In this document: piece by piece, positions 1 to 45,355 of the stretch
How the letters are laid out: every line of letters starts with the position of its first letter
Position numbering within the stretch: the first letter of the stretch is position 1
IMG/VR virus record: IMGVR_UViG_3300045257_000305
Coordinates: 1-45,355 of that record
DNA: 45,355 bases
Direction: 5' to 3' (one strand)
From: a virus
Made by a program: the position numbers and the translations under genes
Notes under the pieces: generated by a model
Database searches by the model: none
The model's input: the letters and a program-made list of their open reading frames with translations, nothing else
What the model was told of the DNA's origin: nothing

Positions 1-305
1 GCGTAGGTCGCAGCGCGGGTCGCAGCGTAGGTCGCAGCGTCGGTCGCAGCGGCGGTCGCAGCGTAGGTCGCAGCGTCGGTCGCAGCGTGGGTCGCAGCGG
101 AGGTCGCAGCGTCGGTCGCAGCGTAGGTCGCAGCGTAGGTCGCAGCGGCGGTCGCAGCGTCGGTCGCAGCGTCGGTCGCAGCGGCGGTCGCAGCGGCGGT
201 CGCAGCGGCGGTCGCAGCGCGGGTCGCAGCGTCGGTCGCAGCGTCGGTCGCAGCGTGGGTCGCAGCGTAGGTCGCAGCGTAGGTCGCAGCGGCGGTCGCA
301 GCGGC
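1..305. repeat. 12-bp tandem array, left part (25 full units)
   Basis: This is a perfect-period 12-bp array, plus-strand unit GTCGCAGCGNNG, running from the window start to about 305 without any spacer. Only the two N positions change. Reading along the plus strand, NN is ta 7 times, tc 7, gc 6, cg 2, tg 2 and ga 1. On the minus strand the unit encodes X-Ala-Ala-Thr inside a gene that starts at 578. The same array continues at the other end of the window. The window begins in mid-unit, so the true copy number is unknown. Confidence 0.97.
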
Positions 306-578
306 CTTTGTGTTCTTCCGCAGATGCCAGATTGCCGCAGCGAAGCCGCCGGCAAATGCCATGATGCGCGGGGAGGGCACGATCACGACAATAGGCTCTT
401 CGCGTCCCGAGACGCGATAGAGATCCCTGATCGCTTGCGTGAGGCGGCCACGATCCACTGTATCGGTGCGCAGGGCGTTCGAGATCCACACTCGGGCGTG
501 CGCGTCCATGCGCATCTTTTCCTCTGCAGTGATCCCGCCTTCCGCCCTATCGGGGCGGCGAATGATTTTGGTAGCCAT
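1..578 (-). CDS. X-A-A-T repeat / DUF6745 phage protein, N-terminal part
   Basis: ATG at 578-576 opens a frame of 91 non-repetitive residues (start MATKIIRRPD, later VVIVPSP and AFAGGFAAAIWHLRK). It then runs straight into tetrapeptide repeats X-A-A-T, with X = A, Y, H, D, R or S, and leaves the window at position 1. The C-terminal part lies at 45355-44253. The two frames agree if 5+12k bases are missing at the junction, which is what the repeat phase requires. From memory, phage proteins with this N-terminus, an AAT-type repeat and a C-terminal DUF6745 domain are common; their function is unknown. The gene starts 2 bp after the stop of the gene at 580-894, so it belongs to the same leftward operon. 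Confidence 0.85.
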   Translation of the reverse strand, partial: MATKIIRRPDRAEGGITAEEKMRMDAHARVWISNALRTDTVDRGRLTQAIRDLYRVSGREEPIVVIVPSPRIMAFAGGFAAAIWHLRKNTKAAATAAATYAATYAATHAATDAATDAATRAATAAATAAATAAATDAATDAATAAATYAATYAATDAATSAATHAATDAATYAATAAATDAATYAATRAATY

Positions 579-579
579 G

Positions 580-894
580 TCAGTCTGCTACCACGCGAGG
601 CTCATTCTCGTCGGTCCATTCGACCTGAGTAGGCAGATCGTAGAGGCCGGGGAGCACGGTCGCTGGCGAGTGCTCTTCATGGCGGAGCGCTGCAGGCGCG
701 CCCACGGCGAGCTGCGTGCGGCCGGGGAAGCTCACGCGCGACTCGGCCATGAATTGATGGCGGTGGCCCGTCGCCTCGCCCTCGCGCAGCACCAGAGCCT
801 TATCGGCCGGCGCGACGTCTGCGCTATCGCCCACGCGCACCAGGAGACAATCGCCCTGGCGGATCTGAGCGGCGTTCAATTTCTTCATCGTCAT
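580..894 (-). CDS. Small conserved phage protein with HxH and HEEH motifs
   Basis: 104 aa. The start is ATG at 894, with GGAG six bases upstream; an in-frame ATG two codons later is an alternative. Visible motifs are IRQGDCLLVRV near the N-terminus, EATGHRHQ in the middle, RHEEHSP about 25 residues later and a C-terminal VVAD. From memory this is a widespread small phage family with a GHxH / HEEHxPI pattern, often encoded next to a DUF6745 repeat protein, exactly as here. The conserved histidines suggest metal binding, but that is inference and no activity is known. It ends 1 bp before the repeat gene's ATG. Confidence 0.8.
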   Translation of the reverse strand: MTMKKLNAAQIRQGDCLLVRVGDSADVAPADKALVLREGEATGHRHQFMAESRVSFPGRTQLAVGAPAALRHEEHSPATVLPGLYDLPTQVEWTDENEPRVVAD

Positions 895-939
895 GTCAAT
901 CTCCGTTGTGAAATTCGTTGCGCGGATCTGCGGGACGGT

Positions 940-1068
940 TCACTTTCCACCCCGCTGAAACGGCCGGTGGCCTAGCTCGGGCCGCGCCATGAGCCGATAA
1001 TGCTCGCGGAGCGAGCGCAAGAGCTGCAACTGCAGCCACCGGAACGGGCGCCACTTCCGATTATTCAT
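940..1068 (-). CDS. 42-aa basic mini-protein
   Basis: ATG at 1068 overlaps the stop of the upstream gene by one base (TGATG), so translation is probably coupled. The product (start MNNRKWRPFRW) is rich in Arg, Leu and Trp and has no recognisable domain. Its stop at 940 is followed by a 45-bp gap that holds the ribosome binding site of the next gene. Its reality rests on the tight packing of the operon. I do not recognise the family. Confidence 0.55.
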   Translation of the reverse strand: MNNRKWRPFRWLQLQLLRSLREHYRLMARPELGHRPFQRGGK

Positions 1069-1388
1069 CACACATTCCCCTGTCGTCGGTTCGCACTCAC
1101 GGATCGCCAGACGTCCACGATCAACTCCTCGGTCGCGCGTTTCGCCTTCACCTTCTCGAATTCCAGAATCGAATCGGCCAGTTCGCCCTCTGCCTGCTGG
1201 ACGTCCTGGGACGTCTCAGCCATAGCCTTGCGTGCTTCAACCGACCCCTCCGACACCAGAAACACCTTGGACCGTGCGAGCTTCGCGCCGTACTCCTTGC
1301 GTGCGACCTGTGCTTTGAGCTCGGCCGCCTTCTCGTCGGTCTCGGCGAGGTAAGCGAGCGCACGCGCGCACCGGTCCTCCTGAATCAC
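1068..1388 (-). CDS. Coiled-coil protein downstream of ERF annealing protein
   Basis: 106 aa. The GTG start at 1388 overlaps the ERF stop (GTGA). The sequence is a long charged helix with heptad-like spacing (AETDEKAAELKAQVARKEYG, later LADSILEFEKVKAKR). It ends with a VDVWRSVSANRR segment that resembles the I-E-V-W-R-T...NRR end of phage proteins I remember beside single-strand annealing genes. A structural or partner role in annealing recombination is inferred from position only. Confidence 0.75.
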   Translation of the reverse strand: MIQEDRCARALAYLAETDEKAAELKAQVARKEYGAKLARSKVFLVSEGSVEARKAMAETSQDVQQAEGELADSILEFEKVKAKRATEELIVDVWRSVSANRRQGNV

Positions 1389-2047
1389 CGCACGACCGGC
1401 GCAGCACGGCCATTCGCGAGCACTCGGGGCTGCGCTTCCCGGGCACGACCAATCGCTTCCTTGAAAGCGCGCCGCTCGCCCGCGCTCATGAGGTCAGAAG
1501 CCGCGATGTACAGGTCTTGGTCGTCCACAACTTCGCAGTGGATATCGAAAGCCGCTTGATCGATTCCGACCTGCACGGCATTGCGCATGCGCTGCGCGAT
1601 CTGGGCGGCCTTGGCCCCATCGGCCCGCTTAGAGGCATCGCCTTGCGGCGTAATACGCCCGTGAGCGGCCTCGGCGTCATCATCCGTCTGATAGACCCCG
1701 ACCATGCCGGCGAGCGCGTAGCGACGGCCGTAGGAGATTGCAGACCCCACCCCTTGCGGGGTCGCCTCTTTCGGCAGGAGCCGGAGCGAGGAGCGCATCC
1801 ATTCCCCGCTCGTGTGTGCGAGCGTCGTGGTGATCGTGACGCCCGTGTCATCTGCGCTGGTCCCTTGGATCACGGCGAGGCCGTTGTCCGCGAGGGGCTT
1901 CCGGCAAGCGCTCCACACGCTCTCCAGATCCGCATAACGGGATTTGAAGAAGGGGTTGGCGGAGTCCTTCAGGGCTCCGCCCATGACGCCTTGGGCCTTC
2001 GCAAGGGCCGTGGCGAGGGCTGCAATGCTTTCGCTCTGTTCGATCAT
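1385..2047 (-). CDS. erf: ERF-family single-strand annealing recombinase
   Basis: 220 aa. The ATG at 2047 overlaps the preceding stop (ATGA). Typical ERF signatures are visible: NPFFKSRYADLESV at about residues 31-44, a GLAVIQ strand near 56, then TPQGVGSAISYGRRYALAGM followed by an acidic DDDAE stretch near 122-126. ERF proteins bind single-stranded DNA and anneal complementary strands; in temperate phages they drive recombination, circularise DNA or help form concatemers. The C-terminal third is less conserved and alanine-rich. This is the only recombination enzyme recognised in the window and the best-supported functional call in the leftward operon. Confidence 0.92.
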   Translation of the reverse strand: MIEQSESIAALATALAKAQGVMGGALKDSANPFFKSRYADLESVWSACRKPLADNGLAVIQGTSADDTGVTITTTLAHTSGEWMRSSLRLLPKEATPQGVGSAISYGRRYALAGMVGVYQTDDDAEAAHGRITPQGDASKRADGAKAAQIAQRMRNAVQVGIDQAAFDIHCEVVDDQDLYIAASDLMSAGERRAFKEAIGRAREAQPRVLANGRAAPVVR

Positions 2048-2223
2048 GACTGTCTCTCCCGTCGTTCCTGCGCTTTCCACTTCCCCGTGAAGTCGCGGTA
2101 GTCGTTGTCCCAAGGGGGCGGTGAGTGCCTGGTTCGCCTGCGCCGTCCCGGCAAGGTCATGAGGAGTGCTACGAGCGCGCTATAGCTCAGGCACACCACA
2201 ATCAATGCGACCTGCCAGCTCAT
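2044..2223 (-). CDS. 59-aa single-pass membrane protein
   Basis: ATG at 2223 overlaps the upstream stop (ATGA), and its own stop overlaps the ERF start. Residues 4-24 (VALIVVCLSYSALVALLM) form one hydrophobic segment. It is followed by RRRRTR and a polar, charged tail, which by the positive-inside rule suggests a cytoplasmic C-terminus. The family is not recognised. Location just before erf implies co-expression. Confidence 0.7.
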   Translation of the reverse strand: MSWQVALIVVCLSYSALVALLMTLPGRRRRTRHSPPPWDNDYRDFTGKWKAQERRERQS

Positions 2224-2393
2224 GCCTGCACCAGCTCGAGCATCGGGCGCCACTCTTTGCGCCGCTCATTCAGCTCTTCGTTCCGGATCGATAGCGACAG
2301 GAGCTGTCCCTCGATCCGCTCGCGCTCAGCACGGAGCTGGCGCATCCACTCGTCGTTTTCTTTAATCTCGGTGACGATCTGCTCGCGGGTCAT
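2220..2393 (-). CDS. 57-aa charged coiled-coil mini-protein
   Basis: ATG at 2393 overlaps the stop of the gene upstream (ATGA), and its stop overlaps the next ATG in the same way. The product is almost entirely Glu/Arg/Gln/Leu-rich helix (EWMRQLRAERERIEGQLL) and looks like a short coiled coil. No family is recognised. The coupling on both sides is strong evidence that it is translated. Confidence 0.65.
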   Translation of the reverse strand: MTREQIVTEIKENDEWMRQLRAERERIEGQLLSLSIRNEELNERRKEWRPMLELVQA

Positions 2394-2584
2394 ACATCCA
2401 CCTGCGCCTCGTCAGCCTGATCTAGCCAATCGGCTGCGGCAACGGCATCCTCTTCTGACTCAACAAAACAGATGATCCTCGCTGATATCAAAATATTGAG
2501 GAAAGGGAGAGCGGTCGAAGGCCAGTACACTTCGTAACCACGTGTGCCGCCCGGTGCGACAGCCTTTCGGATCGACGGTCTCAT
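2390..2584 (-). CDS. 64-aa hypothetical phage protein
   Basis: ATG at 2584 overlaps the upstream stop (ATGA). A longer in-frame extension exists, but its Arg-rich composition is a shadow of the overlapping genes, so the coupled ATG is preferred. The protein has a GYEVYWPSTALPFLN segment and ends with a strongly acidic helix (ESEEDAVAAADWLDQADEA). Function is unknown. Confidence 0.65.
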   Translation of the reverse strand: MRPSIRKAVAPGGTRGYEVYWPSTALPFLNILISARIICFVESEEDAVAAADWLDQADEAQVDV

Positions 2585-2772
2585 ACGACCCCCTTCGCCT
2601 TCAGTTCGGCATTGACACGCGCGAGACGGGCGCGGGCCTTGTCGGCGCGCATCTTCCAGGCGGCGGCCTCGTTCTCGAACGTGGTGATGGCTAAGGCTTC
2701 GGCGGCCTGATCCAGCTTCAGGACATGCACCGCGGCGCGCTCGGCGACCTCGGAGGACCCCCAGAGCTTCAC
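2581..2772 (-). CDS. 63-aa helical hypothetical protein
   Basis: The GTG at 2772 overlaps the preceding stop (GTGA) and is preferred over an upstream in-frame GTG at 2805 that would overlap the previous gene by 37 bp. The product is an Ala/Lys/Arg-rich helix (MRADKARARLARVNAELKAK) with no known domain. It is coupled at both ends to its neighbours. Confidence 0.6.
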   Translation of the reverse strand: MKLWGSSEVAERAAVHVLKLDQAAEALAITTFENEAAAWKMRADKARARLARVNAELKAKGVV

Positions 2773-2948
2773 GGCCGCCACTCCGAGCACGGCTCGCATA
2801 CCCACGTCTCGCAGCCAGCGGCAAAGACGGTGCGGACTCCCGGGCGCTGATCGCAGCAGTCACAGAGCGCGACCCGCTGGTAAGCGTCCACGACGCGGGA
2901 GACCTCAGCGTCCGTGCTGTCGGGGGTGAGGGTTTCGAGTGCTTTCAT
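2769..2948 (-). CDS. 59-aa zinc-knuckle mini-protein, first gene of the leftward operon
   Basis: ATG at 2948 is preceded by CGGAG with six-base spacing, a good ribosome binding site. The protein has two Cys pairs, CDCCD at about residues 29-33 and CETWVCEPC at about 46-54, spaced as in a small zinc-binding fold. As the first gene after the operator pair at 2974-3023 it may be a regulator or adaptor, but that is inference only. Confidence 0.7.
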   Translation of the reverse strand: MKALETLTPDSTDAEVSRVVDAYQRVALCDCCDQRPGVRTVFAAGCETWVCEPCSEWRP

Positions 2949-2973
2949 CGCAGGCTCCGAGGGTTCAACCGTG

Positions 2974-2989
2974 TAGCGAAATCTTGCTA
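2974..2989. promoter_or_regulatory. Operator-like palindrome OL1
   Basis: TAGCGAAATCTTGCTA is an inverted repeat (TAGC-N8-GCTA), extended by G/C on each side. It matches 15 of 16 bases of the site at 3823-3838 that sits in the promoter of the HTH regulator gene. It lies 26 bp upstream of the first leftward gene, so it is a likely repressor site for the leftward operon. On the minus strand TTGCAA, 17 bp, CAAGAT is a weak candidate promoter overlapping it. Confidence 0.6.
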
Positions 2990-3007
2990 CAACCCCAAGA
3001 GCATTGC

Positions 3008-3023
3008 AAGCTAAATATTGCTA
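3008..3023. promoter_or_regulatory. Operator-like palindrome OL2 (imperfect)
   Basis: AAGCTAAATATTGCTA keeps seven of the eight half-site bases of TAGC-N8-GCTA and the A/T-rich centre seen in the other two copies. Its centre is 34 bp from the centre of the 2974-2989 site, about three helical turns, which would suit cooperative binding. This is weaker than the other two sites. Confidence 0.4.
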
Positions 3024-3030
3024 GCGGTAG

Positions 3031-3369
3031 GCAAGGGCCTCTGAAGCGGGCCGAACGCCTCCCATCATCGAAGGCTGCAAAGCAATCCTGGCCGACGGAC
3101 AGCGCAGATTTTCGCGGGAGCTAGTGCCGGAACTGGAAAAGATGGGTATTCACGTCGGCGGCAAGAAGCCGAAGTCTCTTTTGGCGAGCTACCTATCGGC
3201 AGCCGATGATTTTGTCAGCGATCAGAAGTTAGGCGGATGGACGCTGCAATCCATCCAGAGGAAGGCAAGGACGGGCGAAGTTGCAGCTTCGCCCGTCCTT
3301 CGTTCTAACGGCTGGGAAACCCCTACCCACATGGTTAGTGCTGGGAAGGAGGATGCCGAACTTGGTTAG
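3031..3369 (+). pseudogene. HARE-HTH-like domain fragment
   Basis: The frame is open from 3031 to the stop at 3367-3369. It reads IIEGCKAILADGQRRF, then ELVPELEKMGIHVGGKKPKS, then LLASYLSAADDFVSDQKLGGW and TL. That resembles the GI-x-(I/V)-GGK-x-P...SxYLS...F...GGW-x-L pattern of winged-helix/HARE-HTH domains found at the C-terminus of bacterial regulatory or restriction proteins (from memory). The only usual start is GTG at 3124 after GGGAG, which would leave half a domain, so it is probably a decayed or acquired fragment. Its tail runs through the hairpin at 3267-3300. Confidence 0.45.
3267..3300. terminator. Strong hairpin with 14-bp perfect stem
   Basis: AAGGACGGGCGAAG at 3267-3280 pairs perfectly with CTTCGCCCGTCCTT at 3287-3300, with a six-base loop. 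The 3' side continues CGTTCT, so the U tract is poor. It probably acts as a terminator or RNA-stability element closing the fragment upstream and separating it from the tRNA genes. Confidence 0.6.
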
Positions 3370-3371
3370 CC

Positions 3372-3400
3372 ATCATCTCAGCTCAATTGCCCGAGATGAT
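3372..3400. other. Inverted repeat upstream of the tRNA genes
   Basis: ATCATCTC at 3372-3379 and GAGATGAT at 3393-3400 form an 8-bp perfect stem around a 13-base loop. It is followed by TTTCTGG and lies 16 bp before the first tRNA. It could be a weak terminator or a processing signal for the tRNA transcript. No protein-coding feature explains it. Confidence 0.35.
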
Positions 3401-3416
3401 TTCTGGTCTTGGACGA

Positions 3417-3489
3417 ACGCCCGTAGCTCAGCAGTAGAGCAGGTGGCTTCGTAACCCCAAGGTCGCTGGTGCAATTCCAGCCGGGCGTA
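3417..3489 (+). tRNA. tRNA, probably Thr (CGT) with irregular anticodon arm
   Basis: The 73-nt cloverleaf has acceptor ACGCCCG/CGGGCGT (7 bp), D stem GCTC/GAGC, T stem GCTGG/CCAGC with loop TGCAATT, discriminator A, then CC. The anticodon region GGTGGCTTCGTAACCCC does not fold cleanly. A seven-base loop gives anticodon TCG with two stem mismatches. Reading the loop as TTCGTAA, as in common tRNA-Thr(CGT), gives a C-C mismatch at the stem top; an eight-base loop is also possible. I am sure it is tRNA-derived, less sure of its identity. Confidence 0.65.
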
Positions 3490-3556
3490 CCTTCCTTAAC
3501 CAGAGCCAACCAAAAGCGAAGCTGCAGGGGTGTATGTTGAGATTTCGGTTTCTGTG

Positions 3557-3630
3557 GTGGCCGTAGTTCAAGCCTAAAGAACCCTCGGCTGGTATCCGAG
3601 AGATACGGGGCGGCACCCCCGTCGGTCACC
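3557..3630 (+). tRNA. tRNA-Thr (GGT)-like gene with unusual T loop
   Basis: Acceptor GTGGCCG/CGGTCAC (one G-T pair), D stem GTTC/GAAC, anticodon stem CTCGG/CCGAG with loop CTGGTAT (anticodon GGT) and T stem ACGGG/CCCGT all pair. The D loop lacks the usual GG and the T loop (GCGGCACC) lacks TTC, so standard tertiary contacts are missing. It is either a divergent phage tRNA or a tRNA-like RNA. It lies 67 bp after the first tRNA. Confidence 0.5.
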
Positions 3631-3816
3631 CACTTTTTCCTAGTCCTAGCAACACCTCGCAATGTCGCTTGCCCACGAGTTACGCACAACTGTTTGGTTT
3701 TGTGCAAGATTATGAGAGCTTAAATGTCACCCTCATCACCATCTTCATCATCATGACCGGCAAGACAAAGGCTACATCGCCAATATTCCGCGCATCTGCC
3801 TTCTGCATCGAACCGC

Positions 3817-3852
3817 TTGTCATAGCGAAATTTTGCTACTAGTATCACGGGA
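3817..3852 (+). promoter_or_regulatory. Regulator promoter with operator in its spacer; leaderless start
   Basis: The -35 TTGTCA (3817-3822) is followed by a 17-bp spacer and the -10 TAGTAT (3840-3845). The expected start site is 3851-3852, the A of the regulator's ATG, so the mRNA would be leaderless like lambda cI from pRM. The spacer holds the palindrome TAGCGAAATTTTGCTA (3823-3838), so a bound repressor would block polymerase directly. There is no Shine-Dalgarno before the ATG, which fits a leaderless message. Confidence 0.65.
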
Positions 3853-4103
3853 TGGACCTCGCACACGTCGTTTTGGACATAAGGACCCGAATTAACGCTC
3901 TGGGGATGACGCGCGAGCAATTGGCTCCGCGCCTGGGCGTCACGTATTCCTGGCTCTGCAAGTTCATGCAAGGTCACCGAGACGCGAGGAATCCGCGCAT
4001 CGGAACACTGGCGAAGGTGCAGAGCGGACTCGCCGAACTCGAGCGCAAGCCTGCAAATGAAAAACGCCCCGTGGGAGAAGTCCAACGGGGCGTTCTGCTT
4101 TAG
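3852..4103 (+). CDS. Cro/CI-type HTH transcriptional regulator
   Basis: 83 aa with an XRE-like helix-turn-helix at about residues 18-48 (REQLAPRLGVTYSWLCKFMQ). There is no C-terminal oligomerisation or protease domain, so it is Cro-sized rather than a full CI repressor. Its promoter contains an operator-like palindrome, and near copies lie before the leftward operon. It is therefore proposed as the autoregulated switch between the two divergent operons. The last 14 codons form a terminator stem, tying the end of the gene to the end of its transcript. The exact DNA target is inferred from position. Confidence 0.8.
   Translation: MDLAHVVLDIRTRINALGMTREQLAPRLGVTYSWLCKFMQGHRDARNPRIGTLAKVQSGLAELERKPANEKRPVGEVQRGVLL
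4063..4094. terminator. Bidirectional terminator inside the 3' end of the HTH gene
   Basis: AACGCCCCGT (4063-4072) pairs perfectly with ACGGGGCGTT (4085-4094) around a 12-base loop. On the minus strand the stem is followed by a run of five T residues; on the plus strand by TTCTGCTTT. It can therefore stop transcription in both directions, and is the better terminator for leftward transcripts. Confidence 0.7.
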
Positions 4104-4397
4104 GCGATCTGGGCTCTTAGAGGTCTGGATTCTGAAGCAGTTTCGATCGGGCTTCAAGGTCTTTCGTACGCCAGACCCGAATGCAGGCGGACGGCTCGCT
4201 GGGGGCGCAAGTCACGGGGCGAGTGAAAACTAAACCCGTGAGGCAGCCCTCTCTCCCCCTGCGCATCGATGGGGGGAGGGGGGGCAATGACTTGGAGTTC
4301 CGTGAGGTCAGGGTCGAGGAGGTGACGCAGGGCGCAGGGGATGAAGAGTGCAAGGGCGCACTCGGGGTGGTCAACCAACAGGTGAAGGAGGGTCTTC
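4104..4397. other. 294-bp region with competing open frames
   Basis: Between the HTH gene and the next well-supported gene, both strands are open. A minus frame (4154-4399, 81 aa, start MKTLLHLLVDHPECALALF) and a plus frame (4181-4414, 77 aa, start MQADGSLGAQ) both have GC-rich third positions, and neither has a good ribosome binding site. The minus-oriented T tract of the terminator at 4063-4094 slightly favours leftward transcription here. I cannot decide which, if any, is a gene. Confidence 0.35.
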
Positions 4398-4715
4398 ATG
4401 GCGGAGGCTCATAGCAAGAATCATACGCTCAATGTACTGGCGGATCACCCGCAGTACCGTCATCTGTTTCAATCGGGCCACAAAGCAGCGCAGTCTCCGA
4501 AGGAGAAGCGCCCCCCGTCTGCTCCGGTCCGTCTCCCGGTCCACTACCGCAAGCTGACTGACAACGCGATTCTCGCGAGCACCGGCCCCGTCATCTGCCG
4601 CGTGGGCGACCAGTTCACGGTATTCGACCGGCAGAGCTCTGACTCGCACACCGCCCGGTCCCTCGGGTGCTTCCCGAACGCTCAGGACGCCAAGGCGTTC
4701 GTCGCGCTCCTGTGA
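4398..4715 (+). CDS. 105-aa hypothetical early protein
   Basis: The ATG at 4398 follows AAGGAGG with six-base spacing, one of the best ribosome binding sites in the window. The N-terminal half is polar (His/Lys/Pro-rich). The C-terminal half reads like a compact beta domain (GPVICRVGDQFTVFD, then NAQDAKAFVALL). The family is not recognised. Its stop overlaps the GTG of the nuclease-like gene. Confidence 0.75.
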   Translation: MAEAHSKNHTLNVLADHPQYRHLFQSGHKAAQSPKEKRPPSAPVRLPVHYRKLTDNAILASTGPVICRVGDQFTVFDRQSSDSHTARSLGCFPNAQDAKAFVALL

Positions 4716-4990
4716 GCCGTCACCGCACGCACCGCAAGGACTCCACCCAGGACGCCATCGTCGAGGCGCTCCGGCGCTGTGGGTGCGCCGTATGGCCTAT
4801 CGGGGAGCCGTGCGACCTTCTGGTGAAACGCGGGGGGAGGCTTTTCCTCATCGACTGCGAGGGCACGACGAAATACCGGAAACGCGATGCCGCCCAGCTC
4901 GTCAACTTCCTGCGCTGGGGGGTGCTCATCGCGCATACCCCTGAAGAGGCCCTCGCATGCACATTCTCGACAGCACCCGTTATCGCTTGA
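4712..4990 (+). CDS. VRR-NUC-like small protein with altered active site
   Basis: 92 aa, GTG at 4712 overlapping the previous stop (GTGA). The layout AIVEALRRCGCAV, PCDLLVKRGGRLFLIDCEG, LVNFLRWGVLIAHTPEEAL matches small VRR-NUC (PD-(D/E)xK) phage nucleases, where GxPDLL and (I/L)EVK carry the metal-binding residues. Here D is kept in PCDLLV, but the E-x-K position reads D-C-E, so the catalytic lysine is missing. It may be inactive, use shifted residues, or act as a binding protein. The assignment rests on motif order only. Confidence 0.6.
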   Translation: MSRHRTHRKDSTQDAIVEALRRCGCAVWPIGEPCDLLVKRGGRLFLIDCEGTTKYRKRDAAQLVNFLRWGVLIAHTPEEALACTFSTAPVIA

Positions 4991-5328
4991 GGGTCTGGGG
5001 CCGCTGGGCGCAAGGGGGACTGCGCGGGTACCCGACCATGTGTGCGTTCCTGCAGATCGTGCATGCGCAGGACGTGGGGATCCCTCCGCAGGACATCCTG
5101 GAGACCGAATCCGCCGTCAACCGCGCAGAGCGTCACTACCGGATCGTGCTGGTGAAGGAGTTCTGTCACCGCGGGGCACGTCGGCAGAAGGCCTTCGAGC
5201 TGGATCTTCCGAAAACCACCTACGAACGTCGGCTAGATGAGGCGATGTGGGTCGTCCACACGGAACTTGACACTTGGGCCAAAAACACAGTAGAAAGGCG
5301 CAACATGCCCGTAGGCGTCAAAGCCTGA
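4957..5328 (+). CDS. Q-like antitermination protein
   Basis: 123 aa. ATG at 4957 overlaps the preceding gene by 34 bp, with GAGG upstream. The N-terminus (YRLRVWGRWAQGG) and the C-terminal sigma-like HTH (AFELDLPKTTYERRLDEAMW, about residues 79-98) match the layout of phage Q/DUF1133-type antiterminators. Such proteins bind at a late promoter, join the paused polymerase and carry it through a terminator. Context agrees: a consensus -35 lies inside the gene's 3' end, and an intrinsic terminator overlaps its stop codon. It is the last early gene before the 35-kb late region. Confidence 0.75.
   Translation: MHILDSTRYRLRVWGRWAQGGLRGYPTMCAFLQIVHAQDVGIPPQDILETESAVNRAERHYRIVLVKEFCHRGARRQKAFELDLPKTTYERRLDEAMWVVHTELDTWAKNTVERRNMPVGVKA
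5267..5296 (+). promoter_or_regulatory. Late promoter candidate (pR'-like)
   Basis: Perfect -35 TTGACA at 5267-5272, 18-bp spacer, -10 TAGAAA at 5291-5296 (four of six consensus bases). Transcription would begin near 5303. It lies within the 3' end of the antiterminator gene and just before a terminator, as pR' and tR' do after lambda Q. Confidence 0.6.
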
Positions 5329-5338
5329 CGGGTTTTTT
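5308..5338 (+). terminator. Intrinsic terminator (tR'-like)
   Basis: CCCGT (5308-5312) pairs with ACGGG (5328-5332), with an inner AGGC/GCCT helix, followed by six T residues at 5333-5338. It begins only about 5 nt after the predicted start site, so unmodified polymerase would make an RNA of roughly 35 nt. Late expression would need antitermination, fitting the Q-like gene. Confidence 0.85.
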
Positions 5339-5354
5339 CGTTTGGGAGACCCGT

Positions 5355-6230
5355 ATGCATAAAGCCTGGCCCCTCGCTCTGGTGTGGGTCGGGATGTGCT
5401 GGCTCGTCTCCGGGGCCGCATTCGCCCAAGTGGTGAGCTGCGATACCGCTTCCCAGGGCGCGGCTTACGCCACCTGTTCCGCCCCCACGAGTTCGGCCGC
5501 GCCCACCGGTTCCACCTGGGTCCTGTGGTGTCCGAACACGGTCAATCCCGGGGACCCCTTGAGTGCTTGTGGCGGAGCGCAGTGGTTGCCCTACAGCAAT
5601 GCGCAGCCGTTCTCCAAACTCCTGACGACCTATGCCGGCTGGCAAGCTCAATCCGCCGTCACCTTCTCGACCACTCCGCCGCCGTTCCCGGACTGCCTGC
5701 CGAAGGCCCGCATCCCCCCGCTCGTCGCCTACGGCAATATCCCCGCAGGGGTGACCGATCGCGCGGATACGTATGCGGTGTGGGTGTGTGAGAACCCCCG
5801 CGGCTACACGACTCACGTGTGGCTGTTCAAACTCACCGATGCCGCCGCAGCCATCCTCAACTATGCCGCAGGACGCATCACGGGCGCGCAGGCGCAGGCC
5901 CAGTGTGTTGCGCGCTGCTGGACGCCTACCGCGGGTGAGATCGCCTATCAGCAGGGCCTGATCCCCTTGGGCGCGCCCACGGCACGCGTGGCCTTCAATG
6001 GTCCTGCGAGCACGAGGGCCGTCTATCCCATGGACGCGAATGGCGTCCTCATTCCCACCCCAGTTCCCGGGGCGTCTGTCGCAGTGGCTACCCCGTGCGC
6101 ACCGAACGATCGTATCCCCGGAACCCCGTACTACAGCGTCGCAGGCGCCAGCAATGCCTCGCAGTCGGGCGCCCTCTTGGGCCCTGTCTACGCCGTGTGC
6201 GTCGTCTCGCTCCCCCTCGGGAGCAACTGA
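5355..6230 (+). CDS. Exported or virion protein with signal peptide
   Basis: 291 aa. ATG at 5355 follows GGGAG and comes right after the late terminator. Residues 1-25 (KAWPLALVWVGMCWLVSGA, then AFAQ) look like a Sec signal peptide with an A-F-A cleavage site. The mature part is Pro/Thr/Ala-rich with eight or more cysteines, suggesting disulphides outside the cytoplasm. No family is recognised. As first gene of the late operon, before a fibronectin-like gene, it may be an adhesin-associated or envelope-acting protein. Confidence 0.75.
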   Translation: MHKAWPLALVWVGMCWLVSGAAFAQVVSCDTASQGAAYATCSAPTSSAAPTGSTWVLWCPNTVNPGDPLSACGGAQWLPYSNAQPFSKLLTTYAGWQAQSAVTFSTTPPPFPDCLPKARIPPLVAYGNIPAGVTDRADTYAVWVCENPRGYTTHVWLFKLTDAAAAILNYAAGRITGAQAQAQCVARCWTPTAGEIAYQQGLIPLGAPTARVAFNGPASTRAVYPMDANGVLIPTPVPGASVAVATPCAPNDRIPGTPYYSVAGASNASQSGALLGPVYAVCVVSLPLGSN

Positions 6231-6299
6231 GCGACATGTGGGTATACGTCTCCTGGGGCTGGGTCCGCGTTACTCCCAAATGATGGAAAGGTTCCTCAC

Positions 6300-6617
6300 A
6301 TGGCTACGGTCACACTTTCACTGGCACCACCGACGACACGGCAAGACGGCTCCGCTGCAAGCCCCGCGGATACTAAAAGCTACAATATCTACCGAGCCTC
6401 CGGGGCGACCCCCGCCGCCAAGATCGGTGTCATTGCAGACCCCGCAACTCCCCAATACGTTGACGCTTCCGTCGCCTCGGGGTCCTACGGATACAGCGCT
6501 ACGGCGGTAGATGCACTCGGGCGCGAGGGCACGATGAGCGACGTGTTCCCGGTCGTGGTCGCTGCCGCGGTCTCAGCCCTCGGTGCACCGACAATCACCA
6601 AGGCGGATGTGACCTGA
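6300..6617 (+). CDS. Fibronectin type III-like virion protein
   Basis: 105 aa. ATG at 6300 with GAAAGG upstream. The pattern KSYNIYRASGATPAAKIG, then YVDASVASGSYGYSATAVDA, is the strand C-E-F-G core of an FN3/Ig-like domain (about residues 25-90). Such domains sit on phage tails and capsids and are thought to bind surfaces or carbohydrate weakly. The adjacent late genes are also virion-like. Confidence 0.75.
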   Translation: MATVTLSLAPPTTRQDGSAASPADTKSYNIYRASGATPAAKIGVIADPATPQYVDASVASGSYGYSATAVDALGREGTMSDVFPVVVAAAVSALGAPTITKADVT

Positions 6618-6626
6618 TTGGGCTAA

Positions 6627-7322
6627 ATGGCCGGCGCGATCGCCCAATCCAAGGACCTGGGGTCCGCCGCAAGTGCCGCGAGCATTGCGCTCGCCTTCCC
6701 CGGCAACAACACCGCAGGGAACGTCCTCTTCGTCGCCGCCAACGCCGGGAATTCCGGGGTGACGCTCGGCGTCTCCGACTCCCAGGGCAATACCTATGTG
6801 CCACTGGACACCGTGAATGACACGGTGGACAGCAATTCCGAGGCGACCTGGTGCGTGACCAGTTGCAACGCCGGAGCGAATACGGTCACCGTCTCGGTAT
6901 CGCCATCGACCGCTTTCCCGGGCATCTACATCGCCGAACTCTCGGGCCTGCAAAACGCAGCCGCCGATGCCCATAAGGGTCAGCAACAGACGACTCCGGG
7001 GACGGCCACGGATGCCGTCACGAGCGGCACTGTCACGACGACGACTACGGATTTTGCCATCGCCTATTCCAAGCAGAGCAATGGGGCCGGCGCGCTCTCC
7101 CCGGGGACGGGCTTCACGAATGACGCCAACATGGGCGGCTTTGCCGGCTGGGGCGTTGGGGTCAAAGCCTTTGTCGAGACGAAAGCCGGTATCTCCTCCG
7201 GAACGGTTGCCGGCACGTTCACCTCCTCCTCCGCGACGGCGAGTTTGTGCACGCTTGCAGCGTGGTTCAAGGAAGCCGGCGGCGCGAGCCCCCCCATTCT
7301 CATGGGCCAGGCCTGCCTATGA
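6627..7322 (+). CDS. Beta-rich virion/adhesin protein
   Basis: 231 aa. ATG at 6627. It is Gly/Ala/Ser/Thr-rich with alternating hydrophobic residues (GNVLFVAANAGNSGVTLGVS, then DSQGNTYVPLD), typical of all-beta phage surface proteins. Its plan resembles the N-terminal domain of the protein at 38845-40749 (extracellular beta sandwich). Two cysteines lie close together (WCVTSCNAG). Precise family not recognised. Confidence 0.7.
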   Translation: MAGAIAQSKDLGSAASAASIALAFPGNNTAGNVLFVAANAGNSGVTLGVSDSQGNTYVPLDTVNDTVDSNSEATWCVTSCNAGANTVTVSVSPSTAFPGIYIAELSGLQNAAADAHKGQQQTTPGTATDAVTSGTVTTTTTDFAIAYSKQSNGAGALSPGTGFTNDANMGGFAGWGVGVKAFVETKAGISSGTVAGTFTSSSATASLCTLAAWFKEAGGASPPILMGQACL

Positions 7323-7648
7323 GCTCACTCAAGCGCCATGAGGGGTGGCTGCTGCTCGATCACAGAGCCTCGCCGGGGATCCCCGCGGACATCGCACGCA
7401 AGATCGGCCTGCCGCCCGAGGCCGTGGCGGGAGGGAAACTCTTCGAGTCCGCCACGCTCTCCTGCAAACACTGCGGTGGGGCGTGGAGCAAGAACCCGTA
7501 CCGCATCCGCCGTCGGGAGTACTGCCGGCCATGCGATCACTACATCTGCGATGACTGCGGGCGTGAAGCAGCACAGCCCGGGTACGTCCACCAGTGCAAA
7601 GAGCAGAAGCTCGATGCTGTGTTAGCGCAGTCGCTCATCATTCCCTAG
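7319..7648 (+). CDS. Zinc-binding phage protein in late operon
   Basis: 109 aa. ATG at 7319 overlaps the upstream stop (ATGA). It starts RHEGWLLLDHRASPGIP and contains CKHCGG, CRPC and CDDC motifs at about residues 51-54, 72-75 and 80-83, enough for a zinc ribbon plus further ligands. From memory, phages often carry a protein with the LLIDHRASPG start and this Cys pattern among virion genes; its job is unknown. Confidence 0.8.
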   Translation: MSSLKRHEGWLLLDHRASPGIPADIARKIGLPPEAVAGGKLFESATLSCKHCGGAWSKNPYRIRRREYCRPCDHYICDDCGREAAQPGYVHQCKEQKLDAVLAQSLIIP

Positions 7649-7657
7649 GAGCACATC

Positions 7658-8182
7658 ATGTCCCGTCGTCTCTTTTCCGTCCCCTCTTACACGCCTACAG
7701 CGACGGCGGACACGATCGCCCTCGCGAACGGTACCTATATGGCACTCGGTGCCGGTTCAGCCACGACCGCTATCTTCGTCTCAGAGATCTTCATTCAGGG
7801 CCTGGGCACCTCCAGCACTAACGTCAATAACAACGTCTGGGCACGTGATTCCACGTTGGGCGTGACACCGACCGCACTCGCCGCTCCCGCCAGTGACGGT
7901 CCTGCTCCGGGGCCCCTCGCCTCTGCACTGACGACCGTACCGCTGTCCTTTACCGCGGCCGGTACGGGCCCCCTGCGCTCTGCCGTCACGACCGCCGCGC
8001 GACTCATGATGTCGATCAACGCCCTGGGCGGCATCGCGCGTTGGAAGCCGGCCGACCTCTCGGAAGCCTGGTGGATCATGGGGACGACGGCCTCGGTCAG
8101 TGAGAGCACGCTCTCTGCCTCCACGGCCGCCGGCACGACGAGTGCGGCGCAGTCCACGAGCATCATGTACGAGCCGCTATAG
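7658..8182 (+). CDS. Beta-rich virion protein
   Basis: 174 aa. ATG at 7658 with CTAGGAGCACATC before it, a clear ribosome binding site. The sequence is Ala/Thr/Ser-rich (start MSRRLFSVPSYTPTATADTI), with no charge clusters or transmembrane segment. It looks like a small capsid- or tail-decoration protein, but I recognise no family. Confidence 0.7.
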   Translation: MSRRLFSVPSYTPTATADTIALANGTYMALGAGSATTAIFVSEIFIQGLGTSSTNVNNNVWARDSTLGVTPTALAAPASDGPAPGPLASALTTVPLSFTAAGTGPLRSAVTTAARLMMSINALGGIARWKPADLSEAWWIMGTTASVSESTLSASTAAGTTSAAQSTSIMYEPL

Positions 8183-8185
8183 AGC

Positions 8186-8740
8186 ATGGCCGACAACACC
8201 ACCCTGCCGCCCGGCGTAGGGGGTGACACATTCCGGACGCTGGATAAGACGGGTACGGGCACGCCGAAGACGGAAGTGTTCGCGCTGGATGTCGCCGGGG
8301 GGGACGGCCGGGGTGAGAACATTCTCACTTTCCCAGTCCCCACGAGTTTGCCAGATGTGCCGGTGGATGATGATGGCGGTACGAGCGTTTCGTTGTCCCC
8401 TGCGACGACGGATGCCCTGGAAGTCCTGTTTCGTCAGCTCATGGCGGCGGTGGGGCCTCCCACTGGAATACCGAGTCAACCGCTGGCCGTCTCAGTTGGA
8501 GTCGCTTCCGTGTTGGTGGCTGCGGCCAACCCGGTTCGCAAGGGCATGGTGATTACGAACACCTCCGCCAGCGGTCAGGTGATCTCCTTGGGTCTGGGTG
8601 CACCGGCCGTTGCGGGTTCCGGGATCGTCCTGCAATCCAACAACTGGTGGTGGATGGATCGCAACGGCTTCACGGCGGGTGCCATCAACGCCATCGCCAG
8701 CGCCGCCTCCGGGACACTCGCCGTGCAGGAGTTCAACTAG
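8186..8740 (+). CDS. Virion protein ahead of tailspike 1
   Basis: 184 aa. ATG at 8186, 3 bp after the previous stop. It starts LPPGVGGDTFRTLDKTGTGT and contains a beta domain (VRKGMVITNTSASGQVISLG) like those that decorate phage particles. It ends immediately before the GTG of the tailspike gene, so it is likely an assembly partner or baseplate-like adaptor. Family not recognised. Confidence 0.7.
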   Translation: MADNTTLPPGVGGDTFRTLDKTGTGTPKTEVFALDVAGGDGRGENILTFPVPTSLPDVPVDDDGGTSVSLSPATTDALEVLFRQLMAAVGPPTGIPSQPLAVSVGVASVLVAAANPVRKGMVITNTSASGQVISLGLGAPAVAGSGIVLQSNNWWWMDRNGFTAGAINAIASAASGTLAVQEFN

Positions 8741-10597
8741 GTGGCACTCGGGGGCTATTCGTTAAGCTTTCCGGTGAGCGCTGCGGAGAAGAGCAACAAC
8801 ATCGTGCCGGTCAATCTGGGGTACCCCTGGGGGAATCTGAACCGGTACGGCAACAACACGACGCCCGGCACGACCGACATGTTCCAGGCGTTGCAGAATG
8901 CCTTGTTGTGCAATGCCGCCGTATATGTTCCGGCCGGGACCTATGCCGTCTCAACCGCGGTCGAACTGGTGAGCGGCGTCGTGTTGTACGGGGATGGGGC
9001 GACGAGCGTGCTGCTCTACGCTAATGGTTCGATGAACAACCTCGAGTGCAATGGCCTCACGAACGTTACGATCCGGGACTTGAAGATCAACGTGACGGGG
9101 AGCGGGGCGACGACGACGTGGGCCGGCGTGCGGATCTTCAACTCTAGTACCTACATCACCGTCGAGCGCGTCGAGTTCGCGGGACTGAATTGGGCCGGAG
9201 TGTGGATCGCAGCCTCCAACTACTGCGTCGTGCGCAACTGCTACTTCCACAACTTCAACGGTACGACCAACGATCAGACCGACATCATCATCACGGATGA
9301 CGGGTCGGCCGCGACCGCGAATTACAACATCATCGCGGATAATCTGTGCTTCGGGGGAGGCTGGGTCGGCATCGCCTTCATGCAGTTCTATGGCGGGGGC
9401 GGAGCGGTGCCTTTGTATGGCATCGCCAGCGGGAATCGCGTCGGTCAGCACACGGCCTACGGGATCCTCTTTTACAACGTCACCAACAACGTGGACTCCT
9501 GGCACCAGGCGGTGGGGAACTATGTCGAGAACATCCAGGGGACTGTCCTGACGGGCAACTCCGGTGCGGGCATCTACTGTGCAGGGGCGGGAGGCTGCAC
9601 CATCACGGGTAACACGATCCGTAACTGCGGAGTGTCCACGTCGTCTTCGACCCTCGTCCCCGCGGGCATTGCGATCAACGGCAGTGCGAATCTTTCGCCC
9701 TTCACGATCTCCGGGAACTTCGTCCTTAATCACCAGCACTACTACGGCATTGCGTGTGTGGGGTGCCCGTTGGGCGGGACGATCACTGGGAACAACGTGA
9801 GTTTGCAGACGGGTGCGCCGCTCTATGGGATCTACGCGCAGGACTCTTCTAACGTCTCAATCGTCGGCAATACGGTCAACATCCTGAACAGCCTCACGAC
9901 GACGGATGGGATCTTCGCGTTCTCCTCCACCCAGAACATGACGAACATCGTCGTGGCCGACAATGTCGTCATCGGCTGTTCTGATCGCGGAATCCGCCTG
10001 ATCCAGGGAAGCAATTCCCTTTCCAATTTCACGGTCAACGGGAATATCGTGACGGGCGGCGGGGCCTCGTGTATCCCGATCGGCCTCGTGTCCATCAATA
10101 CCGGTTCGGTGTGCGGGAACATCTGCACCTCGGCATTCTTTGCGATATTGGTCAACGGCGTTACCAATGCGCGCTACGCCAACAACTATCTGAGTGGAAC
10201 TGGAGCGACGACTGTCTCCACCACCGGGACCTGCACCGGTTCGTATTTCGATAAGACGAACGTGTGGAGTGGCGGCGCGACCACGATGGTCAATGGGGCG
10301 ACAGGGTTGCTGGTGGAGTGGTCGAACAACGCCGTCCCCGCTGCGGGAACCTGGGGGGCAGGCGACCGCACGGAGCAATCCGTGCCGGCGTTCGGTGCGC
10401 CGAACTCCTGGCGCTGTACCGTCGCGGGGAGCCCCGGGACGTGGATCGCGGAGCAGTACTTCGACGGCATTACGCCCTATGCGTATGGCACTTTTACGGC
10501 GCCCACGGGGAATTTCCTCATCATGGCGGAGCGGCTGCAACTGACCGGCGCCCAACGCGCCACCCTTCAAGGGACTGGACGATTGAGGATCACCTGA
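8741..10597 (+). CDS. Tailspike 1: right-handed beta-helix receptor-binding protein
   Basis: 618 aa. GTG at 8741 directly after the previous stop. Residues about 40-480 are a run of parallel beta-helix turns (e.g. NVTIRDLKINVTGSG, VVRNCYFHNFNG, CTITGNTIRNC, VSIVGNTVNIL) of the pectate-lyase-like tailspike fold, used to bind and often cleave surface polysaccharide. There is no capsid-binding head domain at the N-terminus. Residues 495 onward carry a separate C-terminal domain. The helix core is a close paralogue of the protein at 32489-34489. It lies upstream of the terminase genes, an unusual place for a tailspike. Confidence 0.85.
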   Translation: MALGGYSLSFPVSAAEKSNNIVPVNLGYPWGNLNRYGNNTTPGTTDMFQALQNALLCNAAVYVPAGTYAVSTAVELVSGVVLYGDGATSVLLYANGSMNNLECNGLTNVTIRDLKINVTGSGATTTWAGVRIFNSSTYITVERVEFAGLNWAGVWIAASNYCVVRNCYFHNFNGTTNDQTDIIITDDGSAATANYNIIADNLCFGGGWVGIAFMQFYGGGGAVPLYGIASGNRVGQHTAYGILFYNVTNNVDSWHQAVGNYVENIQGTVLTGNSGAGIYCAGAGGCTITGNTIRNCGVSTSSSTLVPAGIAINGSANLSPFTISGNFVLNHQHYYGIACVGCPLGGTITGNNVSLQTGAPLYGIYAQDSSNVSIVGNTVNILNSLTTTDGIFAFSSTQNMTNIVVADNVVIGCSDRGIRLIQGSNSLSNFTVNGNIVTGGGASCIPIGLVSINTGSVCGNICTSAFFAILVNGVTNARYANNYLSGTGATTVSTTGTCTGSYFDKTNVWSGGATTMVNGATGLLVEWSNNAVPAAGTWGAGDRTEQSVPAFGAPNSWRCTVAGSPGTWIAEQYFDGITPYAYGTFTAPTGNFLIMAERLQLTGAQRATLQGTGRLRIT

Positions 10598-11232
10598 TGG
10601 CTGACGTTCTCTTGGATGTGCAATCGGCGTCTGCGACGCCCGCGGCCGGGACCTGTGTGCTGTTCCCGGAGACAACCGGCAAGAAGTACTCGTTCAAGGA
10701 CGACGCCGGGCGCACCTATACCCTGGGGGTCAGCGGGATTCGCAACTACGCGACCGCTGCGGTCACCGGCTACGCAGCCGATACGTACCTGGTGGGTTCG
10801 GCGATCACGGTCCCTGCCAGCCTGACCCTTCAGGCGGGGTCGCTCTATCGGTGTCTCATCAGTCTGAGCAAGACCGGCGCTGGCACTGCCGCTCCTACCT
10901 GCATTGTGCGGGTCGGCACGAATGGCACGACGGCGGATACGGCCGTGCTCACCTTTACCGGCGCTGCGCAGACGGGCGTCACCGATACCGGGGTCATCGA
11001 GGTGTTCTCCACCTGGCGTTCCATCGGAGGGTCCGGCGTCCTGCAAGGGACCTTTAACCTGGTGCATCTCTCAGCGAACGGTGCAGGTCTTTCCGGGACC
11101 AACCTCATCGAAGTGACGGGCGGTGCTTTCAACACCACCACGGCGAGTCTCATCGTAGGGATCTCGCTTAATTTTGGGGCGTCGGCTTCAGTGACGACGA
11201 CCCAGGTCGAAGCGGAATTACTGAACATTTAA
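10597..11232 (+). CDS. Beta-rich virion protein after tailspike 1
   Basis: 211 aa. ATG at 10597 overlaps the tailspike stop (TGATG). It starts MADVLLDVQSASATPAAGTC, with a YSFKDDAGRTYTLG hairpin near residue 33. The rest is a Thr/Ala/Gly beta-sandwich-like sequence (TLQAGSLYRCLISLSKTG). Possibly a tail or capsid surface protein. Not recognised further. Confidence 0.7.
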   Translation: MADVLLDVQSASATPAAGTCVLFPETTGKKYSFKDDAGRTYTLGVSGIRNYATAAVTGYAADTYLVGSAITVPASLTLQAGSLYRCLISLSKTGAGTAAPTCIVRVGTNGTTADTAVLTFTGAAQTGVTDTGVIEVFSTWRSIGGSGVLQGTFNLVHLSANGAGLSGTNLIEVTGGAFNTTTASLIVGISLNFGASASVTTTQVEAELLNI

Positions 11233-11245
11233 CGGGAGATCCCTG

Positions 11246-11878
11246 ATGGCGAATATCCAACTTCAGCCGGTTGGCGGCGTACCGGGCGCCCGGGTCAGCG
11301 GTAACCCCAACGCCCTCGCGGAACGGCTCGGGGAGACGCCAGTCTCTGAATGGCTCCCGCAGTATTCGGCCATGGCCTGGTCTGGGAAGGTCTTCACCGC
11401 TTATGCGACTGCGCAGGCTACGAGCCTCGTCGGCACGGCCATGGTGGGATTGCAGTTGTGGAATGGCACCTCCACCACGGGGGGCGTGAATGCCATCCTG
11501 TTGTATGCGGGTGGCGCTGTGATTGCGACCTCCGCCACGCAGACCGGCGTGTTATTCGCGAGCGGGACGGGGCAGGTCAGTGCGCCTACAGGCCAGACGG
11601 CGGCTACGCGTTCGGCCAATAACTTCATCGGCGGTGCCGCGCCGTCGTGCCTGGCATTGAATGCCGGGACCTATGTCAATGCTCCGACGTCATTCATGAC
11701 CTTGTTGCACAACACCGCAGCCATTGCGGCCACGGGCGAGGATCAGGGGTATTTCCAGGAACTGAGGGGGATGATTGTCGTCCCCCCGCAGACGTATGTG
11801 TGCTTTGCCGCATTGGGAGCGGCCGGCGCCGCCTCGTCGAACCAGCACCACTTGGTGTGGGCTGAACTGCCGATCTAG
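11246..11878 (+). CDS. Beta-rich virion protein
   Basis: 210 aa. ATG at 11246 after GGGAG. Residues 30-210 alternate hydrophobic and small polar residues (LVGTAMVGLQLWNGTSTTGG, then NAILLYAGGAVIATSATQ). It resembles the neighbours at 7658 and 10597 in composition and size, suggesting a family of related surface proteins that arose by duplication. Function unknown. Confidence 0.7.
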   Translation: MANIQLQPVGGVPGARVSGNPNALAERLGETPVSEWLPQYSAMAWSGKVFTAYATAQATSLVGTAMVGLQLWNGTSTTGGVNAILLYAGGAVIATSATQTGVLFASGTGQVSAPTGQTAATRSANNFIGGAAPSCLALNAGTYVNAPTSFMTLLHNTAAIAATGEDQGYFQELRGMIVVPPQTYVCFAALGAAGAASSNQHHLVWAELPI

Positions 11879-11881
11879 TCC

Positions 11882-13108
11882 GTGCTGCTGAAGTTCAGAG
11901 GGGCGGGCGGGTCATTCCCGCCCCTTCCGCGCCCCGTCATTGAGCCGGTTTACTGGCGCAATACGTATCAGGGCGGGGCGCTCGACCTCCCAGTCAATGT
12001 TGCGTTGCTCGCGATAACGGCGGCCCTTGCCGGGAACGTCATCCGGGCACCGCTCTACGTCACCGCTCCCACGCGTGCGGCGACGCTCCAGATCGAACAC
12101 GCCCCGAACGTGGCGGTGCAGGCCCAGGCGCCCCAGGCGCAGCTTCGGCCCACTCTCGATCCGGTCAGCTGGAAGACTCCGACCCCGCAGCTTGATCTGT
12201 CGCCGAACCTGGCGGTACAGAGCGTGGGGGCGGTGACCGTCCCGCCTGCTCCGGTGGATCCAGCCTTTGCGATCCGTTGGGCCCAGCAGGCGGATGTTTA
12301 CCCGAACATCGCCGTCAATCTGCAAACGCAGAGCGTGCGAGCGTTCGTTGAACCCGTCCTGTGGAAGGCCCTCCCACAGTTCGATCAGTTCCCGAACGTT
12401 GCGATCAGGGTGGTGGGAACGGTCTATGTTCCGCCGCCTCCGGTTGAGCCGTGGATCGCCACGAAGGCCTGGGTACAGCCGGAAACGTATCGCAACATTG
12501 CGGTCACCCTGCAGACGCAGATCACGCGTCCGGGGGTGGATCCGCCGCAGGTCCCAAGGCCCTGGGCTGCAGTTGATCTGTATCCGAATCTCGCGCTACA
12601 GGCGCCGATTGCTCAGGTCCCCCTGTCGGGGGGGATCGAGCCGTGGATTGCCAAGCGATATCCGCCTCAGGTCGAGGTCTTCCAGAATAAGGCGATTTAC
12701 GCACCGGCGGAGAGTCCGAGCGTCCCGCCTGCGGTCATCGAGCCGGTGCGCACGCTCCAGCCCGCTACACAGGTGGAGCTGTACCCGAACCTGGCCGTGC
12801 TCCCCCCGAGCGCTCCACCCCCCGTGGTGGAGGTGCCGGACAGTCACGAACCTGGACTCGAAAAGGGCCTGCGCGGGAAGGGCTGGAAGAAGAAGCGGCA
12901 CGATGATCTCGCTCAGACGCAGGTCATCCGCGAGAGCCAGCTCCCGGGCAAGAAGCCTAAGACGGTGGCGGTCTCTCCCATGCCTGCAGCTCCGGTCATG
13001 GATGCCCCGGACGAGGAGTTCCTGCTGGCGCTCCTGCAGCAAGAGGATGACGAAACGGCCGAACAGCTCGCCGCACACGCCATCACGCTATTGAAGACTT
13101 TGCATTAA
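11882..13108 (+). CDS. Nine-copy 33-residue repeat protein
   Basis: 408 aa, GTG at 11882. Residues about 20-310 hold nine degenerate repeats, each ending in a P-N-x-A-V-like core at residues 38, 75, 108, 141, 171, 204, 235, 268 and 302. The spacing is 30-37 residues, usually 33. A fuller consensus is VEPxxWxxxPQxDxYPNxAV, then a Pro-rich link. After residue 320 the protein changes to a basic segment (GLRGKGWKKKRHDD) and an acidic helix (EEFLLALLQQEDDETAEQLA). A solenoid or fibrous virion component is inferred. No family recognised. Confidence 0.75.
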   Translation: MLLKFRGAGGSFPPLPRPVIEPVYWRNTYQGGALDLPVNVALLAITAALAGNVIRAPLYVTAPTRAATLQIEHAPNVAVQAQAPQAQLRPTLDPVSWKTPTPQLDLSPNLAVQSVGAVTVPPAPVDPAFAIRWAQQADVYPNIAVNLQTQSVRAFVEPVLWKALPQFDQFPNVAIRVVGTVYVPPPPVEPWIATKAWVQPETYRNIAVTLQTQITRPGVDPPQVPRPWAAVDLYPNLALQAPIAQVPLSGGIEPWIAKRYPPQVEVFQNKAIYAPAESPSVPPAVIEPVRTLQPATQVELYPNLAVLPPSAPPPVVEVPDSHEPGLEKGLRGKGWKKKRHDDLAQTQVIRESQLPGKKPKTVAVSPMPAAPVMDAPDEEFLLALLQQEDDETAEQLAAHAITLLKTLH

Positions 13109-13125
13109 TCACGAGGTAAACGGTC

Positions 13126-13533
13126 ATGGCCGCCAGATTCACCAAGGGCACGAATATGCGTAGTACTTCCCACCTGGAACAGGCGAGGAAGGTCGCCCCG
13201 GTGCAGAAGAACAGCATGAAGGGCCTGCCCGGCCACATCAAAACCGGTCAGGACACCTCCAGCGGGGGCTTGGCCAGTACGAAGCCGGTCGGCCCGCGTT
13301 TCAACATGGGAACATCGCTCGAGACGACCCGACGCACCGTGGCCCTGCGGTCCCAGGGTGCCTACATCGGCAAGAAGGGCGGTCAGAGCGTCGGAAGTCA
13401 CTTCAAGGCGGCGACCTCTCGCGGGTCGGCGGACAAGTCCTATCGCGCGACCTCCACGGGCCCGGCCGGAAAGATCACCGGCGGCAAGATGGAAGGCTTA
13501 AGGGGTCGCGCTAAATTCTCCACGGAGCGCTAA
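13126..13533 (+). CDS. Basic Gly/Ser-rich protein
   Basis: 135 aa. ATG at 13126 after CGAGG. It is Lys/Arg/Gly/Ser-rich throughout (GGKMEGLRGRAKFSTER at the end), with few hydrophobic residues, so it is likely disordered or DNA/RNA-binding. It lies between virion genes. No domain is recognised. Confidence 0.6.
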   Translation: MAARFTKGTNMRSTSHLEQARKVAPVQKNSMKGLPGHIKTGQDTSSGGLASTKPVGPRFNMGTSLETTRRTVALRSQGAYIGKKGGQSVGSHFKAATSRGSADKSYRATSTGPAGKITGGKMEGLRGRAKFSTER

Positions 13534-13535
13534 TC

Positions 13536-13934
13536 ATGCCATCACGCAGCTTCCCGGTCGGGGCGACCTCTATCCCCAGCCTCCTCGCAGTCCTGGGGAA
13601 TCCCACGGGCGTCAGTCTCGTCACGGTCGCCTCCGGTACCGCACAGAACGGCTACAAGATGCCTACCGACGTCTCAGTCGTCACGGGCGCCAGCGCCTCA
13701 CACACCGCCGTCACGCTCCCAGACCCATTCCTGCAAGGTTGGGGAGCGGGTGACTGGTTTGAGTGCATCAACGGCACCACGCAGGCCTGCGTGATCTTCC
13801 CGCCCACCGGCGGCAACATCAATAACGCCGGCGCTAACGCCTCCGTCGCCCTCGCCGCCAACAAGTCTGTGCGGGTGTACGTCGTGAGCGTGGCCTCAGC
13901 CGCGAGCGTCTTCACGACGATGACCGGCGCGTAA
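13536..13934 (+). CDS. Small beta-rich virion protein
   Basis: 132 aa. ATG at 13536, 2 bp after the preceding stop. Hydrophobic/polar alternation (GVSLVTVASGTAQNGYKM) and a TTQACVIFPPTGGNINNAG loop suggest a small beta-barrel surface protein. It resembles the 90-aa protein at 15561. Function unknown. Confidence 0.65.
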   Translation: MPSRSFPVGATSIPSLLAVLGNPTGVSLVTVASGTAQNGYKMPTDVSVVTGASASHTAVTLPDPFLQGWGAGDWFECINGTTQACVIFPPTGGNINNAGANASVALAANKSVRVYVVSVASAASVFTTMTGA

Positions 13935-13967
13935 TGTTCACCCGCTCCACCCACGAGGGAAGCGATC

Positions 13968-14210
13968 ATGGCCGCACGACTGAACCTCCGACACACTGAA
14001 AGCTGCTTGAAGCGGATCAAGACGAGTCAGCTTCTCAACCGTATCCAGAATCATGGGCTTGGGGAGACGGAAATGACTCTGACTCAGCTGAAGGCGGCTT
14101 GTTTCCTAGTAGAGCGCACGCTCGCTCGTGCCGTGGCGCCTCAAGACTTGAACGTCACCGGTAATTTGCAGATCGAAATTGTCCGCTTTACGGATTCGAC
14201 TCCCCGCTAA
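13968..14210 (+). CDS. terS: Putative small terminase subunit
   Basis: 80 aa, ATG at 13968 after GAGGG. The central IKTSQLLNRIQNHGLG and TLTQLKAACFLVERTL segments follow the pattern K-I-x-x-SQLINRL...G...L-S-x-x-Q-V-K-A-A-x-I-L-L that I remember for podoviral small terminases. It lies directly before, and overlaps, the large terminase gene. The small subunit recognises viral DNA and feeds it to the motor. The length is short for the family, so the call rests on pattern and position. Confidence 0.65.
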   Translation: MAARLNLRHTESCLKRIKTSQLLNRIQNHGLGETEMTLTQLKAACFLVERTLARAVAPQDLNVTGNLQIEIVRFTDSTPR

Positions 14211-15558
14211 CGGCTGGCATCCCCGCGACTACCAGCTCCCGCTCTGGAAATATCTGGAGGGCGGCGGGAAACGTGCGGTCTGTGTGTGGCATCGCCGTGC
14301 GGGGAAGGATGAAAGCTGCCTGCACTGGGCGTGCTTAGCGGCTCATCAGAGAATTGGTACGTATTGGCACATGCTCCCGGAAGCGAGCCAAGCCAGAAAG
14401 GCGATCTGGGAAGCGATCAATCCGCATACGGGCAAGCGCCGTATCGATGAAGCCTTCCCTCTCGAAACGCGCCTGAATACGCGCGAAAACGAGATGATGA
14501 TCAAGCTGCGGGTGGGCAGCACCTGGCAGGTAGTCGGGTCAGACAATTACAACAGCTTGGTCGGCTCGCCTCCCGTGGGCGTGGTGTTTTCTGAGTTCAG
14601 TATCGCCAACCCCGCGAGCTGGGCTTATATCCGACCCATCTTGAGAGAGAACAAGGGTTGGGCACTTTTCATCTATACCCCTCGTGGACGTAACCACGGG
14701 GAGTCGTTGTATCGCGGGGCGAAGGGCGATCCTACATGGTTCGCTCAAATGCTCATGGCTCCCGAGACGGGTGTATTCACCCCCGAGGAGTTACAGCAGG
14801 AACTCAGCGAACTTCAGCGCGAACATGGGATGGAGCTGGGGCAGGCGTTCTTCGATCAGGAGTACATGTGCTCCTTCGATAGCGCGGTTCTCGGCGCGAT
14901 CTATGCGGGCACGCTGCGTCACTTAGACAGCCTGGGGCGTATTGGTGAGGTGCCCTATGACCTCAAGCTTCCGGTGCATACGGCTTGGGACCTGGGGTTT
15001 GATGACTCCACCGCCATCTGGTTCTGGCAGATCACGTATGGCGAGATTCGGCTCATCGATTACTACCAGAACAATAATCAGGCAATCGTTCACTACTGCG
15101 ACTTGGTGAAGAAGAAGCCCTATACCTATGGACGGCACTGGGTGCCACATGACGCGGCCAATAAGCTCCAAGCGGCCGCGGGGCATTCGATCCTGAACCA
15201 GATGTGGGATGCGAACATAAAGGCTTCGATCATGCCCGCTACGTCGCAGCAGAACAGCATTGAGGCCACTCGGGCCACATTGGAGCGTTGCTGGTTCGAT
15301 GCTAAGAAGTGCGAGTTGGGGTTGAATGCGCTGCGCAGCTATCAGTTCGAGTGGGATGACGACAAGCGCACGTTCAAAAGCAAGCCCCGTCACGACTGGG
15401 CCAGTCACGGGGCGGACGCTTTCGAGATCATTGCCCAGGTGTGGCGAGATCCTGCCATTGAGCGGGTGACGCCCAAGCCCCGCTTCCTGCACGAGACGAC
15501 TGCGGATGAGATTTTCTGGCCCAAGGTCAAAGACCCGTTCAAGCGAGAGAGGTTATAG
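14179..15558 (+). CDS. terL: Terminase large subunit (packaging ATPase/nuclease)
   Basis: 459 aa. No ATG fits; the TTG at 14179 is chosen although no clear ribosome binding site is seen. The ATPase half has Walker A CVWHRRAGKD (residues 35-44), Walker B VGVVFSEF (133-140) and the coupling motif FIYTPRGRN (164-172). The nuclease half shows AWDLGFDDST at 269-278, VPHDA near 324 and HDWASHGADAFE near residue 410, with the expected metal-binding aspartates. It hydrolyses ATP to drive DNA into proheads and cuts the concatemer. It overlaps the small subunit gene by 32 bp. Confidence 0.95.
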   Translation: MSALRIRLPANGWHPRDYQLPLWKYLEGGGKRAVCVWHRRAGKDESCLHWACLAAHQRIGTYWHMLPEASQARKAIWEAINPHTGKRRIDEAFPLETRLNTRENEMMIKLRVGSTWQVVGSDNYNSLVGSPPVGVVFSEFSIANPASWAYIRPILRENKGWALFIYTPRGRNHGESLYRGAKGDPTWFAQMLMAPETGVFTPEELQQELSELQREHGMELGQAFFDQEYMCSFDSAVLGAIYAGTLRHLDSLGRIGEVPYDLKLPVHTAWDLGFDDSTAIWFWQITYGEIRLIDYYQNNNQAIVHYCDLVKKKPYTYGRHWVPHDAANKLQAAAGHSILNQMWDANIKASIMPATSQQNSIEATRATLERCWFDAKKCELGLNALRSYQFEWDDDKRTFKSKPRHDWASHGADAFEIIAQVWRDPAIERVTPKPRFLHETTADEIFWPKVKDPFKRERL

Positions 15559-15560
15559 CT

Positions 15561-15833
15561 ATGCCTGGTCCTGGTGCCCTGCCTACTGGTCGCGTCGTCA
15601 CCTCGGGTACGACCGGTTCAGTTGTTAACCTCATCCCCCGCGATTGTACGATCCTGGGCTTCTGGGCGAATGCCACCACGACCATTGCCATCCAAGACAA
15701 CGTGGGCTCTACGGGGGGCACAACCCACGTCAACATCACCGCCTGCGTGGTGGGGTGGAATGCGCTGCCCATCTCACTGGTGAACGGGCTGGCGGTCAAT
15801 CAGGCCGCGCAGGTATGGTTTGTAGTCGCGTAA
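15561..15833 (+). CDS. 90-aa beta-domain protein between terL and portal
   Basis: ATG at 15561, 2 bp after terL. The whole protein reads as one small beta barrel (GSVVNLIPRDCTILGFWANA, then TTTIAIQDNVGSTGG), like the decoration-type proteins upstream. Its stop abuts the portal ATG. It may be a head decoration or connector accessory. Not recognised. Confidence 0.65.
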   Translation: MPGPGALPTGRVVTSGTTGSVVNLIPRDCTILGFWANATTTIAIQDNVGSTGGTTHVNITACVVGWNALPISLVNGLAVNQAAQVWFVVA

Positions 15834-18563
15834 ATGACCGATACGGCGAATACGCCTCTCGTCAAGTTCTGGAAAGACGAGATTGACCTCTATGAACGCA
15901 CCACGAACAAGTGGCTCCTGCGTGGGCGCAAGATCTACAAGCGCTACAAAGACGTCCGGTCGCCCCGCGAAGAAGCGGTCACTCGCTTTAACGTTCTCTG
16001 GTCCAACGTGCAGACACGGCTCCCCGCGCTCTATGCACGCGATCCTAAGCCGGAGGTAGAACGGCGTTTCAAGGATCGCGACCCGGTGGGTCGTTCAGTC
16101 GCCGAAGTCCTCGAGCGCTGCCTGGATTACACGATCCAGCACGTCAACCCCTTCGGGCGGATCCTGCGCCAGGTGGTGCTCGACTTTGAGTTGCCCGGCC
16201 GCGGCACGCTCTGGGTGCGCTATTCCCCCACCTTCAATCCCGGCCCCGAGAATGAAAAGCCGGGCGGGGCACCCGGCGGTACGGATCTGGAGGCCGACGA
16301 CGCGCAGGACAAGGCGGTCGCGGGCGGTACCCAGGACGACGAGGAGCAGGAGGAGGGGGAAGAGCTCGGGTATGAGGAGACGCTTCTCGACTACGTGTAC
16401 TGGGAGGACTTCGGTCACACCTGGGCGCGCACGTGGGATGAGGTCAGGGCGGTGTGGCGTCGGGTGTATCTCACCCGTGAGGAGATCGGCCAACGGTTCA
16501 AGTTGAGGAAGGGTCAGTTGGACCAGATCCCGCTCGACTGGTCGCCCAAGGGCATTGGCGATGGCAAGGTCGATGCCAAGCAGAAGAAGGCGATCGTCTA
16601 CGAGATCTGGGACAAGGAGAAGAAGGAAGCCCTGTGGATCGTCAAGAACTATCCTAAGGAGCTGGACGTCAAGGATGACCCGTTAGAGCTCGAGCACTTC
16701 TTCCCCTGTCCGCCGCCGCTCTATGCGAATCTGGCCTCGGATGAACTCATCCCCACGCCCAACTTCGTGTACTACCACGATCAGGCGCTGGAGATCGACG
16801 AGCTCTCCACGCGTATCAGTGCGATCGGCAAGGCGCTCAAGGTCTGCGGCATCTATGACAGCAGCGCAGCGGGGCTCGATCGCCTCCTGGCCGAAGGCGT
16901 CGAGAACACGCTCATCCCCATTGATGGCTGGATGGCGCTCAAGGAGAAGGGGGGCCTCGAAGGGGTGATGCAGCTCATCCCGTTGAAGGAGATCGCCGAA
17001 GCGCTGGCCTCTCTTCGTGAGCAGCGCCAGACGATGATCGATGACGTCTATCAGATCACCGGACTCTCGGACATCATCCGTGGGCTTTCTGAGCCCGAAG
17101 AGACCGCGACCGCCCAGCAGATCAAGGGCCAGTTCGCGGTGTTGCGGATCAGCGACGCCCAGCAGGAAGTGCAGCGGTTCTGCCGGGATACGCTGCGGAT
17201 CTGTGCGCAGATCATCTCAGGCTACGCCCTGCAGACCTTAAAGAAGATCTCCGGTGTCAAGCTCTTGACGAATGCCGAGAAGGCGCAGCTCCATGCTCAA
17301 CTTAGTCCCCCACCGCCGCCAATGCCCGGAATGCCTGGTATGGGTGGAGGTGCACTTCCCGCAGGCCATGCCGGAGCACCACTGCCCGGCGCGCCTCCCG
17401 CGGGAGGACTCGGCCTACCGCCCGCCCCCCCGGGTGCCGGTGGAGAACCGCCGGGAGGTGCTGGAGCGCCTGTACCGCCCCCAGGTGGTGCGCAGGGAGG
17501 AGGATCTGTCTCCCCCGAAAGACTCAAGCTCCTGAAGGAGCCGAGTTGGGAAGAGGTGGAAGCGCTCCTGCGCAATCCCGTCCTGCGGGAGTTCCGGATC
17601 GATGTGGAGACCGATAGCACGATCAGGACGGATGAGGATGCGGATCGCACCGCGCGCATGGAGTTCATCGAGGCCGTGGGCAAGATGATCAACGAGGCCT
17701 CTGCCGTGCCGAAGCCCATGATCCCGGCTGCCGGCGAGCTCATCCTCTTCGGTATCCGGGGCTTCAAGGTCGCGCGGAACCTCGAGCGCGTGTTTGAGGA
17801 TGCCATCGAGCAGCTTAAAGACATGCCTCCCCCGCCGGACCCGGAGATGATGAAGGCGCAGGCACAGGCCCAGAGCGCCAAGGAAGTCGCCGGCATCAAG
17901 GCGCAGACGGATATCCAGATCGCGAACGCCCAGCAGGCCGCGCAAGCCAAGGAAGATCAATTGCGTAGCCAGTTCGAAGCGCAGCGTTCGGTCACCGAAC
18001 AGCAGGCGAAGGCCCAGCACGAACAGCAGTTGGAGGACATCAAGGCGCGTTTCGAGGCCGAACGCACTCAGTTCGAGACCGCGTCCAAGGAGAAGATCGC
18101 CTCGGCCGATAACGCCACCAAGCTCCAAATCGCCGCGATGGAACACGAACACGAAAAGCAGCTCGAGGGCATGAAGCAGGCCCACGAGCAGAAGATCACC
18201 TCCATGACCCAGGACCACGAGAAGGCACTCGCCGTCCACAGCGCTGAGAGCGGCAAGGAGACCGAGAAGGTCAAGGGCGAAGAGGGCCGCAAGACCGAGG
18301 GCGTGAAGGCCGACAAGGCGAAGGAGCTGGAGTCGGTCAAGGGGTCTGAGTCTCGCAAGACCGAAGAGGTGAAGGGCGAACAGGTGAAGGCCGTCACGAA
18401 GCTGAAGCCCAAGGCCGAGGCAGAAGCCAAGGTGGAGGAGGAGAAGAAGGGCAAGGAGCCGACGCTTGAGGCCATCGAAAAGCTCACCCAGGCGCTCAAA
18501 GACGTCCGCAAGCCTCGGAAAGTCGTGCGCGATAAAGACGGTCGCATTGCGGAACTGCACTGA
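15834..18563 (+). CDS. Portal protein (P22-like), with P/G-rich insert and coiled-coil tail
   Basis: 909 aa, ATG at 15834. Residues 1-480 follow P22-type portals (KFWKDEIDLYERTTNKWLLR near the start, then NVLWSNVQTRLPALYARDPK, and the VYQITGLSDIIRG segment near 405). The portal dodecamer is the DNA gate and the site for TerL docking. Residues about 490-565 are a Pro/Gly-rich linker that coincides with an open +1 frame at 17293-17535. Residues 660-860 are a long Gln/Lys/Glu coiled coil with repeated KGE/KTE units. The length exceeds P22 gp1 mainly because of these two parts. Confidence 0.93.
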   Translation: MTDTANTPLVKFWKDEIDLYERTTNKWLLRGRKIYKRYKDVRSPREEAVTRFNVLWSNVQTRLPALYARDPKPEVERRFKDRDPVGRSVAEVLERCLDYTIQHVNPFGRILRQVVLDFELPGRGTLWVRYSPTFNPGPENEKPGGAPGGTDLEADDAQDKAVAGGTQDDEEQEEGEELGYEETLLDYVYWEDFGHTWARTWDEVRAVWRRVYLTREEIGQRFKLRKGQLDQIPLDWSPKGIGDGKVDAKQKKAIVYEIWDKEKKEALWIVKNYPKELDVKDDPLELEHFFPCPPPLYANLASDELIPTPNFVYYHDQALEIDELSTRISAIGKALKVCGIYDSSAAGLDRLLAEGVENTLIPIDGWMALKEKGGLEGVMQLIPLKEIAEALASLREQRQTMIDDVYQITGLSDIIRGLSEPEETATAQQIKGQFAVLRISDAQQEVQRFCRDTLRICAQIISGYALQTLKKISGVKLLTNAEKAQLHAQLSPPPPPMPGMPGMGGGALPAGHAGAPLPGAPPAGGLGLPPAPPGAGGEPPGGAGAPVPPPGGAQGGGSVSPERLKLLKEPSWEEVEALLRNPVLREFRIDVETDSTIRTDEDADRTARMEFIEAVGKMINEASAVPKPMIPAAGELILFGIRGFKVARNLERVFEDAIEQLKDMPPPPDPEMMKAQAQAQSAKEVAGIKAQTDIQIANAQQAAQAKEDQLRSQFEAQRSVTEQQAKAQHEQQLEDIKARFEAERTQFETASKEKIASADNATKLQIAAMEHEHEKQLEGMKQAHEQKITSMTQDHEKALAVHSAESGKETEKVKGEEGRKTEGVKADKAKELESVKGSESRKTEEVKGEQVKAVTKLKPKAEAEAKVEEEKKGKEPTLEAIEKLTQALKDVRKPRKVVRDKDGRIAELH
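17293..17535 (+). CDS. Nested +1-frame gene inside portal: Cys/His mini-protein
   Basis: 80 aa, ATG at 17293, with AGAAGG nine bases upstream. It reads MLNLVPHRRQCPECLVWV, then an EVHFPQAMPEHHCP segment that supplies a C-x2-C ... H/H-x-C metal-binding pattern, then a charged helix (VENRREVLERLYRPQVVRRE). By hand count, 72 of 80 codons end in G or C (90%), against 38 of 80 in the portal frame over the same bases. The portal product here is only low-complexity Pro/Gly, as expected if selection acts on the nested frame. I recognise no family. It could be an accessory factor made with portal. Confidence 0.6.
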   Translation: MLNLVPHRRQCPECLVWVEVHFPQAMPEHHCPARLPREDSAYRPPPRVPVENRREVLERLYRPQVVRREEDLSPPKDSSS

Positions 18564-18901
18564 TGCCCGTCTACGTCTGGCATTGCGCGACCTGTAAAGC
18601 AGACCTCGAGATCTTCCGTCCCGTCGCCCAGTACCGGCTAGCCCCTAAGCATGCTCACCCGGTCACCCGCGTGATCACCGCCGCTCACGTGAACGCCGAC
18701 ATCAAGCCCTATGTGGCGGTGGCGGGCGACATGGCCGGGAAAGAGATCAGCTCCCGCAGGGCTCACCGGGAGTTCCTGAAGCGCAACCGGTTCGTGGAAG
18801 TGGGGAATGAGCCGATCCGGGCCATCAAGAACGATACGCGTCCGAAGAAGGGCGAAGTGGCCGCAGAACTGAAACACGTCATCCAGCCCTACCTGAGGTA
18901 G
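18563..18901 (+). CDS. FmdB-like zinc-ribbon protein
   Basis: 112 aa. ATG at 18563 overlaps the portal stop (TGATG). It begins MPVYVWHCATCKADLEIF, the usual start of FmdB-type regulatory zinc ribbons, but the second Cys pair is missing and replaced by LAPKHAHP. The rest is basic. Such genes are common between portal and scaffold in podoviruses; the role is unknown. Confidence 0.7.
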   Translation: MPVYVWHCATCKADLEIFRPVAQYRLAPKHAHPVTRVITAAHVNADIKPYVAVAGDMAGKEISSRRAHREFLKRNRFVEVGNEPIRAIKNDTRPKKGEVAAELKHVIQPYLR

Positions 18902-18905
18902 ATCC

Positions 18906-19976
18906 ATGGCCGATGAAGAGAAAGACGCAAGCGAAAGCTCCAGCGTCCGCGACGACCTATTGGCTGCGATGAAGGAGTACGAGCCTGAAGCTGAAACGCC
19001 CCCTGAACGTGTGCGGGATGAGTCGGGGCGATTCGCCCCCCAAGGAGAGCCCCGTGACAGTAAGCCAACTGGCAAAGATGATTCTGGAGGCGAACAGCCT
19101 CCCCGAACTCCAGAAGCTGGTGCGCGAGAAGTTGCAGAAAGACCGCCAGCTCCCGAAGGAGGAGCCGCCCCTCCCGTCGGGCCCGAACTAGCCGCCGCCC
19201 CGCCGTCCTGGTCGAACGCCGTCAAGGCGAAGTGGGCGACGCTCGACCCCGAAGTGAGGGCCGAGATCCAGAAGCGTGAGGCCGAGGTTCACAGAGGCTT
19301 CACGAAGCAGGATGAGGAACGAACGCTCGGGCGGGAGATGCAACGCGTCATCCAGCCCTATGAGCCCTTGATCCGCGCAAGCGGCGGGACGCCTCCCGCC
19401 GCGGTCGCCGATCTCCTCAACACTGCCTACATTCTTCGCACCGCCGATCCTCAGACCAAGGCCCGCACCATTGCGCAGGTCTGTCAGACGTTCGGCGTGG
19501 ACATGACTTTGCTTGCCCAGCCGCAGGGGCAGGGGAACCCGGAGCTCGAGCAGTTGCGTCAGCAATTTGCCCAGCTCCAGGGCGCCATGACCCAGCAGCA
19601 GCAAGCTCGCGAGCAAGAGGTACAGACCCAGGTCCTGACCCAGGTCGAAGCCTTCGGCCAAGATCCCAAGCACCCGCACTTTCGCGCAGTCAGTGCCCAC
19701 ATGGGCGCCCTGATGAATGCGGGCCAAGCCAAGGACATGGAAGAGGCTTACGAAATGGCGGTCTGGGCGCGACCCGATCTTCGCACGCAGCTCCTGGCGG
19801 AACAGAACGCCAGCAGTCAGCGAGAAGCCGAGAAGCGCCAGCAGGCAGAGAAGGCGCGACGCAAAGCGGTGAGTGTTCGGGGCGGGCCGGGGGGTTATAC
19901 CCCGTCGTCCAAGGAACCCCAGACCGTGCGCGAAGCACTCGAGGCGGCTCAAGCCGAGGTGGCGAGCCGCATCTGA
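18906..19976 (+). CDS. Capsid scaffolding protein
   Basis: 356 aa, ATG at 18906. Its acidic, disordered N-terminus with an RDESGRFAPQG motif, Gln-rich helical middle (LEQLRQQFAQLQGAMTQQQQ) and basic C-terminus fit phage scaffolds, and it lies between portal and capsid genes. The scaffold directs shell assembly and then leaves. Residues 51-95 are low complexity where an open +1 frame (19054-19191) overlaps. Only 15 of 45 codons there end in G/C. Confidence 0.88.
   Translation: MADEEKDASESSSVRDDLLAAMKEYEPEAETPPERVRDESGRFAPQGEPRDSKPTGKDDSGGEQPPRTPEAGAREVAERPPAPEGGAAPPVGPELAAAPPSWSNAVKAKWATLDPEVRAEIQKREAEVHRGFTKQDEERTLGREMQRVIQPYEPLIRASGGTPPAAVADLLNTAYILRTADPQTKARTIAQVCQTFGVDMTLLAQPQGQGNPELEQLRQQFAQLQGAMTQQQQAREQEVQTQVLTQVEAFGQDPKHPHFRAVSAHMGALMNAGQAKDMEEAYEMAVWARPDLRTQLLAEQNASSQREAEKRQQAEKARRKAVSVRGGPGGYTPSSKEPQTVREALEAAQAEVASRI
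19054..19191 (+). CDS. Nested +1-frame gene inside scaffold: 45-aa amphipathic protein
   Basis: The GTG at 19054 follows AAGGAGAG with a four- to six-base gap, a strong ribosome binding site in mid-gene. The product (VSQLAKMILEANSLPELQKL, then VREKLQKDRQL) is a well-formed amphipathic helix pair ending in a Pro-rich tail. By hand count 38 of 45 codons end in G/C (84%) against 15 of 45 (33%) in the scaffold frame, so the third-position bias follows the nested frame. Function unknown; an assembly chaperone is one guess. Confidence 0.65.
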   Translation: MTVSQLAKMILEANSLPELQKLVREKLQKDRQLPKEEPPLPSGPN

Positions 19977-19994
19977 ACCATTTCGGAGTAATCC

Positions 19995-20978
19995 ATGGCA
20001 CTCGTCAATCCCAATTCGACGGTGCCGGAAATCGTGACCACGACCCTGCGCAATCGCACGGGGAAGTTGGCCGATAACGTCACCAAGAATAACGCACTGC
20101 TCTATCGACTCCGAGCACGCGGTCGTGTCAAACCCGTTTCCGGCGGGCGCACGATTGTTCAGGAGTTGAACTACCAGGAGAACGGGACCTACAAGCGGTA
20201 TTCGGGCTATGAAGCCCTGAATATCAGCCCGTCGGACGTCTTCACCGGGGCGGAGTACAACTACGCCCAGGCGGCTGTGGCGGTTTCAATCTCGGGCCTG
20301 GAAATGCTCCAGAACTCGGGCGAGAACGCGATCATTGACTTGCTCGAGGGTCGGATCGAGAACGCCGAGCAGACGCTCACCAACAACATCGCTCTGGATG
20401 TGTACTCCAACGGCACGGCCGATGGCGGACGTCAGATCGGTGGGGTGCAGTTGCTCGTGGGCACCACGAACAACTCCGGCACCATCGGGGGGATCGACGC
20501 CTCGGTCTGGAGCTTCTGGCGCAACATCGCCTTCTCCGGCGTGACCAACGGCGGAGCGGCGACCTCTACCGCGAACATCCAGTCGTACATGAACCGCACG
20601 TACTTGCAGCTCGTGCGCGGCGCGGATGCCCCGGACCTTCTGGTCGCGGACAACAACTACTACCGCTTCTACCTGGAGAGCCTGCAGGCGATCCAGCGTA
20701 TTACCAGCGATGAGATGGCCGAGATCGGCTTCCAGTCGCTGAAGTACATGAATGCGGATGTGGTGCTCGATGGCGGATTCGGGGGTGGTGCTCCCGCGTC
20801 CACGATGTACTTCCTCAACACGAAGTACATCTTCTTCCGCCCGCACCAGGACCGTAACTTCGCGCCCCTGGGCGATGAGCGGTTTGCCGTGAACCAGGAT
20901 GCGATGGTCAAGTTGGTCGGCTTTGCCGGCAATCTGACCCTGAGCAATCGGTTCCTACAAGGAGTGCTGTCGGCGTGA
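19995..20978 (+). CDS. Major capsid protein
   Basis: 327 aa, ATG at 19995 after a GGAG-like site. It follows the scaffold, as in other podoviruses. The N-terminal arm (TVPEIVTTTLRNRTGKLADN) and the C-terminal core (FRPHQDRNFAPLGDERFAVN, then QDAMVKLVGFAGNLTLSNR) match the phage coat family with the HK97 fold that I associate with podoviruses of this type. It forms the icosahedral shell. The length suits a T=7 coat protein. No extra Ig-like domain is seen. Confidence 0.9.
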   Translation: MALVNPNSTVPEIVTTTLRNRTGKLADNVTKNNALLYRLRARGRVKPVSGGRTIVQELNYQENGTYKRYSGYEALNISPSDVFTGAEYNYAQAAVAVSISGLEMLQNSGENAIIDLLEGRIENAEQTLTNNIALDVYSNGTADGGRQIGGVQLLVGTTNNSGTIGGIDASVWSFWRNIAFSGVTNGGAATSTANIQSYMNRTYLQLVRGADAPDLLVADNNYYRFYLESLQAIQRITSDEMAEIGFQSLKYMNADVVLDGGFGGGAPASTMYFLNTKYIFFRPHQDRNFAPLGDERFAVNQDAMVKLVGFAGNLTLSNRFLQGVLSA

Positions 20979-21421
20979 TTCCCGTGAAGACTTTGGAGCA
21001 GCGATTTCTCGAAAAAGTATCGCGAACTGAGTCGGGCTGTTGGGAATGGCTCTCGACCATCAAACGTGATGGGTACGGGCAATTCTGGTTGAACGGTAAA
21101 GGCACGAAGGCCCATCGGGCAGCGTGGATTATCTTTCAGTCAGAGATTCCAAGGGGGCTCATGGTTCTGCACCATTGCGACAATCGCAAATGCGTGAATC
21201 TAACGCACCTGTATCTCGGCAACGCCTCTCAAAACACGCTCGACAAAGTGCAGCGGTTCAGCGGGAAGTGGGGCTTTATGAAGCTCGACTCTTCTCAACA
21301 CCTTGAGATCGTTCGTTTGGCTCGGACAGGACTGAGGCAGCAAGACATTGCAACTCGCTTTGGGGTCCACCAGACAACTGTTTCCAAACATCTTCGTAAG
21401 GAATCGCGCCTAGGCAACTAG
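20975..21421 (+). CDS. HNH homing endonuclease
   Basis: 148 aa. The GTG at 20975 overlaps the capsid stop (GTGA), with AAGGAG upstream. The N-terminal GCWEW and the LHHCDNRKCVNLTHL core (about residues 65-79) form the HNH zinc-finger type nuclease of phage freestanding homing endonucleases. Residues 107-143 add an HTH (LRQQDIATRFGVHQTTVSKH). The base composition is visibly less GC-rich than its neighbours, a sign of recent arrival. It splits the capsid gene from the next virion gene. Confidence 0.88.
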   Translation: MIPVKTLEQRFLEKVSRTESGCWEWLSTIKRDGYGQFWLNGKGTKAHRAAWIIFQSEIPRGLMVLHHCDNRKCVNLTHLYLGNASQNTLDKVQRFSGKWGFMKLDSSQHLEIVRLARTGLRQQDIATRFGVHQTTVSKHLRKESRLGN

Positions 21422-21432
21422 GAGCACAAATC

Positions 21433-22086
21433 ATGGCAAAGCTCACTTTCGCAAGTCCGCAGGTCAACGCTGCAGTCTCCTACAACTGGAGCGTTCTCTC
21501 TCCCTACATCGGGGATCTCGACATCGGTCCCGTCTCAACGGATGCCCCCGGCGTAGGAGCCGGCTCCGGCATCAACACCATCACGACGTCCATCGCGCCG
21601 CGCCCGATCTTCCAGCCCGTGTTGGGCCAGATCGTGCAGGCTTACGAGCCGACGTTGGGGTATGGGGAGTTCATCTACCTGGCCGTGCCCACCTCAACCG
21701 CCGTTCCGCTCGGGACCGTGGTGACGTGGTTCACCGGTGCGCTGGCGAACTACACGGTGGCCGTCATTCCGACGACCGCCAAGGGTGGCGAGCCGGCAGC
21801 GGTGTGTGTCTCGAATACGGCCGGTGCGACCGGCGGTATCACGAGCAATACGACGTCCATTCAGTATGCGTGGTTCCAGTTGGTGGGACTGGCGTATGCG
21901 CTGAAGACGGCGGTGATTCACACACTCAACGGCCGCGTGTTCGTGTCGGCAACGGCCGGTCGCGTCATGGTGACGTCAGCGGTGGGTACGGAGCTGATCG
22001 GTGCGCGCTTTGCGAACAGCAATAGCGCAACGATTTCGCTTGCGCTCATCTGGATGGATCGCCCCAACAAGATCACGGCCATCTGA
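21433..22086 (+). CDS. Virion protein after the capsid gene
   Basis: 217 aa, ATG at 21433 after AGGAG. It is a beta-rich protein (start MAKLTFASPQVNAAVSYNW; later VHTLNGR-like and VMVTSAVGTELIGARF stretches) that normally sits immediately after the coat gene, from which it is now separated by the homing endonuclease. A head decoration or coat-accessory role is inferred. Family not recognised. Confidence 0.7.
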   Translation: MAKLTFASPQVNAAVSYNWSVLSPYIGDLDIGPVSTDAPGVGAGSGINTITTSIAPRPIFQPVLGQIVQAYEPTLGYGEFIYLAVPTSTAVPLGTVVTWFTGALANYTVAVIPTTAKGGEPAAVCVSNTAGATGGITSNTTSIQYAWFQLVGLAYALKTAVIHTLNGRVFVSATAGRVMVTSAVGTELIGARFANSNSATISLALIWMDRPNKITAI

Positions 22087-22096
22087 TGGCTTAACG

Positions 22097-24028
22097 ATGC
22101 TGAACATCTGCTGTCTCTGTACAGGTTTAGCCTTTGGCAACGAGTACGTCGAGATTTTATACAGCATGGTTCGGCGCAACCTCGCGGGGGGTACCCGTGG
22201 ACGCTTCATCGTGTTCACGGATGACCCCTCGCGCTTTTCTTCGATGGCGGGCGTAGAGACCCGTACGCTCCCCTCATGGCTCAAGGGCTGGTGGGGGAAG
22301 CTTTACCTGTTTTCTGAAGACGCGTTCCCCAAGGGCGAGCGCGTTCTGTACTTCGATCTGGATACGGTCATCACCGGCCCCCTGGATGAGATCGCGGCCT
22401 ATGACGGGCCGTTGGCGATCCTGCGCGATGCTTACCGGCCTCATGGATTCCAGAGTTCGGTGATGGCGTGGCGCGCCGGGAGCATGGAGTTTCTGTGGGA
22501 CGACTGGCTCTTTGCCGGCGAACCGCACGTGAACGGCGGCGATCAGGCATGGATTGAGCAGACGCTGTGTTTCAAGCCCGACCTGTGGCAGGAGTTATTC
22601 CCCGGGAAGTTTCGCTCTTACAAGACGGACTGTACCGAATTCGTTCCACGTGGAACCTCTGTCGTGTTCTTTCACGGCTTCCCCCGCCCTCATCAGGCGC
22701 CCGGGTGGGTGCAGGATGTCTGGAAGGTGGGCGATGCCCCGCTCTTCTTCAAGCAGAACACCAAAGAGACGGAACTGCGCGCGAATATCACGCATGCGCT
22801 TTCCAAACCTCGCTGGATCGAGCGACGGGATGGGACGGTGCAGGCGGCGCTCATCGTCGGGGGCGGGCCGAGCCTTGAGAACGAAGTCTGGCGCATTCGC
22901 GGTTACCAGCTCTCAGGCGGCATTGTCTATGCGACCAATAACACCTGGGGGTATCTGAAGGAGCGCGGGGTGACCCCCGAGGCGCATGTTATGCACGATG
23001 CGCGGGCGGGGAATCTCCCCTTTGTCGCCCCCGAAGGGGTCTGCTACTACGCCTCGCAGTGCCACCCGACCGTGCTCGATGCGGCCGGGGACCGACTCAT
23101 CTGCTGGCATCCCTATAGCGAAGTGGCGCTCGAGGTGAGCGGGGAGAGTACCCAGGGCCCGACCATGGTCGCCGGTGGGTCCACTGTGGGCCTGAACGCC
23201 ATTGCGCTCGCCTACATCCTGGGACACCGGACGTTTCTTCTCTTCGGGTTCGACTCCTCTTACGCGGAAGGGGAGCATCACGCCTATTCCCAGCCACTGA
23301 ACGACGGGGAACTCGTGCTGGAGGTGCAAGGCGATGGCAAGCCCTTCCGCGCAGCGCCTTGGATGGTGCAACAGGCCGACCAGTTCATGGGGCTCGCCCG
23401 GAACCTTCTGGCGCTCGGGTGCGAACTCTACATCTACGGGGACGGCCTCTTGCCGACGATGGCGCGATCCAAGTCCACGGAACCCACCGCTGCGGACCTT
23501 CGTGCCAAGAGCCTGCACGAATGGCTGAAGGACATCGAAAACCCGGTGGGGGCGGAGATCGGAGTCTTTGCCGGCGACCTCTCGCGCCTCCTCCTGTATC
23601 GGCCGGACTTGACCCTATACCTGGTGGACTCGTGGACGTCAGAACACGCCGAGCGGTATGCCCAGTCCGGGGACTTTCACGCCCAGCTCTCCCAGGAGCA
23701 CCAAGACCGGTTCTTTCAGATGACGCGACAGGTGGTGGAGTTCGCCGGTCCCCGGGCGAAGATCCTGCGGCAGGACTCGCAAGAAGCCGCCAAGGCCATT
23801 CCTGATCGGTCACTGGACTTCGTGTTCATCGATGCCGATCACAGTTACGAGGGGTGCAAGGCCGACATCGAAGCCTGGCTCCCGAAGATCAAACCCGGAG
23901 GCTTCATCTCCGGTCACGACTACGAAAACACCGAGTTTCCTAAGTTCGGTGTGAAACGGGCCGTGGATGAGATGTTCACTCGCATCGAACTCGGCGAGAA
24001 CTTCACTTGGCGCAGGAGAATTGAATGA
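22097..24028 (+). CDS. Three-domain glycosyltransferase / DUF115-like / methyltransferase fusion
   Basis: 643 aa. ATG at 22097 (MLNICCLCTGLAFG); an upstream extension is only a shadow of the preceding gene. Domain 1 (about 1-215) resembles GT-A/GT8-type glycosyltransferases, with a VLYFDLDTVITGPL segment at 84-97 carrying D-x-D. Domain 2 (about 245-400) has ALIVGGGPSLE at 251-261, NNTWGYLKERGV and LFGFDSSYAEGEHHAY, resembling DUF115/MptE-like and Maf flagellin-glycosylation proteins. Domain 3 (480-643) is a Methyltransf_24-like SAM enzyme (VGAEIGVFAGD, DFVFIDADHSYEG, GGFISGHDYE). Together they suggest the making, transfer and methylation of a sugar. The target is unknown. Confidence 0.82.
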   Translation: MLNICCLCTGLAFGNEYVEILYSMVRRNLAGGTRGRFIVFTDDPSRFSSMAGVETRTLPSWLKGWWGKLYLFSEDAFPKGERVLYFDLDTVITGPLDEIAAYDGPLAILRDAYRPHGFQSSVMAWRAGSMEFLWDDWLFAGEPHVNGGDQAWIEQTLCFKPDLWQELFPGKFRSYKTDCTEFVPRGTSVVFFHGFPRPHQAPGWVQDVWKVGDAPLFFKQNTKETELRANITHALSKPRWIERRDGTVQAALIVGGGPSLENEVWRIRGYQLSGGIVYATNNTWGYLKERGVTPEAHVMHDARAGNLPFVAPEGVCYYASQCHPTVLDAAGDRLICWHPYSEVALEVSGESTQGPTMVAGGSTVGLNAIALAYILGHRTFLLFGFDSSYAEGEHHAYSQPLNDGELVLEVQGDGKPFRAAPWMVQQADQFMGLARNLLALGCELYIYGDGLLPTMARSKSTEPTAADLRAKSLHEWLKDIENPVGAEIGVFAGDLSRLLLYRPDLTLYLVDSWTSEHAERYAQSGDFHAQLSQEHQDRFFQMTRQVVEFAGPRAKILRQDSQEAAKAIPDRSLDFVFIDADHSYEGCKADIEAWLPKIKPGGFISGHDYENTEFPKFGVKRAVDEMFTRIELGENFTWRRRIE

Positions 24029-24681
24029 ACGACTTTGCCCGTCCGATCGATATCACGGCTGCCGGCCGGGTCTCTTACGGCATGGATGATGGGCTCCTGG
24101 TGGAGTTCTACATCAAGCCCAAACTCATGCAGGCCCTGACCGAAGAGCGCGCAACGCCGACCTATGAGGATCGGATCCACACTCGCATCGTCGCACCGGG
24201 CAATACCAAGACGACCTGGGACTACGAGACCAAGGGCGTTCAGTACGAATATGACGAGGACGGCCAGGTCTGCGGGTACGTGGTGGATGAAGCCCAACCC
24301 GTTGAGGTGTGCGACCCGGTGCGGTTTCCCAAGGCCTGGGAGCGGTTCACCAAGAAGGGCCAGAAGGTCACTGAAGGCTGGGCGATTGAGACCTGGGGGG
24401 CCATCACCCGGTCTCTGGCGGAGAGCCTGAAGGCGCTGAACATCCATACCGTCGAAGCGCTCGCCGCGCTCTCGGACGCGAACGCCGATAACTTCATGGG
24501 CGGACGGAAGTATCGGAACCTCGCCAAGGCGGCACTGGATGAGGCGCAACTTCTCTCCCTCGCCTCCACTGAACAGGAACGGGCGAACCGGGCCGAGGAG
24601 GAGAGCCGGCAGTTGAAAGAGCAACTGAAGGCGATGCAGGCCCAGATCGACGCGCTCTCCAAGAAGGGGAAGGCCGCGTGA
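24025..24681 (+). CDS. Structural-region protein with HhH-like repeat and coiled coil
   Basis: 218 aa. ATG at 24025 overlaps the previous stop (ATGA). The middle (KALNIHTVEALAALSDANAD) resembles the short helix-hairpin-helix motif that I recall in podoviral proteins encoded between capsid and tail adaptor genes. The C-terminus is a coiled coil (RANRAEEESRQLKEQLKAMQ). Function unknown; possibly a capsid-tail assembly factor. Confidence 0.7.
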   Translation: MNDFARPIDITAAGRVSYGMDDGLLVEFYIKPKLMQALTEERATPTYEDRIHTRIVAPGNTKTTWDYETKGVQYEYDEDGQVCGYVVDEAQPVEVCDPVRFPKAWERFTKKGQKVTEGWAIETWGAITRSLAESLKALNIHTVEALAALSDANADNFMGGRKYRNLAKAALDEAQLLSLASTEQERANRAEEESRQLKEQLKAMQAQIDALSKKGKAA

Positions 24682-25619
24682 GTCTGCTCACGGTCTGTCA
24701 GGCGGTGATGGGGGAGCTTTCTCTCACTCCGCCGACGTCGATCGTGGGCAACATCGATCCCAATACGACCGTGCTCCTGTATCTCGCCAACCGGGCGGGG
24801 AAAGAGCTGGCGGAAGATGCGAGTGCGGCCGGCTACTGGCAGGCCCTACGCAAGCAGTACGTGTTCCAGACGAGCGGGGTAGGACCCTATACCTGCACCA
24901 TCACTCCGGGTTCCACGACCCTTACGAACGTCTCGAGCACTACGGGGGTCGTCACCGGTCAAAACGTCTATGCCATGGGCCTTCTGAACGATACGCTCGT
25001 TACAGGCACAGGCGCGGGTACGGTGACGATCTCCACCCCTCCTTCCGCCACGGTTGCCCTGAATGGGCAATCGGTGACGTTCGCGCAGGAAGCCTACCCG
25101 CTCCCTTCCGACTTCGCCTATCTCATCGCCCAGACCGAATGGGATCGGAACTTCCGCTGGCAGCTCTTGGGACCGCTCAACGCCCAGGAATGGCAGGTCA
25201 TCAAGAGCGGCATCAGCCCCGTGGGTCCCCGGATGCGCTTTCGCATCATGCAGGGGCAGTTCTACATCAATCCCGTGGGGTCGGCCGCGACGCTCTTCAC
25301 CGACAACATCGTCTACGAGTACGTGAGCACTAACTGGGTTGGGGTGGCAGCAGCGCCCACGGTGGGCGTGCAGTCCTCGTATCTCCTGGACTCGGACGTC
25401 TCGCTGATCAACGAGGACTTGCTTCTCGCCTCGCTCAAATGGCGATTCCTGAAGGCGAAGGGTCTCGACTGGAATGATGACTTTCAGGAGTTCATGGGGA
25501 AGAAGGACCGTCTCATAGGCCGGTCGGCTTCCGCCCGCTCACTGCCGCTCAACTCGCGGGCTTCAGGCATTCGGCTTCTCTCATCGCAGAACGTGCCGGA
25601 TACCGGATTCGGCAGTTAA
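24678..25619 (+). CDS. Tail adaptor (gp4 / tubular A-like)
   Basis: 313 aa, GTG at 24678 overlapping the previous stop. The N-terminal helical part (VLLYLANRAGKELAEDASAA) and the YPLPSDFAYLIAQTEWDRNF segment fit the adaptor family that joins portal and tail hub in P22-like and T7-like viruses. Residues about 70-135 form an inserted Ig-like beta domain (YTCTITPGSTTLTNVSSTTG). It ends directly before the hub gene, as expected. Confidence 0.82.
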   Translation: MSLLTVCQAVMGELSLTPPTSIVGNIDPNTTVLLYLANRAGKELAEDASAAGYWQALRKQYVFQTSGVGPYTCTITPGSTTLTNVSSTTGVVTGQNVYAMGLLNDTLVTGTGAGTVTISTPPSATVALNGQSVTFAQEAYPLPSDFAYLIAQTEWDRNFRWQLLGPLNAQEWQVIKSGISPVGPRMRFRIMQGQFYINPVGSAATLFTDNIVYEYVSTNWVGVAAAPTVGVQSSYLLDSDVSLINEDLLLASLKWRFLKAKGLDWNDDFQEFMGKKDRLIGRSASARSLPLNSRASGIRLLSSQNVPDTGFGS

Positions 25620-27401
25620 ATGCCGAAGGCGACCACGCAAACCATCCCCGCTCCGATCGGCGGGGTGAACGCGCGCGATGCCTTGGCGCAGATGCCGCCT
25701 ACGGATGCGATCTTCTCGGATAACTGGTTCGGGACGCCCTCCTACGTGGCCGTACGGAACGGCTCGGCGGTCTGGGCGTCAGGGTTCCCCGGCCCTGTCG
25801 AGACGGTCATGGCCTATAACGGCCTCACCTCCCGGAGTCTCTTCGGGGTGAGCGCAGGGAGTCTCTTCGACATCACGAACGCTCTGGGGGGTGCGGTCGG
25901 GACGGCGGTCGTGACCGGGCTCACGAGCTCGCGCATGCAGCACGCCATGTTCAATGCCGGCGGGGGGAACGTCCTCCTGTGGGTGAACGGCGCGGATGCT
26001 CCACAGCGGTATGACGGGAATCTCCAGGGGAGTCTCATCTCCCTTACGACGCTCGTGGCGGGCAGTACCTACACCAATGGCACCTATACCAACGTCCCCC
26101 TGACGGGCGGGACGGGGACGGGTGCGCAGGCGACGATTGTCGTGTCCGGCGCCGTCGTCGCGAGCGTGACGATCACGACACCCGGGACCGGATACGTGGT
26201 GGGGGATGTGCTCTCCGCCACCGCTGCGACCATCGGCGGGACGGGATCGGGCTTCACGATCGCAGTGCAGACTGTGGGCGGCTGGTCGGTCACGACGATC
26301 TCTGGTTCGGGACTCACGCCGTCCAACCTGATCACGGTCACGGTCTTCAAGCAGCGCTGTTGGTTCATCGAGAACAACACGATGAACGTCTGGTATGGCG
26401 GGATCTCCGCCTTCCAAGGGGCTTTAACGAAGCTCCCGCTGGGCCAGATCTTTAAGATGGGCGGGACGCTCATGCAGATGGCGACCTGGACCATCGACAA
26501 CGTTTCCGGGATCAACGACTACGCCGTCTTCATCACGAGCGAGGGTGAGGTGGCGGTCTACCAGGGGTACGACCCCACGCAGGTCATTACCTGGCAGTTA
26601 GTGGGGATCTTCCGCATCGGGCGTCCCATCGGGCGCAGATGTTGGACGCGCCTGGCCGCAGATGTGCTCGTGATCACGGCGGATGGCTTGACTCCGCTCT
26701 CGCAAGCGCTCCTCACGGATCGCTCGCAAGAGAACATCAACATTACGTACAAGATCCTGAACGCCATCAACTCGGACGTTCAGCAGTTCAACGGGTCCTT
26801 TGGCTGGCAGGTCATTGAATATCCCCTCGGGAACAAGCTCGTCTTGAATGTCCCGGAGATCGAGAACGTCACCATTCACCAGTGGGTGATGAACTCGGTG
26901 AGCAAGAGTTGGTGGCGGTTTCGGAACTGGAACGCCTGCTGCTGGGAGATCCAGCAGGACACGCTCTATTACGGCGGGGCGGGGACCGTCTTCATTGCGG
27001 ACGTGGGAGCATCCGATGCTGGGACGCCCATTACGGTGAACTGCAAGCCCGCGTTCTCTGACTTCGGGCAGCCCGGACAAGTGAAGCGGTTCACGATGGC
27101 GTTGCCGCTCTTTCAGACGAGTGCGCCGATCCAGCCCGTCATTGCGCTGAATGTGGACTTCGGGGACCTGCCCGCTCCGGTCCCGGTGTTCTCAGCCGGT
27201 GGGAGTGCGCCGTGGAACTCGACCCTGTGGGATACGACGCTCTGGGGCGGGACGACCATCGGCTACACCATCAAGAACTGGCTCGGGATCTCCGGGATCG
27301 GCCGTGTGGCGAGCGGTCCCATCGCGATGCAGGTGTCAGGCATTGGAGTGCAGTGGTACGCGACGCAGTATCTGTTCGAGACGGGCGGAATAGTCGGCTG
27401 A
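25620..27401 (+). CDS. Tail hub (P22 gp10 / tubular B-like)
   Basis: 593 aa, ATG at 25620 right after the adaptor stop. The N-terminus (IPAPIGGVNARDALAQMPPT) is diagnostic of gp10/tubular B-type hub proteins, followed by beta-propeller-like repeats such as NTMNVWYGGISAFQGAL. Residues about 141-220 are an inserted Gly/Thr-rich beta domain. The hub closes the tail and holds the spikes. The stop overlaps the start of the GNAT gene. Confidence 0.88.
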   Translation: MPKATTQTIPAPIGGVNARDALAQMPPTDAIFSDNWFGTPSYVAVRNGSAVWASGFPGPVETVMAYNGLTSRSLFGVSAGSLFDITNALGGAVGTAVVTGLTSSRMQHAMFNAGGGNVLLWVNGADAPQRYDGNLQGSLISLTTLVAGSTYTNGTYTNVPLTGGTGTGAQATIVVSGAVVASVTITTPGTGYVVGDVLSATAATIGGTGSGFTIAVQTVGGWSVTTISGSGLTPSNLITVTVFKQRCWFIENNTMNVWYGGISAFQGALTKLPLGQIFKMGGTLMQMATWTIDNVSGINDYAVFITSEGEVAVYQGYDPTQVITWQLVGIFRIGRPIGRRCWTRLAADVLVITADGLTPLSQALLTDRSQENINITYKILNAINSDVQQFNGSFGWQVIEYPLGNKLVLNVPEIENVTIHQWVMNSVSKSWWRFRNWNACCWEIQQDTLYYGGAGTVFIADVGASDAGTPITVNCKPAFSDFGQPGQVKRFTMALPLFQTSAPIQPVIALNVDFGDLPAPVPVFSAGGSAPWNSTLWDTTLWGGTTIGYTIKNWLGISGIGRVASGPIAMQVSGIGVQWYATQYLFETGGIVG

Positions 27402-27793
27402 TCTTCGATGAGCCGCAGCGCGTCGCGGACTGGTGCCGGGAACGACTGCCTAATTACGTCGGTTGGAGTGGGCACTACCAGGCCATCGGGTATGAGCGGG
27501 GCGGGAAACTCTTGTGCGGGGTCGTCTACACGGACGCCTCCCCGTCGAATGTGATCATGTCGGCGGTGATCGAGGCACCGATCACCAAGCGATTTCTGTA
27601 TGTGTGCTTTTTCTATCCCTTCGTGCAACTCGGGGTCCGGCACGTCACGGCGCTCGTGGAGACGCGGAATGCAAAGTCCCGGAAGCTGTGCGAGCGGTTG
27701 GGGTTTGTGGTGGAAGGACTGATGCGCGAGGCGGCTAAGGAGGACGATGTGTTCGTATACGGCATGATCAGGCGGGAGTGTCGCTTCCTATGA
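27398..27793 (+). CDS. GNAT-type acetyltransferase in the tail operon
   Basis: 131 aa. It reads IFDEPQRVADWCRERLPNYV, then YERGGKLLCGVVY, RFLYVCFFYPFVQLGVRHVT, ALVETRNAKSRKLCERLGF, and VYGMIRRECRFL: the GNAT fold as found in small podoviral acetyltransferases. The likely start is a rare CTG at 27398 overlapping the hub stop (CTGA); a GTG at 27353 with GGAG four bases upstream is an alternative. It acetylates an amine from acetyl-CoA; the target is unknown, perhaps a virion or host protein. Confidence 0.82.
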   Translation: MIFDEPQRVADWCRERLPNYVGWSGHYQAIGYERGGKLLCGVVYTDASPSNVIMSAVIEAPITKRFLYVCFFYPFVQLGVRHVTALVETRNAKSRKLCERLGFVVEGLMREAAKEDDVFVYGMIRRECRFL

Positions 27794-28974
27794 AGATCAT
27801 CACCCGGGGCGTGCTCGACTGGGACGGCAAAGTCCTCGAGGAAGAGGCCTACGAATACACGGGCCCTGTGACTCAAGCGAAGTCCGGTGGCTCATCTCCC
27901 CAGCCCATCGATCCCTATCAGCAGGCCGCTGCGCAGTACGGACTCTCCACCGGCACGGCCAACTACAACGCGCGCCTGAATCGCACTGGCAACACGAATG
28001 CCCTCGGGAGCAGTGGCTGGGGAATCACCGGGTACGACAACGGGGGCGGTGTGCAGCAGGGTCCGCAGGGCTCCAACTCAGGGGCGTACCCAACAGGGGG
28101 CTGGCAGCCCACTCCTGGCGGCGGGATGCGTCAGATCATCCCCGGAGGGTCTGGCGGGCAGATGACCGCAGGGCAGGGTATGCCCGCCCCCAGCGGCAAT
28201 CCCGGTGCGGGCTTCGGCCTCGGTGGCACGGGTGGGCTCACTAACCCCGGGAGTGGGGGAGGGTTGGGCGGTGTGGGGGGAACGGTCGGAGCGGGCGGTG
28301 GGGGCAGCTTTTCCCCCACTCCGGGCTTTGCTCCCGGCTCCTTCAACATCCCCGGGACCAATGGCAGCGGGAGCGGTGCGCCCATCTACGGCCAGAACAC
28401 CACGCTCAATGAACCCTTCCAGAGCGCGTTGCAGAAGCCGATCGACACGTCCGGCATTGCCGGCATGCCCGGTGGCCCTTCGACCACGCAGGATCTCTCC
28501 AACACCCGCAATGCCCTCTTCAATCAGCAGATGGCTTACCTGCAACCGCAGGAAGCCTTGGCGCGGGAGCAGCAGCAATCACAACTCGCCAACCAGGGCG
28601 TCATGCCTGGGTCGGAGGCGTACACCAACGCCATTCAGGAGACGAATCGCGGCCAGACCTTCGCGAATCAGCAGGCAGCCGACTCCGCGATCATCGGCGG
28701 AGGGCAGGAGCAGTCCCGGCTCTTTGGCATGGGGCAGGGCGCACTCAACAGTCAGATTCAGGCGCGCGATGCCCCGATCAATGAGTTTAACCAACTGAGT
28801 CCGGGTGGGGCAGGTCAGGCGCAGGCCATGACCCCCGATATCTCGGGGGCCTTTCAGCAGCAGTACCAGGGGCAGTTGAATGCTGCGAATCAGTCGAATG
28901 CGGCGAACAACGCCAATATCGGCGCGGGGACCTCACTCCTCGGGAGCTATCTCATGTATCTGGCGCTTCTCTAG
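27790..28974 (+). CDS. Ejection/internal virion protein 1
   Basis: 394 aa, ATG at 27790 overlapping the GNAT stop (ATGA). It starts MKIITRGVLDWDGKVLEEEA, then becomes a long Gly/Pro/Gln-rich low-complexity stretch (residues 80-210) and an Ala/Gln-rich helix (LAREQQQSQLANQGVMPGSE). This start and composition are typical, from memory, of podoviral proteins after the hub that are thought to be ejected with the DNA. Exact homology unknown. Confidence 0.72.
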   Translation: MKIITRGVLDWDGKVLEEEAYEYTGPVTQAKSGGSSPQPIDPYQQAAAQYGLSTGTANYNARLNRTGNTNALGSSGWGITGYDNGGGVQQGPQGSNSGAYPTGGWQPTPGGGMRQIIPGGSGGQMTAGQGMPAPSGNPGAGFGLGGTGGLTNPGSGGGLGGVGGTVGAGGGGSFSPTPGFAPGSFNIPGTNGSGSGAPIYGQNTTLNEPFQSALQKPIDTSGIAGMPGGPSTTQDLSNTRNALFNQQMAYLQPQEALAREQQQSQLANQGVMPGSEAYTNAIQETNRGQTFANQQAADSAIIGGGQEQSRLFGMGQGALNSQIQARDAPINEFNQLSPGGAGQAQAMTPDISGAFQQQYQGQLNAANQSNAANNANIGAGTSLLGSYLMYLALL

Positions 28975-28983
28975 GAGAATCGA

Positions 28984-29217
28984 ATGTCAATGGATCCCAA
29001 AATGATCGCCCAGATGCTGATGGGCCAGCAAGGCGGGGGCGGGATGGGCGGCCAGCAGCAGATGGGTGGAGCGGCCGACCTCGTGCGCAAGATCATGCTC
29101 ATCAAGGCCCTCCAGGGACAGCAGGGCCAGCAGCCACCACCACCGGGCCAGATCCCCGGCATGCCTCAGCCGCAAGTTCCGAACGCTCAGCCTATGCCGG
29201 GAGCCGCCCTTGCCTGA
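28984..29217 (+). CDS. 77-aa Met/Gln/Gly-rich protein
   Basis: ATG at 28984, with CTAGGAGAATCGA upstream, a good site. The protein is low complexity (ten Met, many Gln/Gly/Pro) with a short helix (ADLVRKIMLIKALQGQ). It overlaps the next start by 8 bp. Probably a small companion of the ejection proteins. Unknown function. Confidence 0.6.
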   Translation: MSMDPKMIAQMLMGQQGGGGMGGQQQMGGAADLVRKIMLIKALQGQQGQQPPPPGQIPGMPQPQVPNAQPMPGAALA

Positions 29218-30871
29218 CCCTTCAGGGCTACAGCCTCCGTATCTAGACCCGGAGCAGTACCCGCAATATCTGTCCATGCAGCGCAAGCAGATGCTTGCGG
29301 AAATGCTCATGGGGAACGCCCAGCAGGCGAACCAGACGCCGGCGAACTGGGATTCGATGCGGCTGGTCCCGCGCCGCGGTGCTTTGCAGAACCTCTCAGC
29401 CCTGCTCGCCCCCGCCCTCGCGGGCAAGGCGATGAAGAAAGCCCAGGGCGCGCAGAACCAGTACTTTCAGGGGCTGTATGGTGGGGGCGGGCAGGGCAAT
29501 CAGCAGCCCCAGGGCGCTCCCAATAGCCCCGCAGGGCCGTATGCAGGAGGGCTCGATCAACCTCCTCCGCAAACTTCTGGGCTGATGACTCCCCAAGGCG
29601 GCGGGAGCAATCTCATGATTCCGCAGGGCATGGGACGTGGTCAGGCGGCCGGGCTCATGGGCATGATGGGGCCGTCGGAGTATGCCAAGACCTTCGTCGC
29701 ACCCAACTTCAAGCCCGCAGCCATCCGCGCCAACATCCGTGCCGCCGGGATCGACCCCGACTCTGCGCAGGGCAAACGCATGGCGCTCGCGGCTCTCCAG
29801 AAGTCCACCACGAATGTGCAGGACGTGCGACCCGGCGGGACGATCTTCGACGTTAACGCTAAGCAGCCGATCTTCAGTGCTCCCAAGGATGGAGTGCAGA
29901 CGCAGTGGGGTCCGCAGGGACCCGCCGCTTCGCTGATCCCTGGTGCTCAGGAACTCGCCGCTCGCCAAGAGGGACTGGATACCGCTCAGAAGGTGAGCAA
30001 TACCCCGCAGACGCTCCCCACGGCTGGCGGCGGCTCAAAGATCGGCTACCCCGGCGATATGCTGGGGCCCCCGCCCGCCCTGCGCGATCAGCCTGGTCCT
30101 TCTGCTGGCCCTAAGAACTACTTTCCGCCCTCGCAGCAGACGCCCGTCCCTCAGGAAGGGCCGTGGGCGTCCATGCCGAAGCTGCCCGTTTCGGGAGCCT
30201 TGGGTGCGCCCGATGCCTTCACGCACGGGCGCTTGCAGGAAGCGGGCAAGAAAGACGCCGAGCTCTCGAGCCAATACGGCAAGGAAGCGGACCTCGCAGA
30301 TCAGAAGCAGCAATACAACTCAGAAGCGCTGAAGGTGCTGCCCCAGGCTGAAACCGGACCCATGTCCGAATGGCTCACGGAAAATAAGGCGAGGCTCTTA
30401 GAGCTCGGGGTGCCTTCCTCTCTGATCCCGAGTGACGGGAAAGTCACGCCAACGATGGAACTCAACAAATTCCTGAAGAACGCAGCGCTTCAGGGTGCGC
30501 GTCAGATCTACGGCGCGCGCATGACGCAGATGGAAGTGAAACTCCAGACCGATGAGATGTCCCCCAGCGCTCATATGACGGGAGAGGCGATCCGGTCCCT
30601 AGTCCAGCAGGACAACATCAAGAATGCTTACGCCAAACAGCGCTCGGACGACTATGGCAAGTACATCGCGCAGAAGGGCGATCCGCTGCGCTTCGAGAGC
30701 TGGTACGCCAAGCACTTCCCGCTCACGCAGTTCGCCAAGGGTCAGGCCGCGATTGCGCCCACTCCGGGTGGTTCACCCGCGAAGGGCACGCCGAACCCCG
30801 GCGATATCGTGAAGGGGTATCGCTTCAAGGGCGGCGACCCCTCAAAACAGGAGAGTTGGGAGAAGTCATGA
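29210..30871 (+). CDS. Ejection/internal virion protein 2
   Basis: 553 aa. TTG at 29210 is chosen because the LPDPSGLQPPYLDPEQYPQY reading begins there and the upstream frame is a shadow. The sequence is Gln/Pro/Gly-rich with helical parts (YLSMQRKQMLAEMLMGNAQQ; later GEAIRSLVQQDNIKNAYAKQ). It has no enzymatic motif. Its position between the hub and tailspike 2 in a run of three such genes suggests ejection proteins. Confidence 0.7.
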   Translation: MPDPSGLQPPYLDPEQYPQYLSMQRKQMLAEMLMGNAQQANQTPANWDSMRLVPRRGALQNLSALLAPALAGKAMKKAQGAQNQYFQGLYGGGGQGNQQPQGAPNSPAGPYAGGLDQPPPQTSGLMTPQGGGSNLMIPQGMGRGQAAGLMGMMGPSEYAKTFVAPNFKPAAIRANIRAAGIDPDSAQGKRMALAALQKSTTNVQDVRPGGTIFDVNAKQPIFSAPKDGVQTQWGPQGPAASLIPGAQELAARQEGLDTAQKVSNTPQTLPTAGGGSKIGYPGDMLGPPPALRDQPGPSAGPKNYFPPSQQTPVPQEGPWASMPKLPVSGALGAPDAFTHGRLQEAGKKDAELSSQYGKEADLADQKQQYNSEALKVLPQAETGPMSEWLTENKARLLELGVPSSLIPSDGKVTPTMELNKFLKNAALQGARQIYGARMTQMEVKLQTDEMSPSAHMTGEAIRSLVQQDNIKNAYAKQRSDDYGKYIAQKGDPLRFESWYAKHFPLTQFAKGQAAIAPTPGGSPAKGTPNPGDIVKGYRFKGGDPSKQESWEKS

Positions 30872-32340
30872 GTGGGCCTTGGGAGGATTACGCCCCCGCA
30901 GCCTCTCCCGAAGCGCCGCCCTGGATGGACTATGCCCAGAAGCCGGCCCCCCCGGGCTTTGTCGATCAGATCGGCCGCCAGGTCGGACTTGCGGGCCGCG
31001 CGGTCGCACAGGGCGTAGCGGGCATGCCGATGATGGCGATGGATGCCGGAGTCGCCGCGCGCAATCTCGGGCACAACCTGATGCACGGGCAAAGACCTAC
31101 GCTCGCAGACTTCAACCCGTTCGCGAAGTCAGGCGGTACGCATCAGGAGTACGAACTCCCCTCGCATACGTTCAATCAACAGCTGACCCAAGCGGGGCTC
31201 CCTGAGCCGCAGAACGCAGGGGAGAAGGTGGCGGGATTCGTGGAGTCTGGCCTGACTGGCTCACGCATGCCGGTTCCGCAGGCTGCGCATCAAGCCCCTG
31301 AAGGGTTTGTGAGGCCGGCAGACATGCAGCGGCAACTCTCCTCTGACGTCATTCGCAGAGGGCAGGACATGGGGCTTAAGGTGCCTCCCGCGACAACGAA
31401 TCGCACCCTGAGAAATATGACGCTGGAGACGGTGGCGGGGAAGGCTGCGACGCAGCAGGGCGCATCGTCTATGAATCAGGGCACGGTCAACAGTATCGGG
31501 AAGGGCGTTCTGGGCCTCAACCCCGATGCCCCGTTGACTGAAGAAGCGGCTAACGCTGTCGCGCGTGAGAGCGGACAGGCCGGCTATGAACCGCTGCGGG
31601 CCGCCGGGACGCTAACGGCTCCTGCCTCCTTCCATGAGCGGCTGGTTTCCGTGCTCTCCAAGTACCGGGGAGCGGAGCGCTCCTTCCCCGGCATGGGGAA
31701 GACGGATCTGGCCGATATGGTTGAGAAGGTCGATCAACCGCAGTTTGATGCCGGCGATGCCATCGACCTCACGCGTATCTTGCGTGACAAGGCAAGCGTG
31801 GCCTTCCGCGCCGGTGATACTGGCACGGGTCAAGGGATTCGCGATATCTCCAACGCAGTCGAAGATGCGATGGACAAGGGGTTGCGCGCCAAGGGGCCAC
31901 AGTTCGCGGACCTTGTGGATACCTTCCGCGCCGCACGCCAGAAGATCGCGATTGCGCACACGGTAGGGGATGCCATCAACCCCGGCACCGGGAACCTGGT
32001 TGCCGCGAAGTTAGCTGCTGCGCTGGATCGTGGAGAACCGCTCTCCGGCCCTCTTCGGGATCTCGCGAAGTTCGCAAAGGCCGTTCCGAAGGCGGTAGCC
32101 GAGCCCACGCACAGCATGGGCGTGAATCATCTGGATATGTACGCCCCGCTAACCACGATGATGTTTGGGCACGGTCTGGCAGAAAAAGCAGCAGGCTTGG
32201 CTGTCCCCATTACCCGCTGGGGCGCAAAGCGGCTCTTATTCAGCCCCTGGGGTCAGGCCGGAGCGCTTCCGGGTGCTGTGGCACCCAATACCGGCGCTAT
32301 TCCAGCAGGTCTCCTCGGCGCTCAGCAATCACTGAAGTAG
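30868..32340 (+). CDS. Ejection/internal virion protein 3
   Basis: 490 aa. ATG at 30868 overlaps the previous stop (ATGA). It begins MSGPWEDYAP, contains WMDYAQKPAPPGF, a hydrophobic helix (AVAQGVAGMPMMAMDAGVAA, residues about 47-66) and a C-terminal alanine-rich region (YAPLTTMMFGHGLAEKAAGL). It resembles podoviral DNA-ejection proteins with a W(E/Q)DY start, by memory. No lytic transglycosylase motif was seen. Confidence 0.72.
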   Translation: MSGPWEDYAPAASPEAPPWMDYAQKPAPPGFVDQIGRQVGLAGRAVAQGVAGMPMMAMDAGVAARNLGHNLMHGQRPTLADFNPFAKSGGTHQEYELPSHTFNQQLTQAGLPEPQNAGEKVAGFVESGLTGSRMPVPQAAHQAPEGFVRPADMQRQLSSDVIRRGQDMGLKVPPATTNRTLRNMTLETVAGKAATQQGASSMNQGTVNSIGKGVLGLNPDAPLTEEAANAVARESGQAGYEPLRAAGTLTAPASFHERLVSVLSKYRGAERSFPGMGKTDLADMVEKVDQPQFDAGDAIDLTRILRDKASVAFRAGDTGTGQGIRDISNAVEDAMDKGLRAKGPQFADLVDTFRAARQKIAIAHTVGDAINPGTGNLVAAKLAAALDRGEPLSGPLRDLAKFAKAVPKAVAEPTHSMGVNHLDMYAPLTTMMFGHGLAEKAAGLAVPITRWGAKRLLFSPWGQAGALPGAVAPNTGAIPAGLLGAQQSLK

Positions 32341-32475
32341 GTCCGAGTCCCCGATGCAGATCCCGATGAGGATCAGCATCGGAATGATTGCGAGCGGCGG
32401 CAAGACGTACCACAGCGCCAATGTGATGCCTGCGAGACAAAGCATGGCGGCGAAGTGCGTGAAGAGTTTCAACAT
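32329..32475 (-). CDS. Possible antisense 48-aa membrane protein
   Basis: The 148-bp gap before tailspike 2 has a minus-strand frame that reads as a textbook two-helix mini-membrane protein (FAAMLCLAGITLALWYVLPP, then LAIIPMLILIGICIG), with GC-rich third positions. There is no Shine-Dalgarno before the ATG at 32475, and all neighbours run the other way. A plus-strand frame of 44 codons at 32354 is the alternative. A real gene is possible but unproven. Confidence 0.35.
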   Translation of the reverse strand: MLKLFTHFAAMLCLAGITLALWYVLPPLAIIPMLILIGICIGDSDLLQ

Positions 32476-32488
32476 CAGGAGTTCGTGA

Positions 32489-34489
32489 ATGCCCGGTTTC
32501 GATGGCAATGGCGTATTCGTCCGATCATACAACTGGACGAGCGACGCCGCGAACAAGCTTGACATAACGGCGTCCCGATTCGACGTCGAACACAACAGTT
32601 TTGCGGCTGCCCTGTCCAGTGTCGTCACCCGTGATGGTCAGGGGAAGCCCCAGACGCATTGGCTGCCCAAAGTGACGGCCAGTTACGACCTCGGGAGTGG
32701 TGCGATGCGGTGGAAAGACCTTTACCTGTCCGGGACCATCAACCTCAGTACGGCGGGCAAGCAATCCTTCTTCTCCGCTCAGACCCCCAACCAGCGCACC
32801 GCAGCAGAGATTACCGCCAGCGTCATTCCCACGGACTACAGTTATCTCCCCGGAGACATTCGTCGGTATGGCGCCGACCCCACTGGCGCTCTGGACTCCA
32901 CCCTCGCCATCAACAATGCCCTCGCCTCAAACACGCGGGTATATGCCATCGCCGGGACCTATGTCTGTTCGGCCAGTCTCAATCTCATCAGTGGGCAAAC
33001 CTTCTGCGGGGACGGTGCGGCCACGGTCCTCCAGTTCGCCAACGCCTCACTCAACAACATCGTGGGGACCGGCATCACCAATACGGTCGTGCAGGACCTG
33101 AAGATCAACATCACAGGTTCGGGGGCCGCTTCGACCTTTGCAGCCGTGCTCTTCCAGACTAACTGCGTGGCCTGCAAGGCCGAGCGGGTTGAAGTCGTGG
33201 GCGCGCAATGGTCGGGCGTCTGGATCAAGGCGAGCAGTTATTGCGAAGTGCGTAACTGCTACTTCCACGGCTTCACCGGCTCACAAAACGGCACCGCCGA
33301 TGTGATCGTCACGGACGACGGCACTTCCAATCTCGCCGATTACAACATCGTCGCGGACAACGAGTGCTTTGCGGGCGGCTGGTATGGCGTTGCCTTCATG
33401 CAGTACTACGGGGCCGGAGCAGTCGTCCCGCGGTACTGTCTCGCGCACGGTAATCGCATCGGCCAACACGTCGCCTATGGGGCGCTCTTCTATAACGTCA
33501 CCACGAACGCCGACTCCTGGCACAGCGCCATCGGGAATTACATCGAGAACATCCAGGGAACGGTCCTCACCGGTAATTCCGGGGCCGGGATCTACTGCGC
33601 AGGGGCGGGGGGGTGCACCTTCACCGGTAACGTCATTCGCAATGTCTGTGTTTCCACCTCCGCCGATACGCTCGCCCCGGCCGGGATTGGCATCAACGGG
33701 GCCGCTGGGCTCTCCCCGTTCGTGATCAGCGGCAACTTCATTCTCAACCCGCAGAACTTCTACGGGATCAAGCTCACAGGGTGTCCGACCGGCGGGACGA
33801 TTACGGGGAACACGATCAGCCTGCAGGCGGGTACGCCTGTTGCCGCCATCTACTTCCTGACGAGTTCCAATGTGACCGTGAGTGGCAACACGATCAATGT
33901 GGCCACGAGTCTCGCGACCACGCATGGCATCTTCGCCACGGCCTCGACCGCCAACATCTCCAATATCTCCATTAGTGGCAACACAATCACGGGTTGCAGT
34001 TTCCGCGGGATTCGCATTGACCAATCGGGCGGATTCAATGTGTCGAACTTCTCCGTGAACGGCAATACCGTCACAGGAGGCTCCGCTGCCTGCATTCCGA
34101 TTAGTCTCGCCGCCGCAGTCAACGGGACTATCACCGGCAATACCGCGCTCGCCACGACGACCTTTGCGTTAAGCATCAATGCCTCCACGGGGGTGCGGTA
34201 TGCGGGCAACTTCTTCAGCAGCACGGGGACCGTTGTCATCACCACTACGGGCGCCTGCACCGGTTCCTACTTCGATAAGAGCAATACCTGGAATGCGGAT
34301 TCGGGGCACATGGTCAATGGCGCCACGGGCCTCATCGTTGAATGGCTCGCGGGAGTCGTACCCGGCTCAGGAACGTGGGCGGTTGGAGATAGGACCGAGA
34401 TGTCTGTCCCGGTCGTGGCGAGCCCGAAGGGCTGGCGCTGCACCGTAGCCGGAGCGCCTGGGACATGGGTGAGCGAGGGAAATCTCTAA
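32489..34489 (+). CDS. Tailspike 2: beta-helix receptor-binding protein with head domain
   Basis: 666 aa. ATG at 32489, with AGGAG seven bases upstream. Residues 1-85 form a tail-fibre-type anchor (MPGFDGNGVFVRSYNW, then VVTRDGQG, then RWKDLYLSG), missing from tailspike 1. From 121 on (YLPGDIRRYGADPTGALDST) it is a pectate-lyase-like beta helix with turns such as CTFTGNVIRNVC and VTVSGNTINVAT. It should bind and possibly cleave host surface polysaccharide. Over one 71-residue stretch it matches tailspike 1 at 58 positions. It is expressed with the late genes. Confidence 0.87.
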   Translation: MPGFDGNGVFVRSYNWTSDAANKLDITASRFDVEHNSFAAALSSVVTRDGQGKPQTHWLPKVTASYDLGSGAMRWKDLYLSGTINLSTAGKQSFFSAQTPNQRTAAEITASVIPTDYSYLPGDIRRYGADPTGALDSTLAINNALASNTRVYAIAGTYVCSASLNLISGQTFCGDGAATVLQFANASLNNIVGTGITNTVVQDLKINITGSGAASTFAAVLFQTNCVACKAERVEVVGAQWSGVWIKASSYCEVRNCYFHGFTGSQNGTADVIVTDDGTSNLADYNIVADNECFAGGWYGVAFMQYYGAGAVVPRYCLAHGNRIGQHVAYGALFYNVTTNADSWHSAIGNYIENIQGTVLTGNSGAGIYCAGAGGCTFTGNVIRNVCVSTSADTLAPAGIGINGAAGLSPFVISGNFILNPQNFYGIKLTGCPTGGTITGNTISLQAGTPVAAIYFLTSSNVTVSGNTINVATSLATTHGIFATASTANISNISISGNTITGCSFRGIRIDQSGGFNVSNFSVNGNTVTGGSAACIPISLAAAVNGTITGNTALATTTFALSINASTGVRYAGNFFSSTGTVVITTTGACTGSYFDKSNTWNADSGHMVNGATGLIVEWLAGVVPGSGTWAVGDRTEMSVPVVASPKGWRCTVAGAPGTWVSEGNL

Positions 34490-34498
34490 AGGAGATGC

Positions 34499-34948
34499 AT
34501 GCAATTGGAGGGGTCTACCGCGGCCATAGAGCCGTCGATCATGGAGGCGCTGACCAATCGATTCGTGCGTCTCCTGTGGCGTTTGGATGCGCTCTGCGAG
34601 AAGGGAAGGGCACTCATGGAAGGGCGCGGCCCGGAGGACTTCGATCGCGATCGGGACAGCCGACGCAATGAACAGCGGCAGATTCTTCGGGCGCTCAAGA
34701 TCATTATTTCCCAACGCACGCGCCCCAACAACTATATCAATGGGGGAGGCCGAGACTTAATACTGAAGCTGATCTTAGGCGTGATTGCAACTCTTGTCGC
34801 AGCAGGAGTCATTGGCGAGATAGTCATGTATGGTCAGTTCCGGGAATATCACCGGGAGCAGGTCGATGAATACACAGAACACGAACGAAGAATCGAACGA
34901 CTTGAGCGAATTGACGAGGCACGGACCGCCCAACCAATCCCACATTGA
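34499..34948 (+). CDS. Membrane-anchored coiled-coil protein
   Basis: 149 aa, ATG at 34499 after AAAGGAG. A polar, Arg-rich N-terminus is followed by one transmembrane helix (LILKLILGVIATLVAAGVIG, about residues 87-106). A charged coiled coil ends the protein (EYTEHERRIERLERIDEAR). The layout resembles phage membrane accessory or spanin-like proteins. The next gene overlaps its 3' end by 83 bp. Confidence 0.7.
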   Translation: MQLEGSTAAIEPSIMEALTNRFVRLLWRLDALCEKGRALMEGRGPEDFDRDRDSRRNEQRQILRALKIIISQRTRPNNYINGGGRDLILKLILGVIATLVAAGVIGEIVMYGQFREYHREQVDEYTEHERRIERLERIDEARTAQPIPH

Positions 34949-35204
34949 GCGATCCAGCGATGAATCCGTGCATGCCGCAGAGCATGCGAATGTAAACGTC
35001 GTTCGGCTGCTTATCAGCGACAAGGGCGCGCTGATCATCGGCGTCATTCTCGCCGTAGGGCTCGCAGGCATGGCCCTGATGCGGGCTGAAGCCGCGGCCG
35101 ACACGGCGCGCATCGCAGAACGCGAAGCGCGCGTATTGCAGGAGCGCGTGGCGGACATGAAAGTTGAACTCATTCGCCGCGGGATCCCGTTATCTGATCA
35201 CTAG
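34866..35204 (+). CDS. Second membrane-anchored coiled-coil protein
   Basis: 112 aa, ATG at 34866 with GGGAG upstream; it starts inside the previous gene in another frame. Polar N-terminus, transmembrane helix (ALIIGVILAVGLAGMALM, about residues 54-71) and coiled-coil C-terminus (TARIAEREARVLQERVADMK). Its plan repeats that of the upstream gene. Likely part of the lysis or envelope-modifying set; not assigned. Confidence 0.7.
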   Translation: MNTQNTNEESNDLSELTRHGPPNQSHIERSSDESVHAAEHANVNVVRLLISDKGALIIGVILAVGLAGMALMRAEAAADTARIAEREARVLQERVADMKVELIRRGIPLSDH

Positions 35205-35213
35205 GAGTAGTCC

Positions 35214-35432
35214 ATGTCTCACACGACCATCATTCTGAATTCCTCTCTCCTTGAGATTTTCGATCCCGCTAAGCCTGAATATGCAGGCGTTCGTGATCAC
35301 TACGACGCTGCGACTCTCGCGAAGATCGATGCGCTGAGGGCTCGTCCGTCGCCTTCGCCCTACACGTTCGAGGAGCGCCTGTTCGTGTGCTGGGTGCTGG
35401 ATAAGGCCGTGATGACGGCCGATAACCCGTAA
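35214..35432 (+). CDS. 72-aa hypothetical protein
   Basis: ATG at 35214 preceded by AGGAGTAGTCC. A small soluble protein (start MSHTTIILNSSLLEIFDPAK) with no motif. It sits between membrane proteins in the lysis region. Not recognised. Confidence 0.65.
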   Translation: MSHTTIILNSSLLEIFDPAKPEYAGVRDHYDAATLAKIDALRARPSPSPYTFEERLFVCWVLDKAVMTADNP

Positions 35433-35439
35433 GAGGCCG

Positions 35440-35730
35440 ATGGTGGATGGGACGCAGATTGCACTGATCATCACCGCATCAGGGGGCTTCGTCGGCTCTG
35501 TGGGAGCCGTGGTGTTGGGGTGGCGTAACCAAATAAAGATCGAGGCCAGCGCAGCCCTGTCTGCGAACAATAGCCAGAAACTTGAGAAGGTCATGGCGAA
35601 GGTCGAAGAGGTACACGCTTCCACCAATGGCAAGATGGATGAGCTCCTGAAGATCAGCGGGCAGGCGGAAAAGGCCAAGGGTGTCATCGAGGGCTTGCAA
35701 CAAGGACGCGATGAGGGGCAAAACAAATGA
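35440..35730 (+). CDS. Small membrane protein, possible holin-like
   Basis: 96 aa, ATG at 35440 after AAGAGG. Residues 6-27 (QIALIITASGGFVGSVGAVV) form one glycine-rich transmembrane helix, followed by a long coiled coil (KLEKVMAKVEEVHASTNGKM). It directly precedes the endolysin gene with a 4-bp overlap, a typical position for a holin or anti-holin, though the coiled coil also fits a spanin-like role. Confidence 0.65.
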   Translation: MVDGTQIALIITASGGFVGSVGAVVLGWRNQIKIEASAALSANNSQKLEKVMAKVEEVHASTNGKMDELLKISGQAEKAKGVIEGLQQGRDEGQNK

Positions 35731-36068
35731 GCGCATTACAGGAAGAGTTTGCACAGTCCGCCGCTAAACTCATCGCGAAGGCTGCGGAGTTAGGGTATGG
35801 CGTGACGCTCGGGGAGGCATGGCGTACGCCAGAACAGGCGCAATGGGATGCCGATCACCACATCGGCGTCGCGCACAGCCTGCATATGGACCGGCTCGCC
35901 ATCGATCTCAACCTTTTCAAGGATGGGGTATTCCTGATCACTCCTGACGCCTATGTGCAGCTAGGCGAGTGGTGGAAGACGCTCGGGCCTGCATACAAAT
36001 TCGGAGGCGATTTCACAATCCGCGACTATGACCACTACTCCATCACTCCAGATGGAGTGAGGGCTTGA
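35727..36068 (+). CDS. Endolysin, M15-family peptidase
   Basis: 113 aa. ATG at 35727 overlaps the previous stop (ATGA). The zinc site is visible as SLHMDRLAIDLNLF (His53 and Asp60, spacing HxxxxxxD) and RDYDHYS near residues 99-105 (DxxH with His103). The preceding AWRTPEQAQ is the usual substrate-side loop, and WWKTLGPAYKFGGDF is conserved in L-alanyl-D-glutamate endopeptidases. It cuts peptide stems of peptidoglycan in the periplasm. No signal peptide is seen, so a holin is needed for export. Confidence 0.92.
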   Translation: MSALQEEFAQSAAKLIAKAAELGYGVTLGEAWRTPEQAQWDADHHIGVAHSLHMDRLAIDLNLFKDGVFLITPDAYVQLGEWWKTLGPAYKFGGDFTIRDYDHYSITPDGVRA

Positions 36069-36379
36069 ACAAACAGACGTGGGTGGACTGGGCTGAGATC
36101 TTCGATACCTGGCGCGTGGTCCCGCGCCTTGTCCTGTTCGCTTATGCATGGTGGCTCGCGCATATCGTAGACAGCATCCTCATGTGGTACTTCGCGCTCC
36201 CGCAGACCGCTCGTGGGTTGGAAGCCTCTGGCATGGCGAGTGTGGTCATTACCGCGGTCACCGGCTTAGGCACGTGGGTCTATAAGGTCTATTCGGACGC
36301 CGGTCGCGACTGGTCTAGTCCGCCCTCCCTCGTGCAGACCACGTCCACCAGCACCAAGTCCACCACGGTAGCGCCCTGA
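36065..36379 (+). CDS. Putative holin
   Basis: 104 aa, TTG at 36065 overlapping the endolysin stop (TTGA), with GGAG upstream. It starts with WVDWAEIFDTWRVVPRLVL and has two hydrophobic segments (LVLFAYAWWLAHIVDSILMW and MASVVITAVTGLGTWVYKVY) before a polar Ser/Thr/Lys tail. This matches a podoviral holin-type family that I remember by the W(V/A)DW...RVVPR start. It would form pores that release the endolysin. Stop overlaps the Rz gene start. Confidence 0.78.
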   Translation: MNKQTWVDWAEIFDTWRVVPRLVLFAYAWWLAHIVDSILMWYFALPQTARGLEASGMASVVITAVTGLGTWVYKVYSDAGRDWSSPPSLVQTTSTSTKSTTVAP

Positions 36380-36849
36380 TGCCTGTGATACCCACGCGGC
36401 TCCTGCTTGAACTCGCAGGGGTCGCTGCGCTGATCGTCGCGTTTCTCTTCTATCGCCATTCCCTGATCGCGGAAGGCGAGGCCCAGGTGAAGAAAGCCGA
36501 TGCGGCGCTCGTGGCAGAGCAAACTGCTCACAACTCCGCGGTACACGCCCAAGGCGTGACGACCGTCTTCCAAGAGGGTGCGACCTACCATGATGCGATT
36601 ACTGCCCCTGTGGCTCATCCTGTGCACGCTCGGCTGTGCATCAGTCCCGCGTCCGGTGGCCGCACCGTGCCCGGTCCCGCCCGCAGCGGACCCGACGGCC
36701 ATGCAGCTCCCGCACTATCAGGAACTGGTGACGGAAACCCTGTGCCAGGGCCAGACATCGGACCCGACCTGCAAGCGATTGCGCAACGCGCCGACGCCCA
36801 GGTGAGCGAACTCCAGCATTACATCCTGCATGTCTGTGCAGCACGCTAA
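36379..36849 (+). CDS. Rz-like i-spanin
   Basis: 156 aa, ATG at 36379. An N-terminal transmembrane helix (LLLELAGVAALIVAFLFYRH) is followed by a coiled-coil-like region (EAQVKKADAALVAEQTAHNS) and a Pro/Gly-rich segment. The o-spanin gene lies inside it in another frame, the classic Rz/Rz1 layout. The pair links inner and outer membranes and breaches the outer membrane at lysis. The Pro/Gly stretch is where the nested frame constrains the sequence. Confidence 0.85.
   Translation: MPVIPTRLLLELAGVAALIVAFLFYRHSLIAEGEAQVKKADAALVAEQTAHNSAVHAQGVTTVFQEGATYHDAITAPVAHPVHARLCISPASGGRTVPGPARSGPDGHAAPALSGTGDGNPVPGPDIGPDLQAIAQRADAQVSELQHYILHVCAAR
36590..36805 (+). CDS. Rz1-like o-spanin lipoprotein, nested in Rz
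   Basis: 71 aa; the ATG at 36590 is preferred over the upstream GTG at 36578, with AGAGGG before it. The signal peptide RLLPLWLILCTLGCASVP carries a lipobox (L-G-C), so Cys would be lipidated. The mature part is proline-rich (PCPVPPAADP), as usual for Rz1. It lies wholly inside the i-spanin gene in the +1 frame (relative to its host frame). With Rz it completes the spanin complex. Confidence 0.85.
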   Translation: MMRLLPLWLILCTLGCASVPRPVAAPCPVPPAADPTAMQLPHYQELVTETLCQGQTSDPTCKRLRNAPTPR

Positions 36850-36858
36850 ACCGAGGAG

Positions 36859-37068
36859 ATGGATATGATCAGTTTACTTCTTTACGCCTTCATTGTGCTG
36901 TGCATCGTGGGCGTCATTCTCTGGGGGATCGGTCAGATCCCCGGCATCCCGCCGATAGTCAAGACCGTCGTGTATGTCGTGGTGGCGGTGATCCTACTCC
37001 TGTGGCTCTTGAGCTTCGCCAATGGGCATATGGGCGACTTCGGGAACCTTAGTCGTCACAATCCGTGA
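36859..37068 (+). CDS. Small two-helix membrane protein (Thivi_2564-like)
   Basis: 69 aa, ATG at 36859 after GAGGAG. Two hydrophobic helices (LLLYAFIVLCIVGVILWGIG and TVVYVVVAVILLLWLLSF) flank a QIPGIPPIV turn. From memory this is the Thivi_2564-type small membrane protein family; here it is next to the lysis genes and may be a second holin or an anti-holin. Confidence 0.72.
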   Translation: MDMISLLLYAFIVLCIVGVILWGIGQIPGIPPIVKTVVYVVVAVILLLWLLSFANGHMGDFGNLSRHNP

Positions 37069-37340
37069 AGACGCCCGTACCCCCCTACACGTTTAACAAC
37101 ACATGGGCGATCGTGATCCTGCGCGCGTTCGATGTGTTCTGGGGGTGCGTGGTTTGGCGCGATTACGACATCACCATCAGCTCGTGGACGGGCCTCGAAT
37201 TGCGCAAACCAAAAGCCCAAGGGTGGGCGCGGGACCTCGGCTGGGTGCTCAATCACATCTCTCCCGGACACTGTGAGGGCGCAATCAAGGCGGACATCGT
37301 GCGTGCGCAGGCCGCGCTGACCATCTTGGGCGCGGATTAG
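37065..37340 (+). CDS. 91-aa hypothetical protein in the lysis region
   Basis: GTG at 37065 overlaps the previous stop (GTGA). It reads as a small soluble protein (NNTWAIVILRAFDVFWGCVV, then WRDYDITISSWTGLELRK). No known domain. Its last base overlaps the next start. Confidence 0.65.
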   Translation: MKTPVPPYTFNNTWAIVILRAFDVFWGCVVWRDYDITISSWTGLELRKPKAQGWARDLGWVLNHISPGHCEGAIKADIVRAQAALTILGAD

Positions 37341-38848
37341 TGGCGACGCTCACCGCTCACAGCTGGCAATTCATACAGAATCTAGACGGGACCTTTGACG
37401 GCGACTTTCCCCTCGGCACCAAAACTCCCACTCTCACCTGGAACATCTCCGGGCTCGCTTCCCTCGTCAATCAGCCGGCCAATGTCGCGATCAGCTTCAA
37501 CGCACGCGCCATGCTCTCCGGCACGGGGGCGAGCACGGCGACCATCACGCTCGTTGCACAGTCCGGCGATACGCCTTCCACGAAGGGCTGGGTGGATCCT
37601 GCCGGCGGGAACAATGCTACCAACCCCGCCACGATCTCAGGCGGCGGAGTTCTGGTGTTGCGGGCGACGTTCCTCGGGATCAACACCGACAGTCCCGCCA
37701 TCCCCTGGAACATCCTCGCCGTCTCTTCCGGCACGGGCGTCAAGTTCCACGCGGGGTGTTACCTCTGGTTCTCCAGCTACACATGGAACGTCGCGAACAA
37801 TCCCCCACCTCCGCAGACGCCGGCTGCCGGGTCGCTCTTCGCCTTCATCGACTCCATTGGGGCGGATCCGAATATCGCCGGCATCCAGTTCACGCCCTGG
37901 ATGCATTACTTCGAGGGCAACACCCAGGGCGACTACACCCCGGGCTTTGCGATGGTGGATGCGATCCTCGCCAAACTCGCCGCGTGTCCTACGAAGAAGC
38001 GCCTTCTGATCGGCGTCAACGATCGCACGTTCAGCAATCCCACCGGCGTCGTCCCGAATAACGTCTATCCCCAGTACCTCGTGAGTCAGGGCCTGGTCGT
38101 GGTTGCCCCGGCGGGGTCCACGTGGTCCGGGAACCTCTCCTCGGTCCTGAACTTCGGGGATTCCCGCGTCTGGGATGCACTGATCAATCTCACCAACGCC
38201 TTCGGGGCGCGGTACGACACTCACCCGCTGGTGGAGATGTTCTACCCGATGGGGGAGACCGCCGTGGCGCCGCAAGCGGGCGTGACGGGGTCCGGCTTCA
38301 TCACCGGTATCAACCGTCTCTACCCCACCACCAAGCCCTCCTGGCCCCACACGATGCTGCGCCTGGAGGCCAATTACTCCCCGAACAACGACCAGCAGTT
38401 CGTGACCCTGTTCACGGCCTGTCGGTCGGCGGGCGGGATCGCCATTGGGGGACCTGACCCTGAGAGTCCTCTGCCGCTCACCGGCGGGTACCCGACCGGC
38501 TTTCGCACCATTCAGGCGAACCTCGTCTATCGGGGGCTGAGCATCGTCAACGGACAGACCGTCGCGTCCTATACGGACCTGCGCGGGAAGATGCCGTGGA
38601 TCGGGGAGTACCAGCTCTCCAGCGGTTCGGTGGGGGCGGGCGCCATCCTTCCGGGGGACTTCTGGACCTACCAGACGGCGACCATGAACGGCTGGCATCT
38701 GGTGTTCCCGAATAACACGTTTCTCCCGGCCAATACGAGCTCCAGCGACCCTCACAAGACGGCCGCCATCATCACCCTCATCGACAGTAAGAGCGGCGCC
38801 ACGCTCGCAGGCGTGCCGTCTGAGGGCACCTGGAATACGGCCCCATGA
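37340..38848 (+). CDS. Tail-associated glycoside-hydrolase-like protein
   Basis: 502 aa. GTG at 37340. The N-terminal 170 residues are a beta sandwich (TLTAHSWQFIQNLDGTFDGD). From about 170 on a TIM-barrel-like pattern is seen (LFAFIDSIGADPNIAGIQF, PLVEMFYPMGETAVAPQ, HTMLRLEANYSPNNDQQF), with a glutamate in the GET motif placed like a barrel glycosidase acid. This suggests a polysaccharide-degrading or -binding virion protein. The enzyme class is not assigned. Confidence 0.7.
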   Translation: MATLTAHSWQFIQNLDGTFDGDFPLGTKTPTLTWNISGLASLVNQPANVAISFNARAMLSGTGASTATITLVAQSGDTPSTKGWVDPAGGNNATNPATISGGGVLVLRATFLGINTDSPAIPWNILAVSSGTGVKFHAGCYLWFSSYTWNVANNPPPPQTPAAGSLFAFIDSIGADPNIAGIQFTPWMHYFEGNTQGDYTPGFAMVDAILAKLAACPTKKRLLIGVNDRTFSNPTGVVPNNVYPQYLVSQGLVVVAPAGSTWSGNLSSVLNFGDSRVWDALINLTNAFGARYDTHPLVEMFYPMGETAVAPQAGVTGSGFITGINRLYPTTKPSWPHTMLRLEANYSPNNDQQFVTLFTACRSAGGIAIGGPDPESPLPLTGGYPTGFRTIQANLVYRGLSIVNGQTVASYTDLRGKMPWIGEYQLSSGSVGAGAILPGDFWTYQTATMNGWHLVFPNNTFLPANTSSSDPHKTAAIITLIDSKSGATLAGVPSEGTWNTAP

Positions 38849-40749
38849 CCGCACTCGCTGAAGTCGGTACCGCAGCAGTCGTCACAGGGTCCGGGAACCT
38901 TACTCCCGTCTTTGCCTCCGCCACGGTCTCCGGGAACTATGGGGTGTACGTCACCTGGTCCTATGGGTCAGAGACCATCTCTACCCCTTCGACCTGGACG
39001 ATCTTTCCGAACCTCCCCGCTCTGACCGGCATCGGCCTCGTCGCGTACTACAAGATTCTGGGGACGGGAGAGACCGCTCCCACGGTCAACTGGTCGGGCG
39101 CCGGGAACGGCGGAGCGATCGTCCTGCAACTGAACGGGGACGTGGATACCTCCGTGACCATTGAGGCCTCCGCGAGCCGCGTCACTACGGGGACCAATGG
39201 CGTCGGGTTCCCGGCTCTCACGATCAGCACGGCGAACTGTTATGTGCTGGGGCTAGGAGTGCGGAGGAAGTCCGGGACCGGGGACGGCGAGACCTTCTCG
39301 ACGATGGGGAGCTTTACCAAGCTCGTCTCGAGCGTTCCGGCGGGTAACTTCCAGAGCGCCTTCTGCCTCAATCGCTGGCAGCAGACGACAGCCACATCAA
39401 TCTCCCTGACCAGTCAGGGCACTTCTATTTCGGACTCAAGCCTCGCGGAAGCCAGTTACCTGGTCGCCATCCGAACGGCTGCAGCCGCTTCGTCTGGCTT
39501 CACTGCCGGCCCCACCCTTAACTCCAAGACCTCTAACTCTTACACCTGGGGGGCCACCCCGTCCGCTAGTGGTACTTGGTACATTGTGGCGACGCTGGCG
39601 GACTCCGCCACCCCTACCCCTACCCAGATCAAGGCGGCACAGAACGGGACGGGTGGGGCCGCAGAAGCGGCCGTGAACAAGGCGGTGACTGCCGCGGATA
39701 CGCAAGTATTGGGCGGGGCGCTCGCCAACCCCCTGTACGACGTCCATCACGTCCTGCACACCACGGTGGATTCTGCGGTGGCCTCTTTCCTCGCGCAGTT
39801 CCTGAACCCTGCCGCGGGGAAGCAGTTCACAGTACGAAACGGGGCACCCCCCGGGGGGGCACTCTCTATCGGAGACGGGGCTTCCCCGGCCGTTGCGGAT
39901 ACCGACGTATTTGTCGTGGATGCCGTCACGGGCCCGGACGGCGATACCCTGATCGTCGCAGCGGACGGGTCGGTCTCCTATACCGGGACCTCCAACCGCC
40001 AGAGCTTTGTTGCGCAGTACTACGACCGCTCTGCCGCGCTCCTCTCCCCGGCCGTCACCAACTACATCAACAACAAAGCCCCCCAGGGTCCACCGAAGCC
40101 GCCTGTCTTTGTTTTCCCGGTCGGCGTTGCGATCACCCCGATCAATCTTTCCCCGTACGGCACCGATCCGAACGGGGATACGGTCATCGTCACGACCGTG
40201 GATGCGCTGCCCACGGGCCTCTCGATCACGGCGAGCTCGCTTTCGGGTACGCCATCGGTCCCCGGGATCTACCAGGTCAATACGAACTTTGCGGACCTGG
40301 CGGGAGACTCCTCGAATGCGATTCTCACGTATCTGGTCGGTCAGATCACCGTCCCGAACGTCGTGGGGCTGGACGTGTTGGTTGCCACCAACACCCTGAC
40401 CGCCACCTACCTCGCAGCCGGCGGGGCCACCGCGGGTACGGTCACGGTGCAGAGCCCGGCTGCGGGGGTTCCCGTCAATCCCTTTACGGTCATCACCCTG
40501 ACGATTGCCGGGGCGGCGACGGGTTCGCCTTCGGGGTTCGATGGGGCCGGGAACTACATTCGCCCGTTTAGCTGGTCGGCCGACAAGGCCGCAGGGTTCG
40601 GTGTTACGGCAGGACGGATGGACAAGGAGATGAATCAGCTCGCCGCGGGCCTGTCACTCGCCGTCACCCGGGACGGGCAGGGAGCCATGACGACGAACTT
40701 TCTGCCCGGGGCGGATGCGTCATTCACTCTGGGATCAGCGGATTCCTGA
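38845..40749 (+). CDS. Multidomain tail adhesin with Ig-like, PASTA and tail-anchor domains
   Basis: 634 aa, ATG at 38845 overlapping the previous stop. Residues 1-215 are a beta sandwich, 434-500 an Ig-like domain of He_PIG type (LPTGLSITASSLSGTPSVPG), about 500-555 a PASTA-like domain (VPNVVGLDVLVATNTLTATY). Residues 564-634 carry FDGAGNYIRPFSWSADK, then VTRDGQG, the fold that is the N-terminal anchor in tailspike 2. The protein stops abruptly in that domain (TLGSADS), where tailspike 2 continues to a WKDLYLSG-like segment. It may have lost its C-terminal spike. It converges with the leftward operon with a 15-bp overlap. Confidence 0.75.
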   Translation: MTALAEVGTAAVVTGSGNLTPVFASATVSGNYGVYVTWSYGSETISTPSTWTIFPNLPALTGIGLVAYYKILGTGETAPTVNWSGAGNGGAIVLQLNGDVDTSVTIEASASRVTTGTNGVGFPALTISTANCYVLGLGVRRKSGTGDGETFSTMGSFTKLVSSVPAGNFQSAFCLNRWQQTTATSISLTSQGTSISDSSLAEASYLVAIRTAAAASSGFTAGPTLNSKTSNSYTWGATPSASGTWYIVATLADSATPTPTQIKAAQNGTGGAAEAAVNKAVTAADTQVLGGALANPLYDVHHVLHTTVDSAVASFLAQFLNPAAGKQFTVRNGAPPGGALSIGDGASPAVADTDVFVVDAVTGPDGDTLIVAADGSVSYTGTSNRQSFVAQYYDRSAALLSPAVTNYINNKAPQGPPKPPVFVFPVGVAITPINLSPYGTDPNGDTVIVTTVDALPTGLSITASSLSGTPSVPGIYQVNTNFADLAGDSSNAILTYLVGQITVPNVVGLDVLVATNTLTATYLAAGGATAGTVTVQSPAAGVPVNPFTVITLTIAGAATGSPSGFDGAGNYIRPFSWSADKAAGFGVTAGRMDKEMNQLAAGLSLAVTRDGQGAMTTNFLPGADASFTLGSADS

Positions 40750-41118
40750 CGATTTCTCCGGTGGCATTACCGCGCTTTCCTCGCCACTGTACAGCGCGCG
40801 GACCCATGCTCGGATGTCGTCATCTGTCGGCGGACCAGGTCGCTTGCTCCCGGGTGGCCATGCATTGTGCCGGTCTAACCAGTTGAACGCCCGCCGCGCT
40901 TCATCGATTTCTCTATGAAGCTTCCGAAGTTCAATCCGCTGGTTTTCGACAGTCGTGCGTAGCCGCTCGATCTCGGATTGACCCGCGCTCGGTTCGTCAG
41001 CGGCTCTCAGGTCGTCCGCATAGCCCCGCAGCTCCAATGCCGCCTTCTGCGGATCGCATCCGTTCTCAAGCCACTGCGCGACGTTTACCAACTGCCTAGA
41101 GAGCAGGTTCTTTGGCAT
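40735..41118 (-). CDS. Last gene of leftward operon: coiled-coil protein
   Basis: 127 aa. ATG at 41118 (MPKNLLSRQLVNVAQWLENG); an in-frame extension upstream is a shadow of the Trp-rich gene. The middle is a coiled coil (ELRKLHREIDEARRAFNWLD) and the end is polar. The start region, with VAQWLENG...QKAALEL, resembles small phage proteins of unknown function. It ends 15 bp inside the convergent tail gene. Confidence 0.7.
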   Translation of the reverse strand: MPKNLLSRQLVNVAQWLENGCDPQKAALELRGYADDLRAADEPSAGQSEIERLRTTVENQRIELRKLHREIDEARRAFNWLDRHNAWPPGSKRPGPPTDDDIRAWVRALYSGEESAVMPPEKSSGIR

Positions 41119-41270
41119 CCGGTCCTCCCATCCGCCAGGACGCGCACGTAGCCCTTCCACAGGAACTTCAGGGCGTACCACGCGGGCCAAGGATGCTCCA
41201 CCTTGCGATAGGCTCGCCACAGGCGCCACGCATACCCCCATCTGTACCGCCAACGAGTCGTCGCGCTCAT
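41085..41270 (-). CDS. 61-aa Trp/Arg-rich protein
   Basis: ATG at 41270. It reads MSATTRWRYRWGYAWRLWRA, then WPAWYALKFLWKGYVRV: ten Trp in 61 residues, cationic and amphipathic. It overlaps the next gene by 34 bp. The start region has a hairpin at 41278-41292 instead of a clear ribosome binding site. From memory, similar W/R-rich mini-proteins occur in phage operons. Function unknown. Confidence 0.55.
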   Translation of the reverse strand: MSATTRWRYRWGYAWRLWRAYRKVEHPWPAWYALKFLWKGYVRVLADGRTGCQRTCSLGSW

Positions 41271-41277
41271 CTGAGTT

Positions 41278-41310
41278 ATCCGGTCGCCGGATCATCCGTC
41301 CGATAGACGG
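41278..41310. other. Two tandem inverted repeats upstream of a small leftward gene
   Basis: ATCCGGTCGCCGGAT (41278-41292, six-base arms) and CCGTCCGATAGACGG (41296-41310, five-base arms) lie in a 121-bp gap between 41271 and 41391. This is the largest gap in this part of the leftward operon. They may form RNA hairpins that control translation or end an upstream transcript, but neither has a T tract. Confidence 0.35.
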
Positions 41311-41391
41311 CGAGTATATTCGGCAACGCCCCACTCGCCACAGGGCCCTGACATCCAGCGCCCGAAGACGCAGGGGCTGCCTTATTTCGGT

Positions 41392-41754
41392 TCACCACGC
41401 GCACGCTCGTGGGTCCACGCCTTTGGCCAAGGCTGCTCGCGGGGGACATAGATTGGTTCCAGCTTCAACCTGCCACTGGCATTCTGCGGTTCGCGGGCAG
41501 TCGAAAGTCTTCCCCTGTCGTCCTATGTATTCTGCGCCTCTGCGGCCCTCTGTGACCACGGCAAGCTGAAACGGACGCCGACCCGAGGCGGCCTCCATGA
41601 CCTGCGAGAGCGCCGCGCCAGCGGCTTCACAATGGCCCTGGCAGTAGAACCCGCACGCCTCTCCTTCGCAGTGCGCGTTCTTGTCGCCAGTCCAGATCGA
41701 ACCCTCAGCCGCGAATAGCGGGCACATTGTCGCAGGGCAAAACGTGTCTTTCAT
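41392..41754 (-). CDS. Cys-rich zinc-binding protein
   Basis: 120 aa. ATG at 41754 overlaps the upstream stop (ATGA). It has CPATMCPLF near the N-terminus and CEGEACGFYCQGHCEA at about residues 29-44, enough Cys/His for a zinc-binding fold, plus a CPRTAECQW motif near 90. The family is unknown to me. It sits in a run of similar mini-proteins. Confidence 0.7.
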   Translation of the reverse strand: MKDTFCPATMCPLFAAEGSIWTGDKNAHCEGEACGFYCQGHCEAAGAALSQVMEAASGRRPFQLAVVTEGRRGAEYIGRQGKTFDCPRTAECQWQVEAGTNLCPPRAALAKGVDPRACAW

Positions 41755-41933
41755 CGAGGCGGTTCCTGTGGTTCCGGAGTTCGCGCCATCAGCGCGTCCC
41801 AGCACTTCTGGCTACAGATCGGCGGATTTGTCGGCATTCCCATGCAGCCACACATCAGACCGCTGCAACACATCGCTGGATCGTAGTCGTCCGGCAATTC
41901 GGCATCGCACATCATGCAGGTGTACTCACTCAT
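41751..41933 (-). CDS. 60-aa Cys-rich mini-protein
   Basis: ATG at 41933, overlapping the upstream gene by 8 bp. Nine cysteines in 60 residues (CMMCDAELP, CCSGLMCGCMG, ICSQKCWDAL) suggest a double zinc ribbon. Function unknown; probably a small zinc-finger adaptor. Confidence 0.68.
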   Translation of the reverse strand: MSEYTCMMCDAELPDDYDPAMCCSGLMCGCMGMPTNPPICSQKCWDALMARTPEPQEPPR

Positions 41934-42138
41934 GAGGCGCTGCCGTGGGGTCCGGTGTACTTAAAATGCCTCTCACGGCCTTAGCATCAACCGGCGCACC
42001 GGATAACGGATAGAGCAAATCCAAGATGCCCTCGAAACATGCCATCCATTCGCCACGTCGTCGGGCGGACATGGGCTCGCCCGGCTTGGGAAGCTCCCGG
42101 ATAACCCCGGCAATCAACGGATGGATGTAGTCACTCAC
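41926..42138 (-). CDS. 70-aa hypothetical protein
   Basis: GTG at 42138 overlaps the upstream stop (GTGA). A soluble, helical protein (start MSDYIHPLIAGVIRELPKPG; later GEWMACFEGILDLLYPLSG). No domain is recognised. Coupled to both neighbours. Confidence 0.62.
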   Translation of the reverse strand: MSDYIHPLIAGVIRELPKPGEPMSARRRGEWMACFEGILDLLYPLSGAPVDAKAVRGILSTPDPTAAPHE

Positions 42139-42293
42139 GAGCGCGCCGCTCGATCTCGCCTACGCCAGCGATAGACCGATTCGGCGTAGTCAAACGCTAG
42201 CGCTCTCAGCGCCCAGCGGAACTGCCGCCACCTACGCACCACATCGAGCCGTAACCGGGCTCTACGCTGTGCATGGCGGTGCCTAGCGCTCAT
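42135..42293 (-). CDS. 52-aa Arg-rich basic protein
   Basis: ATG at 42293 overlaps the upstream stop (ATGA). About one residue in three is Arg or Lys (AQRRARLRLDVVRRWRQFRW). It may bind nucleic acid or be a by-product of dense packing. Not recognised. Confidence 0.55.
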   Translation of the reverse strand: MSARHRHAQRRARLRLDVVRRWRQFRWALRALAFDYAESVYRWRRRDRAARS

Positions 42294-42574
42294 CGAGGCG
42301 TGACCGCCGAGAACGAATCTCGCGGGTGAGCGTAGGCCCAATGATTGCCCTCCTCAGTTAAGTCGAAGTGCTCCACGATCCGTGCGCGCGCAGCCTCGTC
42401 TTCCCACGTCACCATGACATAGGGCCGGTAGTTTTCGCCGCCCTCACAACTCGTGTGCGTCATCACGCCGGGCAGCTCCATCAGATAGCGAACCGCATCA
42501 GCGATGCCGCTGTCGATTTCCGCCCAGACCAGCATCCGCACCGATTCGTGCCCGTGATCACCGCCCCTGCTCAT
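42290..42574 (-). CDS. 94-aa phage protein with THTSCEGG motif
   Basis: ATG at 42574 after GAGGAA. It reads MLVWAEIDSGIADAVRYLME, LPGVMTHTSCEGG, then RPYVMVTW. From memory this matches a small phage family with a 'LPGVxTxxSCEGG...RPYV' pattern and no known function. Its stop overlaps the next ATG. Confidence 0.72.
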   Translation of the reverse strand: MSRGGDHGHESVRMLVWAEIDSGIADAVRYLMELPGVMTHTSCEGGENYRPYVMVTWEDEAARARIVEHFDLTEEGNHWAYAHPRDSFSAVTPR

Positions 42575-42603
42575 CACTGTTCCTCGGACACGGTTGGAGC
42601 AGT

Positions 42604-42768
42604 TCAGTCTTGTCTGACACGGATGCAGATACCGTCCGCGTCGCGTCCCCAATGAGCTTTCGCGGCTAACAACGCTTCATTGCAAGCCTGCTCTGTCGGG
42701 AATTGCTGGGAAGTGACGCCGGCCCCGGTGCCGATGTGCGCGATTGCCAGTATTAAGACCCAGAACAT
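42604..42768 (-). CDS. 54-aa secreted mini-protein
   Basis: ATG at 42768, with AGGAG seven bases upstream, overlapping the methyltransferase gene in another frame. An N-terminal signal-like segment (FWVLILAIAHIGTGAGV) is followed by FPTEQACNEALLAAKAHWG and a second Cys. From memory, phages often carry short W-V-L-I...EF.xSxxAC proteins of this type. Probably periplasmic. Function unknown. Confidence 0.65.
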   Translation of the reverse strand: MFWVLILAIAHIGTGAGVTSQQFPTEQACNEALLAAKAHWGRDADGICIRVRQD

Positions 42769-43295
42769 TGCTCATCTCCTGCGCTGGACGCGCCTCTCGT
42801 GAGGTCGCGCAGCTCATTCCACTCCGGCACGATCTCGCCGTACACGTCGATAACCTCTCGCGCGAACTTGCCCGCAACGCTCCGCATGCCGGCCGCATCA
42901 GAGTGCGTGCAGAATAGCGCCACATCTCCACGGATACAGCCCGCGAACTCGTCTGCCGCACCGAACAGAAACGAGACATTCTTCGGCTTCCGCGCCAGCA
43001 GCACCGCTGCGAACGTCCACGACCACATCGGGTTTGCCTCGATGCAGAACACGCGCTTGGCGTATTGCGCCATGTGCAGCGCCAGCAGTCCGATTCCGCC
43101 GCCTACCTCGATGACCACGCGCCCCTCGATTCGGGGCGCTAGGTGCATTGCCAGCGCGTCGGCAATCTCATCGGTGTGAACCGTGAGAATCGCAGCAGAG
43201 CTAATGCCGTGGCGCCGGGAGTAGTCCAAGGACACTTCTGAGCCCTCCATGTGCTCGTAGACCTGGTCTAACATCGGCGAGAGCTGGTTATCCAT
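42753..43295 (-). CDS. SAM-dependent methyltransferase
   Basis: 180 aa. ATG at 43295, only 7 bp after the upstream stop, so probably coupled. Motif I is VVIEVGGGIGLLAL (about residues 60-73), with Glu86 (FCIEAN) closing strand two to bind the ribose of SAM. No DNA target-recognition domain or NPPY/DPPY motif is visible, so the substrate could be a small molecule, protein or RNA rather than DNA. It starts MDNQLSPMLDQVYEHMEG. Confidence 0.82.
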   Translation of the reverse strand: MDNQLSPMLDQVYEHMEGSEVSLDYSRRHGISSAAILTVHTDEIADALAMHLAPRIEGRVVIEVGGGIGLLALHMAQYAKRVFCIEANPMWSWTFAAVLLARKPKNVSFLFGAADEFAGCIRGDVALFCTHSDAAGMRSVAGKFAREVIDVYGEIVPEWNELRDLTRGASSAGDEQCSGS

Positions 43296-43302
43296 TGACC
43301 GG

Positions 43303-43413
43303 TTACCAGCTATTCCCGCCGCGGAAGAACATCCAGCGGAACGCCGAGCAGGACAGGTAGCGTGTCTCCCAGGGGTCGCGCGTCAGGGGGTAATCGTAGC
43401 GGTAGTAATTCAT
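43303..43413 (-). CDS. 36-aa mini-protein
   Basis: ATG at 43413, with AAAGGAG eight bases upstream, one of the clearest ribosome binding sites in this arm. The product MNYYRYDYPLTRDPWETRY ends with FFRGGNSW and is aromatic and polar. It is too short for domain assignment. It lies between the zinc-finger gene and the methyltransferase. Confidence 0.6.
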   Translation of the reverse strand: MNYYRYDYPLTRDPWETRYLSCSAFRWMFFRGGNSW

Positions 43414-43415
43414 GA

Positions 43416-43682
43416 TCAGTCTCCTTTTGATTGAACGGACTCGCTCACAGTTGGTCTCTCGTGGTCGTAAGGATTGAACTCGTAGTCCCCTCCTTCCTCG
43501 CGCGCTTCTTTGCGGGAAGCCTCATCGCACTCGGGATGCCAGTCCTGAATGTGCATGTCTCCCTCAAAGATGCCGCGATCGTGCCGATAGGTTTCGCCAG
43601 CCGCAATCGGCTGCCCGCACCAGATACAGCGGTGAGGCTTTCGAGCTTTGCGAACTTCGCTTGACAGGAGGGTGAAACTCAC
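43416..43682 (-). CDS. 88-aa zinc-finger-like phage protein
   Basis: GTG at 43682 overlaps the upstream stop (GTGA). HRCIWCGQPIAAGETYRHD, then HIQDWHPECDEASRKEAR, form a C-x2-C ... H-x2-C type zinc site, as in small phage proteins related to LIM/HNH-like knuckles. The end is acidic. Function unknown. Confidence 0.75.
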   Translation of the reverse strand: MSFTLLSSEVRKARKPHRCIWCGQPIAAGETYRHDRGIFEGDMHIQDWHPECDEASRKEAREEGGDYEFNPYDHERPTVSESVQSKGD

Positions 43683-44212
43683 GACTCACCGGACCTTGTG
43701 TCCGATGCTAAGCAGGCGCGGCATTCGTGCGCCCCGCTATTGGGATCGTCGTTGAGCCATTGGCCGTCCGTGCTCCCGCAGATCGGGCAGCGAAATGCTG
43801 GCGTTGTCGCAGCGGCTCTCTCCCGAGACTGTATGAAGGCTTTCACGTTCTCGGGAGTGAAGATATCTGGATGCTCTCGCGCAAACTGGAAGACCTTGGC
43901 CGCTTCCTCAGACCATCCGCCCTGCTGAACTGTGGACGTCTCGTCCGGTGGGCTATCTGGCTTGAAGCAATCCATAGCCTCATCGACTGTGATCTTGCCA
44001 ATGCGCACCGCCTCTAGCAGCAGTCGGAGGGCGCCTTCGGGAGCAATGTGCAACCGCGCGGGCCAGTCAACCGTCTTTGAAGTCCCCTGCTCTACCGTGC
44101 AGCCGGTGGACGAAGCGTGTGTGCAATGGCCCGCAGCTCTGCACTCCTGCTCATGCAGGCAGCCTATTCTCCGAACGCACAGCAGATCCTTGGGACGGTT
44201 AGCTTCGGTCAT
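43679..44212 (-). CDS. 177-aa protein with two Cys clusters and C-terminal zinc ribbon
   Basis: ATG at 44212, with AAGGAGAG before it; a longer frame upstream is a shadow. The N-terminal region is Cys-rich (CVRRIGCLHEQECRAAGHCT). The C-terminus is a zinc ribbon (FRCPICGSTDGQW ... CRACLAS, residues about 143-172), with a helical middle (EHPDIFTPENVKAFIQSRER). Unknown function; a DNA-binding or adaptor role is a guess. Confidence 0.72.
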   Translation of the reverse strand: MTEANRPKDLLCVRRIGCLHEQECRAAGHCTHASSTGCTVEQGTSKTVDWPARLHIAPEGALRLLLEAVRIGKITVDEAMDCFKPDSPPDETSTVQQGGWSEEAAKVFQFAREHPDIFTPENVKAFIQSRERAAATTPAFRCPICGSTDGQWLNDDPNSGAHECRACLASDTRSGES

Positions 44213-44252
44213 GCGACTCTCCTTCTGCCGCAATGTGTGCGTGCGCCGATCA

Positions 44253-45355
44253 CTAGCTTTCCCACCCCGGTCGATAGTCCTGCGGGCGCGCGAAGTAGAG
44301 CGACCCGTCCGATTTTCTCCAGGTGGACGCAATGGCCGCATGACAGTCCTTCGCGGCTTCTCCGCCATATGCCGCTGGCTCGATTCGGAGCATGTACTCT
44401 TTCACCGAACCATCCGGCTCCGCCGTCGAGTTCTGCACAGCTAACATCACGATATCGCTGTCACTGGGTCGCGGTTTGCGATAGAGCTTCGCGCCCCGCA
44501 GCCCGCGCACGTAATAGTTCTCTGGCAGTTGATGCACGACTTGCGCGCCGGAATCTTTGATGTAACGCGCCGTGCCGTAGCGCTGGATCATGACGCGACG
44601 CACTTCGGCGTTCTGCTCTTTCTCAATTGCCGCAACGGTGAGGAGATGGGGCTGTTCGATGATCCATCCTTCCACCCGGACGCCGTGCACGTGATAGAGG
44701 GCCCAGCCGTCTCGCCAGCGGTGCGAGGGACCATCGTCGCAATGCGGACGGTTCTGCGCATCGACGAGAAGCCGTTCTGGGAAGTCTGAGACCATGCAGA
44801 ATTTCTCGTGCACGAGCCGGAAACCGCCCGTCTGCGCACAGCGTTCCCACGCTTCGTAGGCATCATGGCAGGGGAGGCGCAATCCCAAAATGTCGCGCGC
44901 CGCTGTGAGCCAGCAGTCCCACGCCGACCACATGTTGCCGCCTTGGTAATAGTTGTACCAATTGGCGGCGCACGCTAGACCCAAGCTGGCATCGGCGCCG
45001 AGAATCTCGCGGGCGATGTGGGCGAATAATTCTCCAGCGCGGGTCGCAGCGTAGGTCGCAGCGCGGGTCGCAGCGTAGGTCGCAGCGTCGGTCGCAGCGT
45101 CGGTCGCAGCGGCGGTCGCAGCGTAGGTCGCAGCGCGGGTCGCAGCGTAGGTCGCAGCGTCGGTCGCAGCGCGGGTCGCAGCGGCGGTCGCAGCGTAGGT
45201 CGCAGCGCGGGTCGCAGCGTAGGTCGCAGCGTAGGTCGCAGCGCGGGTCGCAGCGTAGGTCGCAGCGTCGGTCGCAGCGGCGGTCGCAGCGTAGGTCGCA
45301 GCGTCGGTCGCAGCGTGGGTCGCAGCGTAGGTCGCAGCGTCGGTCGCAGCGTAGG
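44253..45355 (-). CDS. X-A-A-T repeat / DUF6745 phage protein, C-terminal part
   Basis: The frame enters from the window end through 27 X-A-A-T units, then reads [19 protein letters not shown], then [20 protein letters not shown], and about 240 further residues of DUF6745 type ([46 protein letters not shown]). It ends at 44253. A TTG at 44984 is not the true start: the frame is open through the whole repeat and matches the frame of the N-terminal part at 1-578. The X residues here are richer in Arg and Tyr than on the N-terminal side. Role unknown. Confidence 0.88.
45037..45355. repeat. 12-bp tandem array, right part (27 units)
   Basis: Same unit as at 1-305. Here NN is ta 11 times, cg 6, tc 6, gc 3, tg 1 and ga 0, so the mix of units differs from the left part. 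The window ends one base into a unit. Joining 45355 to position 1 leaves five bases (tcgca) missing, so at least 5+12k bases are absent at the junction. Confidence 0.97.

Follow-up and report, generated by a model that had tools for sequence, protein, structure and literature searches.

Among tailed phages, a complete small gene lying inside another gene, on the same strand and in the +1 frame, is known from the embedded two-component spanins such as lambda Rz/Rz1, and gene callers tend to miss embedded out-of-frame genes of this kind (PMC6139136). The +1 frame is also the frame of most overprinted viral overlaps (PMC8227390). The locus described here lies in a virus record of 45,355 bases, which was analyzed as a whole and is hereafter called the window; an earlier note on its sequence had proposed that a second protein is encoded inside the portal gene. 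To our knowledge, fully nested out-of-frame genes of tailed phages have rarely been documented beyond the lysis cassettes, and a full-text search of the open-licence literature, judged by titles and abstracts, returned no description of an overlapping gene in a portal gene.

A second open frame in the portal linker

The outer gene of the locus encodes a portal protein, which is distantly related, by tblastn, to the portals annotated in Myxococcus phages Mx8 and Mx9. The portal-frame product of about 17272-17535 is a flexible Pro/Gly/Ala linker, and in portal relatives this linker is missing or of different length. Homologous +1 frames were found by tblastn at the same portal location in two further records, L001 (IMGVR 3300044656_000117, portal 70% identical to that of the window; tblastn 9e-12) and L026 (IMGVR 3300005458_000068, portal 74% identical; tblastn 5e-17). 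The comparison rests on these three sequences, all of them uncultured contigs. The features of the locus in the window are the following:

15834..18563, + strand: portal protein gene, 909 aa (PHROG 12082 'portal protein', E 1.4e-182; tblastn to annotated portals)
17266..17268, + strand: upstream TGA stop of the nested frame, inside the portal LLT codons (TGA in L001 and TAA in L026, same place)
17272..17535, + strand: longer nested form of 87 aa from the alternative ATG 17272 (an ATG common to L026, not L001)
17278..17283, + strand: purine-rich AGAAGG, candidate Shine-Dalgarno sequence, part of portal E-K codons (GGAGAAAG in L001, GGAGAAGG in L026)
17291..17531, + strand: Pro/Gly/Ala linker of the portal, overlapping the nested gene in the other frame and joining the portal core to the C-terminal LLKEPSWEEVEALL domain (translation, compared with portal relatives)
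17293..17535, + strand: putative nested gene, 80 aa plus stop, +1 relative to the portal ORF, with the start given in the earlier note (homologous frames in L001 and L026; conservation tests)
17323..17334, + strand: CPEC (nested Cys11 and Cys14), candidate zinc ligands, invariant in all three phages
17377..17385, + strand: HHC (nested His29 and Cys31), with H-x-C invariant in all three phages
17449..17508, + strand: charged C-terminal helix RREVLERLYRPQVVRREEDL, the most conserved portion (alignment; AlphaFold2 helix)
17533..17535, + strand: TGA stop of the nested frame, within the conserved portal LLKEP codons, at the identical place in all three phages

The earlier note had described an 80-codon ORF with its own ATG and AGAAGG upstream, CPEC and HHC clusters and a charged helix, all inside a Pro/Gly linker of the portal. 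Each of these parts was present, the AGAAGG ending 9 nt before ATG 17293; the linker is more exactly Pro/Gly/Ala, the outer ORF is indeed a portal and the helix is C-terminal. The open +1 frames begin at 17269 in the window, 6247 in L001 and 5451 in L026, and in all three phages the bounding stops stand at the same two places (TGA/TAA upstream, TGA downstream). The predicted nested proteins are MLNLVPHRRQCPECLVWVEVHFPQAMPEHHCPARLPREDSAYRPPPRVPVENRREVLERLYRPQVVRREEDLSPPKDSSS in the window, LLKPYSLQCPLCQQELQMVGLSLLPDHLCSPKPVPVEDRRQVLERVYRTQVNQREQALIPRKSGS in L001 and MRRRPLLLNRSQCPKCLEWVEVQGPGEIPHHLCKAVLPPQEDRRQVLERVYRSQVNSREQALTPKRSGC in L026, and their frames, which show a 12-codon difference in length, remain in frame and stop-free. 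Q-C-P-x-C, P-x-H-x-C and E-x-R-R-x-V-L-E-R-x-Y-R-x-Q-V-x-x-R-E are invariant in the three proteins, the fuller consensus of the helix being E[ND]RR[EQ]VLER[LV]YRxQVxxRE. When relatives were inspected as the earlier note had suggested, the stop-free frame and all four Cys/His residues were found to be kept in L001 and L026, but the ATG at 17293 was not.

When viral contigs were searched with patterns of the nested frame, and in a scan of genomes, L001 and L026 came up again and nothing more. The nested profile, run against 369 genomes of the class of genome G008, yielded short weak matches alone (E 4e-4 or weaker), two of which had internal stops. One weak match (E 0.011), obtained by tblastn of the nested proteins against distant portal loci found in genomes, was judged to be due to chance.

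In a tree of the portal core, the window, L001 and L026 formed one clade (99/99), whose sister is a group of four phages with a Pro/Gly/Ala linker and no nested gene (100/99). L027 lies outside both, with an unbroken portal, a short P-rich linker and no nested frame. The nested frame is thus limited to the clade of the window, L001 and L026, while the portal frame extends more widely, to the sister clade and the outgroup. Three of the sister phages (G003, L032 and L034), whose P/G/A linker occupies the corresponding position but contains no nested homologue, served as a control.

GC3, codon usage and ORF length

The GC3 counts reported earlier were recovered (72/80 in the nested frame, and 38/81 codons in the portal frame over the same bases). 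Their reading as a sign of constraint on the nested frame had to be abandoned, since the observation that the earlier note itself had named as contrary to it was made: the same shift occurs in the P/G-rich linkers of gene-free sister phages, where portal GC3 drops on entering the linker from 0.91 to 0.68 (L032), from 0.90 to 0.59 (G003) and from 0.96 to 0.69 (L034). Any Pro/Gly/Ala linker gives a high nested GC3, as the third nested position falls on the first position of a portal codon, and the codons for these three residues all begin with G or C. Codon usage over the window linker gave a mean log P of −0.96 in the +1 frame, near the median of true genes, versus −1.65 in the portal frame, below the 1st percentile; the linkers of L032 and G003, which contain no nested gene, showed the same reversal. 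Both GC3 and codon usage were consequently ruled out as evidence for the nested gene by the sister-clade control.

Pro/Gly/Ala linkers with strongly lowered wobble GC and no overlapping gene were seen in the portals of the GC-rich phages L032, L034 and L039. The lowering possibly reflects avoidance of extreme GC.

The length of the ORF was likewise set aside as evidence; it is unremarkable, since almost all large genes of this GC-rich phage contain shifted-frame open stretches of 80-333 codons. With this portal protein, about 25% of linkers would lack stops in +1. The abundance of such frames and the GC3 shift in gene-free P/G/A linkers are what one would expect if the nested ORF were a spurious product of a GC-rich Pro/Gly linker, with a GC3 shift of purely compositional origin. 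Such an artefact would, however, leave unexplained the conservation of the +1 frame at the protein level across three phages and its absence from the sister clade; the three contigs are not copies of one another, as 26-30% of the residues of the L001 and L026 portals differ from those of the window over the aligned length, and the conservation tests described below refute it. We therefore assign to it a practically negligible probability.

Conservation of the two frames

In order to separate nested from portal constraint, null distributions were generated in which the portal protein was held fixed while synonymous codons were shuffled or resampled, and the nested alignment score was compared with them. 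None of the 5,000 shuffles or resamplings per test reached the observed nested similarity, whichever pair was taken (z 7-20). The outcome was the same when codon ancestry was modelled from the rest of the portal (0/5,000), and when codons in the ancestry null were paired by the nested alignment (0/4,000 in six runs, z 4.8-7.4). A scan along the portal gave +1 z values of 5.1-6.9 in the linker versus −2.8 to 3.3 outside the linker region. Synonymous identity, pooled over pairs, was 0.61-0.76 in the linker versus 0.34-0.47 in equally variable columns 110-160, and d3/(d1+d2) was 0.40 versus at least 0.84 elsewhere in the portal; over the linker, the portal frame combines diverging residues with wobble sites that are better conserved than in the rest of the gene. 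The comparison of synonymous sites in both frames, which had been put forward as a check in the earlier note, thus came out with reduced synonymous change in the linker and with no null run reaching the observed value.

The reverse null, in which the nested protein was held fixed, left the P/G/A content of the portal frame above expectation, which indicates that both frames are constrained. Throughout the overlap the portal frame is open and richer in P/G/A than the nested protein would lead one to expect. The earlier statement that the constraint lies on the nested frame holds in so far as that frame is constrained in three phages; it does not hold as a contrast with the portal, which is constrained as well.

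As for the sister clade, the linkers of G003 versus L032/L034 gave +1 z values of −1.3 to −1.7 and contained stops in +1, with no nested coding; their synonymous identity was 13/45 to 15/44, versus about 0.70 outside, and their d3 was 0.75. The near-identical pair L034/L032 (+1 z 1.5, +2 z 2.7) is too alike to inform.

The +2 frame of the carrier phages was also more similar than expected (z 3.2-7.4), and any wobble-level constraint would raise +2 similarity too. Wobble conservation might in principle be caused by an RNA or DNA element, be it a structure, a regulatory site or a packaging signal, with the open +1 frame as a by-product; +2 does exceed the null, though less than +1 in most comparisons, and the window segment folds somewhat better than its shuffles (z −2.7). 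The L001 segment, however, folds no better than shuffles (z +1.3), no Rfam match was found, and an element of this kind would have to accommodate three stop-free frames with a 12-codon in-frame length difference, invariant Cys/His residues and a sister clade without such constraint. We regard it as highly improbable. At the level of these comparisons, the +1 frame proved to be conserved as a protein in three phages to a degree that the portal protein and common descent do not explain. That the nested frame is a real coding sequence is strongly supported by the comparison, not by GC3.

Origin of the overlap

The linker junction coincides with breaks in other portals. In Bradyrhizobium phage ppBjS10J-1 (L043, OP596615.1) the portal at 2938-5213 consists of two ORFs that overlap at ATGTGA, exactly at the linker junction; the annotated start of the second ORF lies some 190 bases farther downstream. 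L016 has a distinct ORF for the C-terminal portal domain, preceded by an intervening ORF.

The nested gene would have been overprinted, on the branch leading to the carrier clade, onto a linker that was already there. One gain over such a linker is the simplest history, and we consider this order of events the probable one, as against a linker that formed over a former neighbour gene or a portal that fused through it. According to the opposite order, a small gene once stood between separate genes for the portal core and the C-terminal domain, and was later read through by an extended portal frame, which would make the linker the younger of the two frames. The split portals of OP596615 and L016 (the latter with its intervening ORF) would agree with this course of events, as would the codon usage of the linker, which suits the +1 frame (−0.96) and not the portal frame (−1.65). 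Against this, the portals of the sister clade and L027 are unbroken and their P-rich linkers lack the nested gene, and the sister-clade linkers have the same codon-usage reversal, which means that the direction of origin is not told by codon usage. The reverse order is unlikely in our estimation, and it keeps some weight because the linker junction is a natural break point.

Proposed translation of the nested frame

At the position of ATG 17293 the codon is TTG in L001 (6268) and TTA in L026, and at that of ATG 17272 it is ATG (5454) in L026 and CAG in L001. The NUG candidates are ATG 17293 and ATG 17272 in the window, TTG 6268 only in L001, and in L026 either ATG 5454 or a CTG after GGAGAAGG. 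The duplex energies of the Shine-Dalgarno-like sequences (−4.9 to −6.6 kcal/mol) fell within the portal-wide background.

We propose that ribosomes would initiate internally on the late portal mRNA, just past the purine-rich GGAGAA(A/G)G / CGAGAAGG, at a NUG start codon (ATG in the window, TTG in L001, ATG 5454 or CTG in L026). The conserved +1 coding could alternatively be reached by programmed ribosomal frameshifting, which would yield a shortened form of the portal that ends in a zinc-knuckle tail, and no free protein. Frameshifting would suit the lack of a start codon common to all three phages and a Shine-Dalgarno-like signal not above background, and a portal without its C-terminal part may be tolerated, given the natural breaks at the junction (the ATGTGA overlap of OP596615, and L016). 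By inspection, however, no shared slippery sequence is apparent in the stretch from the conserved upstream stop to the CPxC codons, the portal codons there differing among the window, L001 and L026, and the window and L001 each have a NUG at the usual distance from the purine-rich stretch; frameshifting is therefore distinctly unlikely. Internal initiation at a NUG codon is favoured over it, and a separate protein would be produced from the nested frame.

Predicted properties of the nested product

The nested product had no match below E 0.05 in Pfam, PHROGs or NCBIfam and no relative among phage or plasmid records. The best E value was 0.2 in a PDB profile search and 3.8 in a fold search; the lysW and MORC-CW matches in PDB (E about 0.5 or worse) were discarded. 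An AlphaFold2 model of moderate confidence consisted of a hairpin that carries CPxC and a helix of 20 residues (pLDDT about 80-92 in the helix, pTM of the whole 0.26-0.33). The +1 product would be a small independent protein, roughly 65-87 aa long. Its predicted architecture is a zinc-knuckle-like hairpin (CPxC-x(14)-HxC) and, at the C-terminus, a charged helix of some 20 residues; from the four invariant Cys/His residues we infer that the protein may bind zinc.

As a tentative proposal, to which we give slightly less than an even chance, the protein might be a zinc-binding accessory made with the head genes and acting through its helix at head/portal assembly or packaging. This role was taken as a first guess because the product would come from a late head-gene transcript. 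A function in host takeover or in regulation is the main alternative.

The gene directly after the portal (window 18563-18901) has an FmdB/Zn_ribbon_8-like N-terminus with the first CxxC only (E 0.0053, below the cut-off), and fuller zinc ribbons are found in the corresponding gene of G003, L032 and L001. We dropped the possibility that the nested gene stands in for a degenerated zinc ribbon downstream, since L001 retains a fuller ribbon. Between the head and tail genes of the window, positions 22001-24028 encode a 675-aa protein with glycosyltransferase (PHROG), MptE-like and Methyltransf_24 domains, and a similar-looking open frame of 592 aa is present at 10435 in L001.

Discussion

Collectively, these results make it very probable that the region of about 17272-17535 is dual-coding and specifies, besides the portal linker, a separate small +1 protein that would be overprinted, internally initiated and a putative zinc-binding accessory. 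The wider proposition, that overprinting in a portal linker gave rise to a new zinc-binding family of phage proteins, made together with the portal and acting on head assembly or on the host, seems to us evenly balanced. Tailed phages can, on this evidence, hide a second gene in a core capsid gene and, if this is true, a core head gene has served as a nursery for a new one. The sister clade, with the same type of linker and no gene, provides a built-in control, and the locus lends itself to clean studies of how a protein with Cys/His residues can emerge on top of a linker of low complexity. A practical warning also emerges: an overlapping gene should not be inferred from a GC3 or codon-usage contrast over a Pro/Gly linker, but can be from conditional synonymous conservation.

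The predicted product resembles small CPxC/HxC zinc-knuckle and zinc-ribbon proteins, such as that of the downstream Zn_ribbon_8/FmdB-like gene, in a Cys/His spacing that could hold one zinc on a beta hairpin. It differs from the known zinc-knuckle and zinc-ribbon families in having no significant sequence or fold match to them and in its own E[ND]RR[EQ]VLER[LV]YR C-terminal helix. With Rz/Rz1 the locus shares a small same-strand +1 gene nested in a gene of a tailed phage. Rz1, however, is a lysis-cassette lipoprotein encoded in an i-spanin gene, whereas here the outer gene is a portal and the nested product has CPxC/HxC and no lipobox; an embedded Rz1-like o-spanin was rejected, the nested translation having no hydrophobic signal peptide and the outer gene being a portal. 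In evolutionary pattern there is a parallel with overprinted viral genes such as phiX174 E and K (reviewed in PMC8227390), with which the nested frame shares a narrow distribution, reduced synonymous change in the outer gene, an orphan product and the +1 frame. Overprinted genes are best known from small viral genomes, while the present one would belong to a tailed dsDNA phage, with a window of about 45 kb, and would lie within a core head gene.
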